Assembly: GCA_016177875.1 (NCBI GenBank)
Contig: JACOUL010000042.1
Coordinates: 1-64,000 of the forward strand
Direction of reading: 5' to 3'
Length of the DNA stretch: 64,000 nucleotides
Origin: Burkholderiales bacterium
GTDB lineage: Bacteria; Pseudomonadota; Gammaproteobacteria; Burkholderiales; Burkholderiaceae_D
A model generated the notes under the pieces. It had not been told where the DNA came from and searched no databases. It worked only from the letters and a program-made list of their open reading frames with translations. Shown one piece after another: positions 1 to 64,000 of this stretch. Position 1 is the first letter of the stretch, and every line of letters begins with the position of its first letter. The position numbers and the translations under genes were made by a program.

Positions 1-120
1 GAAATCCTACAAATCCTGAGTTTGACCTTGTTTGAAACCACACCGATAAATCAATTACTTATGAAACCCACCGAAAATTCAGAACCGCTTTTCGAGCCCA
101 ATCAGCTCTCGCTACTCTGA
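1..120 (+). CDS. IS4-family transposase, C-terminal end (partial)
   Basis: Reading frame 1 is open from the window edge to a TGA at 118-120 and gives 39 residues. The pattern LQILSLTLFE followed by TPINQLL and an ending in NQLSLL is what I recall from the C-termini of IS4-family transposases, where the protein ends in NQL(I/S)L(F/L). The 5' part lies outside the window, so the element cannot be judged complete. No start or catalytic residues are visible. The element ends directly upstream of the HD-GYP gene. The family call rests on a short tail and is moderately sure. Confidence 0.6.
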   Translation, partial: EILQILSLTLFETTPINQLLMKPTENSEPLFEPNQLSLL

Positions 121-141
121 AAAACGTTGGGACACTACTGA
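121..141 (+). mobile_element. Probable right end of the insertion sequence
   Basis: The 21 bases between the transposase stop and the next start codon should contain the right terminal inverted repeat (around TTGGGACACTACTG). The left end is outside the window, so the repeat cannot be paired and the exact boundary is not known. Confidence 0.35.
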
Positions 142-969
142 ATGAAGTTCAAACCTTATCAAAGAGCAGTCATCATTTACGTAGTTGTGGCAGCCCTTTG
201 GATATATTTGTCAGACACACTGGTCGCTGCCAATTTCAGCACCGTTCAAGACATCCAATCTGCTCAAATTTACAAAGGATGGTTATATGTCTTAGCGACA
301 GGCGCAATTCTTTACGTTGTCATCAAACGAGACTTTGACATTATTGAAGTATCAGGAACAAGGCTTCTGAAAAGCTACGAGGAAACGCTACGCGGCTGGA
401 TCGACGTTCTGGATCTACGAGACAAGGAAACAAAAGACCATACGACTCGCGTAACGAAGGTAGCAACCGAACTCGCAAGACTTGCAGGCATGGACGGAGA
501 AGACCTAAAAAAATTCGAACGCGGCGCTATGCTCCACGACATAGGCAAGATGGGCATCCCGGATGCCATACTAACCAAGCCAGAGAAACTCAATAAAGAA
601 GAGTATGAAGTCATTAAGCGGCATCCCGATATTGCTTATGACTTGTTGAACCACATCGATTTTCTTAAAAATTTCATTGATATTCCGTACTGTCATCATG
701 AAAAATGGGATGGATCCGGCTATCCTCGAGGCCTAAAAGGCGACGAAATTCCATTCTCTGCTCGACTATTTGCGATCATCGACGTCTGGGATGCCTTAAG
801 CCGGGACAGGATATACAAAAAGGCCTGGTCCGAAGAAGAGATATGTACATTGTTCAAGAACGAGTCGGGCCGCCATTTCGATCCATTTGTGGTGGACTTA
901 TTTTTCACGCATTATGCTCGGCTTATGGAAGTAGCGCAGAATAAGGAGCTTGGATCGATCCGAATTTGA
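142..969 (+). CDS. Membrane-anchored HD-GYP domain protein (probable c-di-GMP phosphodiesterase)
   Basis: A 275-residue protein with two N-terminal membrane helices (about 8-30 and 45-62), a short linker and an HD-GYP domain (about 80-255). The metal-binding and signature residues are present: HDIGK at 132-136, HHE at 185-187, and GSGYP with the following GLKGDEIP stretch at 191-203. HD-GYP enzymes hydrolyse cyclic di-GMP to GMP or pGpG; the intact motif suggests activity. No Shine-Dalgarno sequence precedes the ATG, because the end of an insertion sequence lies there, so native expression signals may be lost. It has no operon partner. Confidence 0.88.
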   Translation: MKFKPYQRAVIIYVVVAALWIYLSDTLVAANFSTVQDIQSAQIYKGWLYVLATGAILYVVIKRDFDIIEVSGTRLLKSYEETLRGWIDVLDLRDKETKDHTTRVTKVATELARLAGMDGEDLKKFERGAMLHDIGKMGIPDAILTKPEKLNKEEYEVIKRHPDIAYDLLNHIDFLKNFIDIPYCHHEKWDGSGYPRGLKGDEIPFSARLFAIIDVWDALSRDRIYKKAWSEEEICTLFKNESGRHFDPFVVDLFFTHYARLMEVAQNKELGSIRI

Positions 970-1088
970 GAGCACGCCTGGGCAATTATTTTCAGCATAG
1001 GTAAAAGCCAGGCCCCGTGATCGTAACGGCTGATGGTCGATCGCCGCGCTGCATGCCCTGCTGCTGACGAAATGAGTTCTCATCATTC

Positions 1089-1128
1089 AAAGCCGTTAGT
1101 GTCGAATCACTAACGGCTTTTTGCTTTT
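1089..1128 (+). terminator. Rho-independent terminator
   Basis: An 11-bp perfect stem (AGCCGTTAGTG / CACTAACGGCT), extended by two A-T pairs, with a 6-base loop, followed by TTTTT and a second T-run. It lies about 120 bases after the HD-GYP stop, so it ends that transcript or a short RNA encoded in 970-1088. I see no open frame with a credible start there. Confidence 0.85.
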
Positions 1129-1231
1129 CATCGCACACCGCTTGAACCTTCCTTATTTGGAAGTTAGGATAAGAACACGTTGGTTCAATCCGGCGTCCAA
1201 ACAAAAATGAAAAATCGGGGAAGGGAAACCA

Positions 1232-2080
1232 ATGACAGAAGAACTCAAACCGGCAACCCAGGGCAAAGTCACGACCAACGGCATCGACATCTATTACGAA
1301 TATTTCGGCAAAAAAGATCGCCCGGTCATGGTGATCTTCAATGGCGTTGCGATGGAAACGAAGTCCTGGTACAAGCTCATTCCAGTCATTTTGCCGAAAA
1401 TGGATGTGCTGCTTTGGGATTATCGCGGCCAAGGGCAATCCACCTCGGACGACGCACCCTATTCCGTGGAAGAATCGGCGGATTGTTTGATCGCGATTTT
1501 TGACGCCCTTCAACTTGAAGCCAAGAACATCCATTTGCTTGGCGTGTCGACTGGAAGCATCATTGTTGCTGAAACGCTCCGTCGCTTCGAGAAAAGAGTG
1601 AATCGAGCCGTGCTGTCCGGACTCATTCTTGAAAAGGCCATGACATTTAAGCTCGATTCCGAATTCGGTATCCATATGCTTCGTGAAAATCACGTGCACT
1701 TATGGGCCGAAGCGCTTTATACGAAAATCCTGAGCGATGGCTTTTTAATGAAGATCGAGCAAGCTGTACCGGCAATGCGCGCCGCTCTTTTCGAACGCTA
1801 CAAAGACAGGCCGCATGCGCTCGCCAGAATCATTGAGACGCAGTCCAACTACTTATGGAACGTTGAGAAGTATTATTCTGACTTTGAAAAAATTCAGACA
1901 TCGATTCTGCTGGTAGCCGGCACGGAAGATAAACTCACGCCGCTGTTTTACCAAAAACGCGCACTCCAGCATTTTAAGAATTCACGTTTCAAGCAATACC
2001 CCGATTGCGCGCATATTCCCTTCATTGAAAATACGGCAAAGGTCTTCGGCGATTGCATCCGGTTTTTTCTGAAAAAATAA
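1232..2080 (+). CDS. Alpha/beta hydrolase
   Basis: A 282-residue single-domain alpha/beta hydrolase. The nucleophile elbow is GVSTGS with Ser106, the acid is probably the Asp in GTEDKLTP, and the base is the His in DCAHIPF near the C-terminus. The oxyanion-hole region is FNGVAMETKSW (about 36-46). The start ATG follows a GGGGAAGGGAAACC purine stretch. No signal peptide, so cytoplasmic. The substrate cannot be read from sequence; esterases and lactonases of this family share these motifs. It stands alone between a terminator and a convergent stress gene. Confidence 0.85.
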   Translation: MTEELKPATQGKVTTNGIDIYYEYFGKKDRPVMVIFNGVAMETKSWYKLIPVILPKMDVLLWDYRGQGQSTSDDAPYSVEESADCLIAIFDALQLEAKNIHLLGVSTGSIIVAETLRRFEKRVNRAVLSGLILEKAMTFKLDSEFGIHMLRENHVHLWAEALYTKILSDGFLMKIEQAVPAMRAALFERYKDRPHALARIIETQSNYLWNVEKYYSDFEKIQTSILLVAGTEDKLTPLFYQKRALQHFKNSRFKQYPDCAHIPFIENTAKVFGDCIRFFLKK

Positions 2081-2163
2081 ACCGTCTTGCGTCGGAAGCG
2101 ATTTGATCCAGGCCGCGACGAAAGTATTGCAACCGTCCGGCTCGCGTTCCTGGCTTGCTTTCG

Positions 2164-2194
2164 AAAAAAAGGGTTGCAAGCTGCAACCCTTTGG
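2164..2194 (-). terminator. Rho-independent terminator of the 2228-2770 gene
   Basis: Read on the minus strand: stem AAAGGGTTGCA / TGCAACCCTTT with a 3-base loop, then a run of T. It lies 34 bases past the stop of the minus-strand stress gene. The plus strand shows a weaker version and may serve the convergent hydrolase as well. Confidence 0.8.
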
Positions 2195-2227
2195 CGGTGC
2201 GATGATCGGCTGCAGCAGCTTCACAAG

Positions 2228-2770
2228 TTAGGAATAAATGTTCTCACCGCGATATTGCTTCCAATTGTCGGCAAGATAATCGGCATCTTCGCGAGAGCGC
2301 GGTCGCACGCCCATCAGAATGCCGCCCTCTTTAATGCCGGACTCGTACTGCTTTACGCGTTCTTCCGGAATGCCGGCACCGACCAAGGCCCCGACTAATC
2401 CCCCTGCAACACCGCCGGCACCGGCGCCGGCCAGCGCAGCCGCCAACGGTCCGGCCACAACAATACCCAAACCGGGAATTGCAATAGACGTGCCGACCGC
2501 GGCAATTGCCGCAGCGATCGCCCCCAAGGTTCCACCAATCGCACCGCCTACTCCTGCGCCTTCGGCGGCTTTATTGCCGAGCTCGGTTTGTGCGCTTGAT
2601 CCATCCGAGAAATAGCGCTTACGCGTCTCGTCCGACATCACCAAGTTGACGTCGTCGCGACCGTAGCCACGCTCCGTGACGGATTGATAAGCACGTTCGG
2701 CACTTTCCCGATCGCGAAACAGGCCCGTGACGAGAGGGGAATTGGTATTCGACTTTTCATTCATTGCCAT
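2228..2770 (-). CDS. General stress protein (YflT-like) with glycine-zipper segment
   Basis: 180 residues. The N-terminal part (about 12-60) has the pattern VTGLFRDRESAERAYQSV...GYGRDDVNLVMSDETR, typical of the YflT/heat-induced stress domain. A long Gly/Ala-rich hydrophobic stretch follows (about 70-135, glycine-zipper character) that could insert in a membrane, then a C-terminal conserved part (EERVKQYESGIKEGGILMGV). The role is unknown beyond stress association. It is the second gene after csbD in the same direction (28-base gap), so the two probably share a promoter. Family assignment is fairly sure, function is not. Confidence 0.75.
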   Translation of the reverse strand: MAMNEKSNTNSPLVTGLFRDRESAERAYQSVTERGYGRDDVNLVMSDETRKRYFSDGSSAQTELGNKAAEGAGVGGAIGGTLGAIAAAIAAVGTSIAIPGLGIVVAGPLAAALAGAGAGGVAGGLVGALVGAGIPEERVKQYESGIKEGGILMGVRPRSREDADYLADNWKQYRGENIYS

Positions 2771-2798
2771 TTGAGTCTCCTGTAATTAACGATGGGAC

Positions 2799-2984
2799 TT
2801 AGGGTTTGCGGATGGTTTCGCGTACCGTTTCCTTGGCATCGCCGTAGCCCTTCTGTACTTTTCCTTCGGCTTGCTTGCTCAAACCCTTCGCTTGCTGGCT
2901 AGCGTTGCCGGTCACCTTACCCGCGGCTTCCTGGGTTTTGCCGGCAAGATCCTTGCCCATGCCTTTGATCTGATCTTTGTTCAT
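2799..2984 (-). CDS. CsbD family stress protein
   Basis: 61 residues, highly charged and helical. The start MNKDQIKGMGKDLAGKTQEA and the repeated GK..QEAAGKVTGN / QAEGKVQKGYGDAK pattern are diagnostic of the CsbD family, general-stress-induced small proteins of unknown biochemical role. A good Shine-Dalgarno (TAGGAGC) precedes the ATG. It lies upstream of the YflT-like gene, as often seen in proteobacterial stress clusters. Confidence 0.9.
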   Translation of the reverse strand: MNKDQIKGMGKDLAGKTQEAAGKVTGNASQQAKGLSKQAEGKVQKGYGDAKETVRETIRKP

Positions 2985-3089
2985 GATGAAAGCTCCTATA
3001 TTTAAAAAAGGAACAACTGCCTATTCAATGTACGGTAATTAGAAGCGCTCATCTGTGCGGCAGGCCGCATAAAGTGGGTCCCGCCATAT

Positions 3090-3968
3090 TCAGGGAGAGG
3101 GAGACGAAACATTTGTTCCCGCAATTTCCACAGGAGTAGGCAACAAGCCCGCATATTGTCGCCGCACGTTTTCATAGCATTCGCAGACTTCTTGTTCGAG
3201 ACCGTCGCGATCCGCCACGGTAATTCGTCCCCTGCTATAGGAAATCCAACCAAGCTCCTGCAATCGCCCCGCAGCTTCGGCGACGCTTTCCCGCCGCACG
3301 CCCAGCATGTTGGCAATCAATTCTTGCGTCATGTTCAATTCATTTACAGGCTGCCGGTCGATGCACTGCAACAGCCAGCGGCAGAGCTGTTGAAATACGC
3401 TGTGATGGCGATAACAAACGGCGCTTTGGGCGGTTTGCGTCAACAAAGCTTGCACAAACCGAAGCAGGTATTCTTGCAGCGCACCACCTTGATCGAATTC
3501 TTCTTTCAACACCGATGCCCGCAAGCGAAAACCAAAGCCGGCGCATTTCACCACTGCGCGGCTTAAATTCTCTCCGCCGCCCATGCAGTGCCCAAGTCCG
3601 ACCAAGCCTTCGCTACCCACGACCGCCGTCTCCACGGTCGCGCCTTCGGCAGTATCACGCAACAGAGACACGACGCTGCTTGTCGGGAAATAGGCATATC
3701 CGCCGCCCAAGCCATCAGAAAAAATGCCGTCCATGGGCATAAAGGCGAGTTCCAAATGCGGTGACAGTCTTTCATATTCAACGTATGGCAAGGCCGCAAG
3801 AATATGGTTTTGGTGAGGATTGTGCCCAAACAATCCGGCAATGCGTACCGGTGGACTTACCGCTGCAACGCCAGGAGCAAAGGTGTCTTTGTGCAAAGCA
3901 GCGAGGGCGGACGGCTTCATGTTGGAAACGCTCCGCCGCAGAAAATCAGCATCGAGTTTACGCGCCAT
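3090..3968 (-). CDS. Crp/Fnr family transcriptional regulator
   Basis: 292 residues. An N-terminal extension (1-45) is followed by a cyclic-nucleotide-binding-like beta-roll (about 50-160), a long dimerisation helix (about 165-205) and a winged helix-turn-helix (about 211-250, with MTQELIANMLGVRRESVAEA as the recognition region). No Cys cluster for an Fe-S centre is visible, and the cNMP phosphate-binding motif is not canonical, so the ligand is unknown. The start is supported by CGGAG six bases upstream. The gene lies between the csbD pair and prkA, which suggests a stress or nutrient role, but targets cannot be inferred. Confidence 0.88.
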   Translation of the reverse strand: MARKLDADFLRRSVSNMKPSALAALHKDTFAPGVAAVSPPVRIAGLFGHNPHQNHILAALPYVEYERLSPHLELAFMPMDGIFSDGLGGGYAYFPTSSVVSLLRDTAEGATVETAVVGSEGLVGLGHCMGGGENLSRAVVKCAGFGFRLRASVLKEEFDQGGALQEYLLRFVQALLTQTAQSAVCYRHHSVFQQLCRWLLQCIDRQPVNELNMTQELIANMLGVRRESVAEAAGRLQELGWISYSRGRITVADRDGLEQEVCECYENVRRQYAGLLPTPVEIAGTNVSSPSP

Positions 3969-4442
3969 CTTGTACTCCGATATTCATCAAGTCCGTCTCC
4001 AGTTCGTGCAGTCTTGTTATGGAGTTCAGGGCTCATGAAAAGTTGCCTATACATTTGTTAGCAGACGTTTAACTTCGCCATTGTTTTACGTGAACCACTT
4101 TTGTGCAGCACATCAATGGAGCTTGAAATCGACTTTCCCAAGAAAGCGTCGGCGAAGCCCTTTAATTTTTTTAAAGAAAAAACAGGACTTGCTTTCCCCG
4201 CTTCATCTTCATGGAAGATTTCGCATGCAATAGCGATAATGAAAATATGGCTTGCTGGAATCGCCGCATAAACCCTGTCCGCCTATAGACGAAAAAAATT
4301 TTCTCAGCGCAAAAAGAAACGACACACCAAGTGAAATTACGGCGTATTATTAAATTATTGCCCCACATAAATTTAACGTTTCTACGATCCGATAACAGTA
4401 TTAACAGCAGCACCGATTCATTCCTTGTTAAGGACATCGCAC
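3969..4442. other. 474-base intergenic region upstream of prkA
   Basis: It separates the divergent Crp/Fnr regulator and prkA genes and is AT-rich towards prkA, so it must hold both promoters. I looked for a sigma-54 element, because prkA homologues in enterobacteria are NtrC/sigma-54 controlled, and found no good GG-N10-GC match. A 98-codon minus-strand frame (4171-4467) has no support. Confidence 0.5.
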
Positions 4443-6365
4443 ATGAAAATTTTCGACAACTATGCATCGCGTTACGAACGGACTCGGGAAGAGGAATATT
4501 CTTTGAAGGAATATCTCGAGATCTGCAAACGAGACCGCCTTGCCTATGCTTCTGCCGCTGAGCGTATGTTGCATGCCATCGGCGAGCCGGAGCTCGTCGA
4601 TACCCGCAACGATCCGCGCCTGTCGCGGATTTTCGCCAACAAGATCATCAAGATCTATCCGGCGTTCAAAGAGTTCTATGGCACGGAAGAAGTCATAGAA
4701 CAAGTCGTCTCATACTTCCGCCATGCCGCGCAAGGCTTGGAAGAACGCAAGCAAATCCTGTATCTGCTCGGACCGGTCGGCGGCGGCAAGTCGTCGATCG
4801 CCGAAAAGCTCAAGCAGTTGATGGAGAACGTTCCCTTCTACGCGATCAAAGGGTCGCCGGTGAACGACTCGCCGCTCGGCCTCTTCAATGAATTGGAAGA
4901 CGGCGCCATCCTGGAAGAAGACTTCGGTATTCCGCGACGCTACCTACGCACCATCCCCAGCCCCTGGGCGGTCAAACGTCTGGAAGAATTCAACGGCGAC
5001 ATCAACCAGTTTCGCGTGGTCAAACGTTATCCGTCGGTGTTGAAGCAAATCGCGATTTCCAAGACCGAGCCGGGCGACGAAAACAATCAGGATATTTCTT
5101 CTTTGGTCGGCAAGGTCGACATCCGCAAGCTGGAAGAGTATTCGCAAGACGATCCGGATGCCTACAGCTATTCCGGCGGCCTGTGCCTGTCCAACCAGGG
5201 CTTGATGGAATTCGTCGAGATGTTCAAAGCACCGATCAAGGTGCTGCATCCGCTGTTGACTGCAACGCAAGAAGGCAATTTCAAGGGCACCGAAGGTTTC
5301 GGTGCGATTCCATTTGACGGCGTGGTACTGGCGCACTCGAATGAATCGGAATGGAAAGCCTTCCGCAATAACAAGAACAATGAAGCCTTCCTGGATCGTA
5401 TTTATATCGTCAAGGTACCGTACTGCCTGCGCGTGTCGGAAGAGATCAAGATTTACGATAAACTGCTGCGCAATTCCTCGCTGGCCGAGGCACCTTGCGC
5501 TCCCGGCACGCTCAAGATGATGGCGCAGTTCGCCGTGCTGTCGCGCCTGAAGGAACCGGAAAACTCCAATGTTTTCAGCAAGATGCTGGTCTACGATGGA
5601 GAAAACCTGAAGGACACCGATCCCAAGGCCAAGTCGATCCACGAGTATTACGACTATGCCGGCGTCGACGAAGGCATGAACGGCTTATCCACGCGCTTTG
5701 CGTTCAAGATCCTGTCCAAAGTCTTCAATTTCGACACGACCGAAGTCGCCGCCAACCCAGTGCATTTACTGTACGTGCTGGAGCAGCAAGTCGAACGCGA
5801 GCAATTCCCGCCGGAGACCGAGCAACGCTACCTCACCTATATTAAGGAGCACCTGGCGCAGCGCTATGTCGACTTCATCGGCAAGGAAATCCAGACCGCT
5901 TACCTGGAAAGCTATTCCGAATATGGCCAAAACATTTTCGATCGCTACGTCATGTTTGCCGATTACTGGATTCAGGACCAGGAATTCCGCGATCCGGATA
6001 CCGGCGAGAGCTTCGATCGCAATGCACTGAACAACGAGCTGGAGAAGATCGAAAAGCCGGCCGGCATTTCGAATCCGAAGGATTTCCGCAACGAGATCGT
6101 TAACTTCGTCTTGCGTGCCCGCGCGCAAAACAATGGCAAAAATCCGGTGTGGACCAGCTATGAAAAGCTGCGCACCGTGATCGAGAAGAAGATGTTCTCC
6201 AACACGGAAGAATTGCTGCCGGTGATTTCGTTCAACGCCAAGGCCAGCGCCGACGACTCCCACAAGCACGAGGAATTCGTCAAGCGCATGGTGGAGAAAG
6301 GCTATACCGCCAAGCAGGTGCGGCTGTTGTGCGAATGGTATCTGCGCGTGAGGAAGTCGTCGTAA
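4443..6365 (+). CDS. prkA: PrkA family serine protein kinase (YeaG)
   Basis: 640 residues, close to the 644 of E. coli YeaG. The start chosen is MKIFDNYASRYER at 4443, with TAAGGAC eight bases upstream; an in-frame start at 4425 would add only six unlikely residues. The AAA-like ATPase part has Walker A GPVGGGKSS (about residues 110-118); the C-terminal PrkA domain follows. PrkA proteins are cytoplasmic Ser/Thr kinases or AAA proteases linked to sporulation in Bacillus and to starvation and stress in proteobacteria. It is first in the conserved prkA-yeaH-spoVR operon. Confidence 0.95.
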   Translation: MKIFDNYASRYERTREEEYSLKEYLEICKRDRLAYASAAERMLHAIGEPELVDTRNDPRLSRIFANKIIKIYPAFKEFYGTEEVIEQVVSYFRHAAQGLEERKQILYLLGPVGGGKSSIAEKLKQLMENVPFYAIKGSPVNDSPLGLFNELEDGAILEEDFGIPRRYLRTIPSPWAVKRLEEFNGDINQFRVVKRYPSVLKQIAISKTEPGDENNQDISSLVGKVDIRKLEEYSQDDPDAYSYSGGLCLSNQGLMEFVEMFKAPIKVLHPLLTATQEGNFKGTEGFGAIPFDGVVLAHSNESEWKAFRNNKNNEAFLDRIYIVKVPYCLRVSEEIKIYDKLLRNSSLAEAPCAPGTLKMMAQFAVLSRLKEPENSNVFSKMLVYDGENLKDTDPKAKSIHEYYDYAGVDEGMNGLSTRFAFKILSKVFNFDTTEVAANPVHLLYVLEQQVEREQFPPETEQRYLTYIKEHLAQRYVDFIGKEIQTAYLESYSEYGQNIFDRYVMFADYWIQDQEFRDPDTGESFDRNALNNELEKIEKPAGISNPKDFRNEIVNFVLRARAQNNGKNPVWTSYEKLRTVIEKKMFSNTEELLPVISFNAKASADDSHKHEEFVKRMVEKGYTAKQVRLLCEWYLRVRKSS

Positions 6366-6376
6366 TCAAGTAGTAC

Positions 6377-6398
6377 CGGCTGGGCTAGCGCCCAGCCG
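6377..6398 (+). terminator. Strong hairpin between prkA and yeaH (attenuator-like)
   Basis: A perfect 9-bp GC-rich stem (CGGCTGGGC / GCCCAGCCG) with a 4-base loop and only ATTTTCGC after it. The T-run is short, so partial termination or RNA stabilisation of prkA relative to the downstream genes is more likely than full termination. Confidence 0.55.
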
Positions 6399-6427
6399 AT
6401 TTTCGCAACACTAGCAGGAGACGCTTT

Positions 6428-7696
6428 TTGACTTACCTTATCGACCGACGTCTGCAAGGCAAGAACAAATCTGCAATCAACCGTGAACGCTTCATCCGGC
6501 GCTACAAGGGGCAGATCAAGGATGCTGTTACCCGCGCCGTCAAAGGCCGATCGATTACCGATATCGAAAACGGCGAAAAAATTTCTATTCCCGTTAAGGA
6601 CATCAACGAGCCCAACTTCGGCCATGCTAACGGCGGTGTTCGGGAAACCATTCATCCGGGCAACAAGGATTACATGAAGGGTGACCAGGTCCAACGCCCC
6701 AAAGGGGGTGGTGGCGGGTCGGGCAAAGGCAAGGCCGGCAACAGCGAAGAAACTTCCGAAGACGATTTCATCTTTGAACTGACCCGCGAGGAATTCCTGA
6801 ATGTCTTTTTTGAAGACCTGGAATTGCCGAACATGGTCAAGACGCAGTTGACCGCCACCAAGGAATACCGCAATCAGCGCGCCGGCTACAATATTTCCGG
6901 CACCCCTTCCAACATTCATGTCTTGCGTTCGCTGCGCGGTGCGCTTGGGCGCCGCATTGCCGTTGGCGGCAAACCGCGCAAGCGTTTGAAGGAAGCCGAG
7001 CAAGAGCTGCTCGCGCTTTTATTGGTTGCGGATGAAAAAGATTCGCGCGTGATCGCGCTACGTAAGGAAATCCACCATTTGCGTTCCCGCATCCTGGCGA
7101 TTCCCTTCATCGATCCGTTCGACCTGCGCTACAGCAATCGCATCAAAGTACCCAAGCCTTCCAGCCAGTGCGTAATGTTTTGCATCATGGACGTATCAGG
7201 CTCGATGGATGAAGAAAAGAAAGACGCCGCCAAACGCTTCTTCATCCTGCTCTACCTGTTCCTGGAGCGGGCTTATGAAAAGGTCGACGTGGTTTTCATC
7301 CGCCATCACACCTCGGCGACCGAAGTGGATGAAGAAGAATTTTTCCATTCGCGCGAATCGGGCGGCACGGTGGTGTCTTCCGCGCTGAATTTGTTGACCA
7401 AGATCCTGCACGAGCGCTATCCGTCTTCCGATTGGAACGCCTACGTGGCGCAAGCTTCCGACGGCGACAACTGGGATAGCGATTCAGTGACTTGCCGCGA
7501 ATTGCTGGTCAATACCATCATGCCGGCGGTACAGTATTACGCCTACGTCGAGATCACCGATGGCCCGGCACAGAACTTGTGGGAAGAATATACGCAGATT
7601 CCCGAAGTGCATCCGCACTTTGCCATGCAAAAGATTGAATCACCGGCTGACATTTATCCTGTATTCCGAGAATTGTTTAAGAAACAACCGAAATGA
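6428..7696 (+). CDS. yeaH: YeaH/YhbH family protein (DUF444)
   Basis: 422 residues starting at TTG, with AGCAGGAG just upstream. N-terminal positively charged segment with YLIDRRLQGKNKSAINRERFIRRYK, a glycine/lysine-rich linker (about 95-110), and a C-terminal von Willebrand A-like part with the MIDAS-type motif DVSGSMDEEKKD at about 254. This family accompanies PrkA and SpoVR in nearly all proteobacteria that have them; its biochemical role is not settled. Its stop overlaps the spoVR start. Confidence 0.93.
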   Translation: MTYLIDRRLQGKNKSAINRERFIRRYKGQIKDAVTRAVKGRSITDIENGEKISIPVKDINEPNFGHANGGVRETIHPGNKDYMKGDQVQRPKGGGGGSGKGKAGNSEETSEDDFIFELTREEFLNVFFEDLELPNMVKTQLTATKEYRNQRAGYNISGTPSNIHVLRSLRGALGRRIAVGGKPRKRLKEAEQELLALLLVADEKDSRVIALRKEIHHLRSRILAIPFIDPFDLRYSNRIKVPKPSSQCVMFCIMDVSGSMDEEKKDAAKRFFILLYLFLERAYEKVDVVFIRHHTSATEVDEEEFFHSRESGGTVVSSALNLLTKILHERYPSSDWNAYVAQASDGDNWDSDSVTCRELLVNTIMPAVQYYAYVEITDGPAQNLWEEYTQIPEVHPHFAMQKIESPADIYPVFRELFKKQPK

Positions 7697-9246
7697 CGAA
7701 AGCTCTTCGCAAAACATCGAAAAAGGCGCGCAAGCCCTACCGTCTGCCGGATCAGTCGGAATGGACCTTCGAGCTCATCGAGGAGATACATCAGGAAATC
7801 AAACGGGTTGCCGAAAATTTCGGCCTCGATACTTACCCAAACCAGCTGGAAATCATCACGGCTGAGCAAATGATGGATGCGTATGCCTCGGTAGGTATGC
7901 CGGTATCGTATAACCACTGGTCTTTCGGCAAACATTTTCTATCGACCGAAAAAAGCTATCGACGCGGCCAAATGGGATTGGCTTACGAGATTGTGATCAA
8001 CTCCAATCCCTGCATTGCCTACCTGATGGAAGAAAACAGCCTGACCATGCAAGCATTGGTAATAGCGCATGCATCTTACGGCCATAACTCTTTCTTCAAA
8101 GGCAATTACCTGTTCCGCACCTGGACCGATGCCGACGCCATCATCGATTACATGGTGTTCGCGAAGAACTACATCACCCAGTGCGAAGAACGCTACGGCA
8201 TTGAAGAAGTGGAGTTGCTGCTCGATTCCTGCCATGCCCTACAGCACTACGGCGTGGACCGCTACAAGCGTCCCGCCAAACTATCGATGGAAAAGGAATA
8301 CCAGCGGCAAAAGGAACGCGAAGCCTATTTGCAATCGCAGGTCAACGATTTGTGGCGAACTTTGCCGCGCCGCGAAGAAGATGCGCCGGAAGATGCGCCT
8401 TACCGCTTTCCGGAAGAACCGCAGGAAAACCTGCTCTACTTCATCGAAAAATACGCGCCGCTGCTGGAGCCCTGGCAACGTGAAGTCGTGCGCATCGTTC
8501 GTAAAATTTCGCAGTATTTTTACCCGCAGCGCCAAACCCAAGTCATGAACGAAGGCTGGGCAACTTTCTGGCATTACACTATCTTGAACCAATTATTCGA
8601 CGAAGGCATTGTCGGCAACGGTTTCATGATGGAATTCCTGCAAAGCCATACCAACGTCGTGTTCCAGCCGCCGGTAGACAGCCCATACTACGGCGGCATC
8701 AACCCTTATGCCCTGGGTTTTGCCATGATGCGCGACATCCGCCGCATCTGTGAAGATCCCACCGAGGAAGACCGCACATGGTTTCCGGACATTGCCGGTA
8801 GCGATTGGAAAAAAACCTTGGACTTTGCGATGCGCAACTTCAAGGATGAAAGCTTTATCTCCCAATACCTATCACCTAAACTGATCCGCGACTTCCATCT
8901 ATTTTCAGTACTGGACGATGACCGAAACGAGAAATTGTACATCTCGGCCATCCATGACGAAAGCGGCTATCGCCACATTCGCCAGCAGCTTGCCGATCAA
9001 TACAACCTCGGCAACCGCGAGCCGAATATTCAAGTGTGGTCGGTTAATACCCATGACGACCGCACCTTGACGCTGCGCCATACGCAATTCCAGCGCCGGC
9101 CGCTCAATCAAAATACCGATGAAGTGCTGAAACATGTCGCTCGCTTGTGGGGCTTCGATGTTCACCTCGAAACGATCGGCACGTCGGGCGAAATCCTGGG
9201 CACCGTCGAATGCAAGGCGGAAAAACGCCGCCGTCGCAGAAAATAA
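7693..9246 (+). CDS. SpoVR family protein (YcgB)
   Basis: 517 residues, the usual family length. It contains the conserved stretches SYNHWSFGK, NEGWATFWHYTILN and INPYALGFAMMRDI that mark SpoVR/YcgB proteins. It starts in an ATGA overlap with yeaH, so the two are translationally coupled. In Bacillus SpoVR takes part in spore cortex formation; in non-sporulating proteobacteria it is linked to starvation and biofilm phenotypes. It ends the prkA operon proper, and two small genes follow in the same direction. Confidence 0.95.
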   Translation: MTKALRKTSKKARKPYRLPDQSEWTFELIEEIHQEIKRVAENFGLDTYPNQLEIITAEQMMDAYASVGMPVSYNHWSFGKHFLSTEKSYRRGQMGLAYEIVINSNPCIAYLMEENSLTMQALVIAHASYGHNSFFKGNYLFRTWTDADAIIDYMVFAKNYITQCEERYGIEEVELLLDSCHALQHYGVDRYKRPAKLSMEKEYQRQKEREAYLQSQVNDLWRTLPRREEDAPEDAPYRFPEEPQENLLYFIEKYAPLLEPWQREVVRIVRKISQYFYPQRQTQVMNEGWATFWHYTILNQLFDEGIVGNGFMMEFLQSHTNVVFQPPVDSPYYGGINPYALGFAMMRDIRRICEDPTEEDRTWFPDIAGSDWKKTLDFAMRNFKDESFISQYLSPKLIRDFHLFSVLDDDRNEKLYISAIHDESGYRHIRQQLADQYNLGNREPNIQVWSVNTHDDRTLTLRHTQFQRRPLNQNTDEVLKHVARLWGFDVHLETIGTSGEILGTVECKAEKRRRRRK

Positions 9247-9340
9247 ACGCTCCCATCCGCGGCAATCCTGCGGCGGGAACCTAAGCCTCATCCCTTGATC
9301 TTATTTCAAGTGGGTATTTTATCTGCGGAAGGAAAAGGCG

Positions 9341-9508
9341 ATGTTTATTGCTTCCGACATTTCTTCATCGGCCCGGTCATACCCGATTCCTCCTTTCCTG
9401 CTGCACCGTGCTCCCATTCCCGAAGAAGAACCGCTTCCGGGCGAAGAAGATGAACCTGATGAGGAGGAACCGCCTCCGCATCCGGATCCGTCGGGTAAAG
9501 GAAATTGA
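9341..9508 (+). CDS. Small acidic Pro/Glu-rich protein (55 residues)
   Basis: A 55-codon frame begins at ATG 9341 behind a strong purine Shine-Dalgarno (GGAAGGAAAAGG) and ends at TGA 9506-9508. The product starts MFIASDISSSARSYPIPP and its second half is made almost only of E, D and P (PIPEEEPLPGEEDEPDEEE). It has no cysteine, signal peptide or membrane helix and should be disordered and very acidic. It is 94 bases after spoVR and just before another small gene, so it may belong to the stress operon. Function unknown. A longer overlapping frame starting at 9348 is less likely upstream of 9516. Confidence 0.6.
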   Translation: MFIASDISSSARSYPIPPFLLHRAPIPEEEPLPGEEDEPDEEEPPPHPDPSGKGN

Positions 9509-9515
9509 ACGCATT

Positions 9516-9767
9516 ATGGCAACCAAGGAAGAATGCGACCGCTATGCGGCGGAAGCGGCGCGTCGATTTGACGATTTCATCCGCTGGGCCATTATCAATT
9601 GGCCACACAAAAACTTTCCATTAGTTTCGTCCGACTTTGCCGACTCGCGACGCGAATTGAGCGCTATTCTCGGCAGCAAGCTACACGATGGACAGTCATT
9701 CCCTTCGTCAGACCGCAAAGGTGACGACGCTCAATACATCGACATGAATCCGTCACCTTGGCCATGA
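9516..9767 (+). CDS. Small conserved-type hypothetical protein (83 residues)
   Basis: I place the start at ATG 9516 (MATKEECDRYAAEAARRFDD), with AAAGGA upstream inside the end of the preceding small gene. An upstream in-frame ATG at 9348 would add 56 Arg-rich residues that read like an out-of-frame translation of the acidic protein. The N-terminal half is an amphipathic helix (DRYAAEAARRFDDFIRWAIINWP), and the rest is polar. No known domain. It is tandem with the 55-residue gene after spoVR. Confidence 0.6.
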   Translation: MATKEECDRYAAEAARRFDDFIRWAIINWPHKNFPLVSSDFADSRRELSAILGSKLHDGQSFPSSDRKGDDAQYIDMNPSPWP

Positions 9768-9889
9768 GGTGAATCGAGGTCCTGCGCCAGCTCAATGGAA
9801 GGCAAGCGGTACCGGCTAAAAATTCAATCAGTCAATCAATGTCGTGCCCGGCATTGATCATCATGATGAACTCAGCCCGGGAAGAGAGA

Positions 9890-10204
9890 ATGTCAAATCG
9901 CGTAACCCCTCGCCTATCCAAATCGAATTTCTATAATTTTTTTCTTGATGAAAACGGTACGCACATGTCGATCGGAACAGCGGTCGGCATGGGATTAATT
10001 TCGCGGGGAATCGAAACCGGCACCCTAATCGTGCGAGGCCGCAAAATGTCGGCTCAAACCGCTATTGAAGAAGGGATTATCGATACGATGGCGGCAGCCT
10101 ATCTAGCGGCCTTGCCTGACCAAGCCTTGTCATATGGAGCAGAATGGCAAACACCGCTTGAGCCGGATCCCGGCCCGCTGAGAAGACTAAGCCCATCCAT
10201 ATAG
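9890..10204 (+). CDS. Hypothetical protein (104 residues)
   Basis: The start MSNRVTPRLSKSNFYNFF at 9890 is chosen because GGGAAGAGAG directly precedes it; an upstream ATG at 9839 has no ribosome binding site. The sequence has two short conserved-looking parts, GTHMSIGTAVGMGLISRGIE and SAQTAIEEGIIDTMAAAYLA, with no cysteine or signal peptide. I do not recognise a family. It follows the two small genes after spoVR but is separated from them by about 120 bases. Confidence 0.5.
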   Translation: MSNRVTPRLSKSNFYNFFLDENGTHMSIGTAVGMGLISRGIETGTLIVRGRKMSAQTAIEEGIIDTMAAAYLAALPDQALSYGAEWQTPLEPDPGPLRRLSPSI

Positions 10205-10322
10205 TTATTATTATGACAACATAGCCACGCATATATTGCACTGCGCCATGACTTGTCAAATTTTTTGGTGCACAATGCGCCCAGCTGTTAAAAATCTATC
10301 TCAAGAGGAGATGGGAGACATG

Positions 10323-10363
10323 AAAGCCCGCACTGCATAAAAGCTCTGCGGGCTTTTGCTTTT
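10323..10363 (+). terminator. Rho-independent terminator with tiny leader frame
   Basis: A stem AAAGCCCGCA / TGCGGGCTTT with a 14-base loop, followed by TTTTGCTTTT. The 5' arm lies inside a six-codon frame (ATG at 10320, product MKARTA) that has a strong AGAGGAGATGGGAG ribosome binding site. It may end the 9890-10204 transcript or an independent short RNA. Confidence 0.7.
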
Positions 10364-10387
10364 GGCGTTCGTAAACTGCGAATTGAC

Positions 10388-10984
10388 TTACCGCTGCCCC
10401 ATCCCGCTTTCTGCAGAATGAGACGCCTCGGCAAAGTAAAAACTGCGCTGGGAAAAATCCTCGTCGGCGACTTGCTCGACCGGCAGACCCAGTCGCGTTC
10501 TCATATTGTTCTTCGCTTCCAAAAGCTCTTTGCCGAGTTCGATCAGGTCGACGTCGGAAACCAGCACCTTGGGAAACATGACGGATTCTTCGTCCTGCAC
10601 GTGATGGTCGATTTGGTCCGCGAGCGATGCGATCTTGCTGTCGAATAGAGGATCGTCCGGTTGAATCTCGCCGAGTTGAATAATCAATTGCTTTGCAGAT
10701 TCGTGCTCGTCCTGCGCTTCTTCCATTAATTCGTCATCCCGTATGGCGCGGCGTACGGCGGGATAAAAAATTCCTTCTTCTATGGCCATATGAATCAGCA
10801 GCTCGCCGCAGACTTTTTTTGCCAACTCGAATTTCTGGTGAGGCGTAATGCTTTCTTTGGTTTGCTCATATTGCGCAAACAGGGCTTCGGCTTTTCGATG
10901 GTCAGCGGACAATAAGGCAATGACATCCGGATAGACGACGGCCGGGGAAGCATCCGAAGCAGCATTGGTATGGGCAAAATTCAT
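10388..10984 (-). CDS. Hemerythrin-like domain protein
   Basis: 198 residues from ATG 10984, which has AAGAGAG upstream; a longer frame to 11017 lacks support. The four-helix hemerythrin HHE fold is visible: HRKAEALFAQYE, HMAIEEGIFYPAVR, DEHESAKQLI and DHHVQDEESVMFP supply the His/Glu ligands for a di-iron centre. No signal peptide, so cytoplasmic. Family members bind oxygen or NO, or act in iron and redox stress responses. It is convergent with the small genes after spoVR and fits the stress neighbourhood. The C-terminal 40 residues are a variable tail. Confidence 0.85.
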   Translation of the reverse strand: MNFAHTNAASDASPAVVYPDVIALLSADHRKAEALFAQYEQTKESITPHQKFELAKKVCGELLIHMAIEEGIFYPAVRRAIRDDELMEEAQDEHESAKQLIIQLGEIQPDDPLFDSKIASLADQIDHHVQDEESVMFPKVLVSDVDLIELGKELLEAKNNMRTRLGLPVEQVADEDFSQRSFYFAEASHSAESGMGQR

Positions 10985-11166
10985 AAATGTCTCTCTTGAT
11001 GGAGGGCCAGGTTTCATTCAAGGTATCCATTCTTTTGCGACGCCACTTGCGTTATCACAAAGGGCACGCATGCGCGGAGTCACTTTCAGCAAAGCAAGAA
11101 AAATACGCGAACTAATCGGTCACGCTTCTTATCTATATTTGACCGGATTGAATAGCGGAGACGACC

Positions 11167-11502
11167 ATGGCTTCCAAGATCAGACATTTCATGGAAGAGG
11201 CCGACATCGGCAGCGGCGAAAAAACGCCTGCCGAATTAGAAGACTTGGAAAAAACCGCGCACCTGCGGGAAGACCTGGAAAAAAATCGCGAGCACGGCAA
11301 ACCCTTGAACGGCAGCCAGTTGCAAGAAGTCGTCGAAGAACAGCAATTTATCGCCGACCACGAAAATCACACCCCTTCTTCTCTGATGGATGAAGTGGGT
11401 CCGGAACATGAAAGCGAGTTTCATCCGCACCGTCCGCCGCCTGCCGCCAGCATCGGCCCCTCCGGGCAAGACGCTCCGTCGGCCGGCCAAGGCAATCCAT
11501 AG
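11167..11502 (+). CDS. Hypothetical protein, acidic and helical (111 residues)
   Basis: Begins MASKIRHFMEEADIGSGEKT behind GGAG. The first 75 residues are rich in E, K and D with helix-forming repeats (AELEDLEKTAHLREDLEKN, QLQEVVEEQQFIADHE); the last 35 are Pro/His/Gly-rich and disordered. No signal peptide or cysteine. No family recognised. The stop is 16 bases before the start of the next small gene, so they are probably cotranscribed. Confidence 0.6.
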   Translation: MASKIRHFMEEADIGSGEKTPAELEDLEKTAHLREDLEKNREHGKPLNGSQLQEVVEEQQFIADHENHTPSSLMDEVGPEHESEFHPHRPPPAASIGPSGQDAPSAGQGNP

Positions 11503-11518
11503 CGGCCGGGAGCACGCC

Positions 11519-11740
11519 ATGGTGGAAGGACGCATCTTACAAAGCGGGACGCATGTCGCGCGCATTCTCGCGACGCATTTGCCGGATGACCGCTACGAAG
11601 CGCAGGTCTTCGTGCGCTTAGCGCGTGAACCTGAGATCGCTGAAACCTATATCCCGGCCGGCATTTACGAAACAGAAGCCGAAGCTTGGACTGCCGCGGA
11701 AGAACGGGCGGAGCGGGCTTTCCGCGAGCACGAATTCTAA
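11519..11740 (+). CDS. Hypothetical protein (73 residues)
   Basis: Start ATG 11519 (MVEGRILQSGTHVARIL) follows GGCCGGGAGC; an upstream in-frame ATG at 11390 falls inside the preceding gene and adds Arg/Pro-rich filler. The pattern is beta strands followed by a helix (TEAEAWTAAEERAERAFREHEF), like small conserved betaproteobacterial proteins of unknown function. Cotranscription with the 111-residue gene is likely. Confidence 0.6.
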   Translation: MVEGRILQSGTHVARILATHLPDDRYEAQVFVRLAREPEIAETYIPAGIYETEAEAWTAAEERAERAFREHEF

Positions 11741-11797
11741 ATTCTCATCTCAAGCTGCTAACTCGAGGGCCAAGAGCCCGCTCAAGTTTGAGCAAAA

Positions 11798-11823
11798 TTG
11801 AACTTGTTCTTTTTCAAGTTGAA
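11798..11823. promoter_or_regulatory. Inverted repeat upstream of the PrpR-like regulator
   Basis: Near-perfect inverted repeat TTGAACTTG-N8-CAAGTTGAA (one mismatch) located 50-75 bases before the regulator start. Its left arm contains GAACTTGTTC, whose reverse complement recurs upstream of the acyl-CoA dehydrogenase operon. A candidate autoregulatory site. Confidence 0.4.
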
Positions 11824-11872
11824 ACGCCGCGTGATAAGATCGCCCAGCTACTTCAACCACTGAAATTCACTC

Positions 11873-13843
11873 ATGGAAGACTTGCTGCACGCCCCCGTGC
11901 GTAATGCGCGTATCGTTTTCTTGATCAGCCATTTGCACATGGTGACGCCGCCCAGCCGCCTGGCGCAGGAAGTGCAAAGTGTGCTGCCCGCTTATGCCGG
12001 TTCTGCCGACATCCGGGTAGTCGATCTGCCGATTGCCGAAACCTTGCAGCATGCGCAAGAGCTTGAGCAAATGCGGGAAGTTGACATCTTTATCTGCACC
12101 GGAGCAACAGGGGCCTATTTGCGTAAGCACTTGGCCACGCCGGTAGTGCTGATGCCGCCGGCCGACTATGACATCTTGTATGCGCTGGAGCGGGCACGCC
12201 GCGTATCCGACAAGGTAGCGCTGCTGAGCTATCGCAGCGCAAGCCCGAAGCTGGAAGAATTGCATTCGCTGTTTACCGTCAAGCTGCGGCAAGCTGCCTA
12301 CACAACGCTGCAGCAAGCCGAAGAATGCGTACGCGAAGTCGCTGTAGAAGGTTATCAAGTGGTGGTCGGCTCTTCCATGATTACCGAAATCGCGGAACAA
12401 GCAGGTTTGACCGGCATCCTGGTCACCTCCGCCCTCGCGGTTCGCCAGGCGCTCGACGACGCGATGGTGATCCTAAAGAGCGCGCGTGCCGAAGCCGCCA
12501 AGCGTCAACGCCTCAATACCCTGCTCCAGCACTTGAGCGACGGCGTATTGGCTGTCGACATGGCCGGCAAGGTGCAAACCATCAATCCGACCTTGGCGCA
12601 TTTACTGGATGTGTCGGTCGAATGGGCGCTTGGCCGCCATGTGAGCGAATTGGGTCCCCACCTGGATTTGGAGCATGTGCTGCGCGCGGGTACGCCGGAA
12701 AATAATCGCATTCTTCGCCTGGGCACCTATACGGTCCTCGCGAATCTGATGCCGATTTTCGAAGAGGGTGTGCAAACCGGCGCCGTCCTAACATGCCAAG
12801 ACACCAGCGCCGTGCAGCGCGCCGATCGCCAGATCCGCAGCAGCACGCGCCCGACTCGTTTCGTCGCCCGCTACCGGCTTTCGCAAATCATCGGCGACTC
12901 GGCCGTCATGCGCGATTTGGTCACGCTGGCGGAACGCTATGCGCAGACCGACTCCACCATCCTGATCAATGGGGAAAGCGGTACCGGCAAAGAGTTGCTC
13001 GCCCAAGGCATCCACAACGCAAGCAAGCGCAGGAAAGGCCCTTTTGTGGCGATCAACTGCGCGGCCTTTCCGGAAAATCTGCTGGAGTCGGAACTATTCG
13101 GTTACGAAGAAGGCGCGTTCACCGGGTCACGTAAGGGCGGCAAACCGGGCCTGTTCGAAATGGCACACACCGGCACCATTTTCCTGGACGAAATCGGCGA
13201 TATGCCGCTGTCGCTGCAAACGCGACTATTGCGCGTGCTGCAGGAACGCGAAGTGGTACGCCTGGGCAGCACGGAGCCGACTCCGATCGATGTGCGCGTC
13301 ATTGCTGCCACCCATCGCAATCTGCGTACGCGCATCGCGGAAAACGCGTTTCGCGATGACTTGTATTACCGGCTCAATATCCTGCGTTTGAAACTGCCTC
13401 CGCTGCGCGACCGTAAGGAAGATATCCATGCCATCGCCACGCACATTCTGGATCAAATCGCGAAACGAATGGGCACGGCCGACTTATCGGCCACGCTGCT
13501 GCAACCTTTGCTGCCCTACCTGGAAAGCTATGCCTGGCCCGGCAATATCCGCGAACTGGAAAACGTGATCGAGCGCACGGTGCTGTCGATGGCCGACCGC
13601 AGCGAGACGCAGCCCGCCGATGCGCGCCAATGGCGCCAAATGATGGGAGCGCTGTTCGAGGAAGAAAACATTCCGCACATTGAGCAGGGACATCGCGGCG
13701 AAATCGACCTAAAATCCTTGGCCAAGACGACCGAACTGATCCGCATACGAAAAGTCATTGAAGAATGCAACGGCAATTTGGACCGCGCATCCAAGCGTTT
13801 GGGAATCAGCCGCTCCACTCTTTGGCGCCGTCTAAACCAATAA
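11873..13843 (+). CDS. PrpR-like sigma-54-dependent transcriptional activator
   Basis: 656 residues. N-terminal PrpR_N sensor-like domain (about 10-195), a PAS-like segment (about 205-310), a sigma-54 AAA+ domain (about 335-570) with Walker A GESGTGKE near 367 and the sigma-54 contact loop GAFTGS near 416, and a C-terminal Fis-type helix-turn-helix (NLDRASKRLGISRSTLWRRL). PrpR relatives sense (2-methyl)citrate or other acids. The prp genes are absent here; instead it faces, 16 bases away, an acyl-CoA dehydrogenase operon that has a sigma-54 promoter, so that operon is the likely target. The ligand is unknown. Confidence 0.9.
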   Translation: MEDLLHAPVRNARIVFLISHLHMVTPPSRLAQEVQSVLPAYAGSADIRVVDLPIAETLQHAQELEQMREVDIFICTGATGAYLRKHLATPVVLMPPADYDILYALERARRVSDKVALLSYRSASPKLEELHSLFTVKLRQAAYTTLQQAEECVREVAVEGYQVVVGSSMITEIAEQAGLTGILVTSALAVRQALDDAMVILKSARAEAAKRQRLNTLLQHLSDGVLAVDMAGKVQTINPTLAHLLDVSVEWALGRHVSELGPHLDLEHVLRAGTPENNRILRLGTYTVLANLMPIFEEGVQTGAVLTCQDTSAVQRADRQIRSSTRPTRFVARYRLSQIIGDSAVMRDLVTLAERYAQTDSTILINGESGTGKELLAQGIHNASKRRKGPFVAINCAAFPENLLESELFGYEEGAFTGSRKGGKPGLFEMAHTGTIFLDEIGDMPLSLQTRLLRVLQEREVVRLGSTEPTPIDVRVIAATHRNLRTRIAENAFRDDLYYRLNILRLKLPPLRDRKEDIHAIATHILDQIAKRMGTADLSATLLQPLLPYLESYAWPGNIRELENVIERTVLSMADRSETQPADARQWRQMMGALFEEENIPHIEQGHRGEIDLKSLAKTTELIRIRKVIEECNGNLDRASKRLGISRSTLWRRLNQ

Positions 13844-13859
13844 TTTATTCGCATCCGCT

Positions 13860-14267
13860 TCATTTTTTCGACTCCGCCACAAGCTTCGGATTCGAAATTC
13901 CCACTTTGTCTGTCACCGTCGTCTTGAGGTAGCGAACAAATTCGCCGTACTTATCGCCTGAAGGATCGAATTCACCGGCGCGTATTTCCTCACACAATTT
14001 TTTGCGGCATGCCTTCAAGGCATGGTCGAGCAATACTTCGCCGTCAGTAGTCCGGGGCGACTCCCCCAGCAGCAAATGCCGCAATCCACCTATCTCTCGC
14101 ACGTCATTTTCACGGCCGGATTCGAATTCACGTGCCGCAATGGCCATTGCGTTGGCGATCATGAGCGCTTCGTAACGTAATGAAGGCGGCAGCTCAGGCA
14201 GCAGGCGCTTCACTAATTCCTCGCGCGCGATTAACAGCAAATCCTGGCCATTCGGACGATCACTCAT
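13860..14267 (-). CDS. DUF6285-type protein downstream of phosphotransferase
   Basis: 135 residues, cytoplasmic, mainly helical. It starts MSDRPNGQDLLLIAREELVK and contains the conserved-looking pattern LRYEALMIANAMAIAARE, which I recall from DUF6285 proteins that follow phosphotransferase and acyl-CoA dehydrogenase genes. The start overlaps the end of the phosphotransferase gene by 8 bases, so translation is coupled. Last gene of the four-gene operon. Function unknown; a partner or chaperone of the kinase-like protein is possible. Confidence 0.75.
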   Translation of the reverse strand: MSDRPNGQDLLLIAREELVKRLLPELPPSLRYEALMIANAMAIAAREFESGRENDVREIGGLRHLLLGESPRTTDGEVLLDHALKACRKKLCEEIRAGEFDPSGDKYGEFVRYLKTTVTDKVGISNPKLVAESKK

Positions 14268-15300
14268 GGCGTTCTCCCGTCGTCAGATTAATGATTTCGT
14301 ATTCCAGGTCGGCAACCAGGCGCCCGGTCAATGCCAGCTCTAGCGACGGTTGTTTGCCGGACAAGTGGCGCTGCGCCTGTTGCAAGGCAATGACCGCCCA
14401 GCGCAAATGGCCCATAACCTGCCAGTACCTCAGCTCTTGTCGCGTAAACGTACGTCCTGACACGCGCTGATAGCCGCGCAGAAAATCCTCCGCCGCTGCC
14501 ACACCGCCCGCCTCCCGTTCGTTCGCATTGAAGCGCCAGCACTTGGCCATGAACCAGCCGATGTCTTCCAACGGGTCGCCCCAGCCGGCGAACTCCCAAT
14601 CGAGAATGCCGGTCAAGCGGCCGTCGGCCACCATGTAGTTTCCGGTACGGTAATCGCGGTGGACCAAGCGAGCCGGAGCATCTCCAGGTGCATGCAATTC
14701 GCACCAGCGCAATCCCCACTCCAGCGCCGGATAAGTCGCGTCGATTTCATCCAGGTGCTCTCGATATTCAGCAATCGTATCCAATGCATGGTTATTTTTC
14801 GGCGGCGCAAAAAAGCTCAGCGAGGAATTCGGCGGAGCGATTGTATGCACTTGCGCGAGATTGGCGCCGAGTTCTTCGCCAAGCGCCGCGCGGTTCGGCA
14901 CCAACTCATCTTCCCGGACCAATCGATGACCGGCAGCCACGCCGGAAACGCGTTTCATGACAAAAAAATCCCGTCCGATCACGTCGCGATCGGTGCATAG
15001 CCACAAGGGCTGAGGTACCGTGACGCCTGCTTCGAACGCGACCTTCAATACCGCGAACTCTTGCGCACGGGTGAGACTAACCGCCACTGCCGAAGCCGCA
15101 TCGGTACGCAGCACCCACTGCTGCCGGCCCGTATAAGCGCCGCCGTCCAGCGTAACGTCAAGCGCCCAGTTCTCCTGTATCGCACCGCCTGACAAACGCC
15201 CCATCTTGTTGATCGCAACATTTTCCGCGCGCGTTTGCAGCCGCAAATACGCCTCGAGATTTTCTTGAATCTCCGGGCTGCTCAGTTCCATATCCTTCAT
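14260..15300 (-). CDS. Phosphotransferase family protein (APH/ACAD10-like)
   Basis: 346 residues from ATG 15300, which overlaps the preceding stop as ATGA; a longer frame to 15420 would run into the dehydrogenase gene. The APH-type kinase fold is clear: catalytic loop LVHRDYRTGN (HxDxxxxN) and the metal-binding DWEFAGWGDP. Homologues beside acyl-CoA dehydrogenases, and fused to them in human ACAD10/11, phosphorylate 4-hydroxyacyl-CoA so that the dehydrogenase partner can process it. The operon order here fits that role, with the actual substrate unknown. Confidence 0.88.
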   Translation of the reverse strand: MKDMELSSPEIQENLEAYLRLQTRAENVAINKMGRLSGGAIQENWALDVTLDGGAYTGRQQWVLRTDAASAVAVSLTRAQEFAVLKVAFEAGVTVPQPLWLCTDRDVIGRDFFVMKRVSGVAAGHRLVREDELVPNRAALGEELGANLAQVHTIAPPNSSLSFFAPPKNNHALDTIAEYREHLDEIDATYPALEWGLRWCELHAPGDAPARLVHRDYRTGNYMVADGRLTGILDWEFAGWGDPLEDIGWFMAKCWRFNANEREAGGVAAAEDFLRGYQRVSGRTFTRQELRYWQVMGHLRWAVIALQQAQRHLSGKQPSLELALTGRLVADLEYEIINLTTGERHE

Positions 15301-16499
15301 GCGCACTCCCAAGACCAAAAGCCGTTGCGTTCCTTTAGCAAATTTTTTGCTAAGACCATCTTGTGTACTTCCGAAGCGCCGTCTACCAGGCGCGCTTGCC
15401 GCGCGTAACGGTAAATCCACTCAAGAATGGTGTCGCGCGAATAGCCGCGCGCGCCGCACAACTGGATCGAGGTATCGACTGCCTTATGCAAAATATCGGC
15501 GACCGCCACCTTGGCCATCGAGACTTCCTTGCGTGCAAAGTCGCCCTGGTCCAGCTTCCATGCCGCATGCATGGTCAGCAGGCGACCGACGGAAATCTGC
15601 ATCGCCACATCGCCCATCATGGCTTGCACGCCTTCGCGTTCCGCCAGTTTCACGTCTTGCGAGCTGCGTTCCAGCACATAGTCGGTGGCGATATCGATCG
15701 AGCGCTTGGCCAATCCAAGCCAGCGCATGCAGTGCGTCAAACGCGCCGTGCCCAGGCGGATTTGCGTAACCTTCAAGCCGTCGCCAATGTTCATCAAGCG
15801 ATTCTCGTCAGGAATCTCCAGCCCATCGAACACCATTTCACAATGGCCGCCATGCTCTTCCGGCCCCATGATGGGAATACGGCGCTCGATACGCCAACCG
15901 GGTTGAGATCGATCAAAGAGGAAGGCGGACAAGCCCTTGCGTTCGTCGTCTGAAGTGCGCGCAATGAGGATGAAATGCTGCGCATCGTCCGCGCCGGTGA
16001 TAAACCATTTGCGACCATGCACGATCCACTTGTCGCCTTGCTTGCTTGCAGAGGTGCGCATCATGGAAGGGTCAGATCCGGCGCCGGGCATCGGCTCGGT
16101 CATGACGAATGCCGAGCGCAGCTTGCCGTCGATGATCGGCTGCAGCCAACGTTCTTTTTGCGCTTCGGTGCCGACCTTGTTCAACAGGATCATGTTGCCG
16201 TCGTCGGGCGCCGCGCAATTGAAAACAGCAGGACCGAAAATCGACCAGTTCATCTCTTCATAGCAAGCCGCCATGCCGGTCACCGACAAGCCGCGGCCGC
16301 CGCGCTTCTGCGGCATCTGGAAAGCCCATAAACCTTCCGCCCTGGCCAGCTTGCGATACTCGTTCAACAATTCAGGGCGAATGTTTTCATGCTCATCGTA
16401 GGAGTCGGCTTGCGACTCCAGCGGCACGATGTGCTTGAGTACAAACGCACGTATGCGCTGCTGATAATCTTTGATTTCGGGAGAAAGTTGAAAGTCCAC
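15297..16499 (-). CDS. Acyl-CoA dehydrogenase (ACAD10/11-like)
   Basis: 400 residues, the usual length. N-terminal helical domain (about 5-125), beta domain with the FAD-contact stretch FVMTEPMPGAGSDPSMM (about 130-150), and the C-terminal helical domain containing QLCGARGYSRDTI and DGASEVHKM, where the glutamate is at the position of the ACAD10/11-type catalytic base. Oxidises an acyl-CoA to the enoyl-CoA with an electron-transfer flavoprotein as acceptor. It lies between a hydrolase and a coupled phosphotransferase, which suggests catabolism of hydroxylated or branched acids. Confidence 0.9.
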   Translation of the reverse strand: MDFQLSPEIKDYQQRIRAFVLKHIVPLESQADSYDEHENIRPELLNEYRKLARAEGLWAFQMPQKRGGRGLSVTGMAACYEEMNWSIFGPAVFNCAAPDDGNMILLNKVGTEAQKERWLQPIIDGKLRSAFVMTEPMPGAGSDPSMMRTSASKQGDKWIVHGRKWFITGADDAQHFILIARTSDDERKGLSAFLFDRSQPGWRIERRIPIMGPEEHGGHCEMVFDGLEIPDENRLMNIGDGLKVTQIRLGTARLTHCMRWLGLAKRSIDIATDYVLERSSQDVKLAEREGVQAMMGDVAMQISVGRLLTMHAAWKLDQGDFARKEVSMAKVAVADILHKAVDTSIQLCGARGYSRDTILEWIYRYARQARLVDGASEVHKMVLAKNLLKERNGFWSWECA

Positions 16500-16514
16500 G
16501 ATTTGCTCCGGTCC

Positions 16515-17324
16515 TTATGCTGGCTTTTTGAAAAAATCCAAAAGCGCTTGATTAAATTCCAGAGGCTGCTCCTGCATGAAAATATGTCCCGCCTCTTTCA
16601 ACACTACCAGCTCGGCGTTCTCGCCAATGCCCTTCACTAAAGTGTGCGCATTCTGCAGCGGCCAAATCAAATCGCCGTCGCCGTGAATGACCAGCACCGG
16701 CACCTTGATGTCTTTCAGCCATTTGTAATATGGACGCGTGTCGGAACAAGCGGCCAGTTGCGCGCGATAGGCAAACGCGGGCTGCGGATCGGTCTTGCGC
16801 GTTAAGAATGCTTGGCGCAACTCAGGATGTTTGGCAACGAACGCGGGATGATAAGAAATCGACAGTATCGTATCGACCCGCTCTTCCAAGGTCGTGCCGG
16901 GATTCGCGACTTTCTGGCCGACCGATGCGGGAGGAAATGTGACGTGCGGATCGCCGGCCGACACGCCCGTACATGCCAGCACCAGGCGCTTGACGCGATG
17001 CGGATAATCATGGATGAAGGCTTGTGCAATAACGCCGCCCATAGAGGCACCTACCAGATTCACCGGCTGCTCGATTTCCAAATCATCGAGCAGATCATTC
17101 AAGTCCTTCGAAAAATCCTGCATCGAGTACGGACCCTGCGGCTTGTCGCTACGCCCGGCGCCGCGCGGATCATAAGAAATCGTTTGAAATTCATTCTTAA
17201 AAAAAGCTGTCTGAAAGAGCCACAGCTCAGTCGTCACCGCCAAGCCAGGAATAAACACCACCGGCTCGCCGCTTCCCGCGACTTCATAGTAAAGATTGAT
17301 TCCATTAACCTGTGCAATCGGCAT
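16515..17324 (-). CDS. Alpha/beta hydrolase (3-oxoadipate enol-lactonase-like)
   Basis: 269 residues starting MPIAQVNGINLYYEVAGSG, the standard opening of PcaD-like hydrolases. Oxyanion region FIPGLA, nucleophile in GASMGG (about Ser96), acid in HGDGDLIWP, and base in EAGHIFMQE. Cytoplasmic. It is the first gene of the operon and is 15 bases before the dehydrogenase. In this setting it may open a lactone or release a CoA ester substrate. The true substrate cannot be deduced. Confidence 0.87.
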   Translation of the reverse strand: MPIAQVNGINLYYEVAGSGEPVVFIPGLAVTTELWLFQTAFFKNEFQTISYDPRGAGRSDKPQGPYSMQDFSKDLNDLLDDLEIEQPVNLVGASMGGVIAQAFIHDYPHRVKRLVLACTGVSAGDPHVTFPPASVGQKVANPGTTLEERVDTILSISYHPAFVAKHPELRQAFLTRKTDPQPAFAYRAQLAACSDTRPYYKWLKDIKVPVLVIHGDGDLIWPLQNAHTLVKGIGENAELVVLKEAGHIFMQEQPLEFNQALLDFFKKPA

Positions 17325-17418
17325 ACCTTCCTCTCTTAAACACTTTCAATGCGTAATGACCGCTTCAAGACTTTTCCGGTGACATGGCTAGACGAGACAA
17401 CCGCGACGACCTATCTTC

Positions 17419-17434
17419 TGCAAACAACATGCCA
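17419..17434 (-). promoter_or_regulatory. Sigma-54 promoter of the acyl-CoA dehydrogenase operon
   Basis: Minus strand reads TGGCATGTTGTTTGCA, one base from the consensus TGGCACG-N4-TTGCA, with the required GG-N10-GC spacing. It lies about 95 bases before the hydrolase start. The neighbouring PrpR-like activator gene supplies a matching enhancer-binding protein. Confidence 0.82.
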
Positions 17435-17606
17435 TGCGGACAAATCCCAAAAAATTTAACAAACTATTGATTTATAAAGCTTAATTTTTTTGCGATACAC
17501 GCATTAGTTCATAATTGAAATTTAATATTTTCACTTCGAACAAAGAAGAAAATTGTCAAATTTGAAATTCCCACACTTACTCTCAGTAATTCGCCTTGCC
17601 AATTTT

Positions 17607-17616
17607 GAACAAGTTC
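17607..17616. promoter_or_regulatory. Candidate activator site shared with the regulator promoter
   Basis: GAACAAGTTC, the exact reverse complement of GAACTTGTTC at 11800-11809 before the PrpR-like gene. It lies about 170 bases upstream of the sigma-54 element, a normal distance for an enhancer site. Short, so tentative. The rest of 17435-17721 is AT-rich and holds no other gene. Confidence 0.3.
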
Positions 17617-17721
17617 CCTTCATAAATATTTCAAATAAACATTCTTGATCTTTCTCAACCTTCTTTAGGAGCAGATGGGAAACAATTGATTCCACAACGA
17701 AATCTCGAGGAGGGAGATGAC

Positions 17722-17949
17722 ATGCTCGCGATCACGACGCAAGACGTAATTGAAGAAATGACGAATGCATTTTTGGGGACTGATGCAACCAGTCGTCAAA
17801 AATATTTATTTGAACAGTCTTTGCATAATCTGGTCCGCATCGCCCAGGCAGAACAAAAAATAGAAATCAAGGCAAGCGTGAAGAAACTTACCGGCGCCGA
17901 CTTGGCGGATACCGAATTATGCATGCCGAAAGTTATGCCGAGAAATTAG
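17722..17949 (+). CDS. Hypothetical protein (75 residues)
   Basis: Start ATG 17722 is chosen because GAGGAGGGAGATGAC immediately precedes it; an upstream start at 17686 has none. MLAITTQDVIEEMTNAFLG begins a mostly helical, cytoplasmic protein with SLHNLVRIAQAEQKIEIKASVKKLTG in the middle. No family recognised. Its end overlaps the next gene by 31 bases, so the two are probably coupled. It is divergent from the sigma-54 operon. Confidence 0.6.
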   Translation: MLAITTQDVIEEMTNAFLGTDATSRQKYLFEQSLHNLVRIAQAEQKIEIKASVKKLTGADLADTELCMPKVMPRN

Positions 17950-18398
17950 TCCAAAGCCATTCCTCCAGACTTTCGCCGTTCAGCATGCAACTCTTGTACG
18001 GCGAAAGCCATCTTGATATTTGGTGGAATCAAGAAAAAGGATGGATGTACTTGGATTGGAAAGGTCAACAGACTCAGGAATCTGTTCGGCAAGGCGCTGA
18101 ACGCTTATTGGAGCTGATGGTCGAGTACGGCGTTTATTCCGTGTTGAACGACAATTCCAATACAACAGGATCCTGGCTGAGCTCGCTGCCCTGGGTCATC
18201 TTCAATTTCCTTCCCCGCCTCAAAAAAGCCGGCATGCAACGAAGCGCGCATGTGTATGGCCGCGACAAACTCACGCGCTTATCGGCAGAAGCGGCAAAGC
18301 TGCTGTTTGACCCTGCGACTGCAAACATTCGAATGTTTAATCACATGCTAGAGGCAGAGACGTGGCTGGAAAGTGAAAAAGCCGCTTACCACGTATAA
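17919..18398 (+). CDS. Hypothetical protein (STAS/SpoIIAA-like character)
   Basis: 159 residues if started at 17919; MQLLYGESHLDIWWNQEKG at 17985 is an alternative. Neither start has a strong ribosome binding site, so coupling to the overlapping upstream gene is likely. The alternation of strands and helices (LDIWWNQEKGWMYLDWKG, SVRQGAERLLELMVEYGVYSVLNDN, and the later METWLE-like end) resembles small proteins that measure or transmit signals in a STAS-like fold, but this is only a resemblance. Confidence 0.55.
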   Translation: MHAESYAEKLVQSHSSRLSPFSMQLLYGESHLDIWWNQEKGWMYLDWKGQQTQESVRQGAERLLELMVEYGVYSVLNDNSNTTGSWLSSLPWVIFNFLPRLKKAGMQRSAHVYGRDKLTRLSAEAAKLLFDPATANIRMFNHMLEAETWLESEKAAYHV

Positions 18399-18465
18399 GA
18401 ATTTTCTCCACGATTGATCCTCCACGCCTGATTGATTGTGCAGAAGCCGACTCACCGCAGCAACT

Positions 18466-19095
18466 TTAATGCGTAACGCCGACTAGGCGGTGCACCAGTT
18501 CACCTGAGGTCGTTGCGGAAAATTTGCGCATCAGATTGGCACGGTGCATTTCAACCGTACGCGGACTTAAACCGATCTGACGGGCAATCAGCTTGCTGGT
18601 TTTGCCTTCCACCACGAGTGCGGCAATCTCGCGCTCGCGCGGCGTGAGTTCCGCCGTTACCGGACGCTTCGCACTCAAGTCTTCGAAAGTCCAAATGCCC
18701 GCAGCATGAGGATCGTTGGGCACCAGCGACCAGCCGACGACGTGCACCCAGAACAGCTCGTTGTTCGCGCGCTTCATGATGCGCTCGTCGGAATAATGAC
18801 CTTTGATATTCATGATAGGCGCTATGCGTTCGCCAGTTCGTTCGAATTCCTCCGGCGTCGGATAAAGCACCAGCAGCGACTCGCCGATAAGATCTCTACG
18901 CGCATAAGCAAACATTTTTGCCACTGCTTCATTGGCGTCGCTGATCACGCGACTCTGCGTGACGCACATTCCTATCGGTGCTTTTAAGAAAATATGCTCA
19001 TAATCGAAAAATAGAGGTGCGTTCATACTGCCGGTCATCGAAATAATTGCTGCAATTGACGATTGCATAGAGTCGGTGTTCGATCGGCGACACAT
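18466..19095 (-). CDS. PAS domain LuxR-type transcriptional regulator
   Basis: Up to 209 residues. The PAS domain (about 28-140) has DANEAVAKMFAYARRDLIGESLLVLYPTPEEF, and a LuxR helix-turn-helix follows at 149-205 (LTPREREIAALVVEGKTSKLIARQIGLSPRTVEMHRANLMRKF). No receiver domain, so it probably senses a small molecule or redox state directly. The start is uncertain: the first ATG (19095) is inside a strong hairpin, and ATGs at 19068, 19038 and 19026 would all leave the PAS domain intact. Confidence 0.85.
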   Translation of the reverse strand: MCRRSNTDSMQSSIAAIISMTGSMNAPLFFDYEHIFLKAPIGMCVTQSRVISDANEAVAKMFAYARRDLIGESLLVLYPTPEEFERTGERIAPIMNIKGHYSDERIMKRANNELFWVHVVGWSLVPNDPHAAGIWTFEDLSAKRPVTAELTPREREIAALVVEGKTSKLIARQIGLSPRTVEMHRANLMRKFSATTSGELVHRLVGVTH

Positions 19096-19119
19096 GCTCT
19101 ACTTGGGCATGTGTCGCCG
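19085..19119. promoter_or_regulatory. Hairpin over the 5' end of the PAS-LuxR gene
   Basis: Perfect 13-bp arms CGGCGACACATGC / GCATGTGTCGCCG with a 9-base loop and no T-run. It overlaps the most upstream start codon of the regulator, so it could be an operator for autoregulation or mask translation. Confidence 0.5.
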
Positions 19120-19440
19120 CCGCAGTATCCCCGGAACCGCCCTATCCCTGATTCGAAATGGCAAGGAACGTACCAGCCCTTCTAAGCGTTTGATTTTTCG
19201 AGGCTATTTTCTAAACGTGTGAAACGTTGCGGAAAAAAGCGGTAGATTCCATGCGAACCATCTCACGTCGCGGACAATTTTGCTGAATTCAATCGCTAAG
19301 CGTCTGAAAATAAAAGGAATCTCACATCTACGATATAAGAAAATTTTCTTCATTTAAAGACGGAACGCGTTGAAGCAAGTGTCTTAGCTATGCCGTGCAA
19401 GATTGGAGGCAGAGCTGAATATGGGCGGATTTTTGGGCGA
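19120..19440. other. Intergenic stretch left of the tRNA-Ser insertion site
   Basis: About 320 bases with no open frame of note and no recognisable RNA. It must contain the promoter of the minus-strand PAS-LuxR gene. Base composition falls towards the island. Confidence 0.4.
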
Positions 19441-19483
19441 GGAAAATAAGAGCCTTTGATTACGCTGGCTTATTTTGATTTCC

Positions 19484-19581
19484 TGGTGGAAGGTGTGAGA
19501 TTCGCCTACATTCTACAGGCCGCGGTTCGGCTTGCATGCCGCCCCCTTCGAATCTCACCCGCACGCATGCGTGCTTCTTCC
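19484..19581 (-). pseudogene. Decayed tRNA-Ser-like sequence with attachment-type 3' end
   Basis: On the minus strand it begins GGAAG and ends CGAATCTCACACCTTCC-ACCA, matching the T-arm and acceptor of the intact tRNA-Ser at 29058-29147 with one change in the last 21 bases. The inner part (D-arm, anticodon arm) is not recognisable. The following 40 bases (19441-19480) resemble the terminator-containing flank beyond the intact tRNA. Either a degenerate tandem tRNA or the scar of an earlier integration. Confidence 0.5.
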
Positions 19582-19613
19582 GAAAAAGCAAAAGCCCCTC
19601 GCGGGGCTTTTTA
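19582..19613 (-). terminator. Bidirectional terminator beside attL
   Basis: Stem AAAGCCCC / GGGGCTTT with a 4-base loop. On the minus strand it is followed by TTTTGCTTTTT. Before island insertion it would have lain just past the 3' end of tRNA-Ser and was presumably its native terminator. Confidence 0.7.
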
Positions 19614-19615
19614 AT

Positions 19616-19631
19616 CTGGCGGAAGGTGTGA
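19616..19631. repeat. attL core of the genomic island
   Basis: CTGGCGGAAGGTGTGA is identical to the 3' end of tRNA-Ser at 29057-29072 and lies about 130 bases before the integrase gene. The pair defines a 9.4-kb island. Confidence 0.75.
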
Positions 19632-19752
19632 CCGCCAAAATTAGTCTCAAGCTGTATCACCTTGTCTCACTATCAAAAACCTCTCATAGGTAAATTCATA
19701 TTTGACGTATCATCTTGCCTCATGTTGTTTTATGCCAGCCCCACACAAAAGA

Positions 19753-19770
19753 GGGGCTAAATGTGGGGCT
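19753..19770. repeat. Island terminal repeat, left copy
   Basis: GGGGCTAAATGTGGGGCT, itself two GGGGCT units 12 bases apart. The identical 18 bases recur in the same orientation at 28986-29003 near attR. Probable arm-type binding sites for the integrase. Confidence 0.6.
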
Positions 19771-19775
19771 CAAAT

Positions 19776-21062
19776 ATGTCATTCATCACCGCAACTCAAG
19801 CCAACGCAATTAAGCCCAATAGCAAGCCAATCGCGCATGGAGTGAAGGGTTTATACCTCCATCCCACAACAAGTAAAGGGCATGGGAAATGGATATTGCG
19901 ATTTACCAGCCCCACAACCAGCAAACGCCGAGACATGGGACTTGGCTCTTACCCGGAAATTTCAATTGCTGACGCTGGTACGTTGGGCCGCAATGCTCGT
20001 GCACTAATCGAGGTTGGCAAAGACCCCATTGAGGAACGTAATAGCGAGCGTGAACATAAACGCCTTGCCTTGGCAATTGCCACCTGGACATTTGAGAAGG
20101 CAGCTCGTCAAGTACACACCGAATTGAAACCTAGCTGGAAAAACAAAAAGCACTCTGCTCAATGGATTAGCACTCTTGAAACCTATGTTTTCCCCACTCT
20201 GGGCACCAAACAATTAGACACCATCACTCCCAAAGATGTCGCTGAGGTATTGCGCCCAATTTGGCTTGAAAAGGCCGAAACTGCGAGTCGAACGAAACAA
20301 CGCATCCATGCCGTTATGGCGTGGGCATGGGCTCACGGCTACGTTTCGGGCAATCCAGTTGATGTCATTGACAGAATTCTTCCCAAACAGCCGGAAAAAC
20401 GAGCAAGAACAGAACATCAACCTGCCATGCCTTGGGCAATTATTCCGGCATTTTTTAAGGAAGTTCTGCGTGAACGTCCAAAATCTGATTCAACAAAGTC
20501 CTTATTAGAATTCCTAATTTTGACGGCATCTCGCTCAGGCGAGGTTCGCGGCATGCAATGGAACGAAATCGATTTTGTGGAAAAGATCTGGACTATTCCA
20601 GCCAATCGAATGAAAGCCAAAAGAACGCATAGGGTTCCTCTTTCTGATCGGGCTATTGAAATATTGGAAAAACAAAGAAAAGACTTAAAATTGGATTCAG
20701 AGTCACGCAATCAAGATAAACCACTTTCCGGCCTTGTCTTCCCCTCCCCGCGCAGACTCATGCTGTCCGACATGTGCATTACCGCGTTGCTTCGCCGAGC
20801 AAAAGCCGAAAGCAGTACGCCGGAGCGCACTGCAACTGCTCATGGGTTTAGATCATCTTTTAGAGATTGGGCGAGTGAACATGGTTACTCGCACGACTTA
20901 GCCGAACGCGCACTTGCACATAGCGTAAAAAATCTAGTTGAAGCGGCCTATCATCGGACAGATCTTCTAGAGCAGCGTCGTCCAATGATGCAAGCATGGG
21001 CAGATTACTTACACAGCATAGCGGCCATAAAAAATAAATTAGTGAGGCTCAAGGCTGCTTAA
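19776..21062 (+). CDS. Tyrosine recombinase (P4-type integrase)
   Basis: 428 residues from ATG 19776 (MSFITATQANAIKPNSKPI). N-terminal arm-binding domain of the P4 integrase type (DUF4102), with GLYLHPTTSKGHGKWILRF and MGLGSYPEISIADA, then a SAM-like core-binding part and the catalytic domain. The catalytic set is present: Arg in TASRSGEVRGMQW (about 250), HGFRSSFRDW (about 355), His in LAHSV and the nucleophile Tyr in EAAYHRTD (about 390). It lies next to attL and is transcribed into the island, the usual place for tRNA-targeting integrases. It looks intact. Confidence 0.95.
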   Translation: MSFITATQANAIKPNSKPIAHGVKGLYLHPTTSKGHGKWILRFTSPTTSKRRDMGLGSYPEISIADAGTLGRNARALIEVGKDPIEERNSEREHKRLALAIATWTFEKAARQVHTELKPSWKNKKHSAQWISTLETYVFPTLGTKQLDTITPKDVAEVLRPIWLEKAETASRTKQRIHAVMAWAWAHGYVSGNPVDVIDRILPKQPEKRARTEHQPAMPWAIIPAFFKEVLRERPKSDSTKSLLEFLILTASRSGEVRGMQWNEIDFVEKIWTIPANRMKAKRTHRVPLSDRAIEILEKQRKDLKLDSESRNQDKPLSGLVFPSPRRLMLSDMCITALLRRAKAESSTPERTATAHGFRSSFRDWASEHGYSHDLAERALAHSVKNLVEAAYHRTDLLEQRRPMMQAWADYLHSIAAIKNKLVRLKAA

Positions 21063-21100
21063 ACATAATTGCAAATTTACTATTGAGTAGAAAATGCTAA

Positions 21101-21131
21101 ATTAGCGAAGCATGAACCATGCTTCGCTAAT
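21101..21131. promoter_or_regulatory. Strong hairpin/palindrome before the HNH gene
   Basis: Perfect 13-bp arms ATTAGCGAAGCAT / ATGCTTCGCTAAT with a 5-base loop, ending 18 bases before the HNH start. No T-run follows on the plus strand, so an operator or 5' leader structure is more likely than a terminator. Confidence 0.6.
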
Positions 21132-21149
21132 AGAGTCGCAAACGAAATT

Positions 21150-22733
21150 ATGGCCAAGAACAGGGATAACTTTTCACCTAAAATAACCAAGGAGCTAGAA
21201 CGTCGAGTCAATGGCCGATGCTCCAATCCGACTCACCGAGTACCTACGTCGGGTCCAAGTTCGAAAGTTGAAAGCTCTAATAGTATCGGCATTGCTGCGC
21301 ACATTACTGCCGCGTCGCCTGGCGGCCCCCGCTATGACGCAAGTCTAACGCAGGAAGAACGAAAGCATATAAATAATGCCATTTGGCTTTGCTCCAATTG
21401 TGCAACGCTGATAGATAAAGATCCAAAAACGTATCCAGTCGAGCTTTTGCAACAATGGAAAAAATCTGCGGAACTGGAAGCGCAAGAAGAAATGGGCCAG
21501 ATACCCGTATCTAGAAAAACCCATGAGCAACTACAAGCCCTAGTATTTGGAGATCTACCCTTCAAACGTGCTCCCGACGCGGTTTCGAATATATGTCATT
21601 TAGTGGCATCGAAATACAAAGAGCTAGATCCAAGATTTGATGTCGAAATTGGCTATCAGGATGGCAAAACCATATGCACCTTTTCAGCGACGGAGCCAGT
21701 ATCCTTTGCCGCCAATATTGCAAACGAATTTGCTTTAGAGTTTCGAGAAAAATTTAACGATCTAATTAGTCATGGAAAAGATCTTGAGATTGACGCCAAA
21801 GCCATTACTTTGACTGGCTCAAAATTATTTGAATTAACCAATAACCAGGCCACAAAGTTTGTACTTAGCACGAATCTTCGGAAAAATGCTGTAACTAAAA
21901 TTGAAGTGCTAGATGACGAAGGAATTTTAGAATTTTCCCTTGATGATGTTTTAGGAGAGCTAGTCGGAGGAAAGAAATCTGTCACATTTTCAGGTTCGAC
22001 TTATCAAGGTTTAATCGCCATTGAATTTACCTACGAATTTGGAGAGTCCAGTTCTGAAAATTGCACGATTTCGACCGAAATTGATTTCTCCAGTTGGAAT
22101 ACGAAGACTCTTTTAACGCTTCCGTATTTTGAAAAAATTTATAAATACTATGATGCGCTTTTTCATGGAAAATCCATCGGGCTAAGACTAGAAATTGATG
22201 GCGAAAAAGTCATTTCCGGCAATGGAGCAGATTTTGCGGATGAGGATCATGTCGGACGAGTGTATTCACTACTTCGATATATCCGAAATGTGCGAGCCAT
22301 TTTGAAGTTTATCGGAACGGATGTTCCCTACGCTGAGAATATCCGCCTCTCCCTTAACGATGTAGAGGATGTAGAGTATTTTTATAATCTTCTAATAGAA
22401 CATAAACAAATGCGTGGTGAACAACTTGGCACTGTTAGCTTTACGGTGATTCCGCATATTGGTGAAGTTGTGCAAAGCTCAATCATGTCTTTAATGTCGG
22501 GCGAAGCTAACGCAATCCGAATAGAACAATCATTTGGCCAACCTCTGAATCTATACGGAACTAAGATTACGCTTCCGAGAATCGCAATTTCTTACTCCCG
22601 GATGCGCGCACAAGATCCGATCAACCTTACTCAGGTCATTCCAGGCGAAGCAATATCAATGAAACTTATTCCCCTGGAAGACTGCGCTATGCACGTTGAA
22701 TTGCACAAGTCTGCAACTCCAGTGAATGCTTAG
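21150..22733 (+). CDS. HNH nuclease-domain protein with large unknown C-terminal region
   Basis: 527 residues. An HNH/treble-clef domain (about 10-110): zinc ligands Cys24, His29, Cys81 and Cys84 (WLCSNC), catalytic-type His51 in GIAAHI, Asn at 75-76, and the tail IDKDPKTYPVELLQQWK. This domain type occurs at the N-terminus of several bacterial defence-like proteins. Residues 130-527 have no motif I know; they alternate strands and helices and are rich in acidic and aromatic residues, as expected of a sensor or binding module. No signal peptide or membrane segment. It lies between the integrase and a second nuclease gene. Defence is inferred, not shown. Confidence 0.7.
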   Translation: MAKNRDNFSPKITKELERRVNGRCSNPTHRVPTSGPSSKVESSNSIGIAAHITAASPGGPRYDASLTQEERKHINNAIWLCSNCATLIDKDPKTYPVELLQQWKKSAELEAQEEMGQIPVSRKTHEQLQALVFGDLPFKRAPDAVSNICHLVASKYKELDPRFDVEIGYQDGKTICTFSATEPVSFAANIANEFALEFREKFNDLISHGKDLEIDAKAITLTGSKLFELTNNQATKFVLSTNLRKNAVTKIEVLDDEGILEFSLDDVLGELVGGKKSVTFSGSTYQGLIAIEFTYEFGESSSENCTISTEIDFSSWNTKTLLTLPYFEKIYKYYDALFHGKSIGLRLEIDGEKVISGNGADFADEDHVGRVYSLLRYIRNVRAILKFIGTDVPYAENIRLSLNDVEDVEYFYNLLIEHKQMRGEQLGTVSFTVIPHIGEVVQSSIMSLMSGEANAIRIEQSFGQPLNLYGTKITLPRIAISYSRMRAQDPINLTQVIPGEAISMKLIPLEDCAMHVELHKSATPVNA

Positions 22734-22865
22734 TAATCTTACTTAGTTGAAGTTTGCTGGGCGCAAAGCAAACCGCTAATACCTTAGCTCTAAAGGCTGC
22801 ATAACATATCCCCTTAATCTCAACGCTTTGCCGATTTGATCCGCTTCGGCAGTCGAAAAAAATCA

Positions 22866-23771
22866 ATGGCCATTCAAAAGCATAGTTACGACGGCATCTT
22901 AGAAAGTTACGAAGCTACATTACGTTGGCTTGATACGCTTGGAGTAAAAATCGAGCCTGGACGTACAAAGCACTACCGTGAGGTACTCGAATATTGGACG
23001 GAAAACTACCGGAGCGCGACAAAATGGGATGCACAAAAAATTTTCCCGGATTTTGTTAGCGCCATATTCGAGGTAATGGCATTTATCGAAATTTATGAGT
23101 CTTTTAAGGATGTTCCGATAAAAGATTTAGCAGGTATTACTACCAAATTGAATAAGGGAGTTTCCGGCCCATTGAATTCAGCCGATGAGAACGCAAACAC
23201 TAGCAACGCAAGAAATTTTATCTTCGAAGCGTTAGTTGCCGCGAAATGCCATCGTCCGCTTAAGAACGTATTTGCGATTCTCGATGCCGAGTCCGACACG
23301 GGGTTTACTCTACAGGATAAGAAAATTTGGGTTGAATGCAAAAGAGTGACTTCGCCCAAAAAATTAGAAGCAAATATTCGCAAAGCTTGCAATCAACTTG
23401 AGATTGTATTGGCGCGAAATTTTGGAAGCGACGATAGAGGCATGGTTGCGATTGACGTCTCTAAACTCATCAATCCTAAGGATGAGCTGTATGTACAAAT
23501 AACGGATCACGAGTTGATACGTTCGATTGGAATCATGATGGACAACTTCATTCGAGATAATTTTCGGGTGTGGGAAAAAGTTTATTCTACAAAGAGTAAA
23601 AAAATACTCGGACTCATTCTTCGCTTTTCATTTATGGCGACATCCGAGAAAAGCAACCTCATAGTCCACGTAGCGGAATGGGCGGTAAACCCGAGACTAG
23701 GGCTTGCCGATTCGGAGCAGACTTTCCTTCAACGACTTGTCGAAATCATTGGCAGTCAGGAGCAAACGTAA
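22866..23771 (+). CDS. PD-(D/E)xK nuclease-fold protein of unknown specificity
   Basis: 301 residues from ATG 22866 (MAIQKHSYDGILESYEATLR); a TTG at 22836 would add ten residues. After a helical N-terminal half (1-100) comes a classical nuclease core: Glu121 in NFIFEALVAAK, Asp144 in ESDTGF, then IWVECKR with Glu157 and Lys159, followed by a helix with a Gln (IRKACNQLEI). The C-terminal part is mixed alpha/beta. The motif order E-D-ExK suggests a metal-dependent DNA or RNA nuclease. It follows the HNH gene by 132 bases with a small inverted repeat between, so joint expression is possible but not certain. Confidence 0.65.
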   Translation: MAIQKHSYDGILESYEATLRWLDTLGVKIEPGRTKHYREVLEYWTENYRSATKWDAQKIFPDFVSAIFEVMAFIEIYESFKDVPIKDLAGITTKLNKGVSGPLNSADENANTSNARNFIFEALVAAKCHRPLKNVFAILDAESDTGFTLQDKKIWVECKRVTSPKKLEANIRKACNQLEIVLARNFGSDDRGMVAIDVSKLINPKDELYVQITDHELIRSIGIMMDNFIRDNFRVWEKVYSTKSKKILGLILRFSFMATSEKSNLIVHVAEWAVNPRLGLADSEQTFLQRLVEIIGSQEQT

Positions 23772-24001
23772 ACTACAAATGTTCGATCAAACTAAGCTCT
23801 GACAACGCAGGAGCCTACGTATTTTCTTTTGAATCACCAATCGGTTAAACGTTAATGGTCGAAAGAACTAACGCACGAACGAAACGTTATAAGTCATTGA
23901 ATATTAAGGATAAAAATAAAATTTTCCTTGCGCCGCCCCTCAAAGATGTTTTATGCTTTCTTGCCCATTGCCATGGGAAACATAAACCATTTAGGAAAAA
24001 T

Positions 24002-24340
24002 ATGACTACGCTATTTAAACTCTACAGCGGCAACAATTCACTTCCTCCCGCGAAGGAGCGCTTGCAAGACCAGATAAATAACTCCGCTCGTCAGCAAATA
24101 AAGCGCTTCATTGACGCAACAAAGTTGTTCGCCTCTACTTTACTCGTGCATTTAACAGGAGGTAATCGCATAGCTGCTCGGCAGCCTAAAAGCACACGTT
24201 CCGCAAGACGGGCACATCGCAAACCTGCTTCGGGCGACAGCGACTCTGACCCTGCTCCTTCACGTACGCTCAACTGCCTATACCTTTCCCCTCTCCTACC
24301 TAGAAGTATTGCCGCCGCCCTTAAAGGAGGTGCGCAATGA
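24002..24340 (+). CDS. Small basic hypothetical protein upstream of alpA
   Basis: 112 residues from ATG 24002, preceded by TTAGGAAAAAT; a longer frame to 23855 lacks a ribosome binding site. MTTLFKLYSGNNSLPPAKERL opens a helical part (RQQIKRFIDATKLFASTLLVHLTGG), then a basic Ser/Arg/Pro-rich tail. The stop overlaps the next start (ATGA) and the coding end carries the next gene's perfect AAAGGAGGTG. I recall similar proteins before AlpA/primase genes in Burkholderiales elements, role unknown. Confidence 0.6.
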   Translation: MTTLFKLYSGNNSLPPAKERLQDQINNSARQQIKRFIDATKLFASTLLVHLTGGNRIAARQPKSTRSARRAHRKPASGDSDSDPAPSRTLNCLYLSPLLPRSIAAALKGGAQ

Positions 24341-24537
24341 ATCCCGTCAGAATTTTAAAAATAAAAGACGTAGTTGCAATCGTCGGCTACTCCCGTTCTT
24401 CAATATATAGACTTGTAAAAATTTGCCAATTCCCACCGCCGGTAAGATTGGGAGCCCACGCAATTGGCTGGCGGTCTGACAGCATTCAGTCGTGGATCGA
24501 TTCTCGTCCTTATAGAAATGAGGCGGGCGAAAAATGA
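24337..24537 (+). CDS. AlpA family transcriptional regulator
   Basis: 66 residues with a MerR/excisionase-like winged helix: ILKIKDVVAIVGYSRSSIYRLVK, then FPPPVRLGAHAIGWRSDSIQSWIDSR. AlpA-type proteins activate excision or replication genes in P4-like elements. Overlap with the upstream stop (ATGA), a strong Shine-Dalgarno, and overlap with the downstream start (ATGA) make it the middle of a tightly coupled operon. Confidence 0.92.
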   Translation: MNPVRILKIKDVVAIVGYSRSSIYRLVKICQFPPPVRLGAHAIGWRSDSIQSWIDSRPYRNEAGEK

Positions 24538-26567
24538 AAAGCACCTACTATGATTCAGGATCAACGAATTACGCATTTCCTCATACCCTTTCTAATGAAT
24601 TTATTTTCTGGACGGTTAAAAATCGGTTCGACAATACACCGAAACCGAACAAGACAACTTGGAGAGAATTCTGCTCAAGTTTGAGACATGTTGAACGGCA
24701 TGAAAAAGATGGGCCGGGTTTCATATTTAACGAATTGGACGGCAAGGGACGCAAAAAAGAGAATGTTCTTTCTATTACTGCCATTGCCCTAGACATCGAG
24801 CGGCAAGACACATCGCCGCCCCCAGCGGAGGAATTTGCAGACCATTTAAAAGCGGCGGGGTGTGTTTCGCTGCTCTATACGACTTTCAGCCATTTGCCTG
24901 AAGCTGCCCGATATCGGCTTATATTTCCTATTGATAGGCCAATAAAGCCCTGTGCATTAGAAAAAGCCACACATTGGGTCATGAATCGTCTTGCGCTATC
25001 CGGTTGTACTGATCCTGCATCTTGGCAGCCTGCTCGACTGATGTATGCGCCTGCCTGCCCACCAAAGTCGCCTTCTCTAGTCGCCTTCAATATAGAGGGC
25101 GAAATGCTATCCGCAGACTTTTTGGAATCGCTCGACAACACAACAATTCCAGCGCCAGAACGTCGCCAATTTGGCGACTCTCCACAAGTGGAATATGCCG
25201 GTGAACAAAATGGTACTCCCTACGGTCTTGCCGCGTTGGACTCTGAATGCCAAATTGTTCTAACTGCTCCCCCAAAGCAGAGTAACAACACACTCAACAA
25301 CGCGGCAATAAAAATGGGGAGCCTCGTCGCTACCGGACAAATTGAAGAGAACTACGCAAGGAATCGTTTATATGAAGCCGCTATGCGAAGGAAACCCGGA
25401 TGCCATGACGAAGTTACGGCAACAATTAATAGTGGATTTAATGAAGGATTAAAAAGCCCTCGACGCTCCCAGCAATCCAACAGTGCCAAATTCTCAAATT
25501 TAGAATTTCCACTTCGCACTCCGCCAAAATCAAAAATTGCGAAGACAAACATCGAAGTTCAATTGCGACGTGGTGCGGATATTAAGCCGCTACCGATACA
25601 TTGGCTTTGGCGTGGATGGATCGCGTGTGGAAAACTCTCACTGCTTGCTGGTAATGCGGGAACGGGTAAGACGACGCTAGCTCTAGCAATTGCGTCAGTT
25701 ATAACCAGGGGAGGGCTATTCCCTGATGGCAGCCCTTGCGAACGCGCTGGAAATGTATTGATATGGTCGGGAGAGGATGTAGCAGATGACACTCTCGTAC
25801 CTCGTCTAATAGCATCTGGTGCAGATATGCACCGATGCTTTTTCATCGAGGGCGTTAATAAGAATGGTGAAAGCATTCCATTCGATCCAGCCATGCACAT
25901 TGCGACACTTCATGACGTGTGCGTAAAGATTGGGGGTGCATCACTAATGATTGTTGATCCTATTGTAAGTGCGGTGTCCGGAGACATGTATCGCCCCAAT
26001 GATGTAAGGCGCAGCCTACAAGCAATAGTGGACTTTGCGGAGATTCACCAGTGCGCGGTTATTGGAATCACCCATTTTACGAAAGGAAGTGCAGGCGCGT
26101 CCCCACTCGATAGAATTCTAGGTTCACAGGCTTTTGTTGGATTGGCCCGCTTGGCATTAGTAGCAGCGAAAGAAGAAAGCGGCTCTAGGCGCATATTAGC
26201 TCGCGCCAAATCAAACATTGGAAAAGACATGGGAGGCATAGCCTATTCGCTGAACACAACTTATATAGCGCCTGAAATTGAAGTGAGTCATGTCGTATGG
26301 GGGGAAGCAATTGAGGGATCAGCCCGAGAAATCCTAAACGATGTAGAAAACGTTATTGGCGAGGATGAGTTTAAGCGTGATGCCGCCAAAGATTTTCTTC
26401 GAAATAAGTTACGCAATGGCGCAATTCAAGTAAATCAATTGAAAAATGAAGCAGGAGAAGCAAATCTTAAGTGGCGAACTGTTGAGCGCGCCAAATCAGA
26501 TTTGGGTGTTAAAGCTAATAAGGCTGGGCTTGATGGTGGATGGTTTTGGACTCTACCGGCCCCTTGA
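24534..26567 (+). CDS. Primase-helicase-like replication protein (RecA-type ATPase)
   Basis: 677 residues. The N-terminal part (about 1-200) has ALDIERQ (Asp87/Glu89), TTFSH (119-120) and YRLIFPID, the spacing seen in archaeo-eukaryotic primase-like domains; this is tentative. The C-terminal part (about 345-590) is a RepA/RecA-type ATPase with Walker A GNAGTGKTT (about 371-379), Walker B LMIVDPI and ITHFTKG. It probably starts replication of the excised island. Coupled to alpA by ATGA. No catalytic loss is visible in the ATPase. Confidence 0.82.
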   Translation: MKSTYYDSGSTNYAFPHTLSNEFIFWTVKNRFDNTPKPNKTTWREFCSSLRHVERHEKDGPGFIFNELDGKGRKKENVLSITAIALDIERQDTSPPPAEEFADHLKAAGCVSLLYTTFSHLPEAARYRLIFPIDRPIKPCALEKATHWVMNRLALSGCTDPASWQPARLMYAPACPPKSPSLVAFNIEGEMLSADFLESLDNTTIPAPERRQFGDSPQVEYAGEQNGTPYGLAALDSECQIVLTAPPKQSNNTLNNAAIKMGSLVATGQIEENYARNRLYEAAMRRKPGCHDEVTATINSGFNEGLKSPRRSQQSNSAKFSNLEFPLRTPPKSKIAKTNIEVQLRRGADIKPLPIHWLWRGWIACGKLSLLAGNAGTGKTTLALAIASVITRGGLFPDGSPCERAGNVLIWSGEDVADDTLVPRLIASGADMHRCFFIEGVNKNGESIPFDPAMHIATLHDVCVKIGGASLMIVDPIVSAVSGDMYRPNDVRRSLQAIVDFAEIHQCAVIGITHFTKGSAGASPLDRILGSQAFVGLARLALVAAKEESGSRRILARAKSNIGKDMGGIAYSLNTTYIAPEIEVSHVVWGEAIEGSAREILNDVENVIGEDEFKRDAAKDFLRNKLRNGAIQVNQLKNEAGEANLKWRTVERAKSDLGVKANKAGLDGGWFWTLPAP

Positions 26568-26746
26568 AGATAAGTTATCCAAGACCAGCATGTATGTGGC
26601 GGTCTTTGCATCTTCGAGAAATTTGGATTTGTTCAAAGGCCGCCAGAGAGCAACGAACACCGCCATAAAAATTCAAAGAGCGCCAAAAATGAATCAACAC
26701 TTTGTGCCCTTCGAACACTTTGGCTTATTTTGAAGAGGAATTGAAA

Positions 26747-27148
26747 ATGAATAATTTCAAGAGCAAACGCAAGCTGACGTTTTTTAACGATATTGAAATA
26801 ATGTCTGATAGCGAATTCTCAGAAGTAATTGCGTCGGCTTTCTCAAATATTAGGAGAAAAATTGAACAGTTCAGCATTTTGGGAATTACAAACCCATGTG
26901 ATTTAGCGACTTTAATTCTAGGGACAACCGAGCAAAATGGGGTCAATGCACAAAACGCGCTTGATTTGATTTATTTCTTCGAGAGCGAAAGGTTGATCGT
27001 ACATGAAGCTTTCCTGCGAAATAAAACGCTGCATAGCTCATTCGAGATGCGATACCGCACTGGATGTATCGAATATGTATATCAAACGTCCTCAACACAA
27101 ATTGTCGAAAACTACTGGCTCGAAACACGATCTGGCAACAGACAATAA
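26747..27148 (+). CDS. Hypothetical island protein (133 residues)
   Basis: Start ATG 26747 (MNNFKSKRKLTFFNDIEI) follows GAAGAGGAATTG. Helical first half, then a strand-rich end (SFEMRYRTGCIEYVYQTSSTQIVENYW). No signal peptide, no known motif. It lies 180 bases after the primase gene; the gap holds a 95-codon frame (26446-26733) that overlaps the primase and is not credible. Low GC fits the island. Confidence 0.5.
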   Translation: MNNFKSKRKLTFFNDIEIMSDSEFSEVIASAFSNIRRKIEQFSILGITNPCDLATLILGTTEQNGVNAQNALDLIYFFESERLIVHEAFLRNKTLHSSFEMRYRTGCIEYVYQTSSTQIVENYWLETRSGNRQ

Positions 27149-27188
27149 TCAAAAATTATGCTGTTTTATGTAACGCGAGCGCCTTCAA

Positions 27189-27455
27189 ATGACCAAAAAT
27201 GTACCTATAAAAATCGCCGAAACTCAAGCCCAACGCGACAATACGCATAATCCCCCCTCTAAGCGCATGCGCCTGTCGCTAGCATCGTCAAATGACGTAC
27301 GGCGCGAACTTGCCCGGCTTTATCGCAGCGGCAAAGCGGGGGAACGCGACGTAGCTGACGTATCCAAATTGGCAAACGTTTTGCAAATTTTAGGCAGGCT
27401 TATTGAAACCAGCGACCTAGAAAGCCGCATTGAGGCATTGGAGCGAAAAAAATGA
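27189..27455 (+). CDS. Small hypothetical island protein with coiled-coil end (88 residues)
   Basis: MTKNVPIKIAETQAQRDNTH begins a polar segment, then a helical part typical of phage-like small proteins (VRRELARLYRSGKAGERDVADVSKLANVLQILGRLIE) and a heptad-like C-terminus (SDLESRIEALERKK). Its stop overlaps the next start (ATGA). Such proteins often bind DNA or other small phage proteins, but nothing proves this here. Confidence 0.6.
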   Translation: MTKNVPIKIAETQAQRDNTHNPPSKRMRLSLASSNDVRRELARLYRSGKAGERDVADVSKLANVLQILGRLIETSDLESRIEALERKK

Positions 27456-27724
27456 AGGCGCTCAAAGCAAGGGTGGCACGCTTAGAGAAAGCATTGCCGC
27501 CAGAAAGACGGCAAGCTATTCGTTGCCTTCCTATCAGCCAGCGTATGCTTGATGACCATTTTTTAGCAACTGGATCATTGTCTTACTTTGGCGAAGAAAT
27601 TATTTCCGGAATTTGGGTGCGTCCAAATGGCGAAGTTTCATATATCGACGGCATTCAACTTAATGCTTATTTAAAAACATTAAAGAACATAACGCCGGTA
27701 ATTTACGTTACCGTCACGGCCTAA
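27452..27724 (+). CDS. Hypothetical island protein (90 residues)
   Basis: Coupled by ATGA to the 88-residue gene. N-terminal basic coiled coil (MKALKARVARLEKALPPERR), then a strand-rich part (YFGEEIISGIWVRPNGEVSYIDG, VIYVTVTA). No known domain. It ends 39 bases before the convergent lipoprotein gene. Confidence 0.55.
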   Translation: MKALKARVARLEKALPPERRQAIRCLPISQRMLDDHFLATGSLSYFGEEIISGIWVRPNGEVSYIDGIQLNAYLKTLKNITPVIYVTVTA

Positions 27725-27762
27725 ATTTTGCGTTGCCATGCATTAGATGCGAGAGAGCACCT

Positions 27763-28047
27763 TTAAAAATTGTCGGGGATGCTAGGCGCTTGCTTCAATA
27801 CGCCGTTTTCAATCGGCAAGGCCAATGATTGGTGCATGCCGGTCATGCCGTTAACGTGTACCCATACCAGCAGCTTTGTACTAGGCCCGCTTGTGCGAAC
27901 GCTGTAAGGCGTGCCCATGAGCGTCAAAACTTCTTTTTCCGTCATGCCAGCTTTAAGCTGCCGGGCACCGTTCCAATCAATCTTTCCAGAACCGGCACAA
28001 GCAGAAAGAACAACGGCGGCTAGGACTGCTATAAATTTCGATTTCAT
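27763..28047 (-). CDS. SmpA/BamE-like small lipoprotein
   Basis: 94 residues from ATG 28047, which has AAAGGGAGTGG upstream. Signal peptide with lipobox LSAC (cleavage before Cys17), then GSGKIDWNGARQLKAGMTEKEVLTLMGTP, the pattern of SmpA/OmlA-fold lipoproteins, where the KAGMTEKEV helix precedes the LGTP-type turn. Probably exported and acylated. In a mobile element such a lipoprotein could alter the envelope or phage adsorption, but housekeeping envelope roles are equally likely. Confidence 0.75.
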   Translation of the reverse strand: MKSKFIAVLAAVVLSACAGSGKIDWNGARQLKAGMTEKEVLTLMGTPYSVRTSGPSTKLLVWVHVNGMTGMHQSLALPIENGVLKQAPSIPDNF

Positions 28048-28120
28048 TTTCCACTCCCTTTCTATGGTCAACGCTGATTATTCGCATGAATTTGCAATGG
28101 AATTTGGCTCAATACGCCAC

Positions 28121-28612
28121 TTAAGCTTCAGCCTTTATTGCTAATTCACTGCCACAGTGCTTGCACTTAATCGCTTCCACCAAGATTTCTTCGGCACAGA
28201 ATGGACATTTTTTTGTTCGCGCCAACTTGGATGCTGCGGCTTTCCGTTGCTCCTCAGCTTCTTCTTCCTGCAATTCTTTTACTCGACTGTATTCATATTC
28301 TTTTTGTGCCAAAAGCTCTGCCGTCTTATCCCGACTAAGCGCCCAAACGAGAGCGATCACCCAAGGTATAAGCAACCAACCAAGGATAAAATTAAGGGCA
28401 AAAATTGCAGCCGCATTTGTATGCTCCCTTTGGAACGCTTGTATCGACGGGGCAAAATAGAACGCTCCACCGATGACGATAACAAAAAAAAGCATAAAAG
28501 CGCCTGCCGGTGTCGATCCGACACTGAGCAAAAAGGCCAATCCTCCGACAACCGCCAAGAAAATAAGCAAATTTTTTGTTTGTGATTTCAATTGTTTTTC
28601 CTTCGTTGCCAA
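28121..28612 (-). CDS. Superinfection-immunity-like membrane protein with zinc ribbon
   Basis: 163 residues. Two or three membrane helices in the first 85 residues, with AIFALNFILGWLLIPWVIALVWAL matching the core of the superinfection immunity family (phage T4 Imm-like). A charged helix follows, and the C-terminus is a zinc ribbon: CPFC and CKHC. Imm proteins block DNA entry of incoming phage. The gene is divergent from the XRE gene over a 52-base spacer with palindromes. The family call is fairly good, the antiviral role an inference. Confidence 0.75.
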   Translation of the reverse strand: MATKEKQLKSQTKNLLIFLAVVGGLAFLLSVGSTPAGAFMLFFVIVIGGAFYFAPSIQAFQREHTNAAAIFALNFILGWLLIPWVIALVWALSRDKTAELLAQKEYEYSRVKELQEEEAEEQRKAAASKLARTKKCPFCAEEILVEAIKCKHCGSELAIKAEA

Positions 28613-28616
28613 TTAA

Positions 28617-28661
28617 GGTACATGTACCGTAGATCGCACCGCATGATACCGGAATCATGCG
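28617..28661. promoter_or_regulatory. Twin palindromes between the Imm-like and XRE genes
   Basis: GGTACATGTACC at 28617-28628 and CGCATGAT-N6-ATCATGCG at 28640-28661, both perfect. They occupy the whole 52-base divergent region and the second ends 3 bases before the XRE start, so they are probable repressor sites. Confidence 0.65.
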
Positions 28662-28664
28662 AAT

Positions 28665-28907
28665 GTGCCAAACCTCTCCAAAAATCGCCAATCCCCAGCG
28701 CTACTTGCGATAGGAAACGCTATACGTCGTGCAAGGACGGCGCACAACCTATCGCAGGAAGAACTTTCCTTACGGGCTGAAGTTGACCTAAGTTATGTAG
28801 GCAGAATTGAACGTGGGGATAATAACGTTACGCTCTTGACCCTTATAAAGCTGGCAAATGCGCTTGACCTAACTTTGACTGAATTGATGGCTGAAGCGGA
28901 ACTTTAA
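28665..28907 (+). CDS. XRE-family repressor-like protein
   Basis: 80 residues starting at GTG 28665. Almost the whole protein is a helix-turn-helix domain: LLAIGNAIRRARTAHNLSQEEL, then LRAEVDLSYVGRIERGDNNVTLLTLIKLANALDL. No C-terminal peptidase or oligomerisation domain. Probably a small dimeric repressor acting on the adjoining palindromes and on the Imm-like gene. It is the last island gene before attR. Confidence 0.88.
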   Translation: MPNLSKNRQSPALLAIGNAIRRARTAHNLSQEELSLRAEVDLSYVGRIERGDNNVTLLTLIKLANALDLTLTELMAEAEL

Positions 28908-28985
28908 TCGCTAGTGGATTCAGGGAATTGGAAAACGCCGATATATTGGTTTATGGCGTTGTTTAGGCCAGCAAACACGGAATGT

Positions 28986-29003
28986 GGGGCTAAATGTGGG
29001 GCT
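28986..29003. repeat. Island terminal repeat, right copy
   Basis: The same 18 bases as at 19753-19770 (GGGGCTAAATGTGGGGCT), 54 bases inside attR. Confidence 0.6.
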
Positions 29004-29011
29004 TGCAAAGC

Positions 29012-29045
29012 AGAAAAAACAAAAGCCCTTGATTAAAAAGGGCTT
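29012..29045 (-). terminator. Terminator of tRNA-Ser (island-derived)
   Basis: Minus strand: AAGCCCTT stem, 7-base loop, AAGGGCTT, then TTGTTTTTT. It lies 12 bases past the tRNA 3' end, inside the island, so it replaces the native terminator at 19582-19613. Confidence 0.8.
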
Positions 29046-29056
29046 AATTTAACTTC

Positions 29057-29072
29057 CTGGCGGAAGGTGTGA
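29057..29072. repeat. attR core within tRNA-Ser
   Basis: CTGGCGGAAGGTGTGA, identical to attL. Fifteen of the 16 bases are the tRNA acceptor stem and CCA end, so integration restores the tRNA. Confidence 0.75.
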
Positions 29073-29147
29073 GATTCGAACTCACGGAGGACTTTCGTCC
29101 TCGCCGGTTTTCAAGACCGGTGCATTCAACCGCTCTGCCAACCTTCC
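29058..29147 (-). tRNA. tRNA-Ser(UGA)
   Basis: 90 bases ending in encoded CCA. Acceptor GGAAGGT / ACCTTCC, anticodon stem CCGGT / ACCGG around loop CTTGAAA (anticodon TGA), a long variable arm GAGGAC-GAAA-GTCCTC as expected of serine tRNAs, and T-arm GTGAG-TTCGAAT-CTCAC. Complete. It is the integration site of the island. Confidence 0.97.
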
Positions 29148-29204
29148 GTAGCGCGCATTATACCTAAGCGCGACTGATTTGCCTCTGTGCGATCCGCAAT
29201 CTAT

Positions 29205-30434
29205 TCACAAAAACATCTGCTGCAAATCATTGAGAAAGCGCCGGCCCAAGTCGGTGGGTCGAATGATCTTGTGGTCGCGGTAAAGCAGCCCTTTCTCCTC
29301 GGCTGCATTCAAGGGCCGCTCGATGGTATTCAGCGGCAATCCGCAGCGTTCGGCAAATAAATTCACGTCAAATCCATCGATCAAACGCAAGGCATTCAAC
29401 ATGAACTCGAACCCGAGCTCTCCTCGCGCAATTTCACGCTCTTCATGCACGGCGTTGCCTTTCGCCATGTGCTCCATATACGACGCGGGCTGTTTGAATC
29501 GCGCTTGCCGAATAACGCGATGCGGAAAGGAAATCTTGGAATGGGCGCCGGCGCCGATGCCCAGGTAATCGCCGAACTGCCAGTAATTCAAATTGTGCCG
29601 TGCCTGTTTTCCAGGTTGTGCGTAAGCTGACACTTCATAATGACGGTAATCTGCGGCCCTTGTGGACTCTTCGATCATTTCCTGCATGTCGGCGCTCAAA
29701 TCGTCATCGGGCAGCGTCGGCGGATACTTCGCGAAATAGGTGTTGGGCTCCAAGGTCAGGTGATAGAGCGACAAATGCGGAGGAGCAAATCCGATGGCGG
29801 TACCGACATCGGCACGTGCCTCCTCCAGCGTTTGCGAAGGCAGCGCATACATCACATCAAGATTAAAGTTATCGAAATTCGCATGCGCGATATCGACGGC
29901 ACGGCGCGCTTGTTCTTCGTCGTGTATGCGTCCCAAGGCAAGCAAATGACGTGCATTGAAGCTTTGAATGCCGATCGACAAACGATTGATGCCGCTGGCG
30001 CGATACGATTTAAATTTATCCGCTTCGAAGGTGCCAGGATTGGCTTCCATCGTCATTTCCGCCGCGCCGTCCAGAGGCAGTAAAGTGCGGATATCCGACA
30101 GCAAGCGGTCCACGCCGGCGGCTGACAGCAAGCTCGGCGTTCCGCCGCCGATGAATACGGTAAAAATTTTACGTCCCCAAATCAGCGGCAATGCCGCTTC
30201 AAGATCGGCGCGCAAAGCATCGAGATAATCTTCTTCGGGAACACCGCCCTGCGCTTCATGCGAATTAAAATCGCAATACGGACACTTCCTTACGCACCAG
30301 GGAAAATGCACGTACAAAGCCAAGGGCGGCAAGGCAGCCAAATTGAGCGTACCGGGCTTGAGATAAGCATAGGCCGCGTCGGCTGGCGAAGAAACCGGCG
30401 CACTTCGCGTGCCGGCCGGCTGAATGGGAATCAT
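29205..30434 (-). CDS. hemW: Heme chaperone HemW (radical SAM)
   Basis: 409 residues. The radical-SAM cluster motif CVRKCPYC (Cys47, Cys51, Cys54) is followed by DFNSHE, and then FIGGGTPS and the SAM-binding glycines; the C-terminal HemW domain ends the protein. HemW family members were long annotated as oxygen-independent coproporphyrinogen oxidase; the motif after the third Cys fits HemW. It inserts heme into respiratory enzymes. Its start overlaps the rdgB stop (ATGA). Confidence 0.93.
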   Translation of the reverse strand: MIPIQPAGTRSAPVSSPADAAYAYLKPGTLNLAALPPLALYVHFPWCVRKCPYCDFNSHEAQGGVPEEDYLDALRADLEAALPLIWGRKIFTVFIGGGTPSLLSAAGVDRLLSDIRTLLPLDGAAEMTMEANPGTFEADKFKSYRASGINRLSIGIQSFNARHLLALGRIHDEEQARRAVDIAHANFDNFNLDVMYALPSQTLEEARADVGTAIGFAPPHLSLYHLTLEPNTYFAKYPPTLPDDDLSADMQEMIEESTRAADYRHYEVSAYAQPGKQARHNLNYWQFGDYLGIGAGAHSKISFPHRVIRQARFKQPASYMEHMAKGNAVHEEREIARGELGFEFMLNALRLIDGFDVNLFAERCGLPLNTIERPLNAAEEKGLLYRDHKIIRPTDLGRRFLNDLQQMFL

Positions 30435-31015
30435 CGTAACTTTTCAACCAAAATACGTAAAGCTAGTCCGCGATGCGAAAGGCGGTTTTTTTCTTCCGCA
30501 CTCAACTCCGCAGAGGTCTTGCCAAAAGCGGGCAGCCAAAAATACGGGTCGTAACCAAAGCCGCCCGTACCGCGCGGCGTGGCGATAATTTCGCCGTCCC
30601 AGCGCCCTTCGGCGATCAAAGGCTGCGGATCGTCGGCATGGCGCAGCATCACCAGCACGCAATAATAATAGGCCGATTTGTCGGCATGCGCAGCGAGGTC
30701 CGCGACGAGTTTCTCGTTGTTACGCTGGTCCGATTTCGGCTCGCCGGCAAAACGCGCCGACCATACGCCGGGTGCGCCGCCTAACGCATTGGCGCAAATA
30801 CCCGAGTCGTCGGCCAGCGCAGGCAAACCCGTTAAGCGGGAAGCATGCCGTGCCTTGGTCAAGGCATTTTCGATGAAGGTGGGATGCGGCTCTTCGGCTT
30901 CGGGCACATTGAATTTGCCCTGCGGATGCACGGTGAAGCCGATCGGCTCCAGCATTTGGCTGAATTCCTTCAGCTTGCCGGCATTATTGGATGCAAGAAC
31001 GATCGTACGAGACAT
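30431..31015 (-). CDS. rdgB: XTP/dITP diphosphatase (RdgB/HAM1)
   Basis: 194 residues from ATG 31015 (MSRTIVLASNNAGKLKEF, the classic HAM1 opening); a GTG at 31024 would add three residues and overlap the upstream stop. Motifs: SNNAGKLKEF, LADDSGI (catalytic Asp pair), FGYDPYF and SHRGLAL. Hydrolyses XTP, ITP and dITP to monophosphates to keep them out of nucleic acids. Operon with rph, the 103-residue gene and hemW. Confidence 0.95.
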   Translation of the reverse strand: MSRTIVLASNNAGKLKEFSQMLEPIGFTVHPQGKFNVPEAEEPHPTFIENALTKARHASRLTGLPALADDSGICANALGGAPGVWSARFAGEPKSDQRNNEKLVADLAAHADKSAYYYCVLVMLRHADDPQPLIAEGRWDGEIIATPRGTGGFGYDPYFWLPAFGKTSAELSAEEKNRLSHRGLALRILVEKLR

Positions 31016-31020
31016 GATGA

Positions 31021-31332
31021 TCACAAACCTAGGCGCTGCATCTCGACGATTTGACGTAAGCGCTCTTCATAACGCGCGGCATGTTCGTCGAGATCAAGAT
31101 GTTTGGCGACGTAATACAATTCCTTCCAAAAATTCGATTCGTTTTCATAGCCGGAGTGAATGTCGCCGATTTTCTCTAAAGCTTCGAGCGCCGATTGAAA
31201 TTCGGCTTGACGCAAATGCGCCTGATAGCCCCGGATCAAGTCGTCGGGGCACTCAAGATATTCCGGCAAAAAATAACGCGCCGCCGCCAAAAAGCGCAGC
31301 GCTTGCTTTGCCTCTTGCGGCCAAGTACGCAT
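31021..31332 (-). CDS. Hypothetical protein between rph and rdgB (103 residues)
   Basis: MRTWPQEAKQALRFLAAARYFLPEYLE opens an all-helical, acidic protein with a repeat-like pattern resembling a short TPR (FQSALEALEKIGDI, LDLDEHAARYEERLRQIVEMQ). No known domain. It starts 4 bases after the rph stop and ends just before the rdgB start, so it is translated within the operon. Confidence 0.7.
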   Translation of the reverse strand: MRTWPQEAKQALRFLAAARYFLPEYLECPDDLIRGYQAHLRQAEFQSALEALEKIGDIHSGYENESNFWKELYYVAKHLDLDEHAARYEERLRQIVEMQRLGL

Positions 31333-31336
31333 GTTT

Positions 31337-32071
31337 TTAAGAAGCCAAGTCCAATGCGTGCTTCTGTAAGCGGATCAAGTCTGCGATACCCGTCTGCGCC
31401 AAATCGAGTAAACGGTTCATCGTCGGGCGATCGAATGCCGCGCCTTCCGCCGTGCCCTGCACTTCCACAAAATGCCCTGCATCGGTCATCACGACATTCA
31501 TGTCGGTATCGCAGTCGGAGTCTTCCAGATAATCCAGGTCGAGTACCGGTGTGCCCTTGTAGACGCCCACCGAAATCGCGGCGACGAAATGCTTGACCGG
31601 TATGTTGGAGATCATGCCGCTTGCAGCCAATTTGGAAAACGCATCGTAAGCGGCCACCATGGCGCCGGTGATGGAAGCGGTACGCGTGCCGCCATCGGCT
31701 TGAATGACGTCGCAATCAAGATGCAGCGTACGCTCGCCGAAAGCTTCCAAATCGAAAGCGGCGCGCAACGAGCGGCCGATCAAGCGCTGGATTTCTTGCG
31801 TGCGGCCGGATTGCTTGCCCTTGGCCGCTTCGCGGTCCATGCGGCTATGCGTGGAGCGCGGCAGCATGCCATATTCGGCAGTCATCCAGCCCTGCCCTTT
31901 GCCTTTTAAAAATCCAGGGACTTTTTCTTCGATACTCGCGGTGCAGATAACTTTGGTGTCGCCGAATTCGACCAGAACGGAGCCCTCGGCGTGTTTGGTG
32001 TATTGACGAGTCAGGCGTACCGGCCGCAAAGCGTCGGCAGCCCGCCCACTAGGACGGGATTCAAGCAGCAT
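31337..32071 (-). CDS. rph: Ribonuclease PH
   Basis: 244 residues, usual length. Starts [18 protein letters not shown] and carries the PNPase/RNase PH fold: [32 protein letters not shown] with the catalytic-site residues, GRSLRAAFD and [20 protein letters not shown]. Trims the 3' end of tRNA precursors using phosphate. First gene of the rph-rdgB-hemW operon. Confidence 0.96.
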
Positions 32072-32109
32072 GTCAAACCTTTATGGGAGAAACGAATTAA
32101 GGGCGAATT

Positions 32110-33036
32110 TTAACCCTTGGAAGTAATCTTCGACGACTTTTCGATAGCGCCGCGAATCTCTTCGATCGCCTTTTCGATTTCGCTATCGTTAAATACGTCG
32201 ACATCTTCCAGGTCGGCGTGACGCGGCGCCTGGATGGTCGTGGTGACTGTCCCTATCGGCAACAGATCGGTGGTGATCGCGCTGGCACCGCTGGTAGCTT
32301 CGCCTTCCCACATCATCGCCAACGCTGTCACGTTGTCGCTCGACTTGCCGGCGATACCCGTAGCCGAATGCACCAGCTCCGGCACCGCGCGCACGATCGT
32401 ATTGTTCTGCAAGCATTGCGTCAACACATGATCCGGCAATACCGACCATAAACCGTCGGAACACAACAGCATGATGTCGCCGGCTTGCATGCCGGAGCTG
32501 CGTGACAGTTCAACGATGGGCGAATTCGGCGCGCCCAAGCAATTGAACAACTTGTTGCGCTCGGGATGCGTGTCGCGTTCGGACGGATCGACCTTGCCCT
32601 GCGCAATTAAAGTTTCAATGCGCGAATGATCGCGCGTGCGCGCCAGGATTTGCCCGTTACGCAACCAGTACAGCCGCGAATCGCCGCAATGTGCCCAAAA
32701 TGCCGTGTTGTGCTGAATCAGGCAAGCCACGATGGTGGTGCGCGGCGTTTCGGGCAAGTTGTTGATCGCGCGATAGCGATGGATTTCCCGATGCGCGGAA
32801 TAGAAGCTGTCCTCCAAAAATTTTTCCGGCTTCTTGATGTACGGATTGGCGTTTTGTTGAAACAGCGTCGAGATGGTTTGCAATGCGATGGTAGCGGCGA
32901 CTTCACCTTGTATATGCCCGCCCATGCCGTCGGCTAGGAGCAGCAACAAGGCGTCGCGCGTGAAACTGTAGCCCATCCGGTCTTGATTGACCTTGCGGCC
33001 GCCGATGGCGCTTTCCTGATAGACGGAGAATCGCAT
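32110..33036 (-). CDS. PP2C-type serine/threonine phosphatase
   Basis: 308 residues. PP2C motifs: NQDRMGY (17-23), LADGMGGH (34-41) with metal-binding Asp36, HCGDSRLYWLRNG, LLCSDGLW and SDNVTALAM. A C-terminal Thr/Glu-rich tail follows (about 270-308). Cytoplasmic. It should reverse the kinase encoded 15 bases upstream and transcribed in the same direction, the usual Stk/Stp pairing. Confidence 0.92.
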   Translation of the reverse strand: MRFSVYQESAIGGRKVNQDRMGYSFTRDALLLLLADGMGGHIQGEVAATIALQTISTLFQQNANPYIKKPEKFLEDSFYSAHREIHRYRAINNLPETPRTTIVACLIQHNTAFWAHCGDSRLYWLRNGQILARTRDHSRIETLIAQGKVDPSERDTHPERNKLFNCLGAPNSPIVELSRSSGMQAGDIMLLCSDGLWSVLPDHVLTQCLQNNTIVRAVPELVHSATGIAGKSSDNVTALAMMWEGEATSGASAITTDLLPIGTVTTTIQAPRHADLEDVDVFNDSEIEKAIEEIRGAIEKSSKITSKG

Positions 33037-33051
33037 GATTCAAACCGCGCC

Positions 33052-34050
33052 TTAGCGCGTCTCCTGTATGGTGGTGATGTCGCTGCTTCTGCCGAAGCTG
33101 CTGAATAAGCCGCGCAATTTTTGCGAGACTTTTTCAAGCGTTTCGTTGGTCTTGTTTTCTTTGACGGGTTCGCGCAAGGCTTTTTGCAGAGCAAACACGC
33201 TTTGCGGCCGCTCCAACGCATCCAGCTTCAGGCTCCAGCGAATCATGTCGATCAATTCGTCCGAATAAATGCCTTCCAACTTGCGCAAATGGCCGTCCAT
33301 CTTATCGGTGACTTTACGCTGATCGGCAGGCTGCGGCGGCGCGCCGACCATGCAGGCGAACATCGATGCGCCGATGCTATAGATATCCGTCCAAGGTCCG
33401 AGATTACCGTTTTTTAAATACAGCTCCGGCGCTGCGAACCCCGGCGTATACATGGGGTAAAGCTTCGGCAAATCGGACTTCAAAGTCTGCCGTGCGGCGC
33501 CGAAATCCAGCAGAATCGGCGTGCCGTCGACACGCAAATAAATATTGGCCGGCTTCAAATCCAAATGCAGCAGCTTGTTGGTATGCACCTCGCGCAAGCC
33601 GTTCATCACTTGATTGAACATTTTGCGGATGAATTTTTCCGATACCAGCGGCCTCTCGCCTTTATCGCGCCGGCGCAAAATATGCTCTTGCAGCGAGCGG
33701 CCGGATTCATAAGCCATCACCATGTAGACGGTGTCGTTGGCGCGGAAAAAATTCAGCACGCTGACCACATTCGGATGCGCAATGCGCGCCAACGCGCGCC
33801 CTTCTTCGAAAAAGCACTTCAGCCCGATACGAAACACCGGCAGGTTTTCCGGAGCGATAATAGGCGCAAGCTCGCCCGGCTCGCGCAGAGCAAGCGAACT
33901 AGGCAAATATTCTTTGATCGCGACGGCGTTGCCGTCTTCATCGTAGGCGAGATATACGATACTGAAGCCGCCGGACGAAATCTTCTTTACAATGCGGTAT
34001 CCGGCAATTTCGAGGCCATCGGGCAGCGGCGCATTATTTTGGGCAGCCAT
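33052..34050 (-). CDS. Serine/threonine protein kinase (Hanks type)
   Basis: 332 residues. Glycine-rich loop ISSGGFSIVYLAYD, Lys46 in AVAIKEY, catalytic loop HLDLKPAN (162-169, Asp164), DFG at 182-184, then APELYLKNG and TDIYSIGASMFACM. HLD replaces the common HRD, as in many bacterial kinases. No membrane helix or PASTA repeats, so cytoplasmic. Paired with the PP2C phosphatase; substrates unknown. Confidence 0.92.
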   Translation of the reverse strand: MAAQNNAPLPDGLEIAGYRIVKKISSGGFSIVYLAYDEDGNAVAIKEYLPSSLALREPGELAPIIAPENLPVFRIGLKCFFEEGRALARIAHPNVVSVLNFFRANDTVYMVMAYESGRSLQEHILRRRDKGERPLVSEKFIRKMFNQVMNGLREVHTNKLLHLDLKPANIYLRVDGTPILLDFGAARQTLKSDLPKLYPMYTPGFAAPELYLKNGNLGPWTDIYSIGASMFACMVGAPPQPADQRKVTDKMDGHLRKLEGIYSDELIDMIRWSLKLDALERPQSVFALQKALREPVKENKTNETLEKVSQKLRGLFSSFGRSSDITTIQETR

Positions 34051-34132
34051 GGTGCGCGTCTCCTTGTTGCTTTCGATTCATGCATTGTGTTGACAATTCC
34101 CTGTTTTGTAAAGACAAACGAAGGTTAGCAAA

Positions 34133-35044
34133 TTGACTATCCATAGCATGACCGGCTACGCGGTCACCGGCCGCGAAATCGCCATAGGCACCGTCACCGT
34201 CGAACTCAAGAGCGTCAATTCGCGCTTTCTCGACCTGCAATTTCGGATTAACGACGAATTACGCATGGTGGAACCGCAGTTGCGCGAAGCCATCATGGCG
34301 CGTATTGCACGCGGCAAAGTCGAATGCCGCCTGAGTTTCGGCCGCAAAGCGGACACCAGCACCGTACACGCCTTGAACCAACCCTTGCTGTCCTCATTAG
34401 CAGAAATGCAAAATGCGGTTCACAAAGCCTTTCCCGACGCTCCGGCCCTGACCGTCAACGAATTACTGCGCTGGCCGGGGGTAGTCGAAGAGCCCGAAAT
34501 TTCTCAGGAAACGCTGCAGGCGGAAATTTTGGCGGTGCTGAACACTACGCTGGAAGCATTTATCGACACGCGCGCACGCGAAGGGGCAGCGCTGCAGGCA
34601 ATGCTGGAATCGCGCATCGATGCGATGGAAGCGATCGTCGCCAGAATCACCCCCCTGTTGCCGCAAGTCGTCGCGCAGTTTCAGCAAAAGGCGACCGAGC
34701 GCATGCAGGAAGCACTGGGCATTGCATTGAAAGATACAACGGCGTCGCCTTCCGTCTCACGCGAAGATGCGTTGGAGCGCATTCGCCAAGAAGTGACGCT
34801 GTACGGCATTCGCATTGACGTCTCGGAAGAATTGTCGCGCTTGGCAGCCCACTTGAAAGAGACGCGGCATATCCTGAAAAAAGGCGGTCATGTGGGTAAG
34901 CGACTCGACTTCATGATGCAGGAATTGAACCGTGAAGCGAACACGCTTGGTTCCAAGGCCGCGCTCAAAGAGCTGGCCGATGCATCGATGGAACTAAAAC
35001 TTTTGATCGACCAAATGCGCGAACAAGTGCAAAATCTCGAGTAA
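34133..35044 (+). CDS. YicC family endoribonuclease
   Basis: 303 residues from TTG 34133 (then TIHSMTGYAVTGRE); the family normally starts M(I/T)xSMTG, so TTG fits better than the ATG at 34148. N-terminal YicC domain with SVNSRFLDLQFRINDELR and C-terminal DUF1732 with GGHVGKRLDFMMQELNREANTLGSKA. YicC/YloC proteins cut structured RNA (in E. coli RyhB decay was reported). Upstream of gmk as in many proteobacteria. Confidence 0.9.
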   Translation: MTIHSMTGYAVTGREIAIGTVTVELKSVNSRFLDLQFRINDELRMVEPQLREAIMARIARGKVECRLSFGRKADTSTVHALNQPLLSSLAEMQNAVHKAFPDAPALTVNELLRWPGVVEEPEISQETLQAEILAVLNTTLEAFIDTRAREGAALQAMLESRIDAMEAIVARITPLLPQVVAQFQQKATERMQEALGIALKDTTASPSVSREDALERIRQEVTLYGIRIDVSEELSRLAAHLKETRHILKKGGHVGKRLDFMMQELNREANTLGSKAALKELADASMELKLLIDQMREQVQNLE

Positions 35045-35118
35045 TAAAGTCATTGCGGGACAGAGTAACGACAACGGTACGCTGTCTTCGACATTATTCG
35101 TAAAAGAAGAGGATCGCC

Positions 35119-35763
35119 ATGCCCGACTTCCCCGCCACCTCCGGTAGCTTGTTCATGGTTGTCGCGCCGTCAGGTGCCGGCAAATCCACGCTGGTCAATG
35201 CGCTCCTGGCGCAAGAACCGACACTCAAGTTGTCGATCTCTTATACGACGCGTCAGCCTCGCCCCGGCGAACAAGACGGCCGTGAATATTTTTTCATCGC
35301 GGTGCCGGAATTCTTGGAAAAACGCCAGACGGGTGAATTTTTGGAGTCGGCTGAAGTCCATGGCAATTACTACGGCACTTCGCGCCACCGCATCGCCGAG
35401 CAAATGCAGAGCGGCACCGACGTCTTATTGGAAATTGACTGGCAAGGTGCGCAGCAAGTGAAAAAGCAATTTCCGGATGCAATCGGGATCTTCATCCTGC
35501 CGCCTTCCATTCAAGCCTTGGAAGACCGTTTGAAGAAGCGCGGGCAAGATGAAGCGCATGTCATTTCGCGCCGGATTTTGGCGGCCGGCGGCGAGATCGC
35601 GCACGCTCCCGAGTCCGAATATGTTATTATTAATCAAGACTTTGCGACTGCTTTGTCAGAACTGACCGCAATTGTAAAAGCGGCTCGTTGCCGTTTTGCG
35701 CAACAAGCGGCGCGCAATGCTTCCTTGTTTTCCCAGCTTGGCATTCATGCCAATCTACGTTGA
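35119..35763 (+). CDS. gmk: Guanylate kinase
   Basis: 214 residues. P-loop APSGAGKST (16-24), then [40 protein letters not shown] and the adenine-contact part with [19 protein letters not shown]. Phosphorylates GMP to GDP. AAGAAGAGGATCG precedes the ATG. It is followed by rpoZ and spoT, the usual stringent-response cluster. Confidence 0.97.
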
Positions 35764-35781
35764 CCGATTTTAGGAGATTCT

Positions 35782-35985
35782 ATGGCTCGCATTACGATTG
35801 AAGATTGTCTCAAGCAGATCCCCAACCGCTTCCAACTGACGTTAGCGGCGACCTATCGCGCTCGTCAACTGCTGCAAGGCCACACCCCCAAGGTGGATGC
35901 CAAGGACAAGCCGACCGTACTGGCCCTGCGTGAAATCGCAACCGGTAAGGTTGGCATCGAAATGCTGAAGAAGGTCCCGACCTGA
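35782..35985 (+). CDS. rpoZ: DNA-directed RNA polymerase omega subunit
   Basis: 67 residues. [30 protein letters not shown] is the typical omega start, and the [18 protein letters not shown] part is conserved. It lies 18 bases after gmk, upstream of spoT. Confidence 0.97.
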
Positions 35986-36066
35986 GCCATATAGACACTT
36001 GTCGGCCGGCACGATCCGGCCGGCATTTCGCATCACCCTTTCTCGACACCTCGCGCGGTGCTGATG

Positions 36067-38337
36067 ATGAGCCTGAGGCCTGCAGATTCAACCTTATCAG
36101 CTACTCCCGATAAGCGAGCAGCATCCGACCGCTTGGCCTCGAAAAAACCCCATTCCGCCCCCGATACTTCCGCCGCCAGTGCCGGCGTGGCCTCGGTTAC
36201 GCAATTAACCACCAAGCTTGCCGAATATTTAGATCCTTCCGAACTCAAGAAGATCAAGGAAGCTTATCGCTTTTCCGACGAGATGCATCTCGGTCAGATG
36301 CGCAAATCGGGCGAGCCGTATATCTCCCATCCGATCGCCGTCGCTGAAATTTGCGCCGACTGGAAGCTCGATGCGCAAGCCATCATGGCCGCCCTCTTGC
36401 ACGACGTGATGGAAGACCAAAACGTCAAGAAGGAAGAACTGATCGAGCGCTTCGGCGCGCCGGTTGCCTCCTTGGTCGATGGCTTATCCAAGCTCGACAA
36501 GCTCGAATTCCAAAGCCAGGTGGAAGTGCAGGCCGAGAACTTCCGCAAAATGCTGTTGGCGATGGCGCGCGATGTGCGGGTGATTCTCATCAAGCTCGCG
36601 GACCGCTTGCACAATATGCGCACGCTGGACGCGATGGTGCCCGAGAAGCAGCGCCGCATCGCGCGCGAGACGATGGAAGTCTATGTGCCCATCGCACACC
36701 GCTTGGGCTTGAACAATATCTATCGCGAATTGCAAGAATTGTCGTTCGCGCACTTGCACCCGCTGCGCTACAAAACGTTGGCCAAGGCAGTCAAAGCCGC
36801 ACGCGGCAATCGGCGCGAGGTGGTCGGCAAAATCCTGGAAACGGTGAAAAGCACTTTGGCGGCGGCCGGTCTGCAAGTGCAAGTCTATGGACGCGAAAAA
36901 ACGCTGTACGGCATTTATCGCAAGATGCGCAGCAAACACCTCAGCTTTTCGCAGGTGCTGGATGTGTATGGTTTTCGTATCGTCGTCGATAGTTTCGCCA
37001 ATTGCTATGTCGCGCTGGGAACCCTGCATGCGCTCTACAAGCCGATGCCGGGCAAATTCAAAGATTACATCGCGATTCCCAAGCTCAACGGTTACCAATC
37101 GCTGCACACGACGCTCGTCGGCCCATATGGCACGCCGGTTGAATTCCAGATCCGCACGCAGGAAATGCACCGTGTCGCCGAGTCCGGCGTGGCGGCGCAC
37201 TGGCTGTATAAAAGCGATGAAGAAAGCCTCACCGATTTGCAGCAACGCACCCATGCATGGCTGCAGTCCCTGCTGGATATTCAAAAGCAGACCGGCGACT
37301 CGGCCGAGTTTCTTGAACACGTCAAAGTCGATTTGTTTCCGGATTCGGTTTACGTCTTCACGCCGAAGTCCAAGATCATTGCGTTGCCGCGCGGCGCTAC
37401 TGCGCTGGACTTCGCCTACACCATTCATACCGATGTCGGCGACCAAGCGATTGCGGTGCGCATCAATCATGAACAAGCGCCGCTGCGCTCGGAATTACGC
37501 AATGGCGATATCGTCGACATCATTACCTCGCCGGTATCGCGGCCCAGTCCCAACTGGCTCACCTTCGTGCGCACCGGCAAAGCACGCTCCGCGATCCGCC
37601 ATCACTTACGCACGATCAACCTCGCCGAGTCCATCGAACTCGGCAAGCGCTTGCTGAATCAAGCGCTGATTGCGCTCAAAGTCGATCCTGGCCTGCCGCC
37701 CCAAGTGAGCGAACGATTGCTTAACGAATCCAGCGCCAAGTCGATCGAGGAACTGTATGCCGATATCGGCGTCGGCAAGCGCATGGCGGCATTGGTGGCG
37801 CGCCACATTTTAGGCTTGACGGAAAACGACCAGCCTGCCTCCGCCTCACCTGCGATGCAAGGCGAAGCCGTTCACAGCAAACTCGATCCCGTGGTGATCT
37901 ATGGCTCCGAGGGTGTCTCCGTGCAGCTCGCTCCGTGCTGCATGCCGATTCCGGGCGATAGCATTCACGGACAGCTGCGGCGCGATCAAGGCTTGGTCGT
38001 ACATGCCGATGACTGCGCGCTCGCCCGGCGCAATCGCTCGAAGGAACCGGAACGTTGGATCGATGTCGTGTGGGGCAACGATTTGAATCGCCGCTTCGAC
38101 TGCCGCATTACCGTGCTGGTCAAGAATGAGAAAGGCGTGCTCGCACGGGTAGCGGCGGAAATCGGCGAAGCCGATGCCAACATTACCTACGTGGCGATGG
38201 ACGACGACAAGGACCAAATGATGACGCAGCTGCGCTTCACGATCCAAGTCGAAGACCGTGTGCATCTCGCGCGGCTGATGCGTAGCGTGCGGCGCATACC
38301 CAGCGTCACGCGCATTTTGCGGGAACGTAGCAACTAG
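36067..38337 (+). CDS. spoT: Bifunctional (p)ppGpp synthetase/hydrolase
   Basis: About 756 residues; starts at 36058 (GTG), 36064 or 36067 are all possible and none has a clear ribosome binding site. The first 45 residues are variable. HD hydrolase domain with YISHPIAVAE and LLHDVMED (HD near 112), synthetase domain with FRIVVDSFANCYVALGTLHA and KLNGYQSLHTT, TGS domain (VYVFTPKSKIIALPRGATALDFAYTIH) and a C-terminal ACT domain (about 680-755). Hydrolase residues are intact, so it is SpoT-like rather than RelA-like. Makes and degrades the alarmone in the cytoplasm. Confidence 0.95.
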   Translation: MSLRPADSTLSATPDKRAASDRLASKKPHSAPDTSAASAGVASVTQLTTKLAEYLDPSELKKIKEAYRFSDEMHLGQMRKSGEPYISHPIAVAEICADWKLDAQAIMAALLHDVMEDQNVKKEELIERFGAPVASLVDGLSKLDKLEFQSQVEVQAENFRKMLLAMARDVRVILIKLADRLHNMRTLDAMVPEKQRRIARETMEVYVPIAHRLGLNNIYRELQELSFAHLHPLRYKTLAKAVKAARGNRREVVGKILETVKSTLAAAGLQVQVYGREKTLYGIYRKMRSKHLSFSQVLDVYGFRIVVDSFANCYVALGTLHALYKPMPGKFKDYIAIPKLNGYQSLHTTLVGPYGTPVEFQIRTQEMHRVAESGVAAHWLYKSDEESLTDLQQRTHAWLQSLLDIQKQTGDSAEFLEHVKVDLFPDSVYVFTPKSKIIALPRGATALDFAYTIHTDVGDQAIAVRINHEQAPLRSELRNGDIVDIITSPVSRPSPNWLTFVRTGKARSAIRHHLRTINLAESIELGKRLLNQALIALKVDPGLPPQVSERLLNESSAKSIEELYADIGVGKRMAALVARHILGLTENDQPASASPAMQGEAVHSKLDPVVIYGSEGVSVQLAPCCMPIPGDSIHGQLRRDQGLVVHADDCALARRNRSKEPERWIDVVWGNDLNRRFDCRITVLVKNEKGVLARVAAEIGEADANITYVAMDDDKDQMMTQLRFTIQVEDRVHLARLMRSVRRIPSVTRILRERSN

Positions 38338-38340
38338 TGC

Positions 38341-38895
38341 CTATTGAGCGGGATAACTTACTTCCAAAATTTCCAGCTCTTCTACTCCGGCCGGCGTCAT
38401 CAAAGTTACCGATTCTCCTTCGCGCGCCTTGGTGAGTGCGCGCGCAACCGGTGACACCCAACTGATTTTCCCTTGCAAGGGATCGATTTCATCGATGCCG
38501 ACGATGGTCACGATTTGCTGCCGGCCCGCTTGATTTTCGTAGGTTACGGTCGCGCCGAAAAAAATCTGATCGGAACCATGATGAACGCTCGGATCGACCA
38601 CTTCAGCGAGATCAAGCCGCTTGGTAAGAAAACGGATACGCCGATCGATTTCGCGCAAACGCCGCTTGCCATAGATGTAATCGCCGTTCTCTGAACGATC
38701 GCCGTTGGAGGCGGCCCAATGCACGACCCGCACTACCTCCGGCCGCTCGACATCGATCAGATGCAACAACTCATCCTTGATGCGTTGATAACCTATCGGA
38801 GTGATGTAGTTTTTTGCACCGGCCGGAATCGCCGGCAAAGCCGCATCGAGATCATCATCGTCGCCGGCGGATTCTTTGACAAACGCCTTGTTCAT
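38341..38895 (-). CDS. greB: Transcription elongation factor GreB
   Basis: 184 residues: a variable acidic N-terminal segment, the coiled-coil domain (NYITPIGYQRIKDELLHL, RRLREIDRRIRFLTKRLDLAEVV) and the C-terminal FKBP-like domain (FFGATVTYEN, ISWVSPVARALTKAREGESVTL). The GreB-like basic coil and the length favour GreB over GreA. Rescues backtracked RNA polymerase. It ends 3 bases after the convergent spoT. Confidence 0.93.
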   Translation of the reverse strand: MNKAFVKESAGDDDDLDAALPAIPAGAKNYITPIGYQRIKDELLHLIDVERPEVVRVVHWAASNGDRSENGDYIYGKRRLREIDRRIRFLTKRLDLAEVVDPSVHHGSDQIFFGATVTYENQAGRQQIVTIVGIDEIDPLQGKISWVSPVARALTKAREGESVTLMTPAGVEELEILEVSYPAQ

Positions 38896-38956
38896 GCCGC
38901 TTCCTGCAAGTCACTTTCTTGTATTGTAACTTGTAGCGACAAACAGGAATAACGCG

Positions 38957-40237
38957 TCAATGGACGTTTTCCGTGAGGCTATTCGTCCATTGGAAAGCAG
39001 ATAACTGCAATGCCGAAAAATCGTCGACTGAAAGATGGTGTTTTTCCAGAGCCGATTGCAGACGTTGTCCCTGTTCCTCTATGTGTTCCATGTGCTCAGC
39101 CAGTTTCAACATTTCGCCGTAAAACCCGGTGCGATGCAGAAGAGCATTCTTCACCTCTTCGGTCACTGTCATTTGCTCCAAAATTTTTTCCATCGGCAAG
39201 CCGAACAAGGTATCCATCAACGACATGATCCCGACCGTAAAGGACTTATCGATCATGCTGCGGTCGCGGGGATGCAATTTTTGCGTCAGCAATTCCAACA
39301 GCTTGCCGCGCGTCGTCGCCAATACCAGCAAAGGCGATACCAGCTGGCTCTGTCGATCCGGATTGGCATATAAAAGTATTTGCAGCCAGCGCTGAAGCTG
39401 CACACGCCCCAACACCATCAAGGCTTGCCCAAGCGAATCGATGCGTTTCACCGCTCCGATCGCGGGCGAGTTCACCAGACGCAAAAGATTTAGGCTAAGC
39501 GAAGCGTCATGCTTGATCGTGCGCTCCAATGCGGCGCTCTCTTCGTCCGCAACGATCTGATTAATCAATTGCATGATGGCCAGCTGCGAAGGCGACAGCT
39601 TTTTCCCGCTCAATATGACCGGCTTAGCGAAATAGTAGCCTTGAAAATAATCGAAGCCGAGATCCATGCAAACGCTGAATTCGTCCATCGTTTCCACTTT
39701 TTCCGCCAGCAGCTTTTTATTGCCGGTCTTGAGTTGCCGGCTCAAAAGCGACAACGAATCGCGCGGCGTTTGCATGATATCGATCTTGATGATTTGCGCC
39801 AGCGGCAATAGTTGATCGAGGTCTTCCGACTTGGCGATGACATCATCCAATGCAAAGGCATAGCCCGCTTTGCTTAATTCTTCAATCCTACGAATGATGG
39901 CCGGCGTAACTTTAACGGTTTCCAATATTTCCAGCACAACTCTGTCCGGCGGCAAGAAGCTGATGAAATCGCTCATCAATACACTAGCATCGACGTTCAA
40001 AAAACCAAGAGAAGTGCCGACCACATTTTCCATACCCAATTCGGAAACATGTGCCATGACTGAAGCCGTCGCGGACATATCGTCAGTGACATTGGCCGGA
40101 CCGCGTGCGGCGCCGCGAAACAGTAATTCATAGGCCACTAAATTCTGGTCGCGATTCAAAATCGGCTGACGCGCGAGAAAAAACTCCCGGGCGTGCTGGC
40201 TGGATGAATCGGCGTCAATTGAGATAGGGGCACTCAT
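38957..40237 (-). CDS. EAL/HDOD domain signalling protein (YuxH type)
   Basis: 426 residues. N-terminal EAL-like domain (about 15-210) starting FFLARQPILNRDQNLVAYELLFRG, in which the catalytic EAL is degenerate (YELLFRG), so it probably binds rather than hydrolyses c-di-GMP or is inactive. C-terminal HDOD domain (about 215-400) with LPRLVNSPAIG-like part written as LNLLRLVNSPAIGAVKRIDSLGQAL. No membrane segment. A regulator of motility, biofilm or stress in other betaproteobacteria. Its promoter lies in 40238-40330. Confidence 0.9.
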   Translation of the reverse strand: MSAPISIDADSSSQHAREFFLARQPILNRDQNLVAYELLFRGAARGPANVTDDMSATASVMAHVSELGMENVVGTSLGFLNVDASVLMSDFISFLPPDRVVLEILETVKVTPAIIRRIEELSKAGYAFALDDVIAKSEDLDQLLPLAQIIKIDIMQTPRDSLSLLSRQLKTGNKKLLAEKVETMDEFSVCMDLGFDYFQGYYFAKPVILSGKKLSPSQLAIMQLINQIVADEESAALERTIKHDASLSLNLLRLVNSPAIGAVKRIDSLGQALMVLGRVQLQRWLQILLYANPDRQSQLVSPLLVLATTRGKLLELLTQKLHPRDRSMIDKSFTVGIMSLMDTLFGLPMEKILEQMTVTEEVKNALLHRTGFYGEMLKLAEHMEHIEEQGQRLQSALEKHHLSVDDFSALQLSAFQWTNSLTENVH

Positions 40238-40383
40238 TCGGGAGGGACAGTACCTAAGCAGCCGTTAAGGGAAACACACTGGCTTTATTCTACTAATAAT
40301 TTTGCCTGGCGGTAATTCTTATTATGGTGCCGTCGCTTCAGCAACTCAATATTGAGTTTTTGCCAAGGACGCTGCTTTCCTAG

Positions 40384-41286
40384 CTACTTTCTTGACGAAA
40401 CAGGCTGCCCCACTTCCAACGTAAACCCCGCCCCCTCGTCTTGGGCCAATGCCGATGTTAGAAACGGCATCATCTCACGCAACATGGGCTCCAAAGTCCA
40501 GGGCGGATTCAGAACGAACATGCCGCTGCTATGTAAGCCAAAACCATCCGGCGTCGCCGTCCGGATCGATAAGGCGACGTTTAACCATCCGTTCGACGGC
40601 AAGCGCTTCAATTGCTCCGCCAGTTGGCGCGATTCGTTCCGCTGCAAAATCGGATACCAAACCGCATACACGCCCGTGGCGAAACGGTTCAAAGCGTCGG
40701 CCAAGGTTTCTTTCACACGCCGGTAATCTTCTTTCACCTCATATGGCGGGTCGATCAATATCAACCCTCGCCGCGAAGGCGGCGGCAGCAAGGCTTTTAA
40801 ATTGGTGAAGCCGTCAGCCTTGCCGATGATGACGCGCTTGCCGCGGTTAGCCGGCGACACGCCTTGCGCTGTAGCGTGCGCTTCGAGCTTGCGAAAATTG
40901 TCTTGCAAATTCTTGACATCGCTCGGATGCAATTCGAACAATCGCAGACGATCTTGTTCACGCATCGTGCGTTCGGCGCAATACGGTGAGCCCGGGTAAT
41001 AGCGCAACTTCCCGCTCGGGTTTAAGTCTTTTATCAATTGCACGTATTCGGCCAAGGGCTCGGGTAAATCATTCCGCCCCCACAACCGAGCAATGCCGGT
41101 ATCGAACTCGGCATTTTTGGCTGCTTCACTGCTATCCAACGCATACAATCCCGCGCCTGCATGCGTGTCGATCACCGTGTAAGGCGTTTCCTTTTGATTC
41201 AAGTAACGGAGCAATTGAATGAAAATGGTGTGCTTCAATACATCGGCGTGATTGCCGGCGTGGAAAGCGTGGCGGTAGCTCAGCAT
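40384..41286 (-). CDS. rlmJ: 23S rRNA (adenine-2030-N6)-methyltransferase
   Basis: 300 residues from ATG 41286 (MLSYRHAFHAGNHADVLKH, the family's fixed start); a longer frame to 41394 runs into modB. The catalytic motif LILIDPPYE is typical of N6-adenine methyltransferases, with the SAM-binding VIDTHAGAGLY. Methylates 23S rRNA. It begins one base after the modB stop, so it is translated from the mod transcript. Confidence 0.95.
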   Translation of the reverse strand: MLSYRHAFHAGNHADVLKHTIFIQLLRYLNQKETPYTVIDTHAGAGLYALDSSEAAKNAEFDTGIARLWGRNDLPEPLAEYVQLIKDLNPSGKLRYYPGSPYCAERTMREQDRLRLFELHPSDVKNLQDNFRKLEAHATAQGVSPANRGKRVIIGKADGFTNLKALLPPPSRRGLILIDPPYEVKEDYRRVKETLADALNRFATGVYAVWYPILQRNESRQLAEQLKRLPSNGWLNVALSIRTATPDGFGLHSSGMFVLNPPWTLEPMLREMMPFLTSALAQDEGAGFTLEVGQPVSSRK

Positions 41287-41287
41287 G

Positions 41288-42013
41288 TCATCTTCCGGAG
41301 AATGATGCGGTCTGACGCCACCGCTCTTGGCGCTTTTGCAGCAAGGTAGTCGCGCAAAGCAAAACAAACGAAAGTGCAAGCAGGACAAGTGCAAAACCGT
41401 GCGCGTCCGCGTAATTCAGCTTCTGTACTTCGTCGTACAAAGCGACCGATGCCACTCGCGTAACGCCTGGGATATTCCCTCCCAACATAAGAACGACACC
41501 GAATTCGCCCAGCGTATGTGCAAACGCTAAAACCGCGCCGGAATAAATACCGGATTTAGCCAGCGGCAATAAGACATGGAGGAATACTTGGATCCGCGTC
41601 ATGCCCAACGCGAATGCCGCTTGCGCAGTTTCGGGGCGCAGCATCCGAAACGCCGCGATAATCGGCTGCAAAGCGAATGGCATGCTGTATATGCAGGAAC
41701 CGATCACGAGACCGGCGAACGAAAATGCTAAAGGCTGACCAAACATGTTTTGCCACCATTGCCCGAAACCCGACGTCGGCGACAAGAACACCAGCAGATA
41801 AAATCCGATCACGGTGGGCGGCAATACCAAAGGCATCGCCATGACCACTTCGACCACGGATACGATACGCGAACGCGACATGGCGATCCACCAAGCGAGC
41901 GGCAGAGCCAATAGCATCAAGAGCAAAGTAGAAATTCCCGCCAACTGCAAAGTCAGCAAAAGCGAATGCCACAACTCGCCGGGCAACGCCCATACGGGCG
42001 TAATCGCATTCAT
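41288..42013 (-). CDS. modB: Molybdate ABC transporter permease
   Basis: 241 residues, about five membrane helices. Permease EAA-type loop AFALGMTRIQVFLHVLLPLAKSGI (about 125-150) and the start MNAITPVWALPGELWHSLLLTLQLAG fit ModB. Inner membrane. Start overlaps the modA stop (TGATG). The ATPase gene modC does not follow; rlmJ does. Confidence 0.93.
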   Translation of the reverse strand: MNAITPVWALPGELWHSLLLTLQLAGISTLLLMLLALPLAWWIAMSRSRIVSVVEVVMAMPLVLPPTVIGFYLLVFLSPTSGFGQWWQNMFGQPLAFSFAGLVIGSCIYSMPFALQPIIAAFRMLRPETAQAAFALGMTRIQVFLHVLLPLAKSGIYSGAVLAFAHTLGEFGVVLMLGGNIPGVTRVASVALYDEVQKLNYADAHGFALVLLALSFVLLCATTLLQKRQERWRQTASFSGR

Positions 42014-42789
42014 CAGCGCGATACTCCCTGCAAGGAGAAGCCATGCTTTGCGAATACGGCGCGCGCCGCATCGGAACGGAGAAATGCGACATAGCGACGG
42101 GCAAGCGGATTAGCGTGCCCCTTAGCAGTAACCACGGCAGCCTGCTCGATCAACGGATAATATTCCGCCGGCACCTGCCAACTGCGCCCACCCTTGCTGC
42201 TTGCAGCGTGCGCACCGCTGATGAAACCGATATCAGCATTGCCGCTTTGCGCAAACTGCGTGGTCTGCGCAATGTTTTCTCCGAAAACGATCTTGGGAAC
42301 AAGCTGTTCCCAAATGCCTGCCTTTTCTAAAGCCGCCTTCGCTGCGCGGCCATACGGCGCAAATTCGGGATTGGCGATCGCAATCCGCTTGATGCGCGGA
42401 TCGGTGAGCAAGCGCAACCCCTGACTCACATCGATGGCAGAATTTTTAGTCCACATCACCAGCTGCCCATGCGCATACAGGGTCAGGGAATCAGCATCCG
42501 CATATCCCGCCCTGGCAAGCTCCGTGGGGTAACGCAGGTCCGCCGAAAGAAAAACCTCGAAGGGCGCGCCGTTTTTTATCTGGGCAAAAAAATTACCCGA
42601 CGAGCCGATGCTGGTTTTAATGTCGACCGCGCCGGCTTGCTTAACAAAAGCGTGATTGAGTTCCTCAATACAGGGGGCGAGATCGGCTGCGGCAGCAATG
42701 CTCAAGGTTTGTCCCGCAAACGCAAGGCTTGCGGAAAACATGCTCAACAATATGATGCGGAATAAAAAATGGAGAACAGCTTTGATCAT
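42013..42789 (-). CDS. modA: Molybdate-binding periplasmic protein
   Basis: 258 residues. Signal peptide (FRIILLSMFSASLAFAG, cleavage near residue 26), then the ModA pattern LSIAAAADLAPCIEELNHAFVKQ, SIGSSGNFFAQIKNGAPFEVFLSADL and DIGFISGAHAA. Captures molybdate or tungstate and delivers it to ModB. Follows a FecR-domain gene by 3 bases. Confidence 0.93.
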   Translation of the reverse strand: MIKAVLHFLFRIILLSMFSASLAFAGQTLSIAAAADLAPCIEELNHAFVKQAGAVDIKTSIGSSGNFFAQIKNGAPFEVFLSADLRYPTELARAGYADADSLTLYAHGQLVMWTKNSAIDVSQGLRLLTDPRIKRIAIANPEFAPYGRAAKAALEKAGIWEQLVPKIVFGENIAQTTQFAQSGNADIGFISGAHAASSKGGRSWQVPAEYYPLIEQAAVVTAKGHANPLARRYVAFLRSDAARAVFAKHGFSLQGVSR

Positions 42790-42792
42790 CCA

Positions 42793-43473
42793 TTAATAGT
42801 AACCGGTATAGCTCTTCCCGTAAAACGGCGGCTTACGGCCTACCAAGCTTTCCAACATGATCAGTTCGGCATCGGTGTGATTGATTACCGGCGCCTTCGC
42901 CATCATCGCGCCGCCCGACTTGTTGCTGATTGCCAGCGGACGCTCGTGATGTTGGGTGCGAATAATTTCCCGAGCGGTAGGATCGGCAGAAGGAATCAAT
43001 TCTGCCTCACCGTAACACAGGCAAAAATAGGTGCTTCCGGCCTCCGCCTCGATGTAGCAAGCGGTACCGCGAATGCCGATCGTCGCCGTCGGCGTACGCA
43101 ATTGCTTGGCGCCTTTACCGAATACGCTGAGCACTTTGCCGGTAATAAATCGAAGAGCTGAAACAACGATCTTGCCCTCGATCGCCAATTCGCTTTTTTC
43201 GCGCAGCATAAATGCATCGGGACCCAAGACAAACACCACTTCGCTATCGGGACCTGTCGCAACCGTCTGTCCGGCGCGAATGAGTTGTCCAAGCGCGGCC
43301 GGTTTTCCATCAACCGTCACGCGTCCTTTCATATGCGTGATCCCCTTCTTGACCTCATCTGCCAGAGCAGCCTGGATCGTGCCAAGCACCCCGCCTGCCC
43401 CTAACATGCCGCCTGCAGCAATGTTCGCCAGTGCCTTGCGACGCGACTGGTTAGGTCCTCGGTTTTTACTCAT
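42793..43473 (-). CDS. FecR-domain protein with Tat-type signal
   Basis: 226 residues. N-terminal SRRKALANIAAGGMLGAGG is a twin-arginine-like signal with a hydrophobic core, so periplasmic export through Tat is likely. A FecR domain follows (about 55-165: RVTVDGKPAALGQLIRAGQTVATGPDSEVVF, TPTATIGIRGTACYIE). No FecI-type sigma factor or TonB receptor lies nearby. First gene of the modA-modB-rlmJ run; link to molybdate is positional only. Confidence 0.85.
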   Translation of the reverse strand: MSKNRGPNQSRRKALANIAAGGMLGAGGVLGTIQAALADEVKKGITHMKGRVTVDGKPAALGQLIRAGQTVATGPDSEVVFVLGPDAFMLREKSELAIEGKIVVSALRFITGKVLSVFGKGAKQLRTPTATIGIRGTACYIEAEAGSTYFCLCYGEAELIPSADPTAREIIRTQHHERPLAISNKSGGAMMAKAPVINHTDAELIMLESLVGRKPPFYGKSYTGYY

Positions 43474-43539
43474 TTGCTTTTTCTCCCGGAACTGATTATT
43501 TTTTGAATGATATTCGTCAGAGCTCTCGTCTTACGTCTT

Positions 43540-43902
43540 TCAGAAACTCTCCAGCTTCTCGCATACAAAAGCCGCGATTTCCTGCGGCAGATGAGCGGAG
43601 TTTGCCACGAAAAGCCGGATCAGGCGCATTTTGTTTAATTCGCCATCGGCAATCAATATCGGCGAAGATTTGTAGCGCAATGCCGCGCCGCTTTCACCAT
43701 CGTCCACCGCCATGTGCGAATAACCGCCACTTTGGCTCCAACTCAAGGCGCGCTCGAATTTTCCTTTGTCATAGCAAAGCTGAAAACCGGTTGGCCCGCC
43801 ATTGTCGCCGCACCAGACCACGAGGTCCATGGAATTGGAGGTGAACCATCGACGTTGCGGTTCGCCCTTGATTTGCCGGACTGCGCGTATCTCTTTCAAC
43901 AT
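43540..43902 (-). CDS. Hypothetical protein (120 residues)
   Basis: MLKEIRAVRQIKGEPQRRWF opens a protein with strands and WFTSNSMDLVVWCGDNGGPTGFQLCYDKGKFERAL, a pattern I recall from small conserved betaproteobacterial proteins without a function. No signal peptide. It lies 66 bases before the FecR gene in the same direction and may share its transcript. Confidence 0.7.
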   Translation of the reverse strand: MLKEIRAVRQIKGEPQRRWFTSNSMDLVVWCGDNGGPTGFQLCYDKGKFERALSWSQSGGYSHMAVDDGESGAALRYKSSPILIADGELNKMRLIRLFVANSAHLPQEIAAFVCEKLESF

Positions 43903-44028
43903 GACGCCTGCCCCTGACTTGAGACAGATGCATGGTATCCATTAGCGCGACATCATCGCCAGTCAATAATGAATGAAACGAATGGTAATTTTTCACTGGA
44001 AAAGATGCGGTGGACCGAGTAACGCGCA

Positions 44029-44062
44029 ATAAAAAAGCCGCGCGGGATCACCGTGCGGCTTG
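44029..44062 (-). terminator. Rho-independent terminator of aceA
   Basis: On the minus strand: stem AAGCCGC / GCGGCTT with a loop of about 13 bases and then TTTTTT. It lies about 55 bases past the isocitrate lyase stop. Confidence 0.75.
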
Positions 44063-44116
44063 TTGCTACCGGCGCCGACGAAGGGGGTTGCCCTTCGCCT
44101 TCACCCTCAATAAAAA

Positions 44117-45427
44117 TTAATGGAACTGTTCTTCTTCGGTCGAACCGGTCAGGGCTTTCACGGAAGACGAACCGCCCTGGATCACGGTGGTCACGTCGTC
44201 GAAGTAGCCTGCACCAACTTCCTGCTGGTGCGACACGAAGGTGTAACCTTTTTCGCGTGCTGCGAATTCCGGCTCTTGCACCATGTTCGTGTAATGCTTC
44301 ATGCCTTCGCCGCGTGCATAGGCGTGCGCGAACTGGAAGGTGTTGAACCAGTTGATATGGATGCCTGCCAAGGTGATGAACTGGTACTTGTAGCCCAACG
44401 CCGACAGATCTTCCTGGAACGAAGCGATCTGCTTGTCGTCCAGGTTCTTCTTCCAGTTGAAGGAAGGCGAGCAGTTGTAGGACAACAGCTTGCCTGGGCA
44501 AGCAGCGTGCACGGCTTGCGCGAATTCACGGGCAAAGCCGATGTCGGGCACGCCGGTTTCGCACCATACCAAGTCAGCGAACGGAGCGTATGCAACGCCG
44601 CGGGAAATCGCTTGCTCGAGGCCGTTCTTAACGCGGTAGAAACCTTCCTGGGTGCGCTCACCGGTCAGGAACGGCTTGTCGTTTGCGTCGTGGTCGGACG
44701 TGATCAGGTTAGCTGCTTCAGCATCAGTACGGGCCAGAACGATGGTCGACACGCCCATGACGTCGGATGCAAAACGCGCAGCGCACAGCTTCTCGATGGC
44801 TTCTTGCGTCGGAACCAGAACCTTGCCGCCCATGTGGCCGCACTTCTTCACTGCTGCCAATTGGTCTTCGAAGTGCACGCCTGCAGCGCCGGCAGCGATC
44901 ATGTTCTTCATCAGTTCGAAAGCGTTCAACACGCCGCCGAAACCGGCTTCAGCGTCAGCCACGATCGGCAGGAAGTAGTCGATGAATTCCTTGCTGCCCG
45001 GCTCGATGCCGCGCGACCACTGGATTTCGTCAGCGCGCTTGAAAGTGTTGTTGATGCGGCGAACCATGGTCGGCACGGAATCGTAGGCATACAGCGACTG
45101 GTCGGGGTACATGGTTTCGGAGGTATTACCGTCGGCAGCAACTTGCCAGCCGGACAGGTACACGGCTTCCAGGCCTGCTTTAGCTTGTTGCATGGCTTGA
45201 CCCGCAGTGATCGCGCCGAATGCATTCACATAGCCCTTCTTGGCACCACCGTTGACGCGCTCCCACAGCTTTTCTGCGCCGTTCTTAGCCAGGGTGTATT
45301 CGATTTGCTGGGAACCGCGCAGGCGAACCACGTCTTCCGCGGAGTAGTTACGCTTGATGCCTTTCCAACGCGGATTTTCGGCCCAGTCTTTTTTGAGTGC
45401 CGCAATTTGCTGCTCGCGAGTTGCCAT
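44117..45427 (-). CDS. aceA: Isocitrate lyase
   Basis: 436 residues from ATG 45427 ([19 protein letters not shown]). The active-site loop KKCGHMGGK and the surrounding HFEDQLAA are present, as are [16 protein letters not shown] and [11 protein letters not shown]. Splits isocitrate to glyoxylate and succinate; first enzyme of the glyoxylate shunt. No malate synthase gene in the window. Very strong codon bias and its own terminator suggest high expression. A 444-codon antisense frame is a shadow of this gene. Confidence 0.97.
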
Positions 45428-45514
45428 TGTCATTCTCCTGAGTTAAACGAGTGATACGAAATGAAGATAAAACGGTATGGGTGAATCATAAGGCCTTTTT
45501 TGCGAGGCAACAAG

Positions 45515-45528
45515 GTCTTATATAAGAC
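45515..45528. promoter_or_regulatory. Perfect palindrome upstream of aceA
   Basis: GTCTTATATAAGAC, 88 bases before the aceA start. A perfect 14-base palindrome of GntR/TetR-operator size within an AT-rich stretch. Candidate operator of the glyoxylate gene. Confidence 0.5.
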
Positions 45529-45615
45529 ATATAACCAAATTTAAAACTTTTAAATTCAGTAACTTAGGTTTTATTTTTTGGGATGTGAAATATTTTTTCT
45601 CAAAATAAAACGCAG

Positions 45616-45641
45616 AAGGCTCTCATTTTTTGGAGAGCCTT
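45616..45641 (-). terminator. Terminator of rraA
   Basis: Stem AAGGCTCTC / GAGAGCCTT with an 8-base loop; on the minus strand it is followed by CTGCGTTTTATTTT, about 40 bases past the rraA stop. The plus strand shows no T-run of note. Confidence 0.6.
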
Positions 45642-45681
45642 TCATAATGCGAAAGGGAGTTTTCGAGTTATGAAATGCGCA

Positions 45682-46176
45682 TCAATCGATGCGCTGCGCT
45701 GAAACCAGAACGCCGTCGGCGTCGGCATAGATCCAATCGCCCGGTTTGACGGTCACGCCCACGATGGAGACTTGAATATCTTTGTCGCCCACACCCTTGC
45801 GAATACTGCGCTGCGGATGCGTCGCCAAGGCACGCACGCCGATATTGCAGGCGTTGATTTCTTCGGAATCGCGAATGCAGCCGTTGACGATGATGCCGGC
45901 CCAGCCGTTCTTTTCCGCCAGCACGCCGAGATTGCCGCCGACCAGGGCACAGCGCAGGCTGCCGCCGCCGTCGACCACCAAGACGCTCCCCTCGCCCGGC
46001 GTTTCCAGAGCTTGGCGAACCAGCACGTTATCTTCAAATACTTTCAGCGTGCGCGCGGGACCGGAAAAGCTGATGTTCTTGCCGAAGGAATGAAATACCG
46101 GCGGAATCACCGCCAAAGTGCCGGCGGCAATCTTGTCTTCGTTGGCGTCGCAAATATCGCAAGTGGCGAAACTCAT
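45682..46176 (-). CDS. rraA: RraA family protein (RNase E regulator / HMG aldolase type)
   Basis: 164 residues, family length. Motif [24 protein letters not shown] (Gly-x20-Arg-Asp) marks RraA/4-hydroxy-4-methyl-2-oxoglutarate aldolase proteins. The same fold either inhibits RNase E or cleaves oxo-acids; sequence alone does not decide. The GXGGXRD-like region is complete, so aldolase activity is possible. Confidence 0.9.
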
Positions 46177-46217
46177 TTCAAATCCTCTCGTAAAAAAGTT
46201 TGACGCGGCATTTTAAA

Positions 46218-47444
46218 TCAAGATGCAGCCTCGGCGGTCGTCGTCCGCTTGGCCGTGTTCATGCCCACACCTACCGCTGTCATGATCGCCAGCATCTGCA
46301 AGGCGCCGATCAAAATAAATACCCAGGCCGGATGATGTCCGTCCATGAGCGCACCGAACATCAACGGTCCCGCCGCCAAGCCGATATCCAAACCGGAATA
46401 GACGACGCCATAAACACGCCCGGTCGCATTCTTCGGCGCGGCCGCCCGTATCAGCAGATCGCGCGACGGCCCGGCAACGCCGGCGCCGAATCCAATCGTG
46501 CCCATCAATCCGGCAGCCATCCACGTCGGCACAATACCGGCTGCCAGCAGCACAGCCATCGTCGCAGCGACTGCAAACGCAAGTGCAATCGTGCGTTCAT
46601 GCCGTACCGTCCTCGATGCAAGGAAACCGCCCCAGACCATACCGGCAGCCGATGCCAGCATGTAACCCGAATATCCCGCGTTGGCCCACGCGAGCGGCAT
46701 GCCGTAAATCTCCTGCAAGCTCGCAACCGAGAAACTTTGGATGCCGCCCAAGGCCATCGCCGTGATGAAAAAGAAAGCGAAGCACATCCATACCGCGGGC
46801 AAGCGCATGAAGCCGATCGCGCCGCCGCTTTCGTGCTTGGATGCAGCGGGTACGATGACTTCGTCGATACGCAAGACATCGCGGTAAGCCAGCAGCACGA
46901 GCAGCCAAGCAAAGGGAATAAACGCGGCTGCCATGAGCGCCGTGCGCCACCCTGCCAATCCCGCAATCGATGCCAAAAATATCGGTGCCGCCGCCCAGCC
47001 GAGATTGCCGGCTATGCCGTGCACGGAAAACGCGTGACCGAGCCGTGACGCCGACACGCGCTTATTCAACAAGGTGAAATCCGCCGGATGAAAAACGCTG
47101 TTGCCTAGACCTGCTAGCGCAGATCCGGCGAGCAGCATCGCATAGTTTTGCGCGAGCGATAACGCGAATGCCGACAAGCCAAGTATCGCGATGCCGGACA
47201 ACAAAACGGCTCTTGCGCCGATACGATCCACGACAAACCCTGCCAATGCTTGGCCGATGCCTGAGACAACAAAAAACACTGTCATCAGTAGTCCGAGTTC
47301 GGTATGCGATAAATGAAACGCATCCTTCAGCCAGGGAAACAGCGGCGCCAGGATGAGATGAAAAAAATGCGATACGCCATGGGCGACGCCAACCAGGCCG
47401 ATTACCTGGGCGTCTCGCTTGAAGGAGTAAGTTGATGCATTCAT
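46218..47444 (-). CDS. MFS transporter
   Basis: 408 residues with 12 hydrophobic helices. Loop 2-3 carries GIGQALAGFVVDRIGARAVL, the conserved MFS loop. Inner membrane; the substrate cannot be determined. It is divergent from the AcoR-like activator gene over 60 bases and follows no operon partner; rraA is 42 bases downstream in the same direction. Confidence 0.85.
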   Translation of the reverse strand: MNASTYSFKRDAQVIGLVGVAHGVSHFFHLILAPLFPWLKDAFHLSHTELGLLMTVFFVVSGIGQALAGFVVDRIGARAVLLSGIAILGLSAFALSLAQNYAMLLAGSALAGLGNSVFHPADFTLLNKRVSASRLGHAFSVHGIAGNLGWAAAPIFLASIAGLAGWRTALMAAAFIPFAWLLVLLAYRDVLRIDEVIVPAASKHESGGAIGFMRLPAVWMCFAFFFITAMALGGIQSFSVASLQEIYGMPLAWANAGYSGYMLASAAGMVWGGFLASRTVRHERTIALAFAVAATMAVLLAAGIVPTWMAAGLMGTIGFGAGVAGPSRDLLIRAAAPKNATGRVYGVVYSGLDIGLAAGPLMFGALMDGHHPAWVFILIGALQMLAIMTAVGVGMNTAKRTTTAEAAS

Positions 47445-47504
47445 AACGTTGTCAGGTTCAAGTCAGGTCGGTCAGGTATCCATGGCGAAAAGAGGAGACC
47501 GACA

Positions 47505-49436
47505 ATGAACCATATTACCGATCAAGCGGGTCCCGGCACCGGCAAGGCATGGGCCAGCAATTCTGCCATAAGGATCGAACACTCGCATCGTCGCTGCGCC
47601 GCCTTCGGCCTGATTGAAACCGATCAACCCGATTACAGCGTAAACGGCGACTGCAGCCTGGCGCAGGCGATCGAACTAAACCGCAGCTTGTACACGCATG
47701 CCTTGCCTGTCATGGAAACGCTGTACGAGCAAATCGTCAATACCCACAATATGGTGATCCTCACCAATGCCGACGGCTTAATCCTGCATACGCTCGGCGA
47801 TGACGATTTTCTGGAAAAGGCAAACAAGGTGGCGCTGCAACCCGGCGTCGCCTGGTCCGAGCAAAGCAAAGGCACCAACGCCATCGGCACCGCCATCGCC
47901 GAACAAGCCGCGGTGCTGGTACACGCCAAGGATCACTACCTGCACGCCAATCGCTTCCTGACCTGTTCCGCCTCGCCTATCTTCGACCCGCTGGGCAAAG
48001 TACTCGGCGTACTGGATGTCACGGGCGACAAGAGCAGCTACCACAATCACACCATGGCGCTGGTGCGCATGTCGGCGCAAATGATCGAGAACCAGCTGTT
48101 TGCCGTCGCCTTCCAGGATGCGATCACCTTGCATTTCCACAGCCGGCCGGAATTCATCGGCACGCTGGTTGAAGGCATCGCCTCGTTCACGCCGGGCGGC
48201 CGTTTCATTTCGGCCAACCGCAGCGGCCTGTTCCAGCTCGGCTTGCCCTTGTCGGCGCTGCAATCGCATACCTTCAGTTCCCTGTTCGGATTACCGGTGT
48301 CGGCCTTGTTCGATCACTACCGTACGGCTGCGGCGACACCACTGGCTTTGTGCCTGCACAATGGCGTGCGTGTTTTCGCCAAGGCTGCGCTGCGCTTGTC
48401 GAATAAGATTTTTCAGCATGCGTCCGATTCCATCCACCGCAGCGAAACGCCGCGCTCACCTGCCGCCGCTCAAACGCCGCGCCCGTCGCATCTGCAGCAC
48501 CTGAATGCCGGCGATCCGGCCATGGCTACCCTGATCGCCAGGCTCGACAAGGTGATCGGGCGCGACATCCCGATTCTGATCACGGGCGAAACCGGTACCG
48601 GCAAGGAATTGCTGGCGCAAGCCATCCACAATGATTCGCCGCGCGCGCTCGGCCCCTTCGTTGCCGTCAATTGCGCATCGATTCCCGAGACCTTGATCGA
48701 ATCCGAGCTGTTCGGTTATGAAGACGGCGCCTTCACCGGCGCACGCAAGAAAGGAAATCTCGGCAAGATACTGCAAGCCAACGGCGGCACGCTTTTTCTC
48801 GACGAGATCGGCGACATGCCGCTCAGCCTGCAAGCACGCCTGTTGCGCGTGCTGCAAGAGCGTGTTGTCACGCCGCTCGGCAGCGCCAAGGCCATCCCGG
48901 TCAATCTGACGGTGATTTGCGCCACGCACCGCAATCTGCGCGAACTCATCGCCGGCAATCGATTTCGCGAAGACTTGTATTACCGCTTGAATGGCTTGGT
49001 CGTGAAGCTGCCGCCGCTACGCGAACGGTCCGATCTGGAAACCGTGGTGCGCAAGATCGTGGCGGATGAATCCTGCGGCGTTCCCTATACCGTGGCGCCT
49101 GAAGTGATGCAAATGTTCAAGCAACATCATTGGCCGGGCAATCTGCGCCAGCTCACCAACCTGCTGCGCACGGGAATGATCATGACTGACGAGGATTATG
49201 AAATCCGCCGCGAGCATTTACCGGAAGATTTTTTGGAAGATGTTGCGCTCGCCGATGACTCGGCTTCCCAGGCGATCGACAATTCGAACAGCGCGCCGCC
49301 CGTGAATGCCAAGCTGGAAGACATGGAATTGTCGATGATTCGAACAGCGCTGGAAACGCACAAGGGCAATGTCTCCGCCGCCGCGCGTGCGCTCGGCATA
49401 TCGCGCAATACGATTTACCGCAAGCTGAATGCGTGA
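47505..49436 (+). CDS. AcoR-like sigma-54-dependent activator
   Basis: 643 residues. A GAF-type sensor region (about 60-200), a PAS-like linker, AAA+ sigma-54 domain (about 335-565) with Walker A GETGTGKE near 362 and GAFTGA near 410, and a C-terminal Fis helix-turn-helix (NVSAAARALGISRNTIYRKL). AcoR-type proteins respond to acetoin, alcohols or aldehydes. It is convergent with an aldehyde dehydrogenase whose promoter has a sigma-54 consensus, its likely target. Start ATG follows GAGGAGACC. Confidence 0.92.
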   Translation: MNHITDQAGPGTGKAWASNSAIRIEHSHRRCAAFGLIETDQPDYSVNGDCSLAQAIELNRSLYTHALPVMETLYEQIVNTHNMVILTNADGLILHTLGDDDFLEKANKVALQPGVAWSEQSKGTNAIGTAIAEQAAVLVHAKDHYLHANRFLTCSASPIFDPLGKVLGVLDVTGDKSSYHNHTMALVRMSAQMIENQLFAVAFQDAITLHFHSRPEFIGTLVEGIASFTPGGRFISANRSGLFQLGLPLSALQSHTFSSLFGLPVSALFDHYRTAAATPLALCLHNGVRVFAKAALRLSNKIFQHASDSIHRSETPRSPAAAQTPRPSHLQHLNAGDPAMATLIARLDKVIGRDIPILITGETGTGKELLAQAIHNDSPRALGPFVAVNCASIPETLIESELFGYEDGAFTGARKKGNLGKILQANGGTLFLDEIGDMPLSLQARLLRVLQERVVTPLGSAKAIPVNLTVICATHRNLRELIAGNRFREDLYYRLNGLVVKLPPLRERSDLETVVRKIVADESCGVPYTVAPEVMQMFKQHHWPGNLRQLTNLLRTGMIMTDEDYEIRREHLPEDFLEDVALADDSASQAIDNSNSAPPVNAKLEDMELSMIRTALETHKGNVSAAARALGISRNTIYRKLNA

Positions 49437-49439
49437 GAA

Positions 49440-49468
49440 ATCCTCTCTCCCTTATGGGGAGAGAGGAT
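49440..49468. terminator. Hairpin between convergent regulator and dehydrogenase genes
   Basis: 12-bp perfect stem ATCCTCTCTCCC / GGGAGAGAGGAT with a 5-base loop. No T-run on the plus strand and only TTTCTC on the minus strand, so it may work as a bidirectional stop through structure. Confidence 0.5.
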
Positions 49469-49493
49469 CGTTCCAGGCTTAGCAGGCTATTTG

Positions 49494-51014
49494 TTAAAAG
49501 AAGCCCATCGCCTTGGGGTTATAGCTCACCAGCAGATTCTTGGTCTGCTGATAATGCTCCAGCATCATCTTGTGCGTTTCACGGCCGATGCCGGATTGCT
49601 TGTAGCCGCCGAATGCGGCATGCGCCGGATACAGGTGATAGCAATTGGTCCATACGCGGCCGGCCTGGATGCCGCGGCCGACGCGGAAGGCACGCGAGCC
49701 GTCACGCGTCCACAGGCCGGCGCCGAGACCGAACAAGGTATCGTTGGCGATCGCCAGCGCTTCGGCTTCATCTTTGAAAGTCGTGACCGATACCACCGGC
49801 CCGAAGATTTCTTCCTGGAAGATGCGCATCTTGTTGTGGCCGGCGAAGATGGTCGGCTTGATGTAGTAGCCGCCTTTCATGTCGCCACCCAACTGTGCCT
49901 GCTCGCCACCGATCAGCACCTTTGCGCCTTCACCTTTGCCGATCGCAATATAAGCCAGGATTTTTTGAAGCTGCTCTTCCGACGACTGGGCGCCGATCAT
50001 GGTGCTGGAATCGAGCGGGTTGCCTTGCTTGATCGCCGCCACGCGCGCAACTGCACGCTCGATGAATTTCTCGTAGATCGATTCCTGCACCAGCACGCGC
50101 GATGGGCAGGTGCAGACTTCGCCCTGGTTCAACGCGAACATGGCGAAACCTTCCAGGCACTTGTCGAAAAATTCGTCATCCTGGTCCATCACGTCGGCAA
50201 AGAAAATATTCGGCGATTTTCCGCCCAGTTCCAGCGTCACCGGAATGATGTTTTGCGCAGCGTATTGCATGATCAGGCGGCCGGTTCCGGTCTCGCCGGT
50301 GAAGGCGACCTTGGCAATGCGCTTGCTGGTGGCAAGCGGCTTGCCGGCTTCCAGGCCAAAACCGTTAACCACGTTGACCACGCCCGGCGGCAGCAAGTCG
50401 GCAATCAGTTCCATCAAAACCAGGATCGATGACGGCGTTTGCTCGGCCGGTTTCAGCACCACGCAATTGCCGGCGGCCAGCGCAGGCGCCAGCTTCCAGA
50501 CTGCCATCAGGATCGGAAAATTCCAGGGAATGATTTGGCCGACCACGCCGAGCGGCTCGTGGAAGTGGTAGGCATAGGTGGTTTCATCGATCGGCGCGAT
50601 CGAACCCTCCTGCGCGCGGATGCAGCCGGCGAAATAGCGAAAATGATCGATTGCCAGCGGAATGTCGGCCGCCATCGTTTCGCGGATCGGCTTGCCGTTG
50701 TCGATGGTCTCGGCCGTGGCCAGCATTTCCAAATTGGCTTGCATGCGGTCGGCGATCTTGTTGAGGACGCTCGCGCGCTCCGCGGGCGAAGTCTTGCCCC
50801 ATGCGTCCTTTGCCGCGTGTGCGGCATCCAATGCCAATTCGACGTCTTCCTCGGTCGAGCGCGCGACTTCGCAGAAGGCCTGGCCGGTGATCGGCGTGAT
50901 GTTCTCGAAGTAGTTTCCCTTGACCGGCGCAACATATTTACCGCCGATGAAGTTCTCGTAGCGCTGTTTGAACGGGTTCTTGATGCCGAGCTTGCTGATA
51001 TCTGCCAGATCCAT
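49494..51014 (-). CDS. NAD-dependent aldehyde dehydrogenase (acetaldehyde/AcoD type)
   Basis: 506 residues from ATG 51014, preceded by GGAGGAAGAC; the frame extends to 51065 but without support. Motifs: LELGGKSPN with the general-base Glu and [12 protein letters not shown] with the catalytic Cys. The length and the C-terminal [10 protein letters not shown] match the AcoD/ExaC type that oxidises acetaldehyde to acetate. Expected substrate: a short aldehyde from ethanol or acetoin breakdown. Transcribed from the sigma-54 promoter at 51073-51087. Confidence 0.93.
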
Positions 51015-51072
51015 GTCTTCCTCCAGAAGTTTTTTAACAAAACGAAAAGTGCGTGTGCACGGCAAGACTAGG

Positions 51073-51087
51073 GCAAACGCCGTGCCA
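51073..51087 (-). promoter_or_regulatory. Sigma-54 promoter of the aldehyde dehydrogenase
   Basis: Minus strand TGGCACGGCGTTTGC is an exact match to TGGCACG-N4-TTGC. It lies about 60 bases upstream of the start codon at 51014. Confidence 0.9.
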
Positions 51088-51160
51088 GCCCGTTCGCCGG
51101 AGGCTATCGTCTGGAGAGGGAATAAACGAGGAGGGAAAAGCGCCGTGCGCTGTTCATTTT

Positions 51161-51188
51161 TGACACAGTTCGCGCAACAACTGTGTCA
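51161..51188. promoter_or_regulatory. Palindromic activator site upstream of the sigma-54 promoter
   Basis: Perfect inverted repeat TGACACAGTT-N8-AACTGTGTCA, about 75 bases upstream of the sigma-54 element, the right distance for an enhancer. Likely binding site of the AcoR-like activator. Confidence 0.7.
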
Positions 51189-51232
51189 ATCGGGATCAAT
51201 CGAAGTCGGCGCCGCATTTCAATCGCGACGCC

Positions 51233-53815
51233 TTACGCCTTCTTATCGAAAGTGAGCGCGCCATTGTTGACATTGACATGAATGACATCCTTGGGACTGA
51301 AACGTCCTTCCAGAATCATCTTCGACAGAGGATTTTCGATTTCTTGCTGGATCGCGCGTTTCAAGGGCCGCGCGCCGTACACCGGATCGAAACCTGCTTC
51401 GGCAATTTTCTGCAACGCCTCTTCCGACAGCGCCAGGCTCATGTCCATCTTCGCCAAGCGCTGCTCCAGATTCGCCAACTGGATCTTCGCAATGGCGCCG
51501 ATGTTCTTCGAATCGAGCGCATGGAATACCACGATTTCATCGACGCGATTGATGAACTCCGGTCGGAAATGCGTTTTTACTTCCGCCATCACTGCCATCT
51601 TCACCAGCGCGGGATCGCTTTCCTCCATCGCTTGGATCCTGTGCGAACCCAAGTTGGACGTCATGACGATCACGGTATTCTTGAAGTCTACGGTGCGTCC
51701 TTGTCCATCGGTCATGCGGCCGTCGTCGAGCACTTGCAGCAAGACGTTGAAGACATCCGCATGCGCCTTTTCGATTTCGTCGAGCAGGATCACGCTGTAC
51801 GGTTTGCGGCGTACGGCTTCGGTCAAGTAGCCGCCTTCTTCATAGCCGACATATCCCGGCGGCGCGCCGATCAAGCGCGCGACGGAATGCTTCTCCATGA
51901 ATTCGCTCATGTCGATGCGAATCAGCAATTCTTCGGTATCGAACAGGAACGACGCCAAAGCTTTGCACAGTTCGGTCTTACCGACACCGGTCGGCCCCAA
52001 GAACATGAAGGAACCATAGGGGCGGTTCGGATCGGACAGCCCGGCGCGCGAACGTCGAATGGCGTCGGATACGGCAACAATCGCTTCATCCTGCCCCACC
52101 ACGCGCTTGTGCAATTCAGCTTCCATATGCAACAGCTTATCGCGCTCGCCTTGCATCATCTTGGATACCGGAATACCGGTCGCGCGCGACACCACTTCGG
52201 CGATTTCCTCGGCGCCGACTTGCGTGCGCAACAGCTTGTTCTGGCCTTGCTTAGCCTCGCCGATGTCGGCTTGCTTCAGCTGCGCTTCCAATTGCGGCAG
52301 CTTGCCGTACTGCAGCTCGGACATTTTTTGCCAATCGCCTTTGCGTTTGGCTTCTTCCATCTGCAGACGTATCTTCTCGATTTCTTCCTTGATGTGCTGG
52401 CTGCCCTGCACTGCGGCTTTTTCCGCCTTCCAGATTTCTTCCAGGTCGGCGTACTCGCGTTCCAGCTTGGCGATTTCTTCCTCGATCAAACCCAGGCGCT
52501 TCTGAGATGCTTCGTCTTTTTCCTTGCGCACCGCTTCACGCTCGATCTTCAATTGGATCAAGCGGCGATCGAGCTTGTCCATCGCTTCCGGCTTGGAATC
52601 GATTTCGATCTTGATCTTGGACGCCGCTTCGTCGATCAAGTCGATAGCCTTGTCCGGCAAGAAGCGGTCGGTGATATAGCGATGCGACAACTCGGCAGCC
52701 GCGACGATAGCCGGATCGGTGATGTCGACGCCGTGATGCACTTCATATTTTTCTTGCAAGCCGCGCAGGATGGCGATGGTCGCTTCCACGCTCGGCTCAT
52801 CCACCAAGATTTTCTGGAAGCGGCGCTCCAGTGCAGCATCTTTCTCGATGTACTTGCGATATTCATCGAGCGTGGTGGCGCCGACGCAATGCAATTCGCC
52901 GCGCGCCAGCGCCGGCTTCAACATATTGCCGGCGTCGATCGCACCCTCGGCTTTACCGGCGCCGACCATGGTGTGAAGTTCATCGATAAAGACGATAGTC
53001 TGGCCTTCGTCCTGAGCGATTTCTTTTAGCACCGCTTTCAAGCGTTCTTCGAATTCGCCGCGGTATTTGGCGCCTGCCAGCAATGCCGCCATGTCGAGCG
53101 ACAGCACGCGCTTGGATTTCAAACTATCCGGCACTTCACCATTGACGATGCGTTGGGCCAAGCCCTCGACGATGGCGGTTTTACCTACGCCCGGCTCGCC
53201 GATCAATACCGGGTTATTTTTGGAGCGGCGCTGCAATACTTGAATGGCGCGACGAATTTCATCATCGCGGCCAATGACCGGATCGAGCTTGCCCATGCGC
53301 GCGCGCTCGGTCAAATCGAGCGTGTATTTTTTCAGCGCTTCGCGCTGGCCTTCGCCTTCCTGGGAATTAACGGACGCGCCGCCGCGCACAGCGTTGATTG
53401 CCGCTTCCAATGCTTTTCGCGTCAAGCCGCTCTCGCGCGCCGCACGCCCTGCTTCCGATTTATCTTCCGTTAAACCAAGCAGCACCATTTCGCTCGCGAT
53501 GAATTGATCGCCGCGTTTTTGCGCTTCGCGATCGGCGAGATTCAACAATGCCAACAACTCGCGACCGATCTGCACTTCACCGCCTGTGCCGGAGACTTTT
53601 GGCAAACGTTCAATCGCGCTCTTCAATGCTGTTGCGAGACCGCCCACATTCACACCTGCCCGTTGCAACAGCGAACGAGCACTGCTATCTTCTTGATTCA
53701 GTAGGGCAATAAGCAGATGTACCGGATCAATGTACTGATTGTCATTGCCGACTGCCTGGCTTTGAGCGTCGGCCAGGGCTTCCTGCAGCTTGGTTGTCAG
53801 TTTGTCGAGGCGCAT
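51233..53815 (-). CDS. clpB: ATP-dependent disaggregase ClpB
   Basis: 860 residues, full length. N-terminal ClpB repeat domain, first AAA+ with GEPGVGKT, middle coiled-coil domain (about 410-525) that sets ClpB apart from ClpA/ClpC, second AAA+ with GPTGVGKTE. No ClpP-binding IGF loop is expected in this family. Works with DnaK to rescue aggregated proteins. Promoter of the heat-shock type lies at 53849-53876. Confidence 0.97.
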
Positions 53816-53848
53816 GGGTAGAACTCCAAGATTGGTTGGTCACCTGTA

Positions 53849-53876
53849 ACGTAGGGATGTTTGGCCAGATTTCAAG
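53849..53876 (-). promoter_or_regulatory. Sigma-32 (heat-shock) promoter of clpB
   Basis: Minus strand: -35 CTTGAAA (exact), 13-base spacer, -10 CCCTACGT (partial match to CCCCATNT), ending about 35 bases before the clpB start. Confidence 0.7.
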
Positions 53877-53882
53877 AAATGA

Positions 53883-53898
53883 ATTGACTTAAGTCAAT
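53883..53898. promoter_or_regulatory. Perfect palindrome of Crp/Fnr-box type
   Basis: ATTGACTTAAGTCAAT; the inner TTGAC-N4-GTCAA fits the Crp/Fnr-family box. It lies between the clpB promoter and the plus-strand gene at 53959, 61 bases upstream of it. Confidence 0.5.
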
Positions 53899-53958
53899 CG
53901 CCGGGCCACGCCGCTCTGACGTACACGGTTTCTTTCCCCCACATGAGAGTGAGTAAAG

Positions 53959-54507
53959 ATGGATTTGCATCAATTACAGGTTACGTATCAAACGAATGAA
54001 GATCGCGTCCTGTTGCGCGTTTCCTTTCGCGCAGAAGATGGGACATTGGAAGAGATTCGTGCCTGGCTCACGCGCAGGATCGTCAAGAGCCTATGGCCCG
54101 GCATCCTGCGGTCGCTGGATTCCTTGGTCAAAATGACGCAGCCGCAGGCGGCACATGCCAGTTCCGAGATTCTCAGCATGGAATATCAAGCCTCGGTCAC
54201 GGAAATCAAGGCCAGCGGGAATTTCGATATTCCTTTTGAAGCCGCTGCGGACCGCTATCCGATGGGTGAAGCACCGATCTTAATCTCCAGCTTTAAATTC
54301 CAGGTCGACACCCAGGAACCGGTTCGTATCGCCTTTAGCGGCGCGGAAGACGAAAAACTGGAAATCGGTTTCACGCAAAAAGCCATGCACGGCTTTTGCA
54401 AGCTCTTGCAGGAAGCGGTGCGAAATGCCGAATGGGATTTGACTCTGCAGATGCCGAGCTTCGCGCAGCAGGAAGCGATGCCCTCGCCGCGGCGCTTATT
54501 GAATTAA
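53959..54507 (+). CDS. Hypothetical protein (182 residues)
   Basis: MDLHQLQVTYQTNEDRVLLRVSFRAEDGTLEEIRAWLTRRIVKSLWPGIL is well formed, with charged strands and a helix-rich middle; the end QEAMPSPRRLLN is disordered. I recall it as a conserved betaproteobacterial protein without a named domain. Cytoplasmic. GAGAGTGAGTAAAG precedes the ATG. Divergent from clpB, with a Crp/Fnr-type box upstream, so oxygen-linked control is possible. Confidence 0.75.
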   Translation: MDLHQLQVTYQTNEDRVLLRVSFRAEDGTLEEIRAWLTRRIVKSLWPGILRSLDSLVKMTQPQAAHASSEILSMEYQASVTEIKASGNFDIPFEAAADRYPMGEAPILISSFKFQVDTQEPVRIAFSGAEDEKLEIGFTQKAMHGFCKLLQEAVRNAEWDLTLQMPSFAQQEAMPSPRRLLN

Positions 54508-54516
54508 CTTATTGAA

Positions 54517-54894
54517 TTAATTTGCCAAGGCGCGGTAGGTGGCAAAGCCCGCAATGCACAGTGCGATTGAACCGACCAGATGCAGGACCGAATGGCCCAG
54601 CGCCCACCAGTAATCGCCCTTTTGCAGCAGCACCATCGCTTCGCCCGAAAAGGTGGAGAAGGTAGTGAGTCCGCCGAGAAAACCGGTGACGACAAACAGA
54701 CGCCACTCAGGCGTAAGCCCCGGATAGTGTTGAAAAAAACCCAGCGCAATGCCGATCAGATAGCCACCGCCCAGGTTGGCCGCCACGGTGCCCATCGGCA
54801 GCAGGTTGTGCCAAACGTTCATCCACAAGGCCAAATGCCAGCGCAGCCAAGCTCCCAGCGCCGCGCCTACGCCTACCGCTACCCAACTCATCAT
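54517..54894 (-). CDS. crcB: Fluoride ion channel CrcB/Fluc
   Basis: 125 residues with four membrane helices. WVAVGVGAALGAWLRW, GTVAANLGGGYLIG (where NLGG replaces the usual NxxG) and GFLGGLTTFSTFSGEA are the family motifs; the FSTF segment lines the fluoride pore. Forms a dual-topology dimer and expels fluoride. Its start overlaps the moaE stop (ATGA), an unusual coupling to molybdopterin genes. No fluoride riboswitch can precede it here. Confidence 0.93.
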   Translation of the reverse strand: MMSWVAVGVGAALGAWLRWHLALWMNVWHNLLPMGTVAANLGGGYLIGIALGFFQHYPGLTPEWRLFVVTGFLGGLTTFSTFSGEAMVLLQKGDYWWALGHSVLHLVGSIALCIAGFATYRALAN

Positions 54895-55367
54895 TGCGCC
54901 TCCCCGTTATTCGACGCCACGCCCCATTTCGCCATCGCTTCGTCATCCGTCACGCGCGCATCGACCCAGCGCTCGCCTTGCGGCGTTTTTTCTTTTTTCC
55001 AGAACGGCGCTTGCGTCTTGAGATAGTCGATGATGAATTCGCACGCATCGAAGGCTTCGCCGCGATGCGCAGAGGTAACGGCAACCAGCACGATTTGATC
55101 AAGGGCCTTCAAGGGACCGACGCGGTGAATGACCAGGGCATCGATGATGTTCCAGCGCCCTTTGGCTTGTTCCACGATATCTTCCAGCGCCTTTTCCGTC
55201 ATGCCGGGATAATGCTCCAGCTCCATTTCAGAAACGGCCTGGCCTTCGTTGATGTCGCGTACCGTGCCAAGAAAGGTAACCACCGCGCCGACTTGCGGCT
55301 GGCCGGCGCGCAGACGCGCGATCTCGGCAGAGAGATCGAAGTCTTCCGTCTGCACACGCACTGTCAT
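54891..55367 (-). CDS. moaE: Molybdopterin synthase large subunit
   Basis: 158 residues. Contains VGAVVTFLGTVRDINEG, ELEHYPGMTEKALEDI, VIHRVGPLKALDQIVLVAV and HRGEAFDACEFIIDYLKTQAPFWKKE, the MoaE signature with its catalytic Lys. With MoaD it converts precursor Z to molybdopterin. Next to moaD (2-base gap). Confidence 0.96.
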   Translation of the reverse strand: MTVRVQTEDFDLSAEIARLRAGQPQVGAVVTFLGTVRDINEGQAVSEMELEHYPGMTEKALEDIVEQAKGRWNIIDALVIHRVGPLKALDQIVLVAVTSAHRGEAFDACEFIIDYLKTQAPFWKKEKTPQGERWVDARVTDDEAMAKWGVASNNGEAQ

Positions 55368-55369
55368 GG

Positions 55370-55627
55370 CTAGCCTCCGGTCACCGGCGGGAAGAACGCG
55401 ACTTCGCAGCCTTCCGTGATCACGGCAGCGGAATCCGTCATCTGCTGATTGAGCGCCATGCGCAAGGCGCGACCTTCGGCAAGCGCTTCAGCCCAAGCGC
55501 CGCCGCGTTGCTGCAAAAGCTGGCGCACGTCGCCGACGGTTTTTATCTGATCGGGCAACGAAATTTTTTCCTGCGCCGTTCCGACTGCTTCACGCACGCT
55601 GGCAAAAAAGCGAAGTTGAATATTCAT
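55370..55627 (-). CDS. moaD: Molybdopterin synthase small subunit (sulfur carrier)
   Basis: 85 residues, ubiquitin-like, ending CEVAFFPPVTGG. The C-terminal Gly-Gly is adenylated and thiocarboxylated to supply sulfur to MoaE. Operon with moaE and moeA. Confidence 0.95.
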   Translation of the reverse strand: MNIQLRFFASVREAVGTAQEKISLPDQIKTVGDVRQLLQQRGGAWAEALAEGRALRMALNQQMTDSAAVITEGCEVAFFPPVTGG

Positions 55628-55632
55628 TGCAA

Positions 55633-56865
55633 TTAAAAAAGCAATTCGCTAAAGGGAATAAAACGGACGATATCGCCTTTGGTAATCGCCTGCCCCGGCG
55701 GATTATCGATCAAACCGTCGCCCCAGGCAGTCGACGTGAGTACGGCAGAGCTTTGGTTGCGGAACAATTCGAGGCCGCCATTGACGTTGATCTTAGCCCG
55801 TAAAAATTCATTGCGCTTGTCGGCTTTCGGCCAATCGAAGTCCGCGCGCATTTGGAATGATTTCGGGGCGACGTCTTGCACGCCTTGCAGCCGCAGCATG
55901 AAAGGGCGAACGAACAGCAGAAAAGTGACGAAGCTCGCGACCGGATTACCCGGCAACCCGAGGAAATAAGCGACGCCCTTACCTGCTTCGCGATCGACTT
56001 CGCCGAATGCCAAAGGCTTACCCGGCTTCATAGCGATTTGCCACATGTTCAAACGGCCTTCCGCTTCCAATGCAGGCTTGAGATGATCTTCCTCGCCCAC
56101 CGACACGCCGCCCGAGGTCACGATCAAATCGCAGCTCGCCGCCGCTTTACGCAAGGTGTCGCGCGTTGCAGCCAAGCTGTCCGGCACGATGCCGAAATCC
56201 GTGATCTCGCAACCGAGATTTTCCAGCAAGGCATGCAAGGTGAAGCGATTGGAGTTGTAGATGGCGCCAGGCTTCAAGGGTTCGCCGGGCATCGCCAATT
56301 CGTCGCCGGTCGAAAACAGCGCCACGCGCAATTTACGCACGACCGGCAAGTTCGCCAATCCCACCGATGCCACCAATCCTAATTCCTGCGCGCGCAAGCG
56401 GGTGCCGGCGGCCAGAATCACGCTGCCTGCTTGAATGTCTTCGCCGCGGCGGCGTATCCATTCGCCGGAAACCGCTTGGTGATTGATCGTGACGGCGTCG
56501 CCATCCGGCGCGCATTGTTCCTGCATCACAACGGCATCCGCGCCTTCCGGAATCATGGCGCCGGTAAAGATGCGCGCTGCCGTGCCAGGCTCAAGCGGCA
56601 AGCCGACGTGGCCGGCGGGAATACGTTGCGCAATTGTCAGGCGCGCATTGCCGCTCGCGCAATCGGCCGCGCGCACCGCATAGCCGTCCATCTGGGAGTT
56701 ATCCATCGGCGGCACGTCGAGCTGCGAGGTCTGCGCTTGCGCCAATACGCGGCCATTGGCAGCGAGCGTAGGCAAAGTCTCGATATCGGCGATGGGGCGA
56801 ACCGACGCAAGCAGGATATCGAGCGCTTGCTGCGTGCTCAACATCGGTTTCTTGTCGGTTACCAT
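55633..56865 (-). CDS. moeA: Molybdopterin molybdenumtransferase MoeA
   Basis: 410 residues. Motifs: MDNSQMDGYAVRAADC, IFTGAMIPEGADAVVMQEQ, VALFSTGDEL, IYNSNRFTLHALLENLGCEITDFGIVPD, SGGVSVGEEDHLKPAL and LPGNPVASFVTF. Inserts molybdenum into adenylylated molybdopterin. It follows thrC by 3 bases, so the two appear cotranscribed. Confidence 0.96.
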   Translation of the reverse strand: MVTDKKPMLSTQQALDILLASVRPIADIETLPTLAANGRVLAQAQTSQLDVPPMDNSQMDGYAVRAADCASGNARLTIAQRIPAGHVGLPLEPGTAARIFTGAMIPEGADAVVMQEQCAPDGDAVTINHQAVSGEWIRRRGEDIQAGSVILAAGTRLRAQELGLVASVGLANLPVVRKLRVALFSTGDELAMPGEPLKPGAIYNSNRFTLHALLENLGCEITDFGIVPDSLAATRDTLRKAAASCDLIVTSGGVSVGEEDHLKPALEAEGRLNMWQIAMKPGKPLAFGEVDREAGKGVAYFLGLPGNPVASFVTFLLFVRPFMLRLQGVQDVAPKSFQMRADFDWPKADKRNEFLRAKINVNGGLELFRNQSSAVLTSTAWGDGLIDNPPGQAITKGDIVRFIPFSELLF

Positions 56866-56868
56866 GAT

Positions 56869-58329
56869 TTACAAGCCCGTGTGCTCGGCGATGTACTTCT
56901 TGATCTGCACCACATCCGCCGGCATTACATGGAAACGCTGCGGCAAAGCCTCGATATTCTCGAAACCCGCAGGGCGCTCGGCATCGCGACCCAAGGCTTC
57001 TTGTATCGTCTCGTTGAACTTCGCTGCCAGCGCCGTTTCCAGCACGATCATAGTCACGCCGGGCTGCACATATTCACGCGCGACCTTCACGCCATCGGCG
57101 GTATGCGTGTCGATCGTCACACCATATTTTTTTTCGACATCGCGGATCGTATCGACGCGATCCGCATGCACCGATTTGCCGGACAGGAAACCATACTGCG
57201 CCACATTCTTGAATTCATCGCCGTCGCTGCCCGGCTTGCCTGACAAGTCGAAGCCCCCGTGGGTATCGACCTTCTTGAACAAGGCGCGCACGCGCTCGTT
57301 GTCGCGACCCAGCAAGTCATAGACAAAGCGCTCGAAATTCGAGGCCTTGCTGATATCCATGCTGGGGCTGGAGGTGTGGTAAGTCTCGGCCGATTTGCGC
57401 ACGCGGTAGACGCCGCTGCGGAAGAATTCGTCGAGCACATCGTTCTCATTGGTGGCCGCGACGAGCTTGTCGATCGGCAAACCCATCATGCGCGCGATAT
57501 GGCCGGCGCAGATATTGCCGAAGTTACCGGACGGGACAGTGAAGGATACTTTCTGATCATTGCTGGTGGTCGCCGCCAGGTAGCCGCGGAAGTAGTACAC
57601 CACTTGCGCCACCACGCGCGCCCAGTTGATCGAGTTGACCGTGCCGATTTTCTGGCACGACTTGAATTCGAGATCGTTCGATACCGCCTTGACCATGTCC
57701 TGGCAATCGTCGAACACACCTTCCACCGCGATGTTGAAAATGTTCGGGTCCTGCAGGCTGAACATTTGCGCAGTCTGGAAAGCGCTCATCTTTTTGTGCG
57801 GCGACAGCATGAAGACGCGGATACCTCTCTTGCCGCGCATCGCGTATTCCGCCGCGCTGCCGGTATCGCCCGAGGTCGCGCCGAAGATATTCAATTCGGC
57901 ATGCTGCTTGGCCAGGGCGTATTCGAACAAGTTGCCGAGCAATTGCATCGCCATGTCCTTGAACGCCAGGGTCGGACCGTTGGACAAGGCTTGCAACACC
58001 AGCTTTTTGCCATCCTTGTCTTCCAGGACATGCAGCGGGGTGATTTGCGTCGCATCGTCGTCCTTGCGCGCATTGCGGTACACCTCTGGAGTGTAGGTCT
58101 TGTGAACCAGCGCCTTCAAATCGGCTTCAGGAATATCCGTGGCGAATTTTTTCAAGACCTCGAATGCCAGATCGGCGTAGGACAGCTTGCGCCAGGCATC
58201 GAGTTCGGCGCCGCTGACCTGCGGATACTCTGCCGGCAGGTAAAGCCCACCATCGGGAGCCAAGCCGCCCAGTAGGATTTCGGAAAAAGATTGTGCGGGC
58301 GCTTGGCCGCGGGTGGATATGTATTGCAT
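56869..58329 (-). CDS. thrC: Threonine synthase
   Basis: 486 residues. Start MQYISTRGQAPAQSFSEILLGGLAPDGGLYLP is typical. The PLP lysine is in NGPTLAFKDMAMQ; FGATSGDTGSAAEYA and VPSGNFGNICAGHIA bind the phosphate. Converts O-phosphohomoserine to threonine. Homoserine dehydrogenase is 3.2 kb upstream rather than adjacent, separated by kbl, a small protein, an unknown gene and an ICMT-like gene. Confidence 0.96.
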   Translation of the reverse strand: MQYISTRGQAPAQSFSEILLGGLAPDGGLYLPAEYPQVSGAELDAWRKLSYADLAFEVLKKFATDIPEADLKALVHKTYTPEVYRNARKDDDATQITPLHVLEDKDGKKLVLQALSNGPTLAFKDMAMQLLGNLFEYALAKQHAELNIFGATSGDTGSAAEYAMRGKRGIRVFMLSPHKKMSAFQTAQMFSLQDPNIFNIAVEGVFDDCQDMVKAVSNDLEFKSCQKIGTVNSINWARVVAQVVYYFRGYLAATTSNDQKVSFTVPSGNFGNICAGHIARMMGLPIDKLVAATNENDVLDEFFRSGVYRVRKSAETYHTSSPSMDISKASNFERFVYDLLGRDNERVRALFKKVDTHGGFDLSGKPGSDGDEFKNVAQYGFLSGKSVHADRVDTIRDVEKKYGVTIDTHTADGVKVAREYVQPGVTMIVLETALAAKFNETIQEALGRDAERPAGFENIEALPQRFHVMPADVVQIKKYIAEHTGL

Positions 58330-58401
58330 GGAAATAGTGAAAATAATTGCGGAATTGACTTTACCGATATTGTCTCACGACTGCCGGTACCGCTTCCAGA
58401 C

Positions 58402-58788
58402 TCAAATCCAGCGGCGCACCTGCCGGGTATAGCAGGCGTACTCCTCACCGAACAACGCATGCATGGCCCGCTCCTCCGGCTGGATCTGGAAACGATTCAT
58501 GTACAAAATGAAAATGGGAACGAACAGCACGGCCAAAGGGTTGGCCAGATAGGCCGACCAGCCCAAAAGCATGAGCGACAGGCCGAGATACATGGGATTG
58601 CGCGTGAAGCGGTAGACGCCGCCGGAGACGCTGATGGTCTGGCCGATGAGAGCTAGAACGAGTGCAAGCGTCAGGCGCAGACTGAAGGGCAATTGGAGCG
58701 ACGGTGCGAGTGGGGCTGCCAACCACATCAGGAGAACCAGGACCAGCGCTACGGCGGGGGGAGGGATTTTTAGTTCGAGAGAGTGCAT
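58402..58788 (-). CDS. Isoprenylcysteine methyltransferase-like membrane protein
   Basis: 128 residues, three or four membrane helices. The YRFTRNPMYLGLSLMLLGW part is the family SAM-binding signature. Bacterial members methylate unknown lipids or peptides. Minus strand, 72 bases upstream of thrC. Confidence 0.85.
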   Translation of the reverse strand: MHSLELKIPPPAVALVLVLLMWLAAPLAPSLQLPFSLRLTLALVLALIGQTISVSGGVYRFTRNPMYLGLSLMLLGWSAYLANPLAVLFVPIFILYMNRFQIQPEERAMHALFGEEYACYTRQVRRWI

Positions 58789-58813
58789 ATGGAGCGATGT
58801 GCAAGTTGGATCG

Positions 58814-59509
58814 TCATTTCGGAAAAACTAGAGCGGTTGCTCTTTCTGTGGTGCCGTCATAGAGCAATACCTCTCGGAAGGGAATGGTCGACAGTTTGCT
58901 TTCCACGTCGACAATAAGCTGGCGCCACTCGTCTGGAGTGTAAAGACTATTCAGGTGACATTGAACGACGAGGGATGTCGATTCGGGATAGGCTATGGCA
59001 GCCTTTTTCTGAATTTGAGCAACAACGAATGGGGTGAAACTCGACACATGTTCGAAGTTGGAAAATACAACGGGTTCTGATTCGACTGATTTTCGCTTCT
59101 CCTTGTGGATGCCTTCAGGTGCGTACGCAGGCCGCCCTTGATTGAGAAGTTTCCAAATCCAATGCTCGTTCTCGTGCATTGCGCAAGTGGCCTCCAAATA
59201 GGTGAGCGGCTCATAATAGCCTTGCGATATGTACTCGCCTCGTTGATGAAGTTCTGCGTCGTATGATTGGCTTCCATTGATCCAACGTACTGAGATATAC
59301 CGTCCGGGGCGGTAATACGTCTGAACGTATCGACAAATCGGAAGCAATTCTTCCAGCAGGCGCTTCTCAGTAAGTCCTGAGCGAAGACGAAGACGTTCAA
59401 TGCCCTCAGGCGTACTCCGAACAGATTCAAATAGCGCATAGGCCGCCCTACAGAAATCGAGACCGTCTAGTAACGTGCCGTCAAGGTCTTCGAGATTGGG
59501 GATTTTCAT
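58814..59509 (-). CDS. Hypothetical protein in the hom-thrC interval (231 residues)
   Basis: MKIPNLEDLDGTLLDGLDFCRAAYALFE opens a cytoplasmic alpha/beta protein; a stretch RYISVRWINGSQSYDAELHQRGEYISQGYY and the following AMHENEHWIW part look conserved, and I know of no family. Its composition is less GC-biased than its neighbours, which suggests recent gain. A 248-base gap without recognisable signals separates it from kbl. Confidence 0.7.
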   Translation of the reverse strand: MKIPNLEDLDGTLLDGLDFCRAAYALFESVRSTPEGIERLRLRSGLTEKRLLEELLPICRYVQTYYRPGRYISVRWINGSQSYDAELHQRGEYISQGYYEPLTYLEATCAMHENEHWIWKLLNQGRPAYAPEGIHKEKRKSVESEPVVFSNFEHVSSFTPFVVAQIQKKAAIAYPESTSLVVQCHLNSLYTPDEWRQLIVDVESKLSTIPFREVLLYDGTTERATALVFPK

Positions 59510-59757
59510 GCCTCCTAAAATTCAACATAAGCGTACTTAGGCAATTCATGACGCATAACTCCTATCCACGTCCCATAAAATATCGAGCAAGATTGTTCGA
59601 AGTGACTCATGCTTATTCGCTCGGCCAAGAACTCAGTCCGCAAACTGCTTCCTAGATCATCGCTAGATTTGGGGGGCGTCCGCAACCGTGCGCCGCGAGA
59701 AATTTATTTTCTTTGAAACTAGAGCTTGATTATAACGCCCGCTTCTAGACCCCCGAT

Positions 59758-60963
59758 TTATCTGTAAAGCAAAGACAACTCATCACCCACCTGCGCAAAA
59801 GCTTCCAATGCCCGATCCAGCTGATCCTGCGTATGCGCAGCAGATATCTGCACCCGCACCCTGGCCTGCCCCATGGGAACGACCGGATAAAAAAAACCGG
59901 TGACCAGCACGCCCAATTCATACAGGCGCCTGGCGAATTGCTGCGCGAGCGGCGCGTCGAACAGCATGACAGGAACGATTGGATGCGTGCCCGGCTTGAT
60001 GGTGAAGCCAAGCTTGCCAATGGCATCGCGAAAGTATGCGGTATTGGCGTGCAGCCGGTCGCGCAACTCGCTCGATGCCGACAGGCGCTGCAATACCGAC
60101 AAAGAAGCACCGGCAATTGCCGGCGCCAGCGTATTGGAAAACAAATAAGGCCGCGACTTCTGCCGCAGCATATCGATTACTTCGCGCCGCGCAGCGGTGA
60201 AGCCGCCCATGGCGCCACCCAGCGCTTTGCCCAGCGTGCCTGTGACGATATCGACCCGGCCCATGACGCCATGTAACTCATGCGTGCCGCGCCCGGTCGT
60301 GCCCATGAAGCCGGTGGCATGGCTGTCGTCCACCATGACCAGCGCACCGTACTTGTCGGCCAAGTCACAAATCTTGTCGAGCTGCGCAATCGTGCCATCC
60401 ATGGAAAACACGCCGTCGGTGACGATCAGCCTGTGGCGCTTGCCGGCTGCCGCCTGCAATTGCGCTTCCAAATCCGCCATATCATTGTGCTGATAGCGCA
60501 GGCGATCCGCCTTGCACAAGCGGATACCGTCGATGATGGACGCGTGGTTCAGCGCATCGGAAATGACGGCGTCGCGCTCGTCGAACAAGGGTTCGAATAA
60601 GCCGCCGTTGGCGTCGAAGGCGGCGGCGTAGAGAATCGCATCTTCCATGCCGAGAAAATCGGCGAGCGCGCGTTCCAATTGCTTGTGCACCGTTTGCGTG
60701 CCGCAGATGAAGCGCACGGAAGACAGGCCATAGCCGTATTGTTTGATGGCGTGAATGGCGGCTTGCGCCATCGTCTCATCGCCGGACAGGCCGAGATAGT
60801 TATTGGCACACAGGTTGATCAGCGTCCTGCCGTCGTCGCAAACCACTTCACTGCCCTGGCGCGAAACGATGACACGTTCCGACTTGAACAAGCCTTGGTC
60901 GCGCAAGCCGCGCAAGGCATCATCCAGCTCGGCGTAGAAGTGCATTTTTGCGGCAGGCGCCAT
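59758..60963 (-). CDS. kbl: 2-amino-3-ketobutyrate CoA ligase (glycine C-acetyltransferase)
   Basis: 401 residues; alpha-oxoamine synthase family. NNYLGLSG and [36 protein letters not shown] lead to the PLP-lysine motif [34 protein letters not shown] is a Kbl-like N-terminus. Cleaves 2-amino-3-ketobutyrate to glycine and acetyl-CoA in threonine breakdown. The partner tdh is not in the window. Confidence 0.92.
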
Positions 60964-60995
60964 GGCATCACCTTTGCGTCGCCCGCGTGGGCGGG

Positions 60996-61439
60996 CTATT
61001 TTTTCCCGGAGCGCTGGCGCATGACGTCGGCAACGAAATCGCCGCTCTTGCCCATCAGCTTTTTGCAGCCGGCATCCTTGTCCGCCACGAACTTATCCAA
61101 GCTTCCGCTCTTCTGCGCCGCCATGGCCTGTTCCGTCAGCCTGGTCGTGTCGGCATTGACGTCGCCGCTGAACGCCTGCTTATCTTCGGAAAAATTCTTG
61201 CCGGCGTCGGCATGGAATTGGAGAAAAGCGGCGCTGTTTGCGCCGACGCTTCCTTCCTTGGCTTGCGGCAGCGAATAGAAGGCCGCGCATTCCGCATGCT
61301 CTTTTGCCAAGCCGGCCTGTTCCGGCCGTTCCGGCGCAAACGAGTTGACGGCTTTACTGCTATGCGTGAAATAGTATCCGGCCAGCCCCGCTGCGGCGAG
61401 CACAATCACCACCAGAGCTAATTGCATTGACTTCGACAT
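60996..61439 (-). CDS. Hypothetical periplasmic/membrane-anchored protein (147 residues)
   Basis: N-terminal signal or anchor ([28 protein letters not shown]), then a Lys/Asp/Ala-rich helical domain with two cysteines (HAECAAF, DAGCKKL) that could form a disulfide. No haem motif, although it resembles small helical periplasmic proteins. It lies between hom (49 bases) and kbl (32 bases) and is transcribed in the same direction. Confidence 0.7.
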
Positions 61440-61488
61440 GCACTCCCCTTTTCTTGGTTTCAGTTTCGTTATCAGCTTCGCCGGGCGG

Positions 61489-62799
61489 CTAACTGAGTTC
61501 TTCCAGACGGATCTTCGTAATGCTGCCCATCACCGTCGGCAAGCCTTCGATCTTGGCGATCGCCGCCTGCACATTCTTTTCCTGCGTCTGGTGCGTCAAC
61601 ATGATGATGTCGGCGCGCGTTTCGCCTTCGCCCGGCTCTTTCTGGAGCATGGCGTCGATCGAAATGCTGTGTTCAGCCAAGATGCGCGTCACGTCGGCCA
61701 GCACGCCCGGCTGGTCGGACACGTTCATGCGCAAGTAGTAGCTGGTGGTGATTTCCGCCATCGGCAAAATCGGCGTATCCGACATCGCATCCGGCTGGAA
61801 GGCGAGATGCGGCACGCGATGGCCGGGATCGGCAGTCGCCAGGCGCGTGATGTCGACCAAGTCGGCGATCACTGCCGACGCGGTCGGCTCGGAACCGGCG
61901 CCCTTGCCGTAGTAAAGCGTGGCGCCGACGGCATCGCCCTGCACCAGCACGGCGTTCATCGCGCCTTCGACATTGGCAATCAGGCGCTTTGCCGGAATCA
62001 GGGTCGGATGCACGCGTAACTCGATCCCTTTCGGCGTACGCTTGGTGATGCCCAACAGCTTGATGCGGTAGCCGAGCTGCTCGGCATACTTGATGTCGAC
62101 CGCCTGCAGCTTGGTGATGCCTTCCACGTGCGCTTTGTCGAACTGCACCGGAACGCCGAAAGCGATCGAAGCAAGGATAGTCGCCTTATGTGCGGCATCG
62201 ACGCCCTCGATATCGAAAGTCGGATCGGCTTCGGCATAGCCCAGGCGCTGCGCTTCTTTCAACACGGTGCCGAAATCCAAACCTTTGTCGCGCATCTCGG
62301 ACAAGATGAAGTTGGTGGTGCCGTTGATGATGCCGGCCACCCACTGAATTTGGTTGGCGGTCAAGCCTTCGCGCAGGGCCTTGATGATGGGAATGCCGCC
62401 GGCTACTGCGGCTTCGAACGCCACCATCACGCCTTTGTCTTGCGCTGCTTTGAAAATTTCAGTGCCGTGAGTCGCGAGCAGCGCCTTGTTGGCCGTCACT
62501 ACATGCTTGCCGGCGGCAATCGCTTTCAACACCAAATCCTTGGCGATGCCGTAGCCGCCGATCAATTCGATGACGATTTCGATGTCGGGGTTATTGATGA
62601 TCAGATTAGCGTCGTTGACGACATCACATTCGCCGCCGGTCAATTCACGCGCGCGCTCGACGTTCAAGTCGGCCACCATCGCAATCTCGATGCCGCGGCC
62701 GGCGCGCCGCTTGATCTCTTCCTGATTGCGCTTCAATACATTGAACGTACCGGAACCGACGGTGCCGATGCCGAGCAAACCTACTTTGATTGGTTTCAT
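61489..62799 (-). CDS. hom: Homoserine dehydrogenase
   Basis: 436 residues. NAD(P)-binding GLLGIGTVGSGTFNVL, the catalytic-domain stretch GIINGTTNFILSEM, ADPTFDIEGVDAAHK, and a C-terminal ACT domain (about 355-430) for threonine feedback. Reduces aspartate semialdehyde to homoserine. It is 134 bases after the alaA-like gene, a conserved pair in betaproteobacteria; a tandem repeat lies between them. Confidence 0.96.
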   Translation of the reverse strand: MKPIKVGLLGIGTVGSGTFNVLKRNQEEIKRRAGRGIEIAMVADLNVERARELTGGECDVVNDANLIINNPDIEIVIELIGGYGIAKDLVLKAIAAGKHVVTANKALLATHGTEIFKAAQDKGVMVAFEAAVAGGIPIIKALREGLTANQIQWVAGIINGTTNFILSEMRDKGLDFGTVLKEAQRLGYAEADPTFDIEGVDAAHKATILASIAFGVPVQFDKAHVEGITKLQAVDIKYAEQLGYRIKLLGITKRTPKGIELRVHPTLIPAKRLIANVEGAMNAVLVQGDAVGATLYYGKGAGSEPTASAVIADLVDITRLATADPGHRVPHLAFQPDAMSDTPILPMAEITTSYYLRMNVSDQPGVLADVTRILAEHSISIDAMLQKEPGEGETRADIIMLTHQTQEKNVQAAIAKIEGLPTVMGSITKIRLEELS

Positions 62800-62821
62800 A
62801 CGTAAACCTTAAAGTCTAAAA

Positions 62822-62933
62822 TTTGTTGAGGACAGAGCACGCTACGCGTAGCACTGTCCCGCAATGCTTAACTATTTGTTGAGGACAGAGCACCCTTCGG
62901 GTAGCGCTGCCCCGCAATATCGAACTATTTGTT
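62822..62933. repeat. Tandem 53-base repeat between alaA and hom
   Basis: Two units beginning TTTGTTGAGGACAGAGCAC at 62822 and 62875 and a truncated third (TTTGTT) at 62928, exact 53-base period. Each unit ends with CCCGCAAT after a small variable dyad (CTACGCGTAG in unit 1, CCTTCGGG in unit 2). An imperfect related stretch (ATTGCGGGACAGAG) occurs in inverse orientation at about 35052. Confidence 0.8.
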
Positions 62934-64000
62934 CTAAGCCTTGCCGTGGCGCTTGCGGTAACCATCGAGGAAACGCGCGATGCGGCCGATGGATTCGGTC
63001 AAGTCGTCGGCGTTCGGCAGAAACACCAGGCGGAAATGATCGGTGGTCGGGCAATTAAATCCTGTGCCCTGCACGATCAGAACACGCTCCTCGGCCAACA
63101 GTTCATAGGCAAACTGCTGATCGTCCTCGATCGGGTACATCCGCGAATCGAGCTTGGGAAACATGTACAGCGCGGCCTTGGGCTTGACGCAAGACACGCC
63201 CGGAATATCGCTCAGCAATTGATGCGCCAAATCGCGCTGCTTGTACAGGCGTCCGCCCGGCGCAACCAAGTCATTGATACTCTGGTAACCGCCCAGCGCT
63301 GTCTGGATCGCAAACTGCCCCGGCGCATTGGCGCACAGGCGCATCGACGCCAGCATGTTCAAGCCTTCGATGTAATCATGTGCGCGCTTCTTGTCGCCGG
63401 ACACTACCATCCAACCGGCACGGTAGCCGCAGGACCGGTAATTCTTCGACAACCCGTTGAAAGTGATGAACAACACTTCGTCGGCAAGCGATGCTATCGA
63501 GGTATGCGTATTGCCATCGTACAGCACCTTGTCGTAAATCTCATCGGCGAACACAATCAAATGATGCTGGCGCGCCACTTCGACGATCTGTTCCAGCAGT
63601 TCGACCGGATACAACGCGCCGGTTGGATTGTTAGGATTGATGACAACGATCGCCTTGGTGTTCGAATTGATTTTTTTCTTGATGTCCTCGATATCCGGCG
63701 TCCAATCGGCTTGCTCGTCGCATACGTAATGAACCGGTTTGCCGCCCGACAAGCTGACGGCGGCAGTCCACAAGGGATAATCCGGCGCCGGCACCAGCAC
63801 TTCATCGCCGGTATTGAGCAGCGCATTCATGCTCATCACGATCAGTTCCGAGGCACCATTGCCCAGGTAAATGTCGTCGATCAATACGCCATTGACCTTT
63901 TTTTCCTGGGTGTAATGCATGATCGCTTTACGCGGCGCAAACAAGCCTTTTGAATCGGTGTAGCCCGAGGCATTGCCCAGATTGCGGATCATGTCTTGCA
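62934..64000 (-). CDS. alaA: Alanine-type aminotransferase (AlaA-like), 5' end outside window
   Basis: At least 355 residues; the frame is open to the window edge (the codons before Met at 63992 read Gln-Asp), so the N-terminal part is missing. Fold type I PLP enzyme: VINPNNPTGALYPVEL, DEIYDKVLYDG, and the PLP lysine in FNGLSKNYRSCGYRAGWM. Transfers amino groups between alanine or glutamate and pyruvate or 2-oxoglutarate. Upstream neighbour of hom. Confidence 0.88.
   Translation of the reverse strand, partial: QDMIRNLGNASGYTDSKGLFAPRKAIMHYTQEKKVNGVLIDDIYLGNGASELIVMSMNALLNTGDEVLVPAPDYPLWTAAVSLSGGKPVHYVCDEQADWTPDIEDIKKKINSNTKAIVVINPNNPTGALYPVELLEQIVEVARQHHLIVFADEIYDKVLYDGNTHTSIASLADEVLFITFNGLSKNYRSCGYRAGWMVVSGDKKRAHDYIEGLNMLASMRLCANAPGQFAIQTALGGYQSINDLVAPGGRLYKQRDLAHQLLSDIPGVSCVKPKAALYMFPKLDSRMYPIEDDQQFAYELLAEERVLIVQGTGFNCPTTDHFRLVFLPNADDLTESIGRIARFLDGYRKRHGKA

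What the first reader, a model, noticed from the sequence alone, without database searches (positions are those of the whole stretch)
21150..23771. Two-nuclease cargo beside a satellite integrase: candidate undescribed defence module
Seen: the integrase is followed by a 527-residue protein with an HNH/treble-clef N-terminus (Cys24, His29, His51, Asn75/76, Cys81, Cys84) and about 400 residues I cannot assign, then a 301-residue PD-(D/E)xK protein (Glu121, Asp144, Glu157-x-Lys159). Known: P4-like satellites carry variable antiviral systems near the integrase, and HNH domains are often fused to sensor domains in such systems (for example HNH-SAVED in CBASS). Inferred: the unknown C-terminal region senses infection and one or both nucleases act as effector. 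The 132-base gap leaves room for two independent genes.
Basis: partly seen in the sequence, partly recalled or inferred. Interest (0 to 1): 0.78.

Follow-up and report, generated by a model that had tools for sequence, protein, structure and literature searches.

The report
Two stand-alone nuclease-type island genes
A small mobile DNA island in a bacterium carries two probable virus-defence genes side by side; each turns up without the other elsewhere, and the larger one joins an unusual DNA-cutting-type domain to a well-folded part for which no relative was found.

Summary
In detail: an HNH-type protein (21150-22733, 527 aa) and a PD-(D/E)xK protein (22866-23771, 301 aa) follow the integrase of a tRNA-Ser island. 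(1) The HNH region (1-117) is the Cap5/CBASS-type fold (VIA Z 15.3), but its last HNH histidine is Ala85; Ala, Ser or Gly stands there in 77 of 80 related loci. His51 and Asp89 are kept. (2) Residues 127-527 form a confidently predicted domain (pLDDT 86) with no significant Pfam or NCBIfam match and no detected structural relative. 32 further full-length members were aligned. (3) The pair recurs in Acidovorax benzenivorans but is not obligate: a PD-ExK relative is in 1 of 33 other HNH-bearing genomes, the HNH C-terminal domain in 0 of 9 other PD-ExK-bearing genomes. One transposon type carries HNH alone, PD-ExK alone, or both. Best reading: two independent, stackable, defence-type cargo genes, a single-gene HNH-plus-sensor nuclease and a separate PD-ExK nuclease. 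Defence is inferred from domains and neighbours; no phage phenotype was tested.

The parts
19483..19504 (.). left att-like repeat (CTGGTGGAAGGTGTGAGATTCG), copy of the tRNA-Ser 3' end with one mismatch
   Evidence: direct repeats D3/D4, sequence
29057..29078 (.). right att-like repeat at the tRNA-Ser 3' end
29058..29147 (-). tRNA-Ser (anticodon TGA), likely integration site
   Evidence: ARAGORN
19748..19770 (.). direct repeat near the left end, possible integrase arm site (inference)
   Evidence: D7, 91% to 28981-29003
28981..29003 (.). direct repeat near the right end, possible integrase arm site (inference)
   Evidence: D7
19761..21062 (+). tyrosine integrase
   Evidence: Pfam PF00589, PF22022, PF13356
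21150..22733 (+). HNH-type protein, 527 aa
21150..21500 (+). Cap5-type HNH domain (residues 1-117): His51 21300-21302, Asn76 21375-21377, Ala85 21402-21404 in place of the last HNH His
   Evidence: PADLOC, VIA Z 15.3 to 8fmf_C over 7-117, residue counts, PDB alignments
21528..22730 (+). C-terminal domain (residues 127-527), unrecognised; invariant Asp160, Arg162, Gly209, Trp316
   Evidence: conservation; model pLDDT 85.8, pTM 0.75; no clear relative
22734..22865 (+). 132-base gap between the two genes; no terminator- or sigma70-like site by consensus scan, no unusual RNA fold
22866..23771 (+). PD-(D/E)xK-type protein, 301 aa: Glu121 23226-23228, Asp144 23295-23297, Glu157 23334-23336, Lys159 23340-23342
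24337..24537 (+). AlpA-family regulator
   Evidence: PF05930, 5.1e-16
24534..26567 (+). AAA_25 protein, probably for replication (inference)
   Evidence: PF13481, 5.4e-29

Best explanation
The island carries two independent defence-type cargo genes stacked behind the integrase. Gene 1 is a self-contained, single-gene nuclease: an N-terminal Cap5-type HNH domain with a variant active site (His51, Asn76, Asp89; Ala at the last HNH position) joined to a roughly 400-residue C-terminal domain of an unrecognised family. Proposed mechanism (inferred): the C-terminal domain recognises a trigger of infection or a feature of foreign DNA, and this re-arranges or multimerises the HNH domains so that they cut DNA, as cyclic-dinucleotide binding by SAVED does in Cap5. 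Gene 2 is a separate PD-(D/E)xK nuclease of a rare family that also lives in mobile elements among defence genes, probably acting alone. Shown: domain identities, conservation, purifying selection, mobility, presence of defence-type neighbours, separability of the two genes. Inferred: DNA cleavage, trigger sensing, antiviral outcome.
For: Cap5 HNH fold and sequence. His51 and Asp89, which the search pattern did not demand, are invariant in 33 full-length sequences and in 45 proteins with other C-termini, hard to explain if catalysis were lost. PD-ExK residues invariant. Separability: PD-ExK profile in 1 of 33 other HNH-bearing genomes; HNH C-terminal profile in 0 of 9 other PD-ExK-bearing genomes (controls 4 of 4, all rows of the profile). 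One transposon backbone (tnpS/tnpT-like genes) carries HNH alone (L048, L046), PD-ExK alone (L107) or both (L039), and the shared DNA ends at or near gene borders. The two paired HNH proteins are not sisters: two gains, or one gain and several losses. In Methylovulum L026 the HNH gene lies alone between a tyrA-like and an aroA-like gene (gene names by eye). dN/dS 0.125-0.228 for five HNH pairs, 0.082 for one PD-ExK pair. Neighbours: single hits to PD-T7-5, PD-T7-1, ThsB, AbiLi and PDC models beside HNH genes, a caspase, a TIR-WD40 and an AAA_21 protein (chosen by eye); Abi_alpha, OLD-TOPRIM, TIR, ABC-3C and YhcG near PD-ExK genes (chosen by eye; 8 of 10 had a hit).
Against: No phage phenotype is known here for either gene. 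The last HNH His is absent in 77 of 80 loci, so DNA cleavage is not assured. No random-gene control was made: the outermost genes of the same loci also match defence models (IetA, TmtA, PycTM), so enrichment right beside the HNH gene is not shown. Some members sit beside non-defence genes (metal resistance L006; housekeeping L026). The pair formed in the same order in two places, which could hint at cooperation. The PD-ExK fold was not predicted.
Confidence: 0.6

Rival explanations
1. One two-component defence module: the HNH protein (sensor plus nuclease) and the PD-ExK nuclease act together.
For: Same order, same strand and adjacent in the window (132-base gap) and in Acidovorax benzenivorans L039 (83-base gap). 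The PD-ExK family is otherwise rare: besides the window's own genome, 1 of 299, 4 of 320 and 1 of 348 genomes, so adjacency by plain chance looks unlikely (judgement; no calculation was run).
Against: 32 of 33 other HNH-bearing genomes have no PD-ExK match; 0 of 9 other PD-ExK-bearing genomes have the HNH C-terminal domain. The same transposon type carries either gene alone. The paired HNH proteins are not sisters, and the window's PD-ExK is closer to unpaired L016/L017 (48/47%) than to paired L039 (42%).
Confidence: 0.12
2. The HNH-like domain is a pseudo-nuclease: a zinc-stabilised DNA-binding or DNA-sensing module, and the C-terminal domain is the effector or relay. (This can be true together with the two genes being independent, so the odds overlap with the best explanation.)
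For: Ala/Ser/Gly at the last HNH position in 77 of 80 loci, His in four of five solved relatives aligned. The module is fused to many unrelated C-termini: of 45 such proteins two have NACHT, two TPR, one an ABC-3C C-terminal domain by Pfam, and some have apparent transmembrane segments (L057, L068, L090; by eye). PADLOC's SduA model, a PD-ExK nuclease family, aligns to it at model positions 36-111.
Against: His51 and Asp89 are invariant in 33 full-length and 45 other sequences; a loose text pattern found His in 76 of the 77 loci it matched. One solved relative (8ysq) has Gly at the last position, so the His may not be needed in every member.
Confidence: 0.25
3. Ordinary island cargo without defence function (for example DNA repair, or regulation of the island itself).
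For: Uncharacterised C-terminal domain; some members next to non-defence genes.
Against: Cap5-type HNH domain; defence-type neighbours in several loci; patchy spread on plasmids, transposons and islands.
Confidence: 0.15

Closest known systems
CBASS effector Cap5 (HNH-SAVED), e.g. PDB 8fmf, 7rwk, 7rwm
   Same: N-terminal HNH domain: VIA Z 15.3, 2.8 A over 108 residues; profile match to the PDB sequences
   Different: C-terminal domain not recognised as SAVED; no CD-NTase among the island ORFs scanned; last HNH His replaced by Ala
PADLOC candidate PDC-M68A
   Same: strongest PADLOC hit, 5.3e-25, over residues 7-117; 33 of 33 full-length sequences hit it
   Different: only positions 4-114 of the 253-position model align
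Shedu SduA (DUF4263)
   Same: PADLOC SduA model positions 36-111 align to residues 31-106
   Different: the rest of the 326-position model is not matched; the PD-ExK protein has no PADLOC hit
PHROG 29098 (unknown function)
   Same: matches residues 3-398, 7e-54: a viral-protein family of the same architecture
   Different: no function assigned
P4-like satellite cargo (Rousset et al. 2022, PMC9122126; passages seen)
   Same: integrase, AlpA, a probable replication protein, variable cargo
   Different: no P4 helper-interference gene recognised among the 12 island ORFs scanned; HNH is not mentioned in that paper's main text

Membership tests
CBASS Cap5 | N-terminal HNH domain of the Cap5 fold | tested here: met
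CBASS Cap5 | C-terminal SAVED domain | tested here: inconclusive
   PADLOC SAVED_HNH models align only within residues 7-113; C-terminal model has no clear relative
CBASS Cap5 | neighbouring CD-NTase (cyclase) gene | tested here: not met
   no cyclase among the 12 island ORFs scanned with Pfam (9, 3 more) or the 7 scanned with PADLOC; the rest of the genome was not searched for one
HNH endonuclease | His-Asn-His/Asn catalytic set | tested here: not met
   His51 and Asn76 present, last position Ala85; Asp89 present
PD-(D/E)xK nuclease | conserved Glu...Asp...(D/E)xK residues | tested here: met
   E121, D144, E157-C-K159 invariant
PD-(D/E)xK nuclease | restriction-endonuclease-like fold | not tested
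PDC-M68 (PADLOC candidate) | full-length M68A match | tested here: not met
   only 4-114 of 253 model positions aligned
Shedu | DUF4263 nuclease domain | tested here: not met
   SduA model aligned at positions 36-111 of 326 only; no DUF4263 hit in Pfam for either protein
P4-like satellite | integrase, AlpA, replication protein | tested here: met
   (replication role of the AAA_25 protein is inferred)
P4-like satellite | helper-interference genes (psu, sid, delta; names recalled) | tested here: inconclusive
   none recognised among the 12 island ORFs scanned with Pfam; several small ORFs have no match

The most novel reading that the evidence does not exclude
A very broad group of bacterial conflict proteins shares an HNH-derived domain that has lost the last HNH His but kept His51, Asn76 and Asp89, and works either as a nuclease with an unrecognised metal site or as a DNA-recognition module plugged onto many different sensors and effectors. 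The window's protein is a single-gene member with an undescribed C-terminal sensor fold.
Probability: 0.3. Interest if true: 0.65.

Novelty: new variant of a known kind. Interest (0 to 1): 0.47.

Why it matters
If right, it adds a widespread single-gene nuclease-plus-sensor family, without a significant Pfam or NCBIfam match in the window's member and known to PHROGs only as unknown function, to the list of anti-phage candidates. It also gives a natural experiment (one transposon type with either gene or both) showing that two adjacent nuclease-type genes in a mobile element need not form one system. The missing His raises a directly testable question about catalysis in a large HNH group.

Tried and rejected
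Viral contigs: P0001 and the PD-ExK alignment A5 found no relative. Phage records: P0002 none; P0001 matched five records, mainly over the HNH region. Plasmids: 273 records matched P0001 but only 3 over at least 80% of it; P0002 matched 2. No constant partner of the HNH gene: among 37 loci clustered, apart from the HNH family itself, three Acidovorax transposon gene families recur in 4 loci each and two further families in 3 loci each, one of them again Acidovorax-type only. Considered and rejected: Cap5 proper, Shedu, PDC-M68, a strict two-gene system.

Fold search of the C-terminal domain: Foldseek found nothing at E <= 0.001; best VIA Z 3.8 (4.5 A, 81 residues, a beta-mannosidase). This means no relative found, not a new fold. 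The viral library with the whole model gave none at E <= 0.001. Weak sequence hits not believed: Smoa_sbd, E 0.021, residues 425-470; among the 33 full-length sequences one each to HNH_2, Cas12f1-like_TNB and YbcO in Pfam and one to AbiGii, E 0.00031, in PADLOC, places not shown.

Neighbour control: the outermost genes of the same loci (60 proteins) also match defence models, as do the nearest (61 proteins); both lists show only the first 25 families (of 36 and 40) and do not name the protein. No random-genome control was run.

Rows dropped before counts: L080 (131 aa) from A9; L025 (truncated) from A8; L034 (near-copy of L033) and L051 (316 aa) from A6 and from the neighbour sets. L030 and the G380 locus (L015) appear to be the same contig, and L043 and L006 are the same plasmid record.

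Full report
Observation. The ORFs, gap and residues are as described. The integrase (19761-21062) has arm, central and catalytic domains. The element ends at a tRNA-Ser (29058-29147): a 22-nt repeat of its 3' end (one mismatch) lies at 19483-19504, and a 23-nt repeat pair (19748-19770, 28981-29003) sits near both ends. AlpA and an AAA_25 protein follow the cargo. Four related-genome stretches were examined: in G1212 the left-flank ORF (17686-17949 in the window; 42% over 59 aa) lies about 360 bp from hemW with no island between, in G1213 about 6 kb away, and in G1214 and G1216 no match to it was found in the stretch held.

HNH protein, N-terminus. PADLOC gives PDC-M68A (5.3e-25), CBASS endonuclease effectors, SAVED_HNH and SduA, all within the first 133 residues. 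The AlphaFold2 model (33 sequences, mean pLDDT 83.2, pTM 0.62) matches Cap5 over 7-117 with Z 15.3, 2.8 A, 108 residues. Profile alignments to five distinct Cap5-like PDB sequences show His at the last HNH position in 9om4, 7rwm, 8fm1 and 7rwk, Gly in 8ysq. In this family the position is Ala 41, Ser 35, Gly 1, His 3 of 80 loci. These 80 are the best of 285 confirmed relatives from one genome scan, ranked by likeness to a query that has Ala, so some bias is possible. The scan's pattern demanded the Asn76, Trp79, Cys81 and Cys84 positions, so their invariance in these loci is built in; His51, Cys24 and Asp89 were not demanded and are invariant in 33 full-length sequences and in 45 others with other C-termini. 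Four plasmid homologues found by tblastn, without the pattern, keep all of them. A loose text pattern matched 77 loci and read His in 76. Catalysis is therefore plausible but unproven. Which Cap5 residues bind the metal is not named in the section I read (PMC8568899 section 9).

HNH protein, C-terminus. No significant Pfam or NCBIfam hit for the window protein; PHROG 29098, unknown function, covers residues 3-398. In 32 aligned C-terminal domains Asp160, Arg162, Gly209 and Trp316 are invariant. Its own model is confident (pLDDT 85.8, pTM 0.75). Foldseek: none at E <= 0.001; best VIA Z 3.8. Aligned members come from Pseudomonadota, Thermodesulfobacteriota, Campylobacterota and Cyanobacteriota; some lie on plasmids or on transposons. 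In the window's class 1 of 320 other genomes has it. In Methylovulum (L026) the gene lies alone between a tyrA-like and an aroA-like gene (names by eye).

The HNH-like module occurs with many other C-termini: of 273 plasmid records that match P0001 only 3 match over at least 80% of it. Among 45 proteins with other C-termini Pfam finds two with NACHT, two with TPR and one with ABC-3C CTD10. PDC-M68A is hit by 33 of 33 full-length and 45 of 45 other sequences; one of the 45 also hits PDC-S50 (1.5e-34).

PD-ExK protein. No significant hit in Pfam, PADLOC or NCBIfam and no PDB relative by profile, but E121, D144 and E157-C-K159-R160 are invariant in three sequences, two of them at 29 and 23% identity to the window's. 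It is rare: besides the window's own genome, 1 of 299 (single sequence), 4 of 320 (profile A3), 1 of 348 (profile A5) genomes; besides L039's genome, 3 of 249 in its family. These sets overlap in part. Ten neighbours chosen by eye were scanned and 8 had a hit: Abi_alpha (L107), an OLD-type AAA-TOPRIM and a TIR protein (L108), a TIR, a DUF3584 and a DUF7281 protein (L016), ABC-3C-type and YhcG proteins (L020). The fold itself was not predicted.

Are they one system? In L039 (Acidovorax benzenivorans) a PD-ExK gene (42% identical to the window's) follows an HNH gene by 83 bases. Among 33 other genomes bearing the HNH family only that one has a PD-ExK match, and of 9 other PD-ExK genomes none has the HNH C-terminal domain (the profile found 4 of 4 control genomes, all of them rows of the profile). 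L039 shares two backbone genes and the HNH gene with L048 (87% DNA, ending at the HNH stop) and L046 (79%, ending two bases before it), whose genomes have no PD-ExK match; it shares the two backbone genes (79%) and a PD-ExK unit (83.5%, 6597-7578) with L107, whose genome has no HNH C-terminal match. I call the backbone genes tnpS and tnpT and the element Tn3-like by eye and from memory, helped by the L004 annotation (site-specific integrase, DNA-binding protein). On the HNH tree the two paired proteins are not sisters, which means two gains, or one gain and several losses. I read this as separable cargo stacked twice.

Selection. dN/dS is 0.228, 0.136, 0.135, 0.160 and 0.125 for five HNH pairs (the last with dS 2.2, near saturation) and 0.082 for PD-ExK L039/L107; four other pairs are saturated at synonymous sites. 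Both genes look maintained as proteins.

Defence context of HNH genes. Nearest neighbours (61 proteins from 32 loci) include single hits to PD-T7-5, PDC-S39, PDC-S60, PD-T7-1, ThsB, AbiLi and PDC-S31. The outermost genes (60) include IetA, TmtA, PycTM/2TM effector and MkoC. Four neighbours chosen by eye are a caspase, a TIR-WD40, an AAA_21 ATPase and a TniQ protein. Without a random control this is supportive, not statistical.

Literature. Eight searches ran. In the listings (titles and starts of abstracts) I saw no description of an HNH protein with this C-terminal domain; the library holds open-licence papers only, so absence from print is not claimed. Passages were seen of PMC9122126, PMC8568899 (and section 9 in full), PMC12839542 (which reports auxiliary HNH and PD-(D/E)XK nucleases near BREX loci), PMC12137116 and PMC12804361; the rest as listings.

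Verdict. A real and correctly described locus; probably two independent defence-type genes rather than one two-nuclease system. The larger is a new variant of the HNH-plus-sensor kind.

Noticed in passing
28121-28612 (-): 163-aa protein with a Superinfection immunity domain (PF14373, 5.4e-14) and a weak zinc-ribbon match near the island's right end: a possible further anti-phage gene.
   Followed up: no
28665-28907 (+) and 27763-28071 (-): Small HTH regulator (HTH_3) and a small BamE-like protein (just under the Pfam cut-off) in the island.
   Followed up: no
19616-19631: A third, 16-nt copy of the att-like repeat about 130 bases inside the left end, perhaps a trace of an earlier insertion.
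   Followed up: no
L039 and L048, HNH gene: First 112 codons nearly identical (dS 0.038) while the rest differ (dS 0.548): recombination close to the domain border, as if C-terminal domains were exchanged.
   Followed up: partly
L022:3236-4672: A TniQ protein lies next to the HNH gene, suggesting carriage by a Tn7-like element.
   Followed up: no
L107:4765-5514: An Abi_alpha protein lies next to the PD-ExK gene on the Acidovorax-type transposon.
   Followed up: partly
L086 and L096: Proteins of 1506 and 1466 aa with the HNH-like module before an apparent NACHT-type ATPase region (assignment to these two loci by eye).
   Followed up: partly
L018 (G444): PD-ExK relative lying in two pieces.
   Followed up: no
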